Shown: piece after piece, positions 1 to 64,000 of the stretch
How the letters are laid out: each line of letters begins with the position of its first letter
Position numbering within the stretch: the stretch's first letter is position 1
The notes under the pieces: model-generated
Databases searched by the model: none
What the model saw: only the letters and a program-made list of their open reading frames with translations
Told to the model about the DNA's origin: nothing
Made by a program: the position numbers and the translations under genes
Assembly (NCBI GenBank): GCA_024305405.1
Contig: JAKNDB010000109.1
Coordinates: forward strand, 4,216,001 to 4,280,000
Source: Dirofilaria immitis
Lineage: Eukaryota > Nematoda > Chromadorea > Rhabditida > Onchocercidae
Reading direction: 5' to 3'
Length of the DNA stretch: 64,000 nt

Positions 1-48
1 CATTTAGACAATTATTACTTTGCATTCAATTTGTAGGTTTATTTTTAG

Positions 49-3678
<3,630 letters not shown>

Positions 3679-3786
3679 TGTTCGACTCTTGTTTCTGGAT
3701 AAATAAGAGTTAATAGCTCAATATTTGAAACAACTGCGCGTGGATTGTGTCATCGTTGTGAAATTAATAATGCATCACACATCCAG

Positions 3787-3834
3787 CATGGTTATGTGAC
3801 GAATTTGGGCTAAACTCCATCGTGAGCGCCCATT
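3787..3834 (+). promoter_or_regulatory. Candidate SECIS element in the TrxR 3' UTR
   Basis: It starts about 110 bases after the TrxR stop codon. The order of elements fits a SECIS: flanking stem CATGG / CCCATG-like, then TGA at 3797-3799, 12 bases, unpaired AA at 3812-3813, then GA at 3824-3825. Short pairing CGA/TCG and GG/CC lies between the quartet and the loop. It was folded by eye only, and the apical helix is weak. Position and spacing match what decoding of the in-frame UGA requires. Confidence 0.6.
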
Positions 3835-3849
3835 TTTTGAAGATTTCAA

Positions 3850-6800
3850 TTTGAGAGCTTTTTCCATTTATCAGTTTTCCGCTTGCCTATTTTTAATTTG
3901 CTTTTTTAGATAAGTTAATATTAAGATATTTAGGCATACCGAATTTCGGCTTGTTAATAAAAACGATACTGGTTTTTAGAATGACATATCACTAAAATGC
4001 ATGTGAAGTGCATATTTTCTCACAAACAAGACTCAATACTTGATGTGTTATTCGGCAGTAATGTTCGCCAGACAGTGATGCACTTAAACAATTAGACTTG
4101 GCTTCATTTAGATGGCTAAGCATGAACTGATCTGTCTTGTTGTAAACTATAAGAATAACAAACGCATACGGTTATTTTGCTACAGAATTACATTGTCTGA
4201 GATGGTGTAGTATTTTTGAAGTCAGAAATTTTGCTGTGTATTTTGCGATCATATATTTGGAACTGTGAACATTATGGAACGATCAAAAGCCCTTATGTCG
4301 GCAACATGAATTATCAAAAAAGTTCATAGGAAGAAACGCATAAGTATGGGGTAAAGTTGCATACGCTACCGTTGTGAATCAATATGTCAAGCGTAGTAAA
4401 TGACGCAATTCCTCACTCTTAATTTAACGACTGAAATGTGTTTCGTGACATACAATATAGAAATTGGCAACTAAGAATGAATAATTTTTAACAAATTTAA
4501 TACCTTGGAAATTGAATTTACTTTAGTAATTATTAACAATAATAATTGCTAAAGCGTAACTTTGTTAGCACAACTTAAGTCCTCTCCTTCAAAATTTAAT
4601 TAAAATAAAAAGTGATTAAAAGATATAGTAAATGAATATGGTACCAATTGGAAAAAATCTACGGATAAAAACTCTTTTCGGTGAATTGAATGATTGGTGT
4701 GAAGTCTCGAGGGTTTTGTTTTATTTTTGCATGTGGTTATATTTGCTTGTCGTTTCAGAATGCTAATGTTTGGTGCTTTAAGTGCGGTTGCGCTTATGTA
4801 ATGTGGTATCGAGAAAAAAAAATAAAAGCATACACCTGCACTAAATATTATGGTTCTTGTGTTCCACAGTCTAGGGGTAAACTTAGATTATATACTGGGT
4901 TTCGGAGCTGTCGAAAGATTTCTTTGTAATCATAATATTTAAGCAACTCATATATCATTTTAATTTGGTCCAAAACACTGAGGGAATGTGCAGCGCCCAT
5001 AACTATGTATTGTTTTTTCGTAGTTGTTGATTCGTTGCTTCTGAAATTTCTATTTTATTGAGTGCAGCAAGATTGCGAGGTCAGGATTTCTGAACAGAAT
5101 AATAAATTGCGCTGAGAGCAGCATATTAGCGATATGCTGTGAATCGAAAAGAAAGCATAGCTTTGTTGCGTTCGAGTACAGGATATGCCATCATCTAAAC
5201 ATGCCAGCTAGGTCAATAGGGACGGTTCATGCCGAACTTTGCTGAGCAACTTGATTAGAATTTTCGTTTACGGGACGAATAAATATCAGCGATGCATGCA
5301 GTCTCAATCTCAATTCAGAATTTTCAATCATCAAATAACATATTTTCAAAGATATTGTTGAAAGGCATTCGAATGTTTCGATGAAAAATACTCATCCTGT
5401 GAATAGATTTCATTATGAGTATTTCAAAATATAAACGTTCAGCATAAATGTCGCAAATGGGAACATTCTGGGAAGGGAATTTGTTGAGGACAGAGTATTA
5501 GGTACGTCTCTGGTATTTTTCTAAAGCGAACGGACCTCTTTCGAAATTATGTTAAATGGATTACATTAAAATTTCACGTAAACTGCCCTGCTAGTGAACC
5601 ATATAAAGTTACAGTAAAATTGAAAATTTCCCTAGTCTTAATTCGTACATGTTTTCGTGAGTCCAATAAATGCTCTAATTTTTTAAGCTGTCTTGACAGG
5701 CTACTTGCATACCGTTTGTTTGCATGTTGATTTTACAGAGCACGTTATAAGGATAAAGCAGAAGCACATAAATGGAAGGGTCTGATTTTTTTTCGTTTCA
5801 AAATTATCACTGATTATTCGGTTAAAGAGATGCTTCAAAAAACTGGGCTTTACATCATAGCCGTTTCCTCCATTACGCATTATTTTAATCAATCGATGCT
5901 TTAAACAAATTAAAATTGAATAAAGTCCTAAGTTCCTCGGTACAAATGCAATTACCATAATTCACAATAAAAGAATAACAATGTTGCTTACTATTTCTAG
6001 CTCACCAACATACATTTTATTTCTGAGAATTCTTGTGTAGCAAAAACGACCAAGAAAGGAAATTATAAAATAGAAATGGAAGTGAAAATGAAAAGAACTG
6101 TGATTTTTCATAACTGAGTAATGGTACATGTTACTGAATACTTTTCAAAACACTGAATACGTTGAAAGAATAATTTTTTTTTTCAGCAGGAAACAGTTTG
6201 CAGTTTTGAGGTGCTGCTAGGACCTGAAAGTACTATTGTTTTTAAAGAATTCTAACAATTCCCAGTAACAACAAGACATTAATATAAATATGTAAACAAA
6301 TACTGAGTTAGATACAACTTGTACAATAATTATAAACAGATATTGCAGGGAAGTTATTAATTCTCAGCAAAAATAATAAAAACCAGAAATCTTATTTCAA
6401 ACAAATTTCACAAGACACTTGACAAGAAAAGAAAACGACAAAGTAGGCAGTAAAAGCAGAAAAGATATGAAAAGGGAAAAGAGAAATAAGAAGAGGAAAG
6501 CGATGAATCGATCAGTTTTCAATGTGTGCCTCACATGGCTGACCACACACGATGTTATTTTACATTTAAATGCGATATTGCCGCACGCTGCCACCAATAC
6601 AGTTTGTGAAGTTATTGTTGCATACATGCTCTTGCTTGTCGGGTTTCTCCGGTTGTATGATGTGAAAAAGATAACGCGTTATCGAATTCTTTGGATGGTA
6701 CTGTCCCCATGGTACCACTCATTATTGTCAAATTTGAAACAGACATCAAATCTATTTACTCGTTTTGATGGCTGCTTTAATAGTTTTCTTCAATAAAATT

Positions 6801-8662
6801 TTACGATTTGATTAAAATCCATGTTTAACGATACCTAAAAAGCGAATAAATTGTTTGAAATTTCTACCTCTCAAGAAAAATAATACAGATCCCAATAATC
6901 AACCAATCAGGGCCTTGGCTACATTTTACCAGCTTATAGAGCATCATACTGGCTACTTTAAAGTCTTGAAATACGACGTGTCATTATGAATTTTTCTGCA
7001 TTTATTGTTTCATAATATTAAAACTGATATTTGCGGGAAAACGGAATACTTGAATTTGATAGAGACATATATATCTAATATATTTATCTTGCGTGGATGA
7101 TAAGTCAAATTTTTCTATAATGTCGTGTCGTTAGTTCATATAACATCTTTCTTGCCAGCATGCAAGCTTAAACGGACCATAGGTGCCCTTCAGGTCACAA
7201 TATACAAATCTGCTAGGTTCAAAATTCTTCAGGTATGATTTTTTTTCGAATGCAGTCTTATTTTTTTCCTAAACTGCTTTTTTGGAAAATAATTTCTTAT
7301 TGCATTTTTGAAATTGAAAAAGCCTTCTAAATATACAAATTAATTATCCACACTATTCTTAAAATTTGAGAATGAGTTTATGGAGTTTAATTAAATACAG
7401 CGCTTCTAATCCAGCTCAGTAGTGAAATAAAGAATTATAGAGATTATGAAAAATGCAGAATTTAGTTTCTTTCATTTTGAAATGGAAAGATAACTGAACA
7501 GGTTAAGTTAATAGATTGCTTATTCAACTCCTTATCTTGTTTTTCTTTGCTGTGGACAGTTTTAATTCCTTTCCATTATAGTATTCCTAGAATTTAGTTC
7601 CGGATGTCAACGATAAACTGTTGCTAGATAAGGTGGAGACTTAGATCTAGATTGATGCAAGAAGTGAATAGACAACAGCTAAAACTGTGCATAAAAATTA
7701 GGCTCAAATTTCAATTTAGTATAAAGTTTTGGAAAGATGGTAGTAGTTGCTATTCTTTGTGAGCCCAGATTTTAAGTTGATATTTTAAAAATGGCTTTGC
7801 ATCTTCATGTGGACAGATGTTTTGACTTTTACTTGGAAATCAAAAAAACTTTCTTATTTATTGTTGAAAAGTGAGAAAAAGATATCTTCGAAAAATCTGA
7901 AGACAAATGGTTAATTAATTAGAAGAGACATAATTTTAGGAGAAGAATACTCTTCAGTTCTACCGGGATGGCTTTTGGATTTGAACTCGAAAATGAGAAG
8001 AAAAGCTTTCACAATCTTCATATAGAATGTATCAATTTGTTGAACGTGACCATGAATTTCTCCCTAATTTCAACATTTACTTAGAATTTCCAAATACTTT
8101 TAAAAGAGAAATTAAATTTTATTCGAACATAAATGAAATACTTCAATTGAAACACGAACTGTTTGATAAAATGAAGTTCAGGACAAATAGATAAATGTAA
8201 AAGCATCTTACATCGCAACCTTAAAAAAAGAAATTCGAGTGCTACTACAACAATCAAATGAATCGCTATGGAGTGGTAACATTTTTAGAAGGATATGATC
8301 GTTCGCACGTTGTCCGCGATGTCTGGAAAACTGGATAATAAGGATTGTACAAACATAGAACGAAGTATGGTGAAATTCGGTTAGTAAGTTGAATTTTATT
8401 GATTTATTTCAGGAGGTTTTTTATTCTTAAATATATTAAAGTATCCAGATTTCTACACAAAATTTACAAACAGATTTGAGCACTGTATTTATATATTCTT
8501 TGATATATTAATAAGCAGCATGTTTCATCATCTTCTGGTTAGATCTTTTCAAGACTTCGTTTGTTATAGTTCAGTATGGTTTTTTCGAATCGTTGAATAT
8601 GTTGTCTTAGATTCTGGATTATATATTTTTGTTCAATTCAGAAAACTGTCCAAAAACTTTTT
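3850..8662. other. Intergenic region without a recognised gene
   Basis: AT-rich DNA between convergent TrxR (+) and the first copine (-). The only long open stretch is 6419-6796 (+). Read from an internal ATG it would give a basic N-terminus followed by a hydrophobic middle. The complementary strand is also open over part of it (6397-6627), and I see no homology or splice support. I do not call it a gene. Confidence 0.6.
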
Positions 8663-11600
8663 TTAATTATTGCGCGAACGATTCTCACCATAAAAAGCGA
8701 TTCCAAGGTCGTTCAAGCATTTTTGGAGATAAAAAGAGAGCATCGATGAGGCTGCTGAATGATCCTCGGCCTCTGAAAAATTTCTAAATTTTTTCTTACC
8801 ATATTTGTTCAAATTCGACATTTTTACCGCCACCGCACCAAAAATTTTGAAACTCACATTTCGAAATCTTGCAGTATAATCGCTGTTTACCTGTGTGTTC
8901 TTTAACATTACAGTTTACACAATCAGAAGTACTTTCATATTTTATTTCGTCCAAATCATCGATCGATTGATCGCTGAAGGATGCGGTCGCATTAATCGTT
9001 TCCTGCTGGTTCTCTAAGACATCTTCAGAAATTCCACTTGATCCCTAAGTGATATAACGATTATCGGCATACCATTAGCTCAAAATTATAGGTATTCTAT
9101 CAAAATATACTTCATTTTGATCAGAGAAACTTCAAATGAAAAAATTTTTACTTCGTTAGCAAGCATAGCAAGCATAGTAGTGTTAATCAGAATTCATTTT
9201 TTTTTCTTTATTTCAAGGAAAACAAGATGATAGAAGTGATTCGGTTGCGCTGCTGCAGAAACATTTTAGAGAATTTTTCTTTTTTTAAATTTTTAGATAC
9301 GGATTTTTAGAATTTATTTTTAAGAAAATGTCGCCAAATTTAATTTGGCAGTGTGTTATGTGACGATTGACTAAAGTATAATATGGAGAAATAACGTTGC
9401 AATCGAATAGAAAGATTTGATTATGAACAGTATTAGATTGACGAATTTACTTTTACCTGCTTTGGCAAATAACCGTGATGCTTGAAATCCTGAGGAATAT
9501 GGCCACTTTTCATTAGCCAGTTGATCATCTGCCATGGAACGCGACGTAATGCTCGTTCAGTGAACAATTCCCAAAAATTAGCATCTTCTGGTAATTTACT
9601 GCGAAACTTTGTTAATGCTACAAACTGAAAATGCAGGAACTTCAGACAAACAAGTTACAGAAGATTTAATTTCTAAATGTAGATTTGAACTTTCAACTTC
9701 TAATTTTTGAGCATTTTCCGAAATTTATCTCAAAATTTTGCAATAGCTACACAATTTTAGGATGGACCTGTAACATATCGCGTTCAGCTTGGCGATTCTG
9801 ATAAGAAATTCGGCCAGCTGAAAGACCCAGGCGTTCCATTTCTGCACATTCATCCTCTGTTGCAATAAATATAATTGAAAGCGGAGCTTTGGATGCAAAT
9901 ATTGTGGCCTAGATTTTCTGTCATTTGAAACTTTTTAAATTCAACAATTATAGTAAGCAGGAAAAATTTCACGCAACGCAAAATGCCAATTGTACAATTT
10001 TTCTTTTTTTTTTTAAGTTAAGATATGCGGTAATTTGAGTTAGAAACCATTTCAAATCATGTCACAAATATTTATGTCTTTTTATACCCAAGAAATGCCG
10101 TACCTGTACTGTTTCTCGTATATCACTTATTTTTCCTTTGCTAATTATTGCTAACACAAAATATGGGCATTGCAATTGATTTTCACGTTTACGTACATTG
10201 TTAGCCAACCTAAAACTTTGTATAAGAATCATGTAATAAGTATCAGCAAGTCAAAAAAGGGATAAATCAACTGATTTATTTTGCAGATATGAAATATAAT
10301 ATGAGATTTCAAACGTTTAAACTTACTTGGAGAGATGATAAATGATATGAGCAAAATGGGCAGTCGAACTAGGTTGTACTAGAGCATTCGCTTTATAGAA
10401 TGCATCAATTAAACCATCAATTCCTTGACAATTAGGATCCGTTTCCAGATTCTGCAAATGTGGTTAATAAATGATATGCCTTCAATGATTCAATGTGTGC
10501 TTGATGCTGATGATTTTAAAAAGTTCATTTCACTTCATTAAAACATCGCACACATTGCCATTTAATGGAAAGCGATACGGCTCGATGTGGTAGGAATTGT
10601 GTCATCTATCAAAAGAATAGAATGAAAGATATGTAATCCAACTTGTACTTTTTCTTTGATATATAATCGGATTTGTAAAACTGAAAGTATTATTAATTTC
10701 AATTTTTCGGAAGTATAATGAATGCCAAAAAATCTTACAAGACAAAACTGCTGCGACTTCCGAAAATATGGTGGAATTCGTGCTCCGAAACCGAAAGCTG
10801 CATAGCTTTGCGAGCTGAAATATAAAATGCATACAATGATCATTGGGGTTTTTCTGATCATTGGGGAGAATCTTATGCTTAGCTTAGAACTTTAAAACTT
10901 AGTCCAAAAGAACTTTATGAACTAGAATTTTATCAAGTATTGAGAAACTTGCAAATTATGACGTCGAAATGGTTCACAAATTGAGCGAATAACGCATTCT
11001 ACATCATTTGCAAAAGTTGCGCTTGTAGCTTTTGAATTTGATATGGAAAAATCCACTGCTATAGCAAGCGATAGACAATAACTGAAATATTTTCTAATGT
11101 TAACTGAAACTTATTTTTGTGAACTCACTATGATCAAAAAGATACCCATTCGTGATGTAATCAAGGAATGAATACATGGTGATTTCACTGCATTTGACCA
11201 CTTCAATAATACCATTTGTTTTTTTATTGCTTTCCAATCCAACTTGTAACTGAACTTATGAAAACTTTCAGTGTTATTTGAAGTTTGGAACGAAACTTTA
11301 TGTTTTACGTTGAAATCTAAGCTGGAAATCTTGATGCAAACACATGTATGGTATCGCAGAGTAATATTTCTGATAGATTCCAACGAATCGAAAAAACTTC
11401 GGCACTCCTTTGATTAATTTTTATTGTGTAATTATCTAAGCTATTGATACTCCAATAAATGGATATAACTATTAGCATAGGAAAATGACACAATAAGTAA
11501 AATTGTATTATAAAACGAACAGCTTATATAATTTTCTATTAATTTTTATTAAAATCGTAGCATTAAATGCCTACATATAAGAATTTCCGTTCTTCCGCAA

Positions 11601-13758
11601 TTTTGAAAAGCACATCCGAAGTTGTCATAAACTGTCCGATGATTGAACATTTTGCATGATCGTCTCGTGAGTAACAAAGTACTTCGAAGTTCCTTGAAAT
11701 TTATTCGTTTACATTTTGAAATTTCAAATTAAATTAATGCATCCGAATTGCAACAGTAACTGATTAGATAGTGTATAGTACAGGTGACAGAATTTTGTAA
11801 ATTAACTATGAATGACACTGCTTTAAATACTATTTAATGGATTAAAATCATCAAACTAAATACAAGTGAAAGGTGTTAAATAATTTTCAACCTGTTTTTA
11901 GAATCCACGACTACGTTTTTTTGCAATTTAAATGGCTTCCAAAGAATCTTCGAAGAATATAATTGATAATCGCTTGTATATAGCAAATTACGCATTTCAT
12001 TCCCCTCCATTCGAAACATTTCAAAAATAGACCTGAAAATGCAAAATAAAGTTACTAATATAGAAATGTCTAGCTCTATGTGGTTCAAGATTAATCTTCC
12101 AAACTTCCTCGAATTTCATTTTAAACCTCAGGTTTTGATCGAGGTGATATGTTTAAGTAATTTTTCTTGTTTACAGAAACTATTAAGAAATGTTAAGCAA
12201 TTATTATAAGTTATAGCATTGAAACTATTTAAAATAAATGCAATGTGAAGCTTAAAGATGAATCATATGAATTTCACTGCTAAAATATTATCAACCTGTG
12301 TATTTTCAAGCCCTTTTCTTGGAAAATTTTTGCCACAAAATTGTAAAACCACTGTTTGTTCTTTCGGCTCAGCTCTGTATGATATCGTCATTACAGCAAC
12401 AAATTTATCGCTATTTTTCTGACTGAAAATTGTTCATCTTGCACAAAATTAAGTTATTTTCATAATGTGATTATAGTACTGCTTTATAAATAAGCTAATA
12501 CTTATTTTCTATTATTTTTGTTGACTTTAACAATTATGCGCTAAAAATTTTTAAGTTGTAAAAGCTTAGTATTATAGCTTATATAAAGAGTTAAATGTAA
12601 AGTTTAGCTTGATTATAAATGCTGGTCAGAAGAAAAATATTAAGAAAAAGAAAGAACTTGCATGAGAGGTTTAGAAAGACTTGATGCAGCGGTAACAATT
12701 TCAGTGACAAAAATGTAGTCGCTCCAATAATTGTTACTTTTTCTTCGCTATAGTTACAACTTAAATGCAAACCATTTTTTAATACTATAAAACTATATGC
12801 ATCATAAAAGTTGCTAATTTAAAGTTTTATAATTTATGATCAAAGTACAGAAAAAGGTGATGCACAACTAAAGAAATCTTTGTGGCCGACAATTTCAATC
12901 TTTGAAGAAATATCATATGAATTTTATTCAGGATTCTGGAAGAAAATGAAACACTGGACATGATTACAGAAAGAAAGAAAGGCTAACATTTCAATCTTCA
13001 AATATTGATCTCGTTTGAATGTGTACTCGACTGAGAAAGCATTAAGAATTGAAATTGTATCCGTTTTCGGGATAATTTCCGTCGTTGTAACCTGTAAATT
13101 TTTTTTTGTAAGTTATCTTTTTCAGTTTATTCTACAAATTTAGTGTTCCATGTTTCTAGACCAGCTGAAGTAAACAAGTTTACTCGTTTCTTTATGAATT
13201 ATACTGGAAAATCGCATAATCTCCCGTTCACGTACAATAAGGCATATAATTCATTCCTTTTTCTTAACCCAAAAGACCGAATAATGAACTTACGAGTTTC
13301 CAAGGACTTTCAGAATTATTTTCATGGATAGATATTAGACAAACTATATCATCAAGTGCAAATAAATCGGTCCTCAATTTACTGAAATGCAAAAGTTACT
13401 GATGCTTGAATCAATGTTTTGCAAAGTTTAGATTTTTAAAGTTTGTAATATGCAAGCATTATATCGCACTGTTAACCTTTCTTAATCTACTTATCGAATA
13501 TGTTCCGCTGAAAAATTAATAAATAATGCAATCATGAAACATTATATTTACATATCATGATTCTATTTTGTCTAACGTTTTCAGACAGACAAACCTAATA
13601 TGTAAATCGATCATGAGAATGTCTCTTGCAGTCACTTTGTTGCTGCATAATGGATCACCAGAATGTTTTTCACGGCTGTAATGCTGCACATCGAAGGATT
13701 CCAGAAACTTTAATTCAAATATATGAATTTCAATAACGGTCAGAACTTTCCCGGTAAT
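8663..13758 (-). CDS. Copine family protein (copine 1 of 2), divergent
   Basis: Copines bind phospholipid through two C2 domains in a Ca2+-dependent way and recruit partners through a von Willebrand A (copine) domain. Reading on the minus strand: C2A pieces near 13614, 13335-13415 and 12985-13090 (TEIIPKTDTISILNAFSVEY); a C2A-C2B link near 12655-12745 (EIVTAASSLSKPLM); C2B near 12300-12415, 11895-12020 and 11575-11695 (ILWKPFKL); then MYSFLDYITNG near 11130, the A-domain strand AIAVDFS near 11070, SYAAFGFGARIPP near 10800, CQGIDGLIDAFYKA near 10410, YFVLAIISKGKISD near 10140, and further exons at 9755-9910 and 9458-9626. A C-terminal extension (about 8900-9045 and 8663-8760) ends at 8663. The start is not fixed: ATG at 13614 is in frame, but the exon opens upstream to 13758, and a further exon may lie at 14275-14450. 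Frames break by single bases near 12709, near 11990 and between 11000 and 10815. Confidence 0.85.
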
Positions 13759-14261
13759 CTACGATAATACTTGATTTTTTCGAAAACGATACTTAAAACC
13801 CGGAATCCTAATAATCATAAATATTTCTGCGAACAAATTGATATACTAAAAATTTTTTCCTTCTTAAAATAAAAGAAACTGTTGCTATGGGAAATCGAAT
13901 CATTGGCGCATTCTTTATTTTAAAAAATTTTGAATAGTGCGATGTTATCCAAAGGAATTTAATTTTATTGTAATCAATAACCAAAACAGCTCGTATCGAC
14001 AATATCAAATGAGAATTAGAAATAATTTGAAAACGAAAATTTGTCAAAATCTTATACGGAAATACAGGATGCGGGATTAAGGGAATAAAAATAATAAATA
14101 ATACGTTGCATTCAAAACTTTATTTATTCAGAAACGAAAAGGTTTATACCCTCTTAATTTCTCAAGAAGGAATAAAAGCATTGAGATGATCATCCAAAGA
14201 AAATGCATTTTTAGCATAAAACGAGATTATTTACTACAAAGGATTAAGTCACATAAACTAA

Positions 14262-14458
14262 ACGGTTATCTTAAACAGGTTTTCTAGTCCTTCATATAAT
14301 TGAAATATTTTTAAAAGTAAGTATTTTAACAAAAATTTAAAAAAAAACAACCTCCTCGAAATAGGTGGTAGCAATGGTGCAGCTTTAAGAGCTTTACGAA
14401 GAGCAATAATTTGCCGTATCCTAGTCATATTCATGTTGATTGAGCTTTTGTATCTCAA
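14262..14458 (-). CDS. Possible 5' exon or small ORF upstream of copine 1
   Basis: A minus-strand stretch carries a real ATG (NMTRIRQIIALRKALKAAPL), with codon use more like the neighbouring exons than random AT-rich DNA. A GT donor follows (AGGAG|gttgtt). It could be the first coding exon of the copine gene downstream, but the phases of the two exons do not fit without a correction. No homology recognised. Confidence 0.25.
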
Positions 14459-17400
14459 AAAGAAACAAGCAATATAAACAATATTTCATTATTAAATCAA
14501 ATATATGTTGCAAGCAATGGCGATAGAAAAAGAAACTCAGAATGCATACTTCAATTTAATTTGAAAACAGAATCTGCAAGATGCAGTACAATTTTACATA
14601 AATATATATATATTTATTTATTTAATTGTTAATGAGAGCAATCCGCTCATCTTTACTTTTATATTCTTCCATCACAATGATCATAAAGAGTATCCTCTGT
14701 TTAACAAATAATGAGAAAACAAATTTTTTAGAATAGAGGAAATAATTTATTTGGAAAAGCTAATAATAATCTTTCGATAGCAACAAAAAAATTTCACTGC
14801 GGTATATTAAAACTTCGAACGGCATAATGGATATGAGACCTATGGATTTTATGGCAAATAGCGATCAACAGGAAAAGTGTTGTTAGTTGCCTGGAAAATT
14901 TTACTCAATTCCGGTGAGGAAATAAAATCCTAACCTCTCCGAAAAAATGATTATCTTTTTGTCGACGCTCTTGGTCCAATTTAAATAGTAAATCGAATTC
15001 CCATTCGGCAAGATTTTCGGCTTAGATTCGCAATAATTTAACTTAGATAAACAAATTTCCCAACTCAGTAGTTTCAGGCATTTTAAAAATGGAAATTAAG
15101 AGGTAGACGAGGATGATGAACACTTTACAGAATATATCAGTATGTGTAAAAGGATAAAAGCAATCAATGTTGGAATGTAGTACTCGCATCACAGGACATA
15201 AATTATTACCATCATTATCAGTGAAATAGCTTTAAAAACAAGAGATGTAGAAAATTATGAGGAAAGGTTGTAAACTTCAATATTTCTCATTTTCTTTTCT
15301 TTCCGGCCTTCTAATGAATCGAGGCTTTGATAACAATGATTTATTAATCAATGAATATTTCAGTAAACAAGTTTTTGTATCTTTTGCAGTTAAGTAATAT
15401 ATGGAAAGATTTGGACTCCCTTACTTTTGGAATAATTGGAAGACATAGCAGTTTTGCTTAAAAATTTGAAAAATCAGATTCTAATTCAATATCATATAGT
15501 TTTGTACGAACTTTCATGGAAATCAATACAATATTTTTCCAGTGGCAAAGTAATTGTAAAGTAGAAGAGTAGAAGAGCTTTACGTGAGAATCACGTGAAA
15601 AAAAATTTATGATGTTAACAAAATCAATCGACTTATCCACCCTTTGATAGACTTATGATTTATTTACGATTTTTCCCTCGATTATTGAATTTTTTGATCT
15701 CACTCGTCTTTTTCTCTACATCTTTGAAGAATACTGCCAACAACAGAAGAAACAGAATAATGAAATAATAAAATTTGTTAACGATGCTACTATGACCATA
15801 CATAAATACCAGTACATTTTTCTCGTAATATAGAACAAGCTTTTTACTTATAACTTGATATACCTCATTTACTTTCATGTTACTATATTTTTTAAAAAAG
15901 AATATAGAAGTTTCATTAGGTATACGAAACTCTTGAAAGATTTCTTAAAAGAAATTTTGATAATTAAAACAATACGTTTAAGGCATAGCTGATAATTAAT
16001 TATAATATAATTACTTTGTAAACAATATTTAAAAAGGTTTTCGTTTACTGATATTATGAAAGACTATATATTGCCATGCCAAAGTCCAGTAAATATTACG
16101 AACGAAGTTATGCTCAGTAATTTTATTTTTTCTTTTTCGAGCATTGTTAAATTTATCACGATTAATTCATGAATAAAAAAGAAGTGACAACGTTACATAT
16201 GACATTTACGACAAATTTTCTCGACTTGATTATTTTTAAATTGATATTGAACGAATGCAATACTGTCAGATTTTCACTTGCATTTCTATTTTATTATTTG
16301 GAATAAATTTCTTCAGTTACTGAAATTTTAATCTACGGTACCAATATTTTCATTCTTACTTAAAGTTATTAATATTAATGCTATTGAACTTACTACCGCT
16401 AAAATTTCAATATCAGTCATCTGAAAATGTAACCGTAACAAAAATAAATGTATCGTTATGACTTCAAACCCTTCAACTTCAAAAATTTAATAAGCGAATG
16501 TTTGTATTTTGGATTGCAGCTTCATGCAAATTTATTCCGCGGAAAGCATTTTGAAAAATTCATACATTTATTGTAATTATAAAGATAATACACTAAGGAC
16601 AAAAAAATTCACAAGAATGAATAAATTGCTTCATCAGAAATGTTTTCAGCTTACATACAAATAAAATAATGTTACTCTATTTTTATTCGAGTCATATTGA
16701 TTTGTTGGAGTTAATAACATTTGACAAAGCAAAAAGAAATTGAAATTAGTCAGTATGATGGCTGCTAATTTAACGATCTTTTTAGAAAAATTCCTAACAT
16801 GTATAAGCAATTTTTTATAACTAGACAGGTGAATGCGGAAATAATTGAAAAATTCGGTACGATGAACAGCTGCTCTTTGTTATTAAAATTTGAAGTATTA
16901 TAATCAGATATGATATACTAGCACTTTTTTAAATGCATTCGTTAATCTTATGAATATTTATGCTATGCTTGAAAATTTTGAATTCAAAAATACGAACAAT
17001 TGTGCCAAAAACTTTACATAATTAGACTAAAATTAAAGTCGGCAACATTATATCTTCCAAACAAGGTTGAACAAAATTCTCTGTGAGAGTTAAAAGTTGT
17101 TCAATGTGTCATCAAGCACACTTCTTTAATATTACCTTGACTATTGTTTTTCTGACAGTTATAGTTTTTAAGATTTTTCTTTCCTTTCTGAGGAAGTTTT
17201 ACAGGAATTAGACAAAATATTGAGGACTAAAATTTCTATAGAAAAATCGCATTAACTCATGGAAAATGTCCGAAGTAATTTAATATGGATTGAAGTAAAA
17301 AGCCAAAAAAACTTTCCTTTTATTCCAAGAAAAACTACAGCTCATCTACAACTGATTTGCTAATGATCAACAGTGATTAGGTTAACTTGGTTGGTATTGA

Positions 17401-19508
17401 AGTAAATTTTATTTATTTTAATCACTTTCCGTAACTGCATATTAGAAATTTCTTGTGGATAAAAGAAGAAAAGGCAGAGGACAAAATGAATCTACAAATA
17501 CGGGCACGCAAAGCAAGACAGCATAAAATAATCCAATACAATAATCTCACAAGAATTTTTCTAAAATGAAATGAATAACTTAATCGTATGTCAGCGAGGC
17601 GAAAAAACTAAGTGGAAAATTATTAGTGTGCCTGGTTATTGAGGAAAGTAAACAAAGCATTGTACCAAAAGTAGTTGTATTTCAAGCATTCATAAAGTTT
17701 GTTACAATAGAAAACATCAGATACATACTAATCATTGTCAAATTATCCGTGCAGAATTATTAAAAAATGTACAAAACAAAAGGAATTGTTCAATAAATTT
17801 AGTTATCAAATAAGTTTATTGCAATAATTTTTAACTTGAAATTTCCTCAAAACAAAACAATGCTAAAGACGACAAAAAAATTCAACAAAAAGGTTGTAAA
17901 AACAACTGGAGAACAATAAAACAAAAAGTCTTATCTTAAAAAACAATGTAAAATATATTATTTCTCCAGTGTTATGTTAAGGAGTTAACAAAAGGTAATA
18001 ACGATCGATGTATAGTTTGAAATTTTTATGATGAAAAGTTATTCAAAATTTAAAAGTAACAATTTCTAATAAACTAATACAATTTGAATTATAATAATGT
18101 ATGTGTACTCATATCAGATCGTATGTCTATTTATTAGAAAAATACTAGAAAATAAGAGCATTTCGACCATTTGTTTCATTGAGCATTCAGTCGTTTATCA
18201 AATGATAACGTAATTGCTTCGTTCATTTAAGAATGTTTAATGTTATCCATTGTTCATTCAAGTTAGAAGTGTATTTTTCTTATTTGAAAAAAAAGTGTTC
18301 TATAAAAAGAGTGCTTCTTGATAAAACGAGTGCTCTTAATTTATCCGAATAAGTTATCGAATAGTTCTTGATACACATGTTTAAAATATGTTTGAAGGTA
18401 TCAGTCATCTTATGGTTTATCATTCATTTATCTATATCAAAATTTCCCTACGAACATTATTTTAGCGAAAAGAGCACTGTCATAACTCATACAAAATTAT
18501 AAGGCAAAAGATTATTTACTGTTTGATACCTGCATAAAAGCTTCATAAATTTCATGAACTGCATCATTTGTGCATCGGAATGCAAGAATGGTGCATTACA
18601 AATGATTGTACTTTCCACAGTAAAATTCCAAGAGCATGCTAAAATTCCTCTGATTTGCCAGGCAAGTAATCCATAATATAAGTCTGCATCTTTCATTACC
18701 AAATAAGGCTTGGTAGATCTATATTAAAATTGAATTTTCATCGGTATCGTGATATTAACTCTTTCAGCCGTGATATACTGCACTTCATTTTGCATGCAGA
18801 ACATTGGATGATTATATTTTAAGTAGAACTTACACAGGCTAGCTATGCTTCAACTGAAATGTAATATAATCCCAAAAAATCTTAAGTTTTCAGTTTTGAA
18901 TTCTAGAAAACACGTTCTACGATGCTTAAATTAAAACATGGTGAGAAAATGATAAACATCCAGCGTCTTGGCATTCAACATGAAAAGAAATACTTAACCA
19001 AAATGTGTAAGTACGATTGAGTGCACTTAGATTTGAAAGCAAGCTATTCAGAAGGAGCTACCAAAAGCTTTTCTAAAATTTGCTGGTGAAAACATATGCA
19101 AATCGAATCTCTTACGCGAAGAATAATAAATATTTGCAAATCGAGGAGAATAATATTTTCATTCTTATTCTGAAAGAAAAAGAGTTAAGAAGGAATAGAA
19201 GGATTTGGAATTATTATTCACGAAGCATAGTTTGATACGCATTTGAACACAACTGCTAACACTTTCAGAAGTAGGAATAACAAGATTCTGAAATTTCTTT
19301 TTTATGTTGAAAGTGTTGGAGAACAAATTTAGAAATGTATCATATTTTTTCTAAAAGTTGATAGCCATATATGGTCTAATTTATTTTCCATTACATTACA
19401 TGCAAACAATAATTGAAATAAATAAGGATTGATAAAAATAGCCCCTTTGTAAGTATCCGGCAATTTGAGCCTAGCCAGCAATTAATGACTACCTATATGC
19501 AACCAATA

Positions 19509-19560
19509 TTAAGTCGGTGCAAAAGTAATTATAGTCTTTGCATGGTCCGTATGTATATAC
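19509..19560 (+). mobile_element. Mariner-like terminal sequence, degenerate
   Basis: The stretch TCGGTGCAAAAGTAATTA preceded by TTAAG resembles the well-known mariner end (core GGTGCAAAAGTAATTGCGG). About 900 bp downstream is somewhat richer in GC but contains many stops, and I recognise no transposase. No clean second inverted repeat was found. If real, this is an old, decayed copy. Confidence 0.35.
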
Positions 19561-21813
19561 TCAAACTTGAAGAAAAACATAACTCATGTGATTTTTTTCT
19601 TTTAAATTCAAAATGAATTATAAAACGAAAGCAATTCCTATTGCTATCGACCTACTTAATCCACAAAGTGATAAGAATTATGCAATACACTAATGATTAA
19701 CAAAGTGATTCAAACATAGGAAAGTTTGAAAGTTGACAATGGTAAGTTGAATCCAATCGCTAAAGCTATATTCTTAGAGTTTATACGAAAGTTTCCTGAA
19801 TGGCGAACTTAACCTGCACCATTCTTTCGTCATTCGGCATTTTTGGCAAATTGCAAGTGTGAAAAAGTTCAGTGAGTCAATGTTCCAGAACGGACCGACA
19901 ATCAAAAAAATCATCTTCCAATTATTGTTTGTCACATGCAGCAGCAGTAGCCTCGGTCAGGCTGTGAGTGATCACGACGAAAATGGTCGCGCAAGACAGT
20001 GACGATTAATGATGAGGCGAAGAAGAAACTTCAAAACCAAATTTCCCAAAACTAAATTTGCACTGAAAGAATTCATGTCATTGTTCATGATTCATCCCGA
20101 TTTGGTTCATTTAGAGCTTTCTGAATCATTTGCTTAAAACTTTCTGAATTCCGAAATTTTTACGTCTGAGCAGTATATTGATTAGATTTATTGAAAACTA
20201 TAGTGTCTGCAACCGGCATCACTCAACATCAACATCAGAAAGAACCCAGCCCTGAACGCATTAAAAGCTGAATAAATTGCCTATGAAGCTTTGCTTCAGT
20301 AATCGATTATCATTGCAATTATTCCAAACACTTTTTGAAAAGGAAATATTTCAAAAATCAGATAAACAAAGATGCCTTCAGCAATTCACTAAACTGGGAC
20401 GCATAGGCTTTTATAATACAGCAATAAGTAAGTTTAGTTCGTGGAAGTAAGCTTAGTTCGTGCTGGCAAAAATGAGTCAATTGTTATAATTTTTACTTTG
20501 ATTATTAAGATGTGATTAAAGTTTTTACAGTAATTTAAAATTCATTGACCCCAAAATAATTAAAGCAATGTGCTTAATCCTAAAGTCAAAAGTATTCATT
20601 CCCACCTTGATATTCTTCATTTCTTTAGTTGTGTCTTTTCTTTTTTTTTTTTTGTCTTCTAAAATTTTTGTCTTCTAAAGAAGCACTAAGTTATACTTAT
20701 TATTTACCAAAATCAAAAGGGTGAGAAAAAGATTAAGTGATTTTCGAAACATCTGGCCTAAAAACTGGTTGTTGAAAACGGTATACAATTTGATGACTAA
20801 TTGTTAACACTGATTATAGTGGTAAAAGTGACAATGATAATGATAGCAAATAATTAAGAAAAATGAATAGGAATTATTAGATGATTAGCAACTATATTCT
20901 ACCTTAGATTTAAGTTTAACCAGTGGGATTCCAAATCCAATCTGAAAAAGTGTCGTAATGTTAGTAATTTCGTTTCTAATTTCATTGACCAATGACAAGA
21001 AATTGTTTGTTAACAATGATTGATTCACTTGACATTATAATTCAAAATAAATATTTATTAAAATAATCTGAACTATTCGGTTCTGTCGCTTAAATTCATG
21101 ACTTAGTATTAGTCTGTTCATCAGACTTTTTCTTTGATGGTGTTTTTATAGTTAAATTAGATGAGATTTCCCATTAATTTGTACATTTGCTTTACATAAG
21201 TCCTATTTGCAAATAATTTAGTAATTTCTCCAACAAATAATTTAGTACTTAAAGTTACTTTACGGTTGGTACACGAAGTTCGCTTGATACCGAAGTAATT
21301 TTGATATTATTGGTAATCTGGAAGTTTCTAATCTGTCCTTGAATCTCCTATTATTTTGAGGAGGTGGATAATAAATGATTCCAACTAACAAAATTTAAAC
21401 AAGGCAACAGTCCAAATCGGTGGTATTACTACAGTTACTGCACACTTGCCCAGTTGATTTTCAACGGATATTTTATTGCGAGTTATCTAACGAAAAGCCA
21501 CTTAAAAATCTAGATAAAATAAAACACAATTGTGTTGTTACATGAAATTATGCTGATAAATAAATTCGCTTTAATTTTGGTTCATTTTTTTCTTCGATTA
21601 TATTTCATTTTTTTCCTTGAAAGCTAAGCCTTAATTTATGAGATAGTTTTGAAAATGACAGCTAATTTTATAAAAATCCTTATTGTTATCTTTAAAATTC
21701 TGACTGTTGTCATTCAATTTTGAATTTGAGGTTGATATTTCTAATAAAATAAATTTCAAATTAAAAAAGCTCCAAAAAAGTATCAAACTGAAAGTTGCAA
21801 ATTTATCGATATT

Positions 21814-22336
21814 TGTGACAATCACAGCTCGGAGAAAGCCGAAGATGTAAGTAGATGTATAGAGATGGGAGTGTTAAAAAGTCAAATAGTGATGCGGCAA
21901 GTAAAAAACAAAAATCGTATGCAAGGCACATTGAAATTTAAATAGCGCACCATAGTTACAAGGAGGTCAAGAAGCTGAAAGGATAAAGATGTTTACTGTC
22001 AAAGCATTCGATTCACCGGTCAACAAAATAAGGTTAACTATCAAGAGGCGACATGTCGGAGGAGACATAGAGAGATAGAGCTCCGAAGGATTTAAGAGGA
22101 AAGGATTTTGAAGCTAAAGTCAGTTACTCGAAAATTTACTCGAAGAGTTCGAGACAATTCAAGTTTAACTCGAAAATCACGGTTTTCAACGACACGAACA
22201 CGAGAGTAGTAAAGCGAAAGAAGAGCCAAAAAGCTAAAATGAAGATACGACACTGTAATCATTATATAAATGCGATATTGTGTTATAATATCTCATAAAT
22301 TCAAATAAAATCTATAGTTGACCTAACTGAGTCACA
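21814..22336 (+). mobile_element. Probable solo LTR (523 bp)
   Basis: The block begins TGTGAC and ends GTCACA, the usual TG...CA ends of a long terminal repeat. It is richer in G and C than its surroundings. Near its 3' end it has a TATA-like TATATAAAT (about 22264) followed by AATAAA (about 22303), the spacing expected of promoter and polyadenylation signals in an LTR. The 5 bases before it are ATATT and the 5 after it are ATATC, a target-site duplication with one mismatch. No second LTR, primer-binding site or polyprotein is seen nearby, so a solo LTR left by recombination is the simplest reading. Orientation follows the TATA/AATAAA order. Confidence 0.6.
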
Positions 22337-23478
22337 ATATCCAAATGGCCAATCTCTATTTAGCAACCTCCAATCAACAACAAATAAAGAAGAGGTTTCT
22401 TTCCTCCAATTCTGAAAAAAGAGAAAGAAAGAACTAAATTTTATTTCGCTCAACACACGTAGTATATAATTGATGCTATATCCATGAGATTGCTTATTGC
22501 ACAATAAACTGGACCAATTATTCAAACGTAATAGAAATAAAATGTAAATTGATGGAAAACCGGTGTTGGATATTTGATATGACAACATCGGAGATTGCAA
22601 AATTCAAATAAATAATAATCAGTGACAGTAGGCATGCTTTTCAATGCATAAAATTATCCTGCAACAAATAAATAAAGTCGCATCTTTAAACGAAAAATTT
22701 TTGTCATTTTTAATACTGCAGACTTTTCCGAAATAAAACAAATGATATAACAAATTATTTTAGGAAAAACAGAATTTCAAATGGATATCGTTACATGATG
22801 AAACACAAAATGAAGTATACGCCGTTTAGCAAACTGGAATGGACACTTGGATTTTATTTACACTTACATGTAATTGTAAATTATGGGAGCAACAAAGTAT
22901 CAAAATAATTTTGTATCGTTCAATTGTACAGAAAAAAGCCCATCAGTAATTCACTTTTTATTTCCGAGGAATTGATCCTTTTTTTTGCTTTGTTCATACA
23001 TAATTGTATTTTAAGCATATCAATTATACTGCGGTTTTTTTAGACTAAACTGAACTTTGTGAATCTTGCGTGAAACTATCTTCAAACAACGCTGAGATTA
23101 TGTTTTCAATAAGTATAGTTTCATAGTTTATAATTATACTCATATCTTTCTTTCAAATTATCATCTGTCATTTCCTTTGAGCATGTTATGAATTAATTAA
23201 TTTGTTAATATGAACAAGTTCGACTGAATCTGAAAATGAATTCTATTCATTTTATTACAAAATAATGAGACTTACTTGAATTCTTACTAGATGTCATATT
23301 GTTTCATATAAATGTAGAAAAAATGATTTGTTAAAATTAATTAATTTATTGACTCTTTTTCCCCACATTTTTGCTTTCTTTTAAAAAAAACTTCCTCTCG
23401 AAGTTCAAAACAAGGCTTTGAATTAATTCAATTTTATTATGAACTGGATTGGTTGTTATGTAAGTATGATTTAGAAGT

Positions 23479-23602
23479 TATATTATTACATATCCCATTA
23501 ATATATCCAGAGATCAAGTGCTTATGATAACAAAAACTTCTATATTATTACATATCCCATTAATATATCCAGAGATCAAGTGCTTATGATAACAAAAACT
23601 TC
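23479..23602. repeat. Perfect 62-bp tandem duplication
   Basis: Two identical 62-base copies lie head to tail (23479-23540 and 23541-23602), each from TATATTATTACATATCCC to ACAAAAACTTC. The perfect identity in noncoding DNA means a recent duplication or an assembly artefact. Confidence 0.9.
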
Positions 23603-24486
23603 TCGAAGGAACATAAGCCAATCATTCAATTTTCTTCCGCGACAAAGTCGACTTATAAAATTTCTTCATTGTTTTCTAAATTTGGTCATGACATTTAATG
23701 CAGTTGTTTTAGATCCATTCCTTTCTTCCCACAGCAGTCCTTATCTCCTTGTTTCAGTAATACTAATTCGTAAGAAATAATGTCCTTTTCATCCCAAAAG
23801 AACGCATTATGTTTGCTTTCCAGACTTTAATTTTTCTAAAATTCCAACCTTCTCTTCAAATAATTCAAATAGATTAGCAGACCGATAATGATCGCTAATT
23901 AATTTTGCGTTTGATGATGGGACTAAAGCTTTCTCTCGTCAAATTGTTAACCTTGACAAATGCGTTTTAATTTTTTAATACCCAGTTTTCACTCAGTTCC
24001 CTTAGCCTGTTATCTTTTCTTTTGCATTCTTTCTCTTTGTTCCTTCTATTATTTAATTAAACTGCATTATTTGATAAAATCTGACATATATCGCATATTT
24101 TTTCAAAAATTTCTCACGTACTTTATCAAAGAAATATATTCTTATCATACATAAATTTCTGAATTGGTCTAATGTTAACAAAGAACCACGAATTGATCTG
24201 CTATCCTGGATCACTAAAAAGAAAAAAACTATTTCAGACAACATGTTGTCTGATGATGTGACTACAAAGAGATATATTTAACCGTAGGTTCTGTAAAAGA
24301 AATTTATAATAACTACTGCTAATTTGTCCATCAATAATAGAAATTTCTTAATTTCTTTCTACCAGTATATTTAATACATAGCAGAAATATCATTTCCAAT
24401 TAGAATCATAGGCAAAGAATTTGATTAGCGATAAATCACAAGTATTTAGGTAACGAATTAATTATTGGCTGATTTTTCAGGTGTAT

Positions 24487-24543
24487 TAAAAAGCTGGATC
24501 AACTTTATATATATATATATATATATATGTAAACTTATATATA

Positions 24544-24580
<37 letters not shown>

Positions 24581-24669
24581 TTATATATAAACTTATATAT
24601 ATATATATGTTTATATATATATATATATATAAACTACATATATATATACAAACTTAATCCAGCTTTTTA
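24487..24669. repeat. TA-repeat block bounded by 13-bp inverted repeats
   Basis: TAAAAAGCTGGAT at 24487-24499 is mirrored exactly by ATCCAGCTTTTTA at 24657-24669. The 157 bases between are almost pure (TA)n, broken by GTAAACTTATATATAAAC-like segments. The whole could fold into one long hairpin. It is either a small inverted-repeat transposon filled by microsatellite expansion or a cruciform-forming repeat. Confidence 0.7.
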
Positions 24670-27282
24670 GATAGTGTATGCGTTTGAAAGCTAGCTTAGC
24701 TTGAAGCATGAGATTTTCAAGCAACTTAGCCTGGCAATATTCAGCAAATTAACTCTCATGTGATAAATTGAATATGGCATTATTTGGTGTGATATTACTG
24801 CTGAGATGATAACTCATCTTCCAATAAATTCCTTTCCGAGAAGAAAAAACGAGCACTCTCCATCATTTTTACATTCAGTATGCTTCTAGTACACATCTTC
24901 AATTTCATTAATTCTGATATTCCTTTCAGGCTTTCTTGGCTCGTTTCATAAAACTCAATGTAGATTACTGAAACTAAAAATACCTGTAGATGTTCAGTTT
25001 TCTGAGTCCAACATTTAGTCAATTCCTTTCGAGCCTAAACATCATTGAGCAAAAGTATGAAGCTATGCTAATATTGTAAAGAATTTCTTTCTTTTTTAAA
25101 GAATTTATCGGATATTTCTTTTTAAAGGAATTATCTGATGAAGATGATTCTGACTGAGAAAGAAAAATTCACACAGTTTTTTTAAATAATTTAAATATTC
25201 CTACAGAATAATTAGTTATCTGTTTGAAAAATTACTAATATTTATGTGGTAGTAAAAACTAATATTTGAAGACGAAAGAAAGATTGATTTTACGATAATC
25301 TTTTGTATGATAAGCATTACTGGTTTTTGATAAATTTCATCAAATTATCCAAATCTAACAAATGTGTACATGCAGTAGCAACTTACTATATTCATAATAA
25401 AATGATGAAGGAATGAAAGGGACATCAAGAGGAAGAGCATGAAAGCATGAAATTTTATGTTAAAAAAAAATAAAACTGGCTCATTTAAAAACAATACATA
25501 CATAAGACCTAATTTATTTTGAATAAGAAGATGTGGATCCCATTAAAATCATCTTTTTTCTACCATTCTTATAATTATACCTATTATCAATAAGCGATGA
25601 TTTCCTTCTCTTGTCGAAATTATCAATTAAAAGACGCAAAAACAACAATATCACGGAAAATTTTGTTCACTGCTTCGAACAGAACAAATACATTTGGACT
25701 GTAAATGCTTGCTTCGTTTCCGCTGGTTGCTTATAAATTTGTATAGGATGCCAATAAAACCAAAGCAAAATTATTCCCTTTTCACTAATTTCCCTTATTT
25801 AAAAGGATACTTTTTTCTTTCCCATTCTCAATTTACTGTTAAATTATGAATTCCTGAATTTATCAAGTAAATTTCGAACAATTTTTAATTCTATATTAAT
25901 GAATTACTGACTGTGCAACTACTTGATTGACAATGCGTTATCGAAATTAATAGTTTGGAATAAATTTTGTTGATCTATCATAAATTTCCAAACTTCTGAA
26001 ATATTTTCTCGAAATTTTTAAATTACTATCAGTGCTATTTTCTCTTATAGATTGTTCTGTCTATACAAAATTTACTGTCCGATTTATGAAAAATTTTGTT
26101 TTTATTAAGCTCTTTGTCATTTATCCCATCCTATGCAAAGGCAAAGCTCACACTGTTCAGCTAGAGCCCAAATTTTCATTTGATGAACTTTAAAGTGAAC
26201 TTTTGCATCTCTTCGTCAACTAAAATTTGTTCCGGACTGTTAGAACTATTTGAACAGTTTGTCCTTTTAAAAGATAGCTAAAAAGGAATAACTGCTCAAA
26301 ACAAATGATGGAAAGAATATATTAGAATATTATTCAGTTCTTCCTTTAATAATTTTTCCTCACAATGTGTTTATATAAATTTTCCTCTTTTTTTTAAAAA
26401 TTTCTTAAAAATTAACTTAAAATTTCAATTTTTTGAGGTTATATTTTATTCTTTAATTAATTCTAAATTTTGAGCAAAATTTATTGGATTATAATTTACC
26501 GAAAATTTCCTTTTGTTGCTATGGTGATTTTTTTATTTGTAGTTTTTAAGCTATATGTAAAAATCAATGGTTTACTTTATAGAGTTACTATAACTGATTA
26601 AATATTACTTTGACTTCATTTATGAACATAGGCAATAACTGATACAACTTAATCATTTGTTATTATCAGTCATTAAAAGAGGTTTTTAGTAGAATGTTAA
26701 AGTCGTGTTATTTAACTCTGTATTATTTTTTATTTACTTATCCACTATTATCCAGAGTTTGACACAATTCCCTACGCACAGATACTCATATTAGCATTTG
26801 AACTTAAAATTTAGTTCATCTTTCCCTCAGACAAAGAGAAGTTATTATTTCAGTGATACCAGTTTTTATTTCCCGTATTCTTACTGATGAATAAGCCTCA
26901 TGATCTAGATAGATTATTTTAGTATCTGCTTACACATATGATTAGTGTAAGGGCAGTGATCAGAAATTTCAAAGTTACTCCATCGTAACATTTGTAAATT
27001 CTAATATTCTATCTCCTGTCACTTTTTTCTTGATGTTTTCTTATGATTTCTAGTTTTTTTCTGTTTCTTCTCCTAGTAACTTTGAATTTATCATTTATTA
27101 GATCTTTCGTTTGCATAAATTCATCACTAATGTCGCAATGGAAAAAGCTGTTGATCAATTTTTTTTTTTAACTGATGGTAAATATACTGCAACAAATGCA
27201 ATAAATGTTGCGAAAATTATGAACTAACTAACATTGAGACCTATATACCTATATTTGTTCTGTTGTTCAAGCAAGATAAAAA

Positions 27283-27344
27283 TTTCTTGGGGGTGAACTG
27301 GCAGTTGTTGACATTTCTTGGAGGTGAACTGGTAGTTGTTGAAG
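27283..27344. repeat. 31-bp tandem pair
   Basis: Two adjacent 31-base copies share TTTCTTGG-GGTGAACTGG-AGTTGTTGA with about three mismatches. Noncoding context. Confidence 0.75.
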
Positions 27345-29728
27345 AAAAGAATGAAGAAAAGTTCATTTGTGTTTTGTTTTGACGTGTATCCAACTCAAGT
27401 AGCATATTCATTCTTTTAGAAGTGTATATTTCCGGAATCAAACGATCATTAAATAGAATAAGAAATACGTAAAAGGGCAAGGGAAGGGCGACTGATTGGA
27501 AAAGTGTTTATGTACAATTAAAATTTAGGATTTGTCTGGAAAGGGATAGTTAAACAGTTCGTTTAAAAGGAATGAATCGGAAAAAGATAGAATGAAATGA
27601 AGTCTTGTATAAATAGACTGATGAGTGTTCAAGGACATTCATCTTTCATCTTAATTATGCAAAATGAACTGATAACCTATTCCTCTGAACATCTCTGACT
27701 TAAGCCTAAATAAACGATAACAATAACGATAACAATATAATAGCAGCACATATATTGATCCACATGCATCAAATTTTTTTGTTAGTGTTAAATAGCGTTC
27801 AGTGTCATATATCGATCATCACGGCTTTGTACTTTGTACTTAGATGAACTCGAAGATAAGTAGATAGGCAAGTTATCATCTGTTCACCTACTCTAGAAAT
27901 GATGGAAATCATTATTTTATAAGGAATGCGCTAAGTTTATTTGATTAATGTCAGTATCACTTCTTTGTCAAAACTTAATTTCATCTCAAAGTGAATTTTA
28001 TGCATTACATAATACTTCTAGAACAGCAATCTTTCATAATTCAATAAATTTCTAATCTGATGATCCAATATTGAAAATTTAGAGTTGGTCGTTTAGTTAA
28101 CGATATAAAAATTATCAGCCTATTAAGGCATTTTGAGATAATTTTTGATAACAGTTCCAAATATTTGCAATTAATTTTAATTATATTCCTGGATTTATTT
28201 TTCAGTAGTTATATTCATCGTTAGAGAATCATTCCACTGATATTTTGATCATTTCAGATCTTATTCGATATTATTTGATTTTTTTGTTTTTTAAAATAAC
28301 TATTCTTTATTTATAACAGCACGTTTTTTGTTGGAAAGACAAGTATTTCCCATGAAAATGATTTAAACTTCAAGCAAGATCAATGGTTTGAGATTTGCTG
28401 ATCTTTTCAATAATTCAAGCATTGATTGGTTATTTTCGTCCCTCTCCATTCGATTCGATTTTTTGTATTTGATTTAAATACAGTTCTTAGGCTATCGATG
28501 AAGATGATCCATTTTAATTCTTTAATAAAACATGGCATTGAAGTATAAAGTATTTATTAGAAAAAAAATTTTTTTTCAGAAGATGAAAATATAAAATTTC
28601 AAGTAAATTTTTGAGGAAGTCAAAAAAATAGAAAAATGATTTTTGATCTACTATTTTCCTTGATAAATCAAGATTAACAATAATTGCATCTTTAATATGA
28701 TCCTTTTATAATTCTGACCTACTTCAAGCAAATGAATCTTAAATTGTAGTGAAAATGTTCTATAATTAAATAGTTTTGATAAATTCTGAAGGTTAAGTTC
28801 TTGTTTTTCAAAAAATCTTCGTATATAGGGATTAGAAATCAAAATGCAAATAATGATGTTATTATCAGTAAATTTGATACACGGTGTGTATGTGAGAAAT
28901 TTGCTTAAGTCAATTATTCTCAAGGAATAGAATTTACACAATTTTATTTATCTTGCTTGCTTTTTTCACGTCTTTCTAGATTAATTTCAGGAAAAAATTG
29001 GAAGTCACATGCTTGATTTAGCGAGAACACTTGAAGTCTTATCAAAATAGGATCTCTTCAATTTCTATGCAAACTTTTTTTGAGAACTTATTTAGCTTTC
29101 TTGCTATCAGGTCGGAATTGCGTGTAAGCAAATAAATGATGAGGAAAATGTCACAATATTTGCATATAAAAACACGGTATCGTTTATTTTTGAGAATTTT
29201 TATCATATCACCCAGTTGAATTGGATAAAAACTGGAAAAAGAAGGAAAAGAATTCAAGAAATAAATGACAATTTTACATACCAGGCATATCACGTTGATT
29301 TATTCAAAACACGCGGATTTGATTGAGTTATTTCGAAAAATTGTTTCATCAGAATGCAATCAACAAATATCACTTTTTCGCCACGAGAGAATGCTTTATT
29401 TCATAACCCGAAGCTAATAGTGCATATTTTGCTGATTTGTTTTTATCTATTGACCTTATGATTGGAATTATAATATCAATTATAGATTAATTCCCCTTCA
29501 TCCTTCTGGATGGTTTCTTATGCAACTTTTAACATCAAACTTGTGAGAGAACAAAAAATACCAGCATTAAGTATTAAAGCCAAAAAAACTTTAAATTCTA
29601 ATATTCGACGTTTTTTTGCTTTAAAAAACTGTTCATGCTGAAAAAGATATACATTTACATGGAATTTCTTAATGTATTAATTTTTCTCAAATTTAGTTGT
29701 TACCCTAAAAAGTCGGTTACTAAAAGAT

Positions 29729-30156
29729 ACGTTTTCAGGAACAATCTAAAAAGTCTGGACTGATTACAAGCAAATATAGTAGGACTATTTGCCTGGAATT
29801 TTACTTTCGTATAAAGGAGCTGTTTGAATAATTGAATGTTTCCTAGCAAATTACCTTCCCATTTGCGATGCTTCACTTAACTATACCAATGATGTCATTT
29901 GTTGAAAACAGTGTTTTCAATAAAAACAATTAATATTTCAAAAATCAAATAGTTCAAAATTTTTTTTGCTTCGTTTCATGAAATAATTTCCTTAGAAACT
30001 GTTTAATTATGAACAGGAATTCAAAAGCAATTTTTTTATTATCAAAATTAATCCGCCTTTCTTAATTTTATAGGTCGTTGGGTTTATGATAGGGGTTAAG
30101 GATTTACGTTTTCAAGAACAATCTAAAAAAGTCTGGATTGATTACAGGCAAATATA
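29729..30156. repeat. Dispersed direct repeat, two copies of about 50 bp
   Basis: ACGTTTTCAGGAACAATCTA at 29729 recurs as ACGTTTTCAAGAACAATCTA at 30106. Similarity continues through GTCTGGA-TGATTACA-GCAAATATA in both (29729-29778 and 30106-30156), about 377 bp apart. The origin is unknown: remnants of a repeat family or a local duplication. Confidence 0.7.
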
Positions 30157-30265
30157 AGTTTATAACAAATAACTGGTATCCATGCATCAATACAGGCATT
30201 CGTCTTTCCTGTCATTTATCAAGTTTGAAATTCTTATTTACATATACACAACATATAATATAGAC

Positions 30266-30327
<62 letters not shown>
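30266..30327. repeat. (TA)n microsatellite
   Basis: About 60 bases of alternating TA, with one phase break near 30299. Confidence 0.95.
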
Positions 30328-31755
30328 CTGGACACAAGTGACGCGCTAAGCTTCTACAATATTTCTTTATTTAAACTTTTATTAAGATTTTTTAATCGGA
30401 TTTGTATTCAAAATAAAGTGGAAGTAATATTATGTTGCATCCGACAGGAAGGATATTTCGAAGCTTGTTCAGGAATTTCGAATTTATTATTTTTTTTTAT
30501 AAATATAACTGTGAAAAACAGTGTGGAATAAAGAAAAATATAGCGTTTACATAAAAGGGCTGCAGGATGTTTTCGTACAGCTTGTGAAGAGAAAATGAAA
30601 AGCAGATCGATTTCTAGCTTAGAAATGGAAAAAAACTTATACAGTTATTTTCAGAACCACACACTATCTGTTTCACTAATAACAAGGTTCTTGTTTCTAG
30701 ATTTTCTTTTGTCTCTCTTCCGTTTTTAACTCATTTCCACTTCTTTTTATCATCAATCCCATCTTCTTGCTTATTTCAGGTATAATGTTTTTCAATAGCT
30801 TTTTCCTTATGCTGCAATCACTGACTGTTCATTAGTTGTCAGATTTCTTATCTTTCCTCAACAACAAATTTAGTGATAATGCTCGGAATTTTTGTGCATA
30901 ATACCTCCATATTCCCATTTGTTTTCATTTGTGAAATCAGCCATGAATGTGCGCTTTAGCGTTCAACACTTAGCTCTGCTGTTGCAGTCAATCATTGCTC
31001 AAACATGTTAATGAAATAGATGATTATTCATTTCGATGATTACAACATCGAGAAATCAAAATCGCTAAACCGTAGATTGACGAATTTTTGAAAGTCTCAT
31101 GATTTGTAGATAACTGTTATAAAATTTGGATTATAGAAAACACGGATGTGAGCACTAACTGCCATTGTTGGAAAGTTTTAGAACAAGATCGGTTCTTACG
31201 CTAACAATGAATATCTTTCGTATTTTCTACTTTTATTTTACTTGATATAACTACAATAAAATGTAAAATATTAGACATAATCTCATTGCTCCAAAAAATT
31301 CATATACAAATAATATGCTTTTTAATTAAGTGATAAAATTTGATTGATGTCATTGAATGAAACGATGAAATTCGATTCGGAAGTTTTATAATTAGAAGTA
31401 TCGTCAGCAGTCTACATATTCTGCAAAAAGTACTTCCTTCCAAATACTAGTCGAAATTAGTCCAAAAATTTTGCGTAATACTCATGCGTGCAAAGGAATC
31501 CAGTAATAGTTAGTTAAGTAGATTAACGTTCCTTAGGATAAAGCAAGAATTAAGATCAAAAATCTTTTTATTATACTTTCCCAAATATCCGTGTCCATTC
31601 ATTGATGCCACTATTGCTACAATTTTTTTATTTTTCTGAATTTTTATTTACCATCTCAATTGTCGATGCAGTAAAAAGATATTTCAGACTTTTAGAAAAC
31701 GTCGCTATTTATTTCAGATTTGTATTTTACATTACTGTTATTTAATAATTTTAGT

Positions 31756-33935
31756 ATGGTAGACATGGAATCGAATAAAAATCAAATTCGTAGAAGCAGT
31801 TGTAGTAACACGGTGAATTCAAGAAAACATTCCTTAACAACACAATTGTCACGAACAGCCAGGCGTTTTTCGGTTGCATTGGCACCACAATTAACAAAAC
31901 TGGACCCTTTACCATTGCTTCAGAATTATGAAATGCTTAATATAAGATTGGCGAACGCTACACAGGCAAGTCCGCGAAATTATTAAAGCGTATTTTTATA
32001 GAAAACAACTCCAAAGTTCAAAACGTTTAAATGAATTCTGAAATTAGTTTGCGTTTGAAAATGATTTTTATTTGAATTTCAACAGTCTACGTTTTTACAT
32101 GTTTATTACAGCTTCAAGCAGCTGTACAGAGGTATATTATCAAAAACAGTGTGAACTTCAGTCCAATTGATTTTGAAATAACGGATGCAAATGATTTCCG
32201 TTTGCTCAGTATTAGCTTATATCCTGAAGAAATGATTCTTTCCAAAGGCGCCAGGAAGATTTTTCGATCACATTCGACGATTCCGATCACGCTGAATACG
32301 GAACTGTGGTAGCCAAAATAAGGCATCCAATATCAGGTCAGTCAGAATTGTGTTTTTGAAAGTGGAATGTGGAATTCCCTTTGCTTAATGAATTGTAAAC
32401 AATTTCAAGGCCGTAATTTTTGTTGATTGATCACCCGAATTTGAAGCGCGTGAATATTTGAATTTTTGAAATTGTTATGCTCAAATATTTTTTTCTTTCT
32501 AACCTTTCAGCAACTTCTGACAAGAATAGGACGGTGAAATTGGATTTTAAATAAAACAGTGAAAACTGAATTAAAACATTAACTGAAATGAATTTGAGGC
32601 ATGCGAATATTCGAATTTTTGAAGTTGCCATGCTCAAACATCGTAGAAATCTCATCATACGTCGACCAATGTGATCGTTGCCAAATTAAACCAGTATCGA
32701 ACTCGATTTTCAATTCTTTTGCAATATGTAGTTGTTTTTTGCGCGTACAAAATGGCAATTCATGAAAGAAGACAAAATTTATGCATTTATTCGGTCTAAT
32801 GGTACATTTTTCGACGAAAATTCATTACGGTAAACTGAATTTTTTCATTACAAAAGAAGGTAAATAATGCTTCGAACAAAAATAGTTGCTAGTTTGTAAT
32901 CTTAGTGGTATGATAAATGATAAATAAATGTATGGTATGTGAATAGATAAAATCACTTAATTATACACATAAGAAATAAGAAATAACAAAAAGTTGTCAT
33001 AACTCGTAGTTGTCATAACTCGTAACTAGTAAAGCAACCTATTTTAAATTTTATGCAATCAACTTTACGTTCTAACTTATTTCATTTTTTGATGAAATTT
33101 CCGGAAAAGAAGATATTCAGACTGGAATGGATACCACAAGCAGATAATGAACTACGATTGATCGTTATTGCATATGGAATGACACAAATGGTTCGCGAGG
33201 TATATCCTTCTCTCAGTCATATCATAAGCGAGCAACACCAAAAAGAATTGGTAGCACTCTTTTATTATAGTTAGCACTTCGATTTCTTTTCTATGATTCA
33301 CAAGTCGAAAAAGATTTTTCTTTTTGAATTGTTCATTCATCACTCTCTCTTAAAATTCGAATTCGTTGATTTTTTTTGTTGGAAAATTAATATCTGAGAA
33401 AAGGATAAACAAATCCTGCTGAGATACTGTTGTTTTATCAACTAGCAACAACGTCTGAGTTAATCCTGCACATTGGCAGTGTTTCTGCCCACTGTGATGA
33501 ATAGTAGAATAATTTCGAACTTTTCAGGGTTGTAATAAGGGCATCAGCAAGTTAAAAGAGCAAAAAAAAATTGGAAATGTGATATATCTATAAACAAACA
33601 GATTGTATTTATTGATAGGTATAGTCAAAACGAGAAATTATGTACCGTTTAACTTCGAATCTCTCCGTAAAATGCAAATTTAGTATTAATTACTATCGCC
33701 CTTAACTCGTTTACGGCTAACGCCACAAATCGCTTAATGAAGCCAATGACACCATATTTGCAACTGATTATGTTTGAATTTGAGAAATTATCAACAAAGA
33801 TTTCATTTTTATTATTGTATTTTCTTAACGAATATTTATGGATAAATTTCGAAGGTTCTGGAAGACCACAGCATAACTTTTGGATTTTGTCCGGAAAGGG
33901 ATGAACCGCAAGATCCAAAATGTGGTTCCATTTAA
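31756..33935 (+). CDS. Unrecognised protein of about 200 aa, four exons
   Basis: I do not recognise this gene. Exon 1 (31756-31965) opens just after an AATTTTAG acceptor, a likely spliced-leader site. It encodes a Ser/Arg/Thr-rich N-terminus, then LTKLDPLPLLQNYEMLNIRL. It ends at a GC donor (ACACAG|gcaagt). Exon 2 (32112-32340) encodes LQAAVQRYIIKN, then LSISLYPEEMILSKGARKIF and a beta-rich stretch DHAEYGTVVAKIRHPISG. The frame needs one extra T in the run at 32260-32264. Exon 3 (about 33121-33199) gives LEWIPQADNELRLIVIAYG. Exon 4 (33855-33935) ends PQDPKCGSI. The beta-rich middle with its LEWIP motif vaguely resembles an MSP/ASH-type immunoglobulin fold, which is a guess. Introns hold a duplicated 50-bp segment and a 16-bp tandem pair. 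Confidence 0.6.
32437..32640. repeat. Direct repeat inside an intron, two copies of about 51 bp
   Basis: GAATTTGAAGCGCGTGAATA at 32437 and GAATTTGAGGCATGCGAATA at 32590 begin two similar 51-base segments. Both run through TTGAATTTTTGAA/TCGAATTTTTGAA to ATGCTCAAA. They lie 153 bp apart in intron 2 of the unrecognised gene. Confidence 0.75.
32992..33023. repeat. 16-bp perfect tandem pair
   Basis: AGTTGTCATAACTCGT occurs twice in a row. Intronic. Confidence 0.9.
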
Positions 33936-35482
33936 ATACATGTTCAAAAAATTAGTTACCGCTATCCGATAAATCCGAACTGTGTATAAGAATAGAGTTG
34001 GAAGCAACTTACTACAAACATATTTTGTAAAATAGTTTTAGCATGCAAGGTAGACATTCTTGTTCTTTCTGGTGAAGGCAGATGGCTCCGGAGTACCAAA
34101 CAACGATGACAATCTTTTATCATCTACTGCTAGAACTGACCACCATTAAGAAATAATAATTACCGATTCCAGAGATTGAAAAAAGAAATTGACAATGAAT
34201 CCAGTTTATTTATGTTATAAAAGTGGTCCTCAGAAAACCTCTGCAATAAATTTTCATGTGTTGCACAAGAAGCGCTTTCCGTGCTTTAAAAAAAAGATTA
34301 AGCATCCCAGAAGAATTGATAAGTTCACTTTTTAAACCCTTCTTCTAAGTGCAAATATTTAGAAAACGGTTTAAATGTCAAAAAGCATTCTGACTCACAT
34401 GTCCAGCAAATTCTTCATTTGATAACAGTAATTTTAAAAGGATGCTTCGAAGGAAATTGGTGATAGAATCTCGACTTGCAATGAAAACTTTGAGAGATCT
34501 TTTGGTACAACGTACCGAGACATCTGAGAAGTTGAGCGATCCTTCGGTACAACGTACCGAGATATCTGAGAAGTCCTAGCAGTAAAACGCTGCTTATGGA
34601 GTATACTTTCTCAATTACAGAAAAAATTCATTTTTCAAATCCTTATCTTTGTAGACTGCTTTAGGATTCGTAAGTGAGCAAATCGAAGCAGACACCGCAG
34701 CTAACTTATCTTCCTTTTTTTTTAGCAATATAATAAATGAAATTATTTTTCAGTCAACCGGAAATCATTGCTTATGCCATTATATGACTAATTTCCTGAA
34801 CATGGCTGATGGTGCTAGGTATGTTTCATATAGGTATCACCAATCAATCCAATGAGCTCTTATCTGACTTATCCTTTCCCATTTCCATTAATGTCGAAGA
34901 AGCATGTAGAAAAAGCTTAAGCTAGTAATGTGTAACCATTCGCATTTGAGAATCAATTTCTATGATTTAGCAAACCGTTATTTAGAATCACGAAAAAATA
35001 GAAATTGTAACTGTAAAATTAAAAAGTAGGACCGACAAATGAAAATTTAGGCTACCAAACAGTTTTTGCAATAATAAAAATAGGTGAAAGGATTACTTTG
35101 AATTGCATACTTTTCGGATCATGCAAAAAGTATGACATCACAGAAAAGTGCTGAAAGGAAAATTGAAAAAGAAATCATTCACAACAAATTTTAGGCATTA
35201 ACATGAAAACCAAACGAGAATAACAAAAAGAAAAAAAGTTACCGAAAGTAAAAACAAAGTGAAACTTACGGAGAATGAGATTAAACAACAAAATCTTACT
35301 AGATAAGAGCAAAGACTTACTGAAAAAACAAAAGAATACTGAATAAGCCAGGAGAAAAATATGATTAATGAACAATCTATGACACATACACAATTCGAAA
35401 AATAAATTCATGATAAACATTATAAGTTCTTTTATCAAGTGAAGACGAACAGAAAATAGTATTATATCTAGTTTTTGTCAAA
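33936..35482. other. Intergenic region, no gene seen
   Basis: AT-rich DNA between the convergent unknown gene (+) and CHAF1B (-). The only structure noted is the palindromic tandem repeat at 34493-34576. Confidence 0.6.
34493..34576. repeat. 42-bp tandem pair carrying a GGTACaacGTACC palindrome
   Basis: Two copies spaced 42 bp apart each contain the inverted repeat GGTACAACGTACC (34504 and 34546), followed by GAGACATCTGAGAAGT or GAGATATCTGAGAAGT. Each palindrome could form a hairpin with a 3-base loop, and the tandem arrangement resembles a paired binding site. Confidence 0.75.
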
Positions 35483-38400
35483 CTACAGCAGCACTGACGT
35501 CACTAACTTTGCTCGCTTTTTATTCTCAACTTTAACATCACAATTCTTCTTAATGCTGCCAACATTACCAGGACGTTTCATAACTGTTCTTGGTTTATCA
35601 CTGCAACCCGATGCATCCTCTTTTCTTCTGCTCTCTAACGCTAATACACCACTATTTTTGTTTCTGTAACCGCTATGACTAAACAAAATATATCAATTGT
35701 ACACCAGACCGAAGTATTCCGACAGTTAAAATTTCTCAATTAACAAATTGTAAGTGAGATAGCCTAACTAATAGTTTAAAAGTCAAGCACAAACTTACGT
35801 CTTAATTTGATTCTCCTCTTTTTCTATTTGAGAAGAGGAAATTCTTCCAAAAAATTTCAAAAGTGAATTAGGAGGTGAATTTCCTCTTCGTTTTTCATCT
35901 AGTTGGACCAGGGAATTTCCTGAAACTAGTGAGTTTGCCGTAAGATACAAATCTTCTTTCTAAATTTTGATAGTGTAAAAACCATTGCAATAAAACGGCA
36001 ACAATACCTAAAACTCCTAATTAACTGGTTCGCATCATCTGGCTGAAAAAACTAAAAATCAATGAAAAATTCACTATACTTACGTCTTTTCTCTCTCGTT
36101 CTAATAACGGCGATGGTGGAGGTCGAGGTATTTTTCCACTATATTTTTCACCTAACGCTATTTCGCCAAATCTGAATAAAAAAATAAAAAAAAAGGAAAA
36201 TATAGAAACAATAACAAGAAATAAAAAACTCCAACATTTTAATAAATTAAATAGAATGACAAAAGTCTAAAGTAATTTTAATCTTAAATTGAAAACACTC
36301 ATAAACGCATGCACTATAATTAAGTTTAAAAACAGGAGAATAGTTTATATTGGTAAGTGTAAAAGAAAAAAGATGAAAGAAAGAAATGTGCACCTAATGA
36401 AACTAATATAACCCTCTAAAGAACAAATCATCAAAACCCGTCCATCAGGGCTCCATGCCATATCTGTGAGAGTATCGTACTGAAGATTAGTGGCACATGC
36501 AATACATCTGCAGAGTTGGCTATCAAAAATATATACCGTATTCTTCGTCAATGCAGCCCAAACAATGCGATATGGAAGTCTAAATAGGTTCTTCAAAACT
36601 GGTTAAAATAAAAGTTCAACTGTGAACTGGAATAAACATGTAAAATACTTTTTTTTGCTAGTGAGATGGAATCAAATGAGAACTTACTTTAAACGATTAT
36701 CGACAACTTTCCTGTGAAGTTTGTATAAAACAGGGCAACAAGATATACGAAAAGTAGCTTTTGAAGAAGGAATAAATACAGCTGGGCGACCTCTAAAAAA
36801 TTCTAAATGAAAATATTACAGAATTTTAGTGTTTGATTTGACTTCTAAAAATCGATTTCCCGTTGGTAAAACTTCTGATAGCTTCCTTATTCATTGCCAT
36901 AGACAATAAAACTTTCCAGTACTATGAAATATGAAATGCAGTGTGCTGAAACGTGAAATAATAGACAAATTAAATTTCCGAAAAATAATATGGATATATT
37001 TCAAAGGTAACTGATACTGAGCAGATGCTTCAATAATTACTCGAAAAAACTCGTAAAACCTACTTCGGGAAGTCGCAGCGACGAAAAATATAGGTCCCAA
37101 AAATATTCGAAGAATCAGTCTCCAAAATACCGCCTAAATAACATGAACAAATGAGATAAAATAGAGATTTCAATTTTGCTCAAAAATCTCATTCAGAACT
37201 TCATATGGAGATAGAAAATTTCAGACAGCAAAATGTGTTAAAATTAGGATTAGAAATTTTACTCGTTCTGTTTATTCGTCATTTTACATCGGTTGTAGAA
37301 TAGGCTATTCTTGAGTCAATGTATAATGCAAAACAAAATCTTTTTAAACATACTTGGTGTAATCAGTAATTCACCATCAGGTGAAAAATCTGGAATTCTA
37401 GAAAAGACATTAACTGATCATCGTGAAATAATTTATAATCCTAAAAACTGAGATTTTTTAGAAACGAAATTTGGATAACATCCAATTTGTAATTATTTAT
37501 GTATTCGGTACGATAAATTGATTCTCCATTTTCCGAAATTGCCAAATTATAACTTACACCAGCTTTCAAATTTGATCTTCCTAAAATCGTCTTCGGTAAG
37601 CGAACATTTTGAACACATACTAAACGAATGCCTTTCTTTCCACACAAAATGTCCAGTTTTCTATCAGTGGACATTGTAACGATATACTTTCCACGTGGAT
37701 CCCATGTAACACCGTTTGGAAAACGTCGAAATGATCTCATGTGCCATAAGCGTTTACCTGTTTCACAAGTTTATTTACTATAACTTTCTTTCAGGAAATT
37801 TTATTACCCTCCCTTCCTTGAAAACTCAAGTGATACAGCAATAAGTTTTTCGAAGCAAATTAACACCTGTATCTGCTTCATATACTGCGACAGATTCGTC
37901 ATTGGATACAATGGCAAAACGTTGACTATCCCGACTCCAACACAGAGAACAAATATCGCTACCATGGCTAAACCAAATTTATTACTGAGCAGTGCGAAAA
38001 GCATGAATAATATAAAAATCTCCTAATATGTCATTATTGAACCACAAAACAAATTTTGGCTAAATTTCATAATTAAATTAAAAACCCTCTTTTCTACAAA
38101 AATTTCTAAAGAAAAGGAATAACACCTTACCATTTGGAAAATCAAGATATAGCAGGATTTCGTACTGTCAACAATATTCAGTATTTCATCCAAGTTATCT
38201 TACCTCAATGGAGTCTTGTATCTGACCCAGTTTTCAACATTTGAAGGAAAATCATCATTTCGTGGCAACATCAGATTTGGGCTGTCTGTGTCAATTTTCC
38301 AAATGATTATACAACCATCGCAATCTCCGCTCACAAGATATTGCCCTTCAATTTTGCAAATCTAACAAGAAAAAGTCTAAATTTTCAATATCGCTGTGCC

Positions 38401-39062
38401 TCTGACAAAAAATACCATTTGGTGAAAAGCGCGCAACATTAACAGTTGCATGATGACCAATTAAATTTGCAATAAAATATACTCCAAGATCCTCAGTTCC
38501 AAATGGTAACATCCGAAAATCCATCTTCCAAATTCGAACTTCTTTTCGTAAGCTACATGTAACCAACTACAATACAAAAGGATAAATAAATATGTTAATA
38601 TAGGTAACTTTTTATTCCAAATTAAAATCATCGTGAACAGAACTGTTGAGAAATTAGTGGTGTCAAGGCATGATAAATTGTAGGAAAAACGAAAAATCAC
38701 TATCAACTTAATTTAGAAATCGAAATCATTAAAAACTTACCGGAAATACAACAGAAGATTATGACTATTGTCATACAATAAACCCTTCCAATGAACGCAG
38801 TGCATGGCTAATTTGAATGTGGTTACGCTACGGAGGAAAAACATCGGAGGAAAAATCAGAAATTAGTTGCGCCGAACTTTTGGCATAAATAAAATTCAAG
38901 AAATAAGGCAAATTAAATAACTACTACCTTATAAAAATCGACATTATCATCGTATGGTGCTTGAAAATCCACGGAAAGTAAAGAATCGCGATCATGCCAA
39001 ATAATTTCCGGCATATAATGTAGCATTGATGTTACCTCACTTTTCGCTATGCGTTCAACCAT
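35483..39062 (-). CDS. CHAF1B: Chromatin assembly factor 1 p60 subunit, WD40 protein
   Basis: Middle subunit of CAF-1, which deposits H3-H4 on newly replicated DNA. Exons on the minus strand: 38938-39062, 38416-38566, 38204-38345, 37867-37967, 37558-37757, 37354-37440, 37064-37133, 36688-36792, 36394-36579, 36084-36171, 35799-35919 and 35483-35678. The N-terminus MPEIIWHDRDSLLSVDFQ matches the family opening. WD blades follow: EVRIWKM, HHATVNVARFSPNG, GDCDGCIIIWKI, GVTWDPRGKYIVTMSTDRKL. So do family-specific segments KLFHDDQLMSF, PDFSPDGELLITP, ISCCPVLYKL, LPYRIVWAALTKNTVYIFD and TDMAWSPDGRVLM. The C-terminal tail is basic, as usual. ATG 39062 was chosen; 39026 is possible. The exon at 37354-37440 breaks frame by one base near 37400-37405. 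Splice phases elsewhere agree. Confidence 0.95.
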
Positions 39063-39322
39063 CCTATGCAAATTATTTCAACATATATCAATTGCAATAA
39101 ATCAACTCTTCAAGAGACTAGTGTTGTGGATGCAAAGTGAAAACTATTCAGTACCCTGCTTTATACATAATAACATGGTGAAATAGTGAAATAATTATTG
39201 TTTAACGATAACTCATACCAATCAATATTTATTAATAATAACAATATATAGACGTACATCTCCACAGCCCCCGAATACATAAAACAAATCGACCATCCCA
39301 GAACAATGCAATGCCCAGGATT

Positions 39323-39330
39323 TTCCCGCT
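39323..39330 (-). promoter_or_regulatory. E2F-type motif upstream of CHAF1B
   Basis: TTTCCCGC (plus strand) fits the E2F consensus TTTSSCGC. It lies about 260 bp upstream of the CHAF1B start in a patch richer in G and C than its surroundings. CAF-1 genes are S-phase genes and E2F targets in other animals. One 8-base match by eye is weak evidence. Confidence 0.35.
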
Positions 39331-39830
39331 ACACTCTCATTTCAATTACAAAATCTCATAATTCGTACCGCCAAAATTCGTGTAGGTCTTTACATGCAGC
39401 AAATGGGAAATTTGAAACTGAAATTTCCACCATATGATGAAATTCGATACAGGAGAAAAGGAGTGACCGAGTCTCATGTTGGATGGTGAAAGTTCTATCT
39501 AGGATTTGTTCTAACAATTGATCACACATCCATGATTTGTATAAGCATCTTAAAGGAAATTAAAGTCAGCTTCGGGATTTAATACCAAATTGAATTTAAA
39601 TATTTCGTATATCTTAATTTGTTACAACAAACAAGATTAATCATTCAGATTAAAACCATTTCCGTCCTATCCAGTAAAATTTTCGGAAATTCAAAATCCT
39701 AATTACGGGAAAAAAGCTATATCCCTTCCCCACCTTCACATTTTATTCACGAGTGGGAAAAAGCTTTGAATCCCAAATCTGAATTTTTAAATTCATATAA
39801 CGCTCAAATCCTAAAGTGTGATTGAAGATC

Positions 39831-39892
39831 AGGATTCAAATTCGAGGACGAAAAATAGGATTCAAATTCGAGGACGAAAAATAGGATTCAAA
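39831..39892. repeat. 26-bp tandem repeat, 2.4 perfect copies
   Basis: AGGATTCAAATTCGAGGACG followed by AAAAAT is repeated exactly at 39831 and 39857, with a third partial copy from 39883. Confidence 0.9.
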
Positions 39893-40436
39893 AAAAAAAT
39901 ACCATCATATACAGCGAAAACACCTCAACATTTATGACAATTATGTAATACCAACATTGGAGATGCTACTAAAATCTTTGACTCCAGCAGTAAGACACCA
40001 AAGTGCTTCATATTACGAGGAAAATTGCCATCCTTAAGCAATTTCATTTACTTTAACAATATAAATGAAATTACGCAGACCGATAACAGAAAATGAAAAT
40101 CAATGAAAAAACATGCATGAAGGAACCAAAACTATCATGAAACCAGCAGCAAGAGACATTGTACACCAACAATAAAAAGTTTTACCAATCGCCAAGTTTA
40201 TGAGTTAGACGAAAGGTAAGCAAATAAACAAACCGCACATATAAAATACGATCTATGAGAAGTACAAGCATAGCTCCGTATCGTAGCCAAGGTTTCTATT
40301 TTGAAAGTAAACTTCAATCTCATGTAAGCCAGCTCTGCTTTTATATGTTAACTTAATGTGACATACACATTCGTGCGACTTCCAAAGTTTAGTGATTGTA
40401 GCAATAAATAAATAAATGATGCAAAATAATTTAGCT

Positions 40437-42961
40437 CTAATCATCAATCCATTTAACTAAATGATATTTTCGTTTGCCCCAACAAACAAGTGTGATATTT
40501 TTGCCATCCAAACAAATCTTATCAAAATCGATCACTTCATCAGGATCCGTAAATCGTATTCCGTTTAACTTCAGAGCTCCTGCTTTCATCTTATTTATGC
40601 TAGATCCGTCACCACTATGTATTGTATCGGCTAATTCACCCATTGTCGAAAAACTGGATCGAAAAAGTTGTTGCACAGACGCACTACCGAACTGTTCTTC
40701 TATAAATGTAGTCGGCATCTTCCGTAATTCAGAGAGAGAATCTGAAACCATTTCTTTAACTACAACTAATGTTACCCATAAGCTAATGTTTACATAACTA
40801 ATAAAGAAAGCTACCATGAAAAGTAATTTCGAACATCTCTTTGCCATTTTCAACCCATTACTTCCATGTACAGATTTTGTCAGCTCTTCTGCTAATTTCT
40901 CTTGAGCGATCCATTTCCTAAATTTACTTGATGTTCTCGTTCAATTTCTTCGATTTCTTCCATAGTTCGCAAGGAAAAGTATCTATAGAACGATGAAGAT
41001 TAATATATTTCGCTGAAATGAGGCCGAAATCATTAATTTCTTAATTACTTGAAAAATTCTCATAACAAATGAATTTCGCTCCTGTCCTTCCTTTATAGAT
41101 TCTACGTATTATACACAGTATAAGTTTTAATGTTCTGACATCTAATAATATCTTAAAACATGAGGGAAAGGTTGCATGTTAAACAATACCATTGTCAATA
41201 GCAATGAAAGGAACGAATTTAAGCAAACACACTAACTTTAGCAATGGAACTATAACTGAGTCTGGTTTCTGACGAAAATACTGGTAGAAAGTGAAAGGCG
41301 ATGTTTTACGTTCATCTAGCCATATGTTACTACCTTGTTTTGAGGTTTTGCTAAGTTTTTTCCTTGAGTATCAGTAAGTAAAGGCAAACAAATGCTTGCA
41401 GACAGCTTTCCACTCTTCTTTTTATGTAATCATAGCCTGCATCAAAGTGACCGAGTTGGTCATTTCCACCTATCTATAATGAAGCTAGTTATTTCCACCT
41501 ACCCGCATAAATCAAATATTATATGCAACTTAAACTTCATGTTTTGCACAGTTTTTCATATAAAGCATATAAATCTTTTTTTTTTTTATGGTAAATCATT
41601 CATTTATAAGATTCACCTCTATTCTAATAGATTTTCAAATTTGTAAGTAAAAATTGTCACGGATATTCTCTCTTACTTGAAAGTGGCAATTATAGTCGCG
41701 CGAAAGGCGATACCAGTCATATGACTGAAATATCTGATATAAAAATTCACTGCAAGAAAGACCTGACCCGTCACGCATCCGAGATCTGACCATTCCCAGT
41801 CTAAGCATATCACCTAATCGAAAATCTCGACAAATTTCTAGAAATTGAATCGAGCTCATCTGGAAAAAATAATATGAGGCAAAATAAATCTTCGCCATAT
41901 ATAAAAATGAGATTAACTTCAATTCGCAAATGAATTACGAGAAACTTAGTTTTGTATCAAATCGCACAGGAAAAACATCAATAATTCCGTCGAAGTTTCT
42001 TTCAGCTCTGAGTCGTCAAATGTTCATATTCCCGAGATTCCAAATTTTGCACTTCGGAATGAACACACATCGACAATATAAAAAAATACAGACTATATAC
42101 TTCGCTACTTTGGAAAACTTTCTTGCCTTGAAATGCCAATCAGAATTGTTAACAATCGATAGATGCTTGCTCAATTTGGTATTATCTTCTGTGAAATTAT
42201 TAAACAACTTCATAAGTTGCAGACTGATTTTTCTAACATACTGATCGATTTCATGATCAGGAACAATGATCCGATCTGAAATTTTACTTTGAAAAACGAA
42301 AAAGCAAAGAAAAATGATCGCCAACTAATATAAGTTGGCTCTAATAATACCTGCAATTTGACCACTTGGATCACCGACATAAGCAGTGGCTCCACCAATC
42401 AGAGCAATTGCATGACATCCGTGCAAAGTTGCTCGAAATAAGTTCGTCAGAACTAGTAAATGACCAATGTGAAGGCTCTCTGCCGTAGGATCAAATCCTG
42501 AGACAATCTCATTTTTAAAAATGAAGCAATTTATTTTAAAAAAGAGGAACCATGTAAAGGAATAATTTAACTCCACGTTCAAATCAAATTTCTCCTATGC
42601 CAAACAGAAGACACTCTATTATAAAACATTTATAGAACGCTACTTCACCTGCGTAAACAACATTGGGAAGAGTAGACACTGTTTTGAAATCATCGCTAGA
42701 TAAATTTGACGGATGTGACGAGGAAATAAGATTTCTTTTGCAAGATCAATGCAAAATTGTTTAATATTTTTTATTGGTGGTGAAGTAGTTAAAGCACGCC
42801 TGGAACCAAATCAGAAAATATTTGACTTTTAATAGGTGTATAAACAGAATATTAAGAAAAAACAAATAGTTGTTAATAAATAAAATTCCTTCTTTTAAAG
42901 AATTATTGTGAAAATTTTCTGACCTTCCTACAAGGAACACATAACAAAACGAGATCGCCAT
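40437..42961 (-). CDS. yars-2: Mitochondrial tyrosyl-tRNA synthetase
   Basis: Charges mitochondrial tRNA-Tyr. Exons on the minus strand: 42924-42961, 42649-42734, 42351-42497, 42127-42275, 41677-41859, 41231-41473, 40815-40982 and 40437-40753. The class I HIGH motif is in [20 protein letters not shown], followed by [15 protein letters not shown]. Further family segments are [40 protein letters not shown] and [16 protein letters not shown]. The KMSKS-type loop is KLSKT once a missing A is allowed in the run at 41356-41361. The S4-like tail ends [13 protein letters not shown]. The bacterial/mitochondrial-type motifs separate it from the cytosolic enzyme. The fourth intron begins with GC (TTCAAG|gcaaga). 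The exon at 41231-41473 needs two added bases and 40815-40982 at least one; adding exactly two to the former restores splice phase. The 38-nt first exon is the least certain part. Confidence 0.93.
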
Positions 42962-43642
42962 TTCGAAATTTTGCCTCAGAAGTTGCAACGTTATAAATTT
43001 AAATCCTGAACAAAATTGGTTTGAGGACTCAGTAACTGCAGAAATAAGGAATACAATTTTTCGCACAGCCAAAAATAGTGTAACTCCTGGGATTTGAATG
43101 TAATGGATAATTCTTTGAAAATCTAATATGAAGATAACTTATGGAAGTATCATAACATACGGATTGAGCTAATTCCAGCAATTTATAATAATTTATTGAA
43201 AGAATAACAACTTGCACTTTACTTATAGGAGCATAATAAAATAATTGAGTTAAATTCAGCAACTCTCAATATATTGAACATAAGATTCAATAACGAGTTT
43301 ATTTTATGTTGAAACGATCTATAAAGTAGAGATAGGAGAAATAAGCAATATGCACATAAAAGGAATACTAAGCTGCACTTCTGAACAAAAGAAACTAGAC
43401 AACGGCTTCGAATTACTCACAAAATGAATGCTAGATAAAATTATAGATCATAATTCATGATAAAGTTTTCAGTTTTTATATATGGCATAATTATGACATC
43501 CTTTTTTTCTTTATTAATATAATCTGAATGCAAGAAATCCACTAATATTATAAATAAACTCTATGCGCAAATATCAATTAGCAGTTTATGAAGATAAAGT
43601 GAACAAAACAGAAGCATATCTATAATGCGTTTATAAATAAAT
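42962..43642. other. Spacer between NTAQ1 and YARS2
   Basis: About 680 bp of AT-rich DNA between two genes on the same strand. No exon or conserved motif is seen. Co-transcription is possible but unsupported. Confidence 0.6.
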
Positions 43643-45040
43643 TTAACATTCACTTCTTAACAATTCATTAATGAGCTTACTAAATGAATTTTCATCATAT
43701 ACCTTGCTGATATCTTCCAATAAATGACTGTCCATAGATATAAAACTATGAAGGTTATTGCCAATATCTGAAACAATCCAGCGAGCAATACAATTTACTA
43801 CCATAAATCAACTTAATTTCAATTAAACAACAGCTATTAAGAATACCTGGGTGATATATAGTGGGCCAAGAAGGTACTGGTGCCTTGTAATTTCCATTAG
43901 CTTCCAGCATATGGCTTCGATTAGAGGAAAAGTGTTGTAAATAATCTGAGCCATTAATAACTCGAAAATATCTTAAATAAAACGAAAGTCCGAAAGAACA
44001 GCCTCCTATACAAACGGTAAATATAACTTTCGTCCATTTTTCCTATTTTCAAGTCAAGTTTCTAGATCTATCATACATAGTTCCCAACATTAAACATTAC
44101 GACCAGTACTTTCAATCTTTTATTTGATGCACAATAGCATGAAGATTCACCCTTGACAAGAAATAAAATGTACCTATCGTAATTCGCATTCAGCTTAAGA
44201 CGAAATGTCTCAGTCCAGTATATCCGAGCATCACAAGGAAAAGTTAACGTTGTATCGAAGTCATAGATCAGTGCCGAATTCAACTTTGAATATAATAGGA
44301 TTACATGATAATCCTATAACAAACATTTGGTGAGCAGTTCAAGAACATAGCTTGCAGACAAATGGCGGAAAAGACAGCTAAATATAGCCAAGACATAAAA
44401 GAGTAGAATCTTTTAAAGACATAAAGAATATGCTTTAAAACCTGACCCAAATCACATAATCTCGCCCTTTTGCAGCAGCCATACGTTGCTTCCATAAAGG
44501 AACCTAAAATTTTGGAAATATACATGCTATCTTAAAATTGTGGAATATTTTTATGAAAAACTGAAGTCCAAATATTTTAAAACAAATGTATTTCAAATTA
44601 GCCATCTTCTGTTACCATTCCATTTTTGTTGGAAATGAAAACAGCACTGCAGCAATTCAATTCTCCCGGCAATACCGATATCTTTTACATAACTTCCAAA
44701 TATTCTCTTCACTATAAATTATGAAAGGCTAATATATGTAACAGAATTTATTTAAATTGTACTGAATTTTACTATTTGAAGTTTAGAGAAAATGAAACAT
44801 TTATTCGAATTACAAATGCATCAATAAAATCAAATTGATCCGGAAATGAAACATCATATTTTGATTTCGATCTATTTAAAAGAGATATGATGCAGAAGAA
44901 ATGGAACTAATATGTTAACTGCATAATTTCATGAAATCTTCAAATCTTCCCCATGAAAAATGCTCGTACCAATACATTGGTGTATAATCGCAATCATCTT
45001 TCGAAAGAATAAGACAGCTCTTTTTTTCGTAGTAAGACAT
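43643..45040 (-). CDS. NTAQ1: Protein N-terminal glutamine amidohydrolase
   Basis: Deamidates N-terminal Gln to Glu, the tertiary step of the Arg/N-degron pathway. Exon 1 is 44970-45040 and exon 2 is 44616-44711; later exons lie near 44447-44503, 44150-44297, 43855-43985 and 43643-43778. The catalytic Cys codon is split by intron 1 (TATTG|gtacga ... tatag|TGAAGAG), giving MYCEENIWKLC. The catalytic His is in the DYHVILL segment and the Asp in LIYDFDTTLTFPCDA. Family segments AVFISN, PLWKQR, YFRVINGSDYLQHFSSNRSH and HSFISMDSHLLEDISK follow. Exon 2 changes frame between IWKLCKRY and AVFISN. Either one base is missing or a 29-nt GT-AG intron is removed (see findings). Start ATG 45040 gives a short N-terminus like the human protein. 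It is divergent from TDP2 across 905 bp. Confidence 0.93.
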
Positions 45041-45945
45041 AATTTTTAGACGAATATGAAAGGAAATATTCACTGAACCGTTAAAGGGAAAAAGGGTCGA
45101 ATTTGAATCTTTGAAATTCTAAAAATTTCAGACTAAAAAATTAATAACAACAATACAGGCAATTAATGAAGGAAGATTATCGGTTATTCATACTCTGCTT
45201 AGATCTCCGCGAGAAAATTCAACGAACAAAAATATCACAAGTGAAAAATCTAAGGACTAATAAAAGTTTTCAAAATTTAAGCTATTTCTAAAGAACCAAA
45301 TTACACTATCTTGTTCTTGTTCCATATTGCAATTTCTAATCAATTTATCTCAACGCAGTTTTAATCATTTAATCAATTCATCCCATCACATACATAGATA
45401 CTTTATCCCCTTATGACGACAAAATTCTATTCCAGCAATCTGCTCACCCCAATCATTCCCATTAAAACCCCGCCAACATTAGCGGCCCTCGGAAATTCCG
45501 GAACCAGAAAAATACGTGGGCTCAAATCAGTATAGCTTCAGGTTGATAGTTAAAAGGCTAAAAATCAAATCGGCGAACTACAGGTTTTTCCTTGTTCATT
45601 TTCTGCTTGGGTAGCACTGTTGTGCATTATTCTAAATTAGGATTGGGATTAATTGTTATGTGGATAAAGTTATGAGGGTTTTGACAAATTTCTCGCAGAT
45701 TCTTTCTTCTCTTTCCTCTCCTTTTACCAAACTCTCTCCTTCCTGTTCATTTCTTAATTTCTTTATCGGTTTAAATTCAATTCTAAAGAAGGCGGGAATT
45801 TAATATTAACTAGGAGTTTAGAAATTGAAGAAGAAGAGATAGGCAAAAGTTACGATAGCGAATTCATTTTCCGACTTTAATAGTTATCTTTAGATACCAC
45901 GTAGCAATCAATTACTCGATTGTAATATACACCTGATAATTGCAA
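45041..45945. promoter_or_regulatory. Shared upstream region of NTAQ1 (-) and TDP2 (+)
   Basis: 905 bp separate the two divergent start codons. Around 45465-45530 there is a patch much richer in G and C than its surroundings (CCCCGCCAAC, GCGGCCCTCGG). It is a plausible bidirectional promoter core. No defined motif is claimed. Confidence 0.4.
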
Positions 45946-48711
45946 ATGGATACTGCTACCTTATCAGAGAATCCACAAAAAATGAATCGAAAAAGCATTC
46001 GGGAAATTGCAGTCCTGTAAGTTTATTCTTCCTTATTTACTTATATTGTGCAATGATTGCATTTTTATCTTTATCTGTCTGGTTTTTCGGTTAGGTAAAC
46101 TTTGGTGGTATTGTTTATTTGTCAAAAATTAATTTTTCATCCCATTGTCATGCTGAAATGGTAATTATTAATGGGAAGAGAGAAAAGTAGCTCAACGGAA
46201 CATATTTTTATCAATTATCCACACCGAAATGGCAACATTAAACGAGATTATACCTACTAGTTGCTTGGAATTGAACGGTTCGACTCATCGATAAACTTAG
46301 TAGAATTGAACATAAGATTGTAGAATTATGTCGTGTAGTCATACTTGACGGCATATTGACAACAAGAATATGTTGAACCGTTTAATTCCAAGCACCTAGT
46401 AGGTATCTTGATGAAATTTATATGTTTTGTTACTACTCATCAATGATCACCCATTTCACCATTCCGTTTACATCTTTCAATTAATATCTAATAATGGTTT
46501 TTCTGTTTCTTTGAAGGAAACAGAACCATCAAATGCAGAATGTGAGGAAGCGATGAAAAAGTTTGTTCAAATCACCAGAACGGATGAAGCATGTGCACAT
46601 TTCTTTCTGCAAGATTTTAACTGGCAGTTGCAGGTAAGCATCTATTGTCGTTTCAAGAGTGGAAAGGATAAGATTATGCTTAAACTTGGTTTTCAATTTT
46701 CTTTCCTGTATATATATACTGGTCAGCTTCATCCTATTCATTCCTTTTATTATTTTAGCCAGCATTGGAACGCTTCTTCTCATATACATCAGAAGTCGAA
46801 GAAGGAACTAATTCAAAGAAAGCATCATCCCAAATTGTCATGAGTAAACTACATGAGGATTTCTCACTTACCGTTATATCATGGAATATTGATGGTCTTG
46901 ATGAAAACAATCTTGCTATTCGTTTTACTGCAATTTGCTACATAATCTCAAAGTTTGTGATATTATATTTTTATGCTCATATTCTTATTCCTTGCGTGGC
47001 ATCCAATCAGCCTACTTCGTCATAATGTGGAACACTAGCGAGACTTGAAAAGATTGGGATGTTCTCTCCGACGAATTTCATGCAAACCGAGAAATCTCGG
47101 GCATGTATTAATAAGTAAAAATTGATAGATTAATAATTAGTTAGATGAAGGAATGGTTTATTGGAATAGTGGATATATTTAGAAAATTGATTTATAACAG
47201 TGACCAGTTTTCACCATTCCTCAGTCACATCACAAGACTCTAAATGATTGACTGATTCTAATATATTCATCTTTACATAACTTAAGAAACATTAGCTTTA
47301 CTCACTGAGTTATAATTATTGATATGTATTATAATTTTCGTTGTTCAACGTGCGCGAAATTAAGGATCGCTGCTGATGTAGTTTTCTTACAAGAAATGAC
47401 GCCAGATTTGGTTCCGCAAATCAGAAAGAATTTGGGTGGTGAATATAATATCTTAGTCGCAACTCCAAATTTGCCATATTTTACTGTCGTTCTCCTAAAA
47501 CCATTAATCGAATTGATCTCACATAAAGCGATCCCATATAGACGTTCAGGGATGGGAAGATCAATGCAGCTTGTGGAGGTGAGTTTAGAAAGAATTTCTT
47601 AATTGGTTTGAACAGCAGAAATTTTTTTAACTTTTCTGTTCTTGTTTTTAAAAAACAATGATTTAAACTGATTTTTCTGGATTTTCTTCAGCTTGCATTT
47701 TCTTCGGGCATGCTATACTTCTTACTTTGAATAAATTGGGCGTGAACTAACCAATAATGTAGTGTTTGTTTTGCAGACTTCTTTACATGGGCGCAAAGTC
47801 ATGTTACTAAATACACATCTAGAAAGTATGAAGGAACATTCTGATATAAGAATCGCACAAATCGAAGAATGTTTTGAACAGCTGACTGAATGGGATGATG
47901 GCAAAACTGTTATCATTTTTGGAGGCGATCTCAATGCTCGCAATACTGAGGTAGGAAATCACACGTTTATCCAAATGTACATTGCGTTTTTCTTGATTTT
48001 GAAAAAATACTAAGTACTCTGGTAGTTTTGGTATATCGGACTTATTTTGAGATACTGAGTATCAGAAAGTGAAAGAATTTTGCTATTTTATATTTGGTTC
48101 TTTTTTCTACTTTTTAGTGAAAGGAGTATAGAATGCTAAAATATCCTCCTATCAAAGTTTTTAGTATTTTTTTTCATTCGTACATATCTTTTAAAATATA
48201 GATTGGCGAACTTCCCGCTGGATTCGAGGATGCATGGATTGCTGCGGGGTCAAAATCAAAATTTAAGTTTACTTGGGACACTTTACTGAATGACAATAAA
48301 GCTACTGGAAAAGCCCGATGCCGTTTTGATCGCATTATCTACAAAAGGTATGTTAAGATTTCCAGCGGCCATTAAATTAATGCAGTCAGCTCCATTTTAC
48401 ATACAAAGCTGAAAAGTTGTTTTTCATCTTTATTGACCATACGCTTTGAATTTTTATGAACAATCATGTAAGTCATTATTTCTGAAAGTATTTTGATACC
48501 AAGAAGTCAGCAGTTATAAAACGCTAATTATATTAATCTATGGATTAGGCTCGAAAATCATAAAAATATGTTTTTATTCCAAACAGTTTTTGCTGTTTCT
48601 AGTGCTGGTGTCTTCTCGAAAGTGAATTTTTCGCTTGAAGGACAGAACAGAATTCGTACCTCACTTTGCTTCCCAAGTGATCACTGGGCCATTCTTGTTC
48701 ATTTTCACTGA
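45946..48711 (+). CDS. tdpt-1: Tyrosyl-DNA phosphodiesterase 2
   Basis: Removes 5'-tyrosyl adducts left by trapped topoisomerase 2. Exons: 45946-46016, 46517-46633, 46759-46952, 47365-47578, 47777-47950, 48202-48347 and 48603-48711. An N-terminal UBA-like helix set (FVQITRTDEACAHFFLQDFN, ALERFFSY) precedes an exonuclease-endonuclease-phosphatase fold. The catalytic motifs are all present: SWNIDGLDENN, VVFLQEM, NTHLESMKEH, FGGDLNARN and SDHWAILVHF. This matches TDP2 in domain order and in the four signature motifs. All splice phases agree except exon 1 to 2, which fits if one A is missing in the run at 45990-45994. Intron 1 contains a MITE. If exon 1 is wrong, translation could start at ATG 46552 in exon 2. 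Confidence 0.95.
46250..46406. mobile_element. MITE with 32-bp inverted repeats in TDP2 intron 1
   Basis: The left end ATACCTACTAGTTGCTTGGA (46250, continuing to about 46281) is mirrored by TCCAAGCACCTAGTAGGTAT ending at 46406. Over 32 bases the two ends differ at two positions. The element is 157 bp with no coding capacity. If the ends are CCTACTAG...CTAGTAGG, it is flanked by TA on both sides, as for Tc1/mariner-type elements. Confidence 0.8.
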
Positions 48712-49357
48712 CCTTTTGCTCTCAAATCATGCAGTAATTCAAAAAAGGAGAAGTAGTGCACGGTTGAGAAAAAATTGATTTGTGCTTCATTTTATGTAAT
48801 CTAATGTATAATGTAACTATGTATAACTATTTTTCATCCTTATGATATTTCTGTTGTTGTATATTTTGTAATTCCATTTAACTGAAGCAAAATGAAATGT
48901 TATTGAAATTTGTCGATTTGGAGATACAGTTAGTAATGTTTGTTTTTGATGGATTAAGTGAAATTTCAATCTGACTTTTATTTGATAAATTTAAGGCATC
49001 AGTGCCACATATTTTTAGACTTATATTCTTATAATCAATCTAGTATTTCATGCTTTTCAATTTTTATTTTCAATGATCTTCAGAAGACATAATTACTGGG
49101 AAAAAAGGCATTCTGTTTTGAATTTTTAATTTTGTAATTTGTACCAGTTAACACACGAAGCATTTCGGTGAGCGATTATGCAGGGACTACAGATGAGGGA
49201 ATACTTCAAATCATTATGAAGTTCTTGCGTGCTTATATCTGCTTAGCGAGAATCCTCTTTTCTACAATTAATTCGCTATACTCTTTAAAGTTCATCGTTG
49301 ATATGAAATTTGCGATGATTCTTAATCGCTTTTGGGTTTTGGAATTGCTAATAGTTT
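48712..49357. other. Spacer between convergent TDP2 and the unknown membrane protein gene
   Basis: Nothing recognisable beyond AT-rich sequence. Confidence 0.6.
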
Positions 49358-50519
49358 TCACATTGTTTCTTTTGAATATTTGAGCTGCTTTGTGATCACA
49401 GAGTTTCCTTTTGGTTTTTTTAGAGAGAACATTGGTAGTGAATTCCTTAGTTCGTTTAGATCCTGTCATTACTAATCATTCCCTTCAAAAGTCTTTTAAA
49501 TTTCATCCCATATATCTTCAAACGCAATTTTATCTAGAGCAAAATCATTATTTTACTGTCTGTAATAATGATTTTATGAACTCAGTTCATTCATCTGATG
49601 ATTACGTGAAATTTATTGTATCAACTATTATTGCTTCGAAATGCCTCATTTCTATTGCTTTTCAGTTTCTTGCTTAGATAAGAAAAAATATTGCTGAAGT
49701 GAAAATTCTGAAACATAATTACTGGATTTATCAGAAGAAAGATTTGCTGAAAAGTGTGGTTTAATTATGTGAGGTCTTCACTTTTTATTTATTTTTAATT
49801 AAGGATGTGCCCATATTTGATTAGACAATATGGAAATTTTATGGCAGTTTTGTTGATTACATAGGATCAAGATTTATGTGCGCAAAATTCCTTTTAAATT
49901 TAAGGTAGTATGATGAAATCACTTCTCCTAGCAAAGTAAACAAATGGCAAGGTCTCGAATCTTAGAGTTACCTCAAATTGAATTTCGAGGATTATTCGCA
50001 TTGTAATCCAAATGGTTAATAAAACGAAAGGAGTAGTTAACAAAAGGAAAGGAGCAGTTAAGGAAGCAGCTTTGCCGATTCTTTCCATGAAGTTTCTGAG
50101 ACTTGTACTTATTGATGCAAGTGATGTAAACGGTACATGCACGGATACTTAAGAGCTTTTATGTACGAGTGTTGAATTAAACTGCATTTTTTGTGGCTCT
50201 TTCGAAAAAAAAAAGTACGCCTTGAAGATTTTTCAGATGGAATAGTGAAAGAGCTGATTTGTTTGGAGGAGATAGTTTAAACTGCACTACGGCGATCAGG
50301 TTCTGTCTGCCTTTCGCTTATGTTTGTCCACATTGTCAACGTTATAACGACAATTGACGATCCAGATGTGAGCAGAGGGAGTGTTGGGGACAGCTTAGCT
50401 TGACATTCTCTTGCTTGCTTTACATTTAGGTGAATTCGATTGATAGATAAATTGTGCAGAGCATTGTCATTTATTTTCATCAGATCACTGATTTTACCGA
50501 AGATCGGTTCGTCATCCAT
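49358..50519 (-). CDS. Unrecognised 169-aa membrane protein, three exons
   Basis: I do not recognise this gene. Proposed exons on the minus strand are 50291-50519, 49972-50147 and 49358-49462. Splice phases agree through all three (229, 176 and 105 nt, total 510 nt ending TGA) with GT-AG boundaries, which supports a real gene. The protein opens MDDEPIFGKISDLM. It has a moderately hydrophobic stretch SGSSIVVITLTMW at about residue 52, then a strong membrane segment of about 28 residues beginning LTAPFLLLTTPFVLL near residue 107. It ends in a basic tail (SLKKPKGNSVITKQ). Its ATG lies 83 bp from, and divergent to, the ATG of the LRR gene. The donor of exon 1 (GATCGCC|gtagtg) is the weakest junction. 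Confidence 0.5.
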
Positions 50520-50601
50520 CTCTCCTACTTATAATTAAACTTCATTCTCATTTTTCTACTCTACTATTGTTATCATTATTATTACAGCAGCTATAACAAA
50601 T

Positions 50602-53600
50602 ATGTATTCCTCCTGTCTTCATTATTACTCTCATCAGTTACTACTCTTTGCGATTTTTCATTTTTAAATACTTTTACATTTTCTCTAACCCAATGCCCGC
50701 CACTTCAACCACCTTGTCGTTGTGCACCGTCTGTTCACGAACCCGTTGCCATCATTTGTGAAAATGCATCCACTTTATCCAATATATTGACTGCCATAGT
50801 GGAAGCTCGCAGTATCACGGTATGTTATCATTTATTCACACAATTCCTCCTATATACTTAACGATAAAATTTTAAGATTCATTTTTTGAATGAGATGAAA
50901 ATGGTCAATTATTTATTTATCTGTTTGATCCATTATATAAACTACTAAAAATTTTTTGAAATTCCGAAATCTAGAAATTCATTAATTTTATCAAAATTTG
51001 TATCCCTGCATTCCACCTTACCAGTCAGGAAAGTTTTTAAAAGAAAAACTAAAATTTTTTCAGCTTAAAACTTAATCAAAGTACCAATAATTCAACATCA
51101 TTTCAGATAGCTGTTCTTCATATTACGGACACCATAATTCCAATTCTTCCACCTTACATATTTCAAGACTTTACTATTTCACGATTAGTTCTGAACCGAT
51201 GCAATTTGAACCACATAGATGACAAAGCATTTTTTGGAGCAAGTTTGAATAAACTGATCGATTTGGACCTTTCTGATAATCAATTAGGTGCAATACCTAC
51301 AGCTGGTGTCCCACGTTTGACTAATCTCAGGAGACTATCCCTAAATCGAAATCGCATTAGTCAATTGCAGTCCAATTCATTCATAAATTATGAATCACGA
51401 AATGTACTGCAAAAACTGGAATTAGCCGGAAATCGACTCACAGATCAAATTCTCGATGATTCACTTGTTTTTAGACCATTACGTTCTCTACAACAGCTAA
51501 GCTTGGAAACCAACGCATTGAATATTATCCCATCTGCCTCATTAGTTAATCAACGACAAACACTGACTAATCTGAATTTGGGTTTAAATCAAATTCATGA
51601 TGTCCCTGCTGGCATCTTAGATTTTCCAAATCTCAATTCGCTTTCACTTGAATTCAATGGTATTTCACAAATCATTCCGCAAGCATTTCAAGGGATACCT
51701 AATCTTGAGCATTTGTATCTCACGGGTAACAAATTTCCTTCCTGGCAGCCTGAAATGTTTACATTTATTCCACATCTGTTAACCTTAGGTATTGGTGAAA
51801 CTCCAATTGCCGTGATACCATCAAACGCTTTTCAGGTAATTACAGCAAATTTATCAGATAAAAAACCGTCATCAATTTTCTCTCGTTTCTATGATTCGAG
51901 AATAGTAAGTGGATCTAGTTTATCAATTTTCTTATTAATTGTTATTTTTCCTATATTTTAATATTTTTATTTCTCCACTTTTTTTAAATTATCTCGACCT
52001 TGCACTTCCATCCGAATCATTGCTCTCATAAATTATCAGTCGTGATGTCATTAAGACCAAGATACACTTATACTTGTTTCATTTTGCATTAGATTTACAT
52101 TCTTTTTATTTTTTAAATCTTTCCTACTGAGTCTTGCTGTCATATTTCTTCAAATTAACGATTATTTTTGTCCTGACACTATTCTACCGTTCCAAGTAAC
52201 TAAACAACTTTTCTAGATCAAGAAACATAAACCATTTAGCACAGTGAAATTCGAAATAAACTGTGATTACTCAAACTGTCATTTTTGTCAAATCAAATTA
52301 TTTGATAACTTGGAAACTAATCTTCAAAATTTATTTAAAACATAAAATACAAATTTACTGCAGTACATATCCAAGTTAATACGTTTGGAAATGTCCGAAG
52401 CAGCTGTTGATACAATTGAGCTAGGTGTTTTCCAGAGAACACCAAATATTCAGGCGATTATTTTGAATAAGAATCGTCTTTCTGTGTGAGTTTGAGCTTT
52501 CTAATTTCTGCGTAAATCATTGAAGAAAAAAATCAAAAATCAACCTTTGAAAAGAAGACTAAGAATTAAGAAATAAAGGCTTATACATTCATCGTCGAAC
52601 AAATCTTTCCTGAGCAATAATGAGGTAATAATGAAGTGAGCACTACGCCATTCACGTATGCAGTAGACCCTGCATCCCGTTTAATCTTGGCTCTTATGTG
52701 AATTATTGCATGTTTGTTTATTTTTCAATGTTATATAACAGAAATTGTTGCCGCACGGATTTGCGTTTTTTAGGATACGTTCCGACTACTTTAAAGGCCT
52801 GAATCACTTATATTCAGTGAATCTGGGCGGCAATCGCATTGATACATCTGAACCATTCGCCTTCGCAAATCTTCCACAAATGAATCATCTTGACATTAGG
52901 TCCTTTTCCACATTGCCCTAATTTTTCATCACTTACTAAGTAGACATTTTAGAAGTTTCAATCAATCTTCAAATTCCATATCTTGATTAGGTAGTATTTA
53001 AAATTGGAATCGCTCACCTTCCTCAAATACTTAATTAACTGCAAAGACAGTATCGAAATAATTCACCTGTTTTTCCACTCATCAGGTAACCAATTTTAGT
53101 TTTAATCAGCTTCAAACGTTACCAGACAATACGTTTACAAATTCATTTTTACCGGATCCAAATGAACGGCGTATCATGTATGTATGCGGCAACCCTTGGT
53201 TATGTAATTCAGCTCTAAAGTGGTTTCGAGTTTATCTACGAGAAAACGTTGATATTGACATCGACAAACCTGGATGCGTTGCTGTCTGTGTTGACAGTGT
53301 TACTGGTTGTCCTTCAGTTGGCACCCCATTACGAGCAGTGGATTACTGTCCAGCCAACGATATATCTCTCCCACTAACTCGCAGTTCGTTATCATTCGTT
53401 GGTTGGATTATTCTAGGTTGGTATTTACGTAATTCTTTATATTAAAAACAGCGCTCCGTATTGCTCCGAGATGGAACACAAAATCTAAATTCTCAAGTCC
53501 AAAACTTTGTATTTCTTGAATTGATTAGTATGAGTTTCAGAAATACTTCAGCGCCAAACTCTTACATTTTGCAGCTATCATAATGACAATTTTGTTGATC

Positions 53601-53929
53601 AGCATATGTTTAATGGCATTAGTCCGGTATGGAATATCGCATCGACGGAAAAAAATTAAGGATCAAGAAGTACTGGAAAACGAACAGAGGATTATATCAA
53701 TAAGAGGTCATCAATGAAACTAAATAGCCAAACCTTTTTTATATCAAAATGAGACAAAATAGAAAATTTTTGTGTCTAAAAATAAATGATTGGAACTTGA
53801 TGATTGTTTTTTCTAGGAAGTGGAGTGCCGTCAGTGGTAACTCGATTTTCTTTGCCGCCACCAACAGTAGGTCTCGATTTACCTCCAGCGCACAGTTTAG
53901 ATGAAACATCAACCAATTACCTGTATTAG
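50602..53929 (+). CDS. Single-pass transmembrane protein with extracellular leucine-rich repeats
   Basis: Exons: 50602-50819, 51107-51835, 52364-52485, 52774-52899, 53100-53416, 53575-53706 and 53817-53929. An N-terminal hydrophobic signal (HQLLLFAIFSFLNTFTFSLT) leads to a Cys cap, PPLQPPCRCAP. About 12-14 LRRs follow, for example LIDLDLSDNQLGAIPTAGVP and LQQLSLETNALNIIP. A C-terminal LRR cap has paired cysteines (GNPWLCNSALKWFR), then a membrane helix IIMTILLISICLMALV and a short tail ending SLDETSTNYLY. This layout matches nematode surface LRR proteins of apical extracellular matrix, the LET-4/EGG-6 type; the exact orthologue is not claimed. The signal peptide joins the rest only if one T is missing from the run at 50654-50658. 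All downstream phases agree. An acceptor-like TTATTACAG just upstream could take a spliced leader. Confidence 0.88.
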
Positions 53930-54658
53930 TTCCCTATTTCAAATCATAAAATTTCCAATTGAGAATAGAAGATCTGAATATGAATTTGAATTTATATGAT
54001 CGTTTTATTTGAAAAATCCAAAGTCAATAGCCGAAAGTGATATATAATCTAATATATATATAAACATCGGTTTAATTTCGAAAAAGAATATATGGTGTAG
54101 TTAAAAAGATGCTTAAATATCTGCACGGCTGAGTTAAAATGTCATTGTATGGAACAGAAAAGCTAAAAAATACTTCCAACTACGACTAACACATTATAAA
54201 AGCTATGGAATTTAGCATAACTAGTGATTCTTGTGAAACTTTTAAAAAAGTAATTTATAATAATCACTGCTGTAGAGAATCACGTTATTCAACCACTCTA
54301 ATCAAAAAATATGCTGAACGAAAAAACATCAAAATGCGTTGCTGAGAAAGAGCAAAGAACTATGTTCACTAACAAAGCATTATAAGAAAACACAATAAAA
54401 TTCTTGCAGAAGTAAGGAATGTATCTTGAAAGATTGATTTGAAAATTATACTTTTTCGCTATGAACTAATAAAAATATGAGAAACTGCACTATATAAAAA
54501 AACAAGGCGTAATCGATCGATACAAAGAAACCGTGCTGAAAATTCAACTTGTAGTATCCTAGTAATAGAGTAGAAAAGATTAGTGCATATAAATTGCAGA
54601 GATATTTCATGAGGGAAATTATGTCTGATATTTTTGATTGATATAAAATTTATAAAAG
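53930..54658. other. Spacer between convergent LRR gene and copine 2
   Basis: AT-rich. Contains the 3' ends of both genes and no further exon. Confidence 0.6.
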
Positions 54659-58023
<3,365 letters not shown>

Positions 58024-58300
58024 TTTACATTCCAGTGATTACGCGCTCATTCTATATTTTTAGGTCTGCTATATCAACGACAAGTACTAAAACAAATTTT
58101 ACGTGAAATGAGAAGATCCCTGAACTCATGGAAAGTGGTGTAATATATTGAAAGAATTCTTACAGCAAAAAGTTAACAAGCAAATAAAACTATAAAAAAT
58201 CAATCGAAAAGTATGTAAGGCAACTATAATAACTGTGACCGTAATATCCACTATAACCACTACTTCTCCATCTTGCCTCTCACCCCTTCCCGATCCCCCA
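58024..58300. promoter_or_regulatory. Region upstream of copine 2
   Basis: About 280 bp between the copine 2 start and the uS19 fragment. It includes a C-rich patch (TCACCCCTTCCCGATCCCCC) directly beside the bacterial-like sequence. No defined motif. Confidence 0.3.
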
Positions 58301-58480
58301 ATAAGAATTCATTCTAGAGCTTCTGTAATTCTTCCTAATTGTTTAGGCTTAAGATTTGCTGTTTATAACGGTAAGGATTATGTTCCTGTTAATGTTAATG
58401 ATCAAAATATGATAGGTTATAAATCTGGTGAATTTTCACCTACTCGTAAATTTAATGGACACAGTGGTGATAACGAATTC
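58301..58480 (+). pseudogene. rpsS: Bacterial ribosomal protein uS19 (rpsS) fragment, probable Wolbachia nuclear insertion
   Basis: An open stretch of 60 codons matches the core of bacterial uS19: [18 protein letters not shown], then [26 protein letters not shown] and GHSGDN. These correspond to about residues 30-88 of the usual 92. The N-terminal third and the last residues are missing, there is no start codon of its own, and the frame then runs into unrelated sequence. Eukaryotic cytosolic uS19 (RPS15) is clearly different and, as far as I know, animal mitochondrial ribosomes have no uS19, so a bacterial source is the only good explanation. In nematodes the likely donor is Wolbachia. It lies between repeats-poor intergenic DNA and copine 2 and is intact over its length, so it is either fairly young or slowly decaying. 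Confidence 0.85.
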
Positions 58481-61400
58481 TTACGAATTCAAAAACTCGT
58501 TCTGATAAAAATGTATGAAGCACTCTGACCAACACTCACAAGGACAATTTGCAAAAATATAATCCCTTAGCTAAGGTCAAGTCGTTATGTGGTTAAGGCG
58601 ATTTCTGCACAAGTTTTTTGCATATTTTAGCGAAGCAAATGTGCATAAATGTCCAGTTCAGAGGAATTGCCTGTAATTTAGCTGAATAATGCAAAAACAT
58701 GCTTTGTATGGAGTTCAAGAAAAAACTAATTCCGTGAAAAAATTGAATTGAACTTTTGACCTTTTCTAGGTCAAAAGAAATTCATCGGGATGTTCTAATT
58801 TCTTTGTGTGGTTATCAATGTTTGGAACAACTTAATGAATACCTGAGATGATCGCAATCCTGGAAATCTCGCTCTTATAAGGTCTAATGAACACTTCGCT
58901 TTCGAGACATTTATGGAGAATATATTTCATTGAATCATATGCAAAATAAGGTTTTGAATTTTGAATGAATTTTATTGGACAATATCTAAAAGAAACAGCC
59001 CAAAATTTTAAAACCGTATCAGCTATAATGATAAATATGATGGATTTTATTATTATTTTCCTACGTAAAATGATAAATTGGCTAGCAGAATGAGACTCCT
59101 GGAAAATGAAACACTCTGCATTTATCTGGGTAGGATTTTTATTGCACTATTAATTTCATCTATTAAAAGTGGTGGCATAACTGAGCAATACATCATCACG
59201 AGCTGATTTCTATAAGGTTGCTACCGTAAACTGCTTTGCACCATTAACATTGTGATAGTCATCTGAAAACATAAAACATACGTTTTTGCATATATGTTTT
59301 TATTACAATATCCGTGCTGCTACACTTCATTGTTGAACCAACACAACAGTCTGCAGTACTTGAAGAAAATTATTTAGAATACAGCGATCACTTCGTAGAT
59401 CTTCAAAATTATCGTTGAAACGATTAATATAAAAATAACACTATTGCCCACATATAAAAGCTTAATCTGTTCTCGAAATATCAACATTTTATTTCGCATT
59501 GCATCCATACTAAAATATATTAATTAATTAAATAAGGATCAGGTTGTCATTCGAATAAGTTTACATTGAAAGTTAAGTTGTAAATAACAGACGACTACGT
59601 GTACTATAGTATGCTTTGAATCAGATTATGATGCAACAACATCGCTAATCTCCTAAAAAAATCCTGCTAAGCAACTTTTGATCACACAATCACTTACACC
59701 TTTGTGAACTGTGCACCTTGTCTTCGTCACACTACTGTTCGAAAGACAATGTACACTAAACAAAAAGTAGTAGAAATGGATATTGCGAACATCTTTCATT
59801 TGATCATAAGCATTCTTCCTAATAATGCGAAAATATTTTCTATTTAATCTCCCTCATATTAAGGCTTACAATCATTACATTAAATTCGGATACTCCTATA
59901 TCTGAAGAAATAGTACCATTGGCGATTAAAGGCAGAAAAATTACTGCAGAGGAAAAAATGCCATTTATCCTCTTTATTCATTTATTCTTCAAATGATGGA
60001 TGAAAATTTCTAAAAAAAATGCGAGAAATTCATTTCATCAAAAATATTAAAATGATAAATGTTACCTACATAATATAGCCCGCTAAATTGACGATATCAA
60101 ATATGTTTATGTTAACTTTATTATTAACTAAGGTGCAATTATATTTGCACGTACATTGGTTTTTACCTTATTTCTTACGTCAGATTAAATTGGATTTGAA
60201 AGTTTGGATTAGTTTCGGAAAATCTGCTTGATAAATTTTACAATGCATTCACGTTGCCTACTTTTCAAGTGTACAATGCTTGCAATATTTGGTTACTAAT
60301 TTTATTTTTGCTAATCACTCATAGAAATTTATTGAAATTTTTAGAACTCAGTTAATATTTCTTAGAAACACTTCTACCTAGTAGGTGGAGACTGATCCAA
60401 CTGATCCATGATTACAACTTCGAAAAACTAGGAAGAATTTGTTTCAGAGAGATTACAGAATCCGTAAGCAAAATTTTGACGTGTCGATTTCCAAAACATT
60501 CAGTCTTTTCTTAAAAACTATTACAGTCGGTAATGCTAGGAATTAGGAATTGTTTTGCGTCGAGGAAGAATATTTCATCTATTATACTGGGAAATACTAA
60601 AAGTTAAATCTTAATCTTGAAAAGAAATGCCCAATGTTATTTAGCTTGTTTTGTTGATAATATTGATACTGATTACGCAAAAATTGTCATAACCATAGAA
60701 ATCCGTATCTATTCAAGTAAGTTAATTACTTGTTAATTAACAACTGAAGCTTTTTTGCATAAATCTCAGCATAGGTAAAATATCATGACGGTTAAGTCAA
60801 TTACTTAATAAAATTTGAATTACTTTGTTTCATTGAAAATAAGTAATTCCGCATTTTTGTTAATAAATAATGCTAGACCTGAAGTCTTATTTTATCCCAA
60901 TTTTACAGGTGCTCTTTCAATAAGAGACTCATAGTTCTGGAAATTAGAAGAAAAACTTCAACTAAAATATTTTCGATAATACCAACCAACAATATAAGGT
61001 GTAATTTGAAAGCAGCTAGCAATTTCGTCGACTAATTTTTTAAAATTATTTCTTAAAATTGACTAGATGGTATATTTACAGTAAATTGTAGGAATCGCTT
61101 AAAAATAAATTAACGTTTCAGATACGGGATGCAAAAATCATTTTATTTAAGGAGTTGTTTTTACAAAATTTTCGGAAAACGGCATTTTTTATAGCAGAAC
61201 TTATAGCAGCAATAGACAATGACTGCCAAATATAATATACAATCATATGTAAAACAATCATTTAATTTTATAATTAAATTCAAATCAAATTCATATTTCT
61301 TGGAAAAAAATCCTTTGATCTAACGTTCTCAAATTACGTCACAATCATAAGTATAAACTGAACTGTTTTAATTGCTAGCTTGACACAGAAAACATTAGTC

Positions 61401-62122
61401 AACCCTCCAAAAACAACTATTTTCTTTGATTGTTTCCCAGAAAAAGAAAGTTTGGATATAACTAAAAATGATTTTGTTAACTATTTCGTTTAAGATTACA
61501 TAATGATTATATTCTTATTTGCCTTCATTTGAATGTCGATTGATTAATGAGATTAAAAAATAAAAAAATGAAACAAATAAATGCATCGTATGTTCCGTTT
61601 AATGTGGTCAGATAGATTACCTTTTCATAAGCAACGCTGATTTAGAAGACAATAATTCGCTGTCTAAAACTGTTAAGCCATTTTGCAGTTGTTCATGGAT
61701 CATTATTACTAAAAAGTTAAAACATATCTTGTCTCTGATTTGATACGTCAAGTGTCTGCACAGACTTCAACAAAATTTTTTTTTTTTGAATAGTGCATTT
61801 TAGCTTTATTATTCTTCACTATTTAAAAAATTCCTTGGTTCAACAAATCGGGCCAATTATAAATTTTGCATTATCGAAAAGAACAATCCCCATATACTAA
61901 AACATTCAATGACGTAAACTTTTTAAAATTTACGACAATGTTTTCTTCAAGTAGTTATGCATTGGAAGTTTGTTTTCAAATATAAACTTCAATAAGGAAA
62001 ACTGAATTCCTCTTGTAAGTCAAGCAAATAGTTAAATATCGACATCAGAAGAAGTGAGGATGCGAAATTAAAAAGTTTGAGACCTTTCCAGAATGTTGAG
62101 AACTTCGATTCCATAGTGAGTT
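58481..62122. other. Intergenic region, no gene recognised
   Basis: 3.6 kb of AT-rich DNA between the uS19 fragment and the cuticlin 3' end. I found no further bacterial-like sequence and no exon. A TACCTAGTAGGT palindrome at about 60376 resembles the tip of the MITE ends at 46250/46406. Confidence 0.55.
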
Positions 62123-63842
62123 TTACATTTGATCTATTGTTCTGCATAATGAATGCTTGCAACTGCCATAGAAAAATAGAGCCGATGTTGAGACCATAAT
62201 TAAATTCATCGCAGCAACTGTACCAAGGCCAACTGATGACATACATAATACATCCTGGAAAGCATTTTTTTCAAAACTGAGGAGTAGCTAGCTTATGGTT
62301 GATTGTTTTGAGATGTGATCTGCAACGAAAATTAAAATAAATAGTAAAAGAGACCTGATAGGCACTAAAATTTCCATCAAACCAGCTAATTTTTTCAATC
62401 TGGTCATGTCGAAGGTTAAACTTCATTTCCAATTCAAATTTTTCTGCAATACTTATTCTTCATTTATTAATGCATGGCAAGTTATTTTTAAGCATAAAAA
62501 TGTCATTCTTTGAAAAACAAAATTGATCGTCAGTTCGTATATTTTTATCTTTGATAAATACATAATACTAACAAATTGTTTACAAGCTGACTGCCTATTT
62601 CCAGCTGATTGATCAAATTCATTAGTTGATTAATTTAATCGTTCTAGCTGATATATAAATTTCATACCAGGAACTTCTTTATTAAATATTAACAAATGAT
62701 GAAGTAACAATAAGGTTTTTCGAAACTATAAGTATTTTCTCTACAGATTAAAGGCAACCATTGAATGATTTTAAAAGAAGATCAGATAAATAAAAAAATC
62801 TCAACAATACTTTTATTAAATGCTATTATTTCACTGCTTTCCGTCGATGCTTGTTCCCTTGCTTGGGAAATGTTTTCAAGTGACAGAAAAGTTTGACTTC
62901 TCCGCAATAGTGGTTCTGATTGCAACAAAGTCTGACGTTTCAGCCTTGGTGGCTCTGGACAATTCGGAATCTAAATGTGAGACAGCTTCCAATTTTTTAT
63001 GATCAGTTAAAATATGCTTGTCTTTTTATCTCTTAAGTTGCTTAAAACAGTTTGAGATTTCAATTTAAATGGAGTTAAAGTAGAAAAATGACTAAATTTT
63101 AAGGTAATGTATATTTTTATTTATTCCTTCCTTGTAATCTACACTGAATAAAGTAATCGAAAATGTTCACAGCACATTCTTGACTCTTCCCTATTAACGA
63201 AATTTCATATGAGAAAAATAATATTCACAATTCAACAATAAAAATTGCCAAAAGTACTAATGTGAATGATGGTCTCGCGTAATTAACATTTCCAAAGAAC
63301 TTTCGTGTACCCAAACAGCAAATATTTGTTTACTGAAAGAAATTCAAAAATTCATTTTAAACAAAATAATAGATACCGAGCAGAATTCCTGATTCGGTTC
63401 TTTTACTGTCAATGATATTTGGCAATCGAAGAATAAACTTTGTCGATCAGCATATTTATAAACATGTGCTTCTTTACCAGCCATTAAATCTGACACATAT
63501 TCCAAATTTTGCAGCAAATATTTATCTTTCGCACATCTGCATTAGAAAAACAAGCTATAATTCTTCATTCTCAGAGCAGTCATCATCTAAATATCTAATT
63601 TTTTGAAATCGAAAATCTAATTATTGCAGCCCTTCGCCTTTTGTACTTTATTCCTTAATGCTTTTAAGGGAATGGAAAATTACAAACCGTCCACTAAAAC
63701 CACTGCACATTAAGAATCAACGGTACCCTTGTTCATCAATTAGCTGAACTCGATCACCATTACCATCGTCTACGAAGCAACTGTGTACCACCATACAGAA
63801 CTGATTCTCGGTATCCGTCTCGCATGTCCATTTGTGATAAAC
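62123..63842 (-). CDS. Cuticlin-type ZP-domain protein (5' end outside window)
   Basis: Cuticlins are secreted or membrane-tethered zona pellucida proteins that polymerise in the nematode cuticle. Supported exons on the minus strand: 63727-63842 ([30 protein letters not shown]), 63377-63536 ([33 protein letters not shown]), about 62885-62985 (a Ser/Thr/Glu-rich linker, [14 protein letters not shown]) and 62123-62254 ([20 protein letters not shown], a C-terminal membrane helix, stop at 62123). The conserved ZP cysteines and the [10 protein letters not shown] segment are diagnostic. At least one exon between 63010 and 63370 was not resolved; it should carry the end of the ZP domain and the furin-type site. 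The N-terminus lies beyond the right edge. Assignment to a particular cut or cutl gene is not possible here. Confidence 0.88.
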
Positions 63843-64000
63843 CTAAATTTAGCCATTTGTGTTTACTAGATTGACGATGTTTTTTCGAACAACTTGCAAT
63901 TACTTATTTAGGTCTTCTAACCCTAAAAGTAGCAGATTGAAAGTAATTTATTCTAACGACAATTTATCTGGTGTTCCCTCATTAGAATACGAATAATTAA

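What the first reader, a model, noticed from the sequence alone, without database searches (positions are those of the whole stretch)
58301..58480. Bacterial (Wolbachia-like) rpsS fragment in a nematode chromosome next to a copine promoter
Sixty codons of bacterial uS19 with all core motifs sit about 280 bp upstream of a host gene start, on the opposite strand. The stretch has no stop codon and reads in one frame, unlike most decayed transfers. A nuclear Wolbachia transfer would tell whether the species has, or once had, the endosymbiont.
Basis: partly seen in the sequence, partly recalled or inferred. Interest (0 to 1): 0.8.

Follow-up and report, generated by a model that had tools for sequence, protein, structure and literature searches.

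The report
Short Wolbachia gene fossil in heartworm
A 174-base scrap of a ribosomal gene from the worm's own bacterial symbiont has been pasted into a chromosome of what is almost certainly the dog heartworm; it is real but ordinary, one of many such dead fragments in that genome.

Summary
Window 58300-58473 (+) is 174 bp of Wolbachia rpsS (within codons 31-89 of 94). It is 171/174 identical, without gaps, to wDi, the Wolbachia of Dirofilaria immitis; the next best of six other named genomes is 92%. It lies inside a 6.83-Mb contig of an 86.7-Mb nematode assembly, 277 bp upstream of the putative start of a minus-strand copine gene.

In-silico ITS2 PCR and assembly size point to D. immitis as host, a species known to carry wDi and 483 nuclear Wolbachia transfer (NUWT) regions. 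Three 10-kb wDi probes gave 54 matches in this assembly, so about one per 64 kb is average.

The open frame is not remarkable. With three substitutions there is an 89% chance of no stop. The fragment lacks a start, 30 N-terminal codons and the C-terminus, and one change puts Ser where 32 of 32 relatives have Phe or Leu. Two other short young inserts are open too.

Best reading: a young, non-functional NUWT captured during end-joining repair. Interest is low. One loose end is a possible templated filler at the right junction.

The parts
58300..58473 (+). nuclear Wolbachia transfer: 174 bp of rpsS (uS19), codon 31 (third base) to codon 89 (second base) of 94; 57 complete codons
   Evidence: 171/174 identical, no gap, to wDi 269133-269306; PF00203 E 1.3e-20
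58418..58418 (+). C>T, changes the His of MIGHKFGEF to Tyr; nuclear-side change
   Evidence: all 11 Wolbachia-type rows (wDi included) carry C; the distant Neoehrlichia row carries A. In 32 protein relatives with the motif the residue is His 27, Arg 3, Tyr 1, Met 1
58425..58425 (+). T>C, changes the Phe of MIGHKFGEF to Ser; nuclear-side change
   Evidence: all 11 Wolbachia-type rows carry T; residue is Phe 27, Leu 5, Ser 0 of 32
58462..58462 (+). T>C, synonymous; nuclear-side change
   Evidence: all 11 Wolbachia-type rows carry T
58299..58300 (.). left junction, host / Wolbachia, no base shared with the wDi sequence beyond it
58473..58474 (.). right junction, Wolbachia / host or filler
58474..58492 (+). 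possible filler at the right junction: ACGAATTC occurs at 58473 and 58483 and nowhere else on the + strand of the window (5 places on the - strand); 58475-58484 repeats host 58154-58163 exactly
   Evidence: 144 of 5,000 random window positions show a repeat this long, so suggestive only
54659..55027 (-). copine gene, exon region (Copine / VWA domain)
   Evidence: PF07002 E 3.7e-31
55276..55503 (-). copine gene, exon region
   Evidence: PF07002 E 4.7e-9
57316..57507 (-). copine gene, C2-domain exon region (weak)
   Evidence: PF00168 E 4.5e-4, 20.8 bits, below the 22-bit cut-off
57989..58023 (-). putative first coding exon of the copine gene (starts [12 protein letters not shown], followed by a GT donor)
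   Evidence: read from sequence; inferred, no transcript evidence

Best explanation
A nuclear Wolbachia transfer (NUWT) in Dirofilaria immitis. A short piece of wDi chromosome reached a germ-line nucleus and was joined into a double-strand break by end joining. It has since drifted neutrally and does nothing: it has no start codon, both ends of the protein are missing, and an otherwise Phe/Leu residue has become Ser. Shown here: source, extent, host flanks, polarity of the three changes, abundance of similar inserts. Inferred: the repair route, neutrality, lack of expression, fixation in the species.
For: Identity 171/174 to wDi, next best 92%; in the tree the insert groups with wDi, ultrafast bootstrap 94 and SH-aLRT 85, just short of the tool's star. 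All three differences are on the nuclear side (11 of 11 Wolbachia-type rows, wDi included, keep the wDi state). The insert sits inside a 6,827,947-bp contig, and the 1,201 bp around it found only themselves in the assembly (that search skips very common words). Three 10-kb wDi probes, one with the rps operon, find only short pieces of 37-447 bp and no live Wolbachia contig, so the insert is not stray symbiont sequence. Host: ITS2 amplicons of 526, 533 and 537 bp against published 542 (D. immitis), 484 (D. repens) and 577 (A. reconditum), and a primer recalled as D. immitis-specific matches exactly at 3 places, inside those three amplicons; assembly 86,694,620 bp against 86,813,779 for GCA_024305405.1. 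Other NUWTs: 54 matches to three probes, this insert among them, 73-100% identity.
Against: No reads across the junctions were seen, so misassembly is made unlikely but not excluded. ITS2 sizes are 5 to 16 bp below the published 542, and genome size alone is not diagnostic: Brugia malayi spans 87.2 Mb and newer D. immitis assemblies 94 Mb. Four of the seven coding fragments at 95% identity or more are broken and this one is not. Tyr at the His position is seen in 1 of 32 relatives, so that change need not be damaging. No empty site from another individual or species was available, so the repair route is untested. No transcript data.
Confidence: 0.95

Rival explanations
1. Contamination or misassembly: live wDi sequence wrongly joined into a nematode contig.
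For: D. immitis DNA preparations would contain live wDi (established knowledge), and the match is 98%.
Against: Three substitutions absent from all 11 Wolbachia-type rows compared; a 174-bp piece with host sequence on both sides deep in a 6.83-Mb contig; many comparable pieces at 73-100% identity, which chimeras from one live strain would not give.
Confidence: 0.03
2. A domesticated fragment: the insert is transcribed or translated, or was kept as regulatory DNA for the copine gene.
For: Stop-free frame of 110 codons including flanks; 277 bp upstream of the putative copine start.
Against: First in-frame Met of the frame is residue 37 of the 57 complete Wolbachia codons, so only 39 codons could be read from an ATG; N-terminal third missing; one of three substitutions puts Ser where 32 of 32 relatives have Phe or Leu; an open frame is expected at this age (P 0.89).
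Confidence: 0.02
3. Transfer from a Wolbachia other than wDi, for example the supergroup F strain inferred for Dirofilaria. (Not exclusive with the best explanation: it would be a NUWT with another donor.)
For: Supergroup F NUWTs exist in D. immitis (58 of 483, 12%, PMC12693587), and L035 in this assembly is F-like.
Against: This insert is 98.3% to wDi and 91.9% to the supergroup F wOc.
Confidence: 0.03

Closest known systems
NUWTs of Dirofilaria immitis (Vancaester et al. 2025, PMC12693587)
   Same: Same host species by the evidence here, probably the same assembly; short fragments, mostly supergroup C, scattered through the nuclear genome; 483 regions reported.
   Different: No difference found.
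Wolbachia transfers in Brugia, Onchocerca and Wolbachia-free filariae
   Same: Same process of symbiont DNA caught in the nuclear genome and decaying.
   Different: Supergroup D inserts in Brugia are longer (mean 2,038 bp); supergroup C inserts in Onchocerca average 434 bp.
NUMTs (nuclear mitochondrial DNA)
   Same: Organelle DNA joined into breaks by non-homologous end joining, per the review PMC3798261 (passages seen).
   Different: Donor here is a bacterium, not the mitochondrion; the joining route is inferred.

Membership tests
Nuclear Wolbachia transfer (NUWT) | sequence nests within Wolbachia, closer than to any other bacterium or to a host gene | tested here: met
   98% wDi, 88-92% five other Wolbachia, 75% Neoehrlichia; tree; 33 protein relatives, every named one Wolbachia or Rickettsiales
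Nuclear Wolbachia transfer (NUWT) | embedded in host nuclear sequence on both sides | tested here: met
   6.83-Mb contig, flanks found once, copine gene adjacent
Nuclear Wolbachia transfer (NUWT) | reads or PCR cross both junctions | not testable with these tools
   no reads are held
Nuclear Wolbachia transfer (NUWT) | nuclear-side mutations without coding constraint | tested here: inconclusive
   3 nuclear-side changes, 2 non-synonymous, one of them to a residue seen in 0 of 32 relatives; too few changes to be decisive
Functional bacterial-to-animal gene transfer | complete or host-adapted reading frame with a start | tested here: not met
   30 N-terminal codons and the C-terminus absent, no in-frame ATG ahead of the insert
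Functional bacterial-to-animal gene transfer | transcription and a product | not testable with these tools
   no RNA-seq or proteome held
Polymerase theta (templated) end joining scar | filler at the junction copied from nearby sequence | tested here: inconclusive
   10-nt exact repeat at the right junction, none longer than 6 nt at the left; 144 of 5,000 random positions match as well as the right one

The most novel reading that the evidence does not exclude
The right junction carries a templated filler copied from host DNA about 150 bp to the left of the insert, which would make this insert a product of polymerase theta end joining. If the same scar recurs at the many other NUWTs of this genome, theta-mediated repair would be the main route by which symbiont DNA enters filarial chromosomes.
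Probability: 0.15. Interest if true: 0.35.

Novelty: new member of a known kind. Interest (0 to 1): 0.12.

Why it matters
It confirms that a tool-free reader picked out a genuine nuclear Wolbachia fragment. Biologically it is one more NUWT in a species already known to carry hundreds. Its only wider use is as a scar: three nuclear-side changes in 174 bp make it younger than most of the fragments it was compared with (18 of the other 19 are less similar to wDi), and its clean edges could help to test how symbiont DNA is joined into filarial chromosomes.

Tried and rejected
Contamination was considered and rejected (see rivals). Functional retention was considered and rejected on anatomy, not on expression data. 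A second Wolbachia piece continuing the insert was sought with short-word BLAST of 60- and 120-bp flanks against wDi. Three of the four flanks gave only chance-level matches (best E 0.14, 0.31 and 0.54); the 120-bp left flank had one 18-nt exact match, E 0.001, at wDi 449007, AT-rich and about 100 bp from the junction. An overlapping stretch (window 58175-58212) also had a weak 85% match over 39 bp, E 5.1e-4, to the Litomosoides brasiliensis Wolbachia. I take both for AT-rich chance matches and did not pursue them. Target-site duplication: none of 9 nt or more flanks the insert; shorter ones only looked for by eye. Rfam and tRNA scans of the window were empty (the tRNA scan used the bacterial code). 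My first stop count used a wrong start for rpsJ and reported false stops there; it was corrected, which is the count used. In one search I kept 20 main fragments (E below 1e-15); dropped were L037 and L038 (weaker), L039 (overlaps L036) and secondary pieces in the same loci. Of the 20, 19 have at least 10 coding codons; the open ones were tested over 57 (this insert), 14 (L029) and 37 (L032) codons only.

An age in years is not given: 3 changes in 174 bp has a Poisson 95% range of 0.0036-0.050 per site, and no mutation rate for this species was looked up.

Full report
Observation. The stop-to-stop frame 58196-58528 (+) holds a partial ribosomal protein uS19: Pfam PF00203, E 1.3e-20, over residues 33-89. 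At DNA level the similarity has sharp edges. Window 58300-58473 matches positions 269133-269306 of the wDi chromosome (Wolbachia of Dirofilaria immitis, strain FR3, NZ_CP046578.1) at 171 of 174 bases without gaps; just outside, similarity stops on both sides. The full 920,122-bp wDi chromosome against the full window gave this single hit at E <= 1e-3, and the reversed window gave none. In rpsS terms the piece runs from the third base of codon 31 to the second base of codon 89 of 94 and has 57 complete codons.

Source. Of seven genomes searched, wDi is best (98%), then two at 92%, then 91, 89 and 88% for the other Wolbachia, and 75% for Neoehrlichia. A maximum-likelihood tree of 13 rows pairs the insert with wDi (ultrafast bootstrap 94, SH-aLRT 85; not starred by the tool, which wants 95 and 80) on an end branch of 0.021 against 0 for wDi. 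At each of the three differing sites all 11 Wolbachia-type rows (wDi included; three are unnamed Rickettsiales bins) share one base, so the changes happened on the nuclear side. They are C>T at 58418 (His to Tyr), T>C at 58425 (Phe to Ser) and T>C at 58462 (synonymous). The protein search listed 33 relatives, all with the S19 Pfam domain; every row that bears a name is Wolbachia or Rickettsiales, the best being 93% (wDi is not among the cluster names shown). In the 32 of these with the GEF motif the His position is His in 27, Arg in 3, Tyr in 1 and Met in 1; the Phe position is Phe in 27 and Leu in 5, never Ser.

Host. The window is G000:C60:4216001-4280000, in an assembly of 86,694,620 bp and 65 contigs; C60 is 6,827,947 bp. 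The published D. immitis assembly GCA_024305405.1 spans 86,813,779 bp (PMC12693587 Table 1); size alone is not diagnostic, as B. malayi spans 87.2 Mb there and newer D. immitis assemblies are about 94 Mb. In-silico PCR with the pan-filarial ITS2 primers gives products of 526, 533 and 537 bp on contigs C3, C10 and C57 (of 4 forward and 6 reverse sites, 3 pairs face each other at this distance). Published sizes are 542 (D. immitis), 484 (D. repens) and 577 (A. reconditum) (PMC10636073, passage). A primer I recall as D. immitis-specific matches exactly at 3 places, one in each amplicon; its use in two papers was seen only as a search listing. I take the host to be D. immitis; that the assembly is the very one named above is inferred.

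Surroundings. On the minus strand lies a copine gene: PF07002 at 54659-55027 (E 3.7e-31) and 55276-55503 (E 4.7e-9), and a sub-threshold C2 match at 57316-57507; the other 5 of 8 stretches submitted had no match. A plausible first exon begins at 58023, 277 bp from the insert; this is by eye. The 1,201 bp 57700-58900 found only themselves in the assembly (that search skips very common words). No tRNA or Rfam family was found in the window.

Is it special among its kind? No. Three 10-kb stretches of wDi gave 23, 15 and 16 matches in this assembly at E <= 1e-3, 54 in all, this insert among them, 73-100% identical and 37-447 bp long; a few are two parts of one insert and some are short and weak. 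Scaled to 920 kb this is roughly 1,650 pieces, or about 1.2 per 64-kb window, a crude figure. Of 20 main fragments from the first probe, 19 cover coding sequence and 3 have neither stop nor frameshift: this one (98.3%), L029 (97.1%, 14 codons tested) and L032 (96.5%, 37 codons), all under 180 bp. Youth and shortness explain this one: of 513 single substitutions in the 57 wDi codons 20 make a stop, so three random changes leave it open 89% of the time (indels not modelled).

Function. There is no ATG in frame ahead of the insert; the first Met of the long frame is residue 37 of the 57 complete codons and would give 39 codons. The piece lacks the first 30 codons and the end of uS19. I conclude that it makes no working protein. 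Effects on copine expression were not testable.

How it got there. No base at either edge continues the wDi sequence, and no flanking direct repeat of 9 nt or more was found. This fits end joining of free symbiont DNA into a break; a review gives that route for mitochondrial DNA (PMC3798261, passages). At the right edge, GAATTCTTAC (58475-58484) exactly repeats host 58154-58163, about 150 bp left of the insert. ACGAATTC occurs twice at the edge and nowhere else on the + strand, but at five places on the - strand. A repeat as long within 350 bp is found for 144 of 5,000 random positions (2.9%), and the left edge shows none beyond 6 nt. The test was chosen after seeing the repeat, so templated filler is only suggested.

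Known context. Vancaester et al. 2025 report 483 NUWT regions in D. immitis, 85% from supergroup C and 12% from F (PMC12693587; abstract, Results, Discussion part 1 and two Methods sections read). [quoted passage not shown] immitis, with only 9 potentially full-length genes (PMC4289336, passage). Whether this locus is listed was not checked, because supplementary look-ups are capped at zero here; a paper that I recall as the 2012 D. immitis genome is not held.

Verdict. Real, correctly recognised, ordinary: a young, dead NUWT of supergroup C origin. Interest 0.12.

Noticed in passing
L035 (G000:C10:2828352-2828461): An rplE fragment that is closer to a Rickettsiales bin Spi319 (89.8% over 118 bp) and to supergroup F wOc (82.5% over 160 bp) than to wDi (80.5% over 118 bp): a candidate supergroup F transfer, 1 of 20 main fragments of the probe; published share is 12%.
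   Followed up: partly
L036 and L039 (G000:C11:592398-592535): Two adjacent pieces match the same part of rplF (9124-9200 and 9127-9165 of L001), so a NUWT that looks partly duplicated in tandem.
   Followed up: no
window 58151-58163 and 58472-58484: A 13-nt near repeat (12 of 13) between host DNA left of the insert and its right junction; possible templated filler.
   Followed up: partly
window 58175-58212: AT-rich host flank with weak matches to two Wolbachia genomes (18 nt exact to wDi, E 0.001; 39 bp at 85% to the L. brasiliensis strain, E 5.1e-4); probably chance.
   Followed up: no
window 51053-51958 and 52739-52918: Plus-strand leucine-rich-repeat gene (LRR_8, E 1.4e-26 and 4e-8), about 1.7 kb beyond the last copine stretch found.
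   Followed up: no
window 47735-48010: Plus-strand stretch with a sub-threshold endonuclease/exonuclease/phosphatase match (PF22669 E 5.1e-5); by eye it and its neighbours resemble TDP2.
   Followed up: no
G000:C7:68691, C10:28931, C10:3591970, C16:1080546: Single ITS2-primer sites without an exact partner, and three amplicon sizes (526, 533, 537 bp): scattered or partial rDNA copies of unequal length in this assembly.
   Followed up: no
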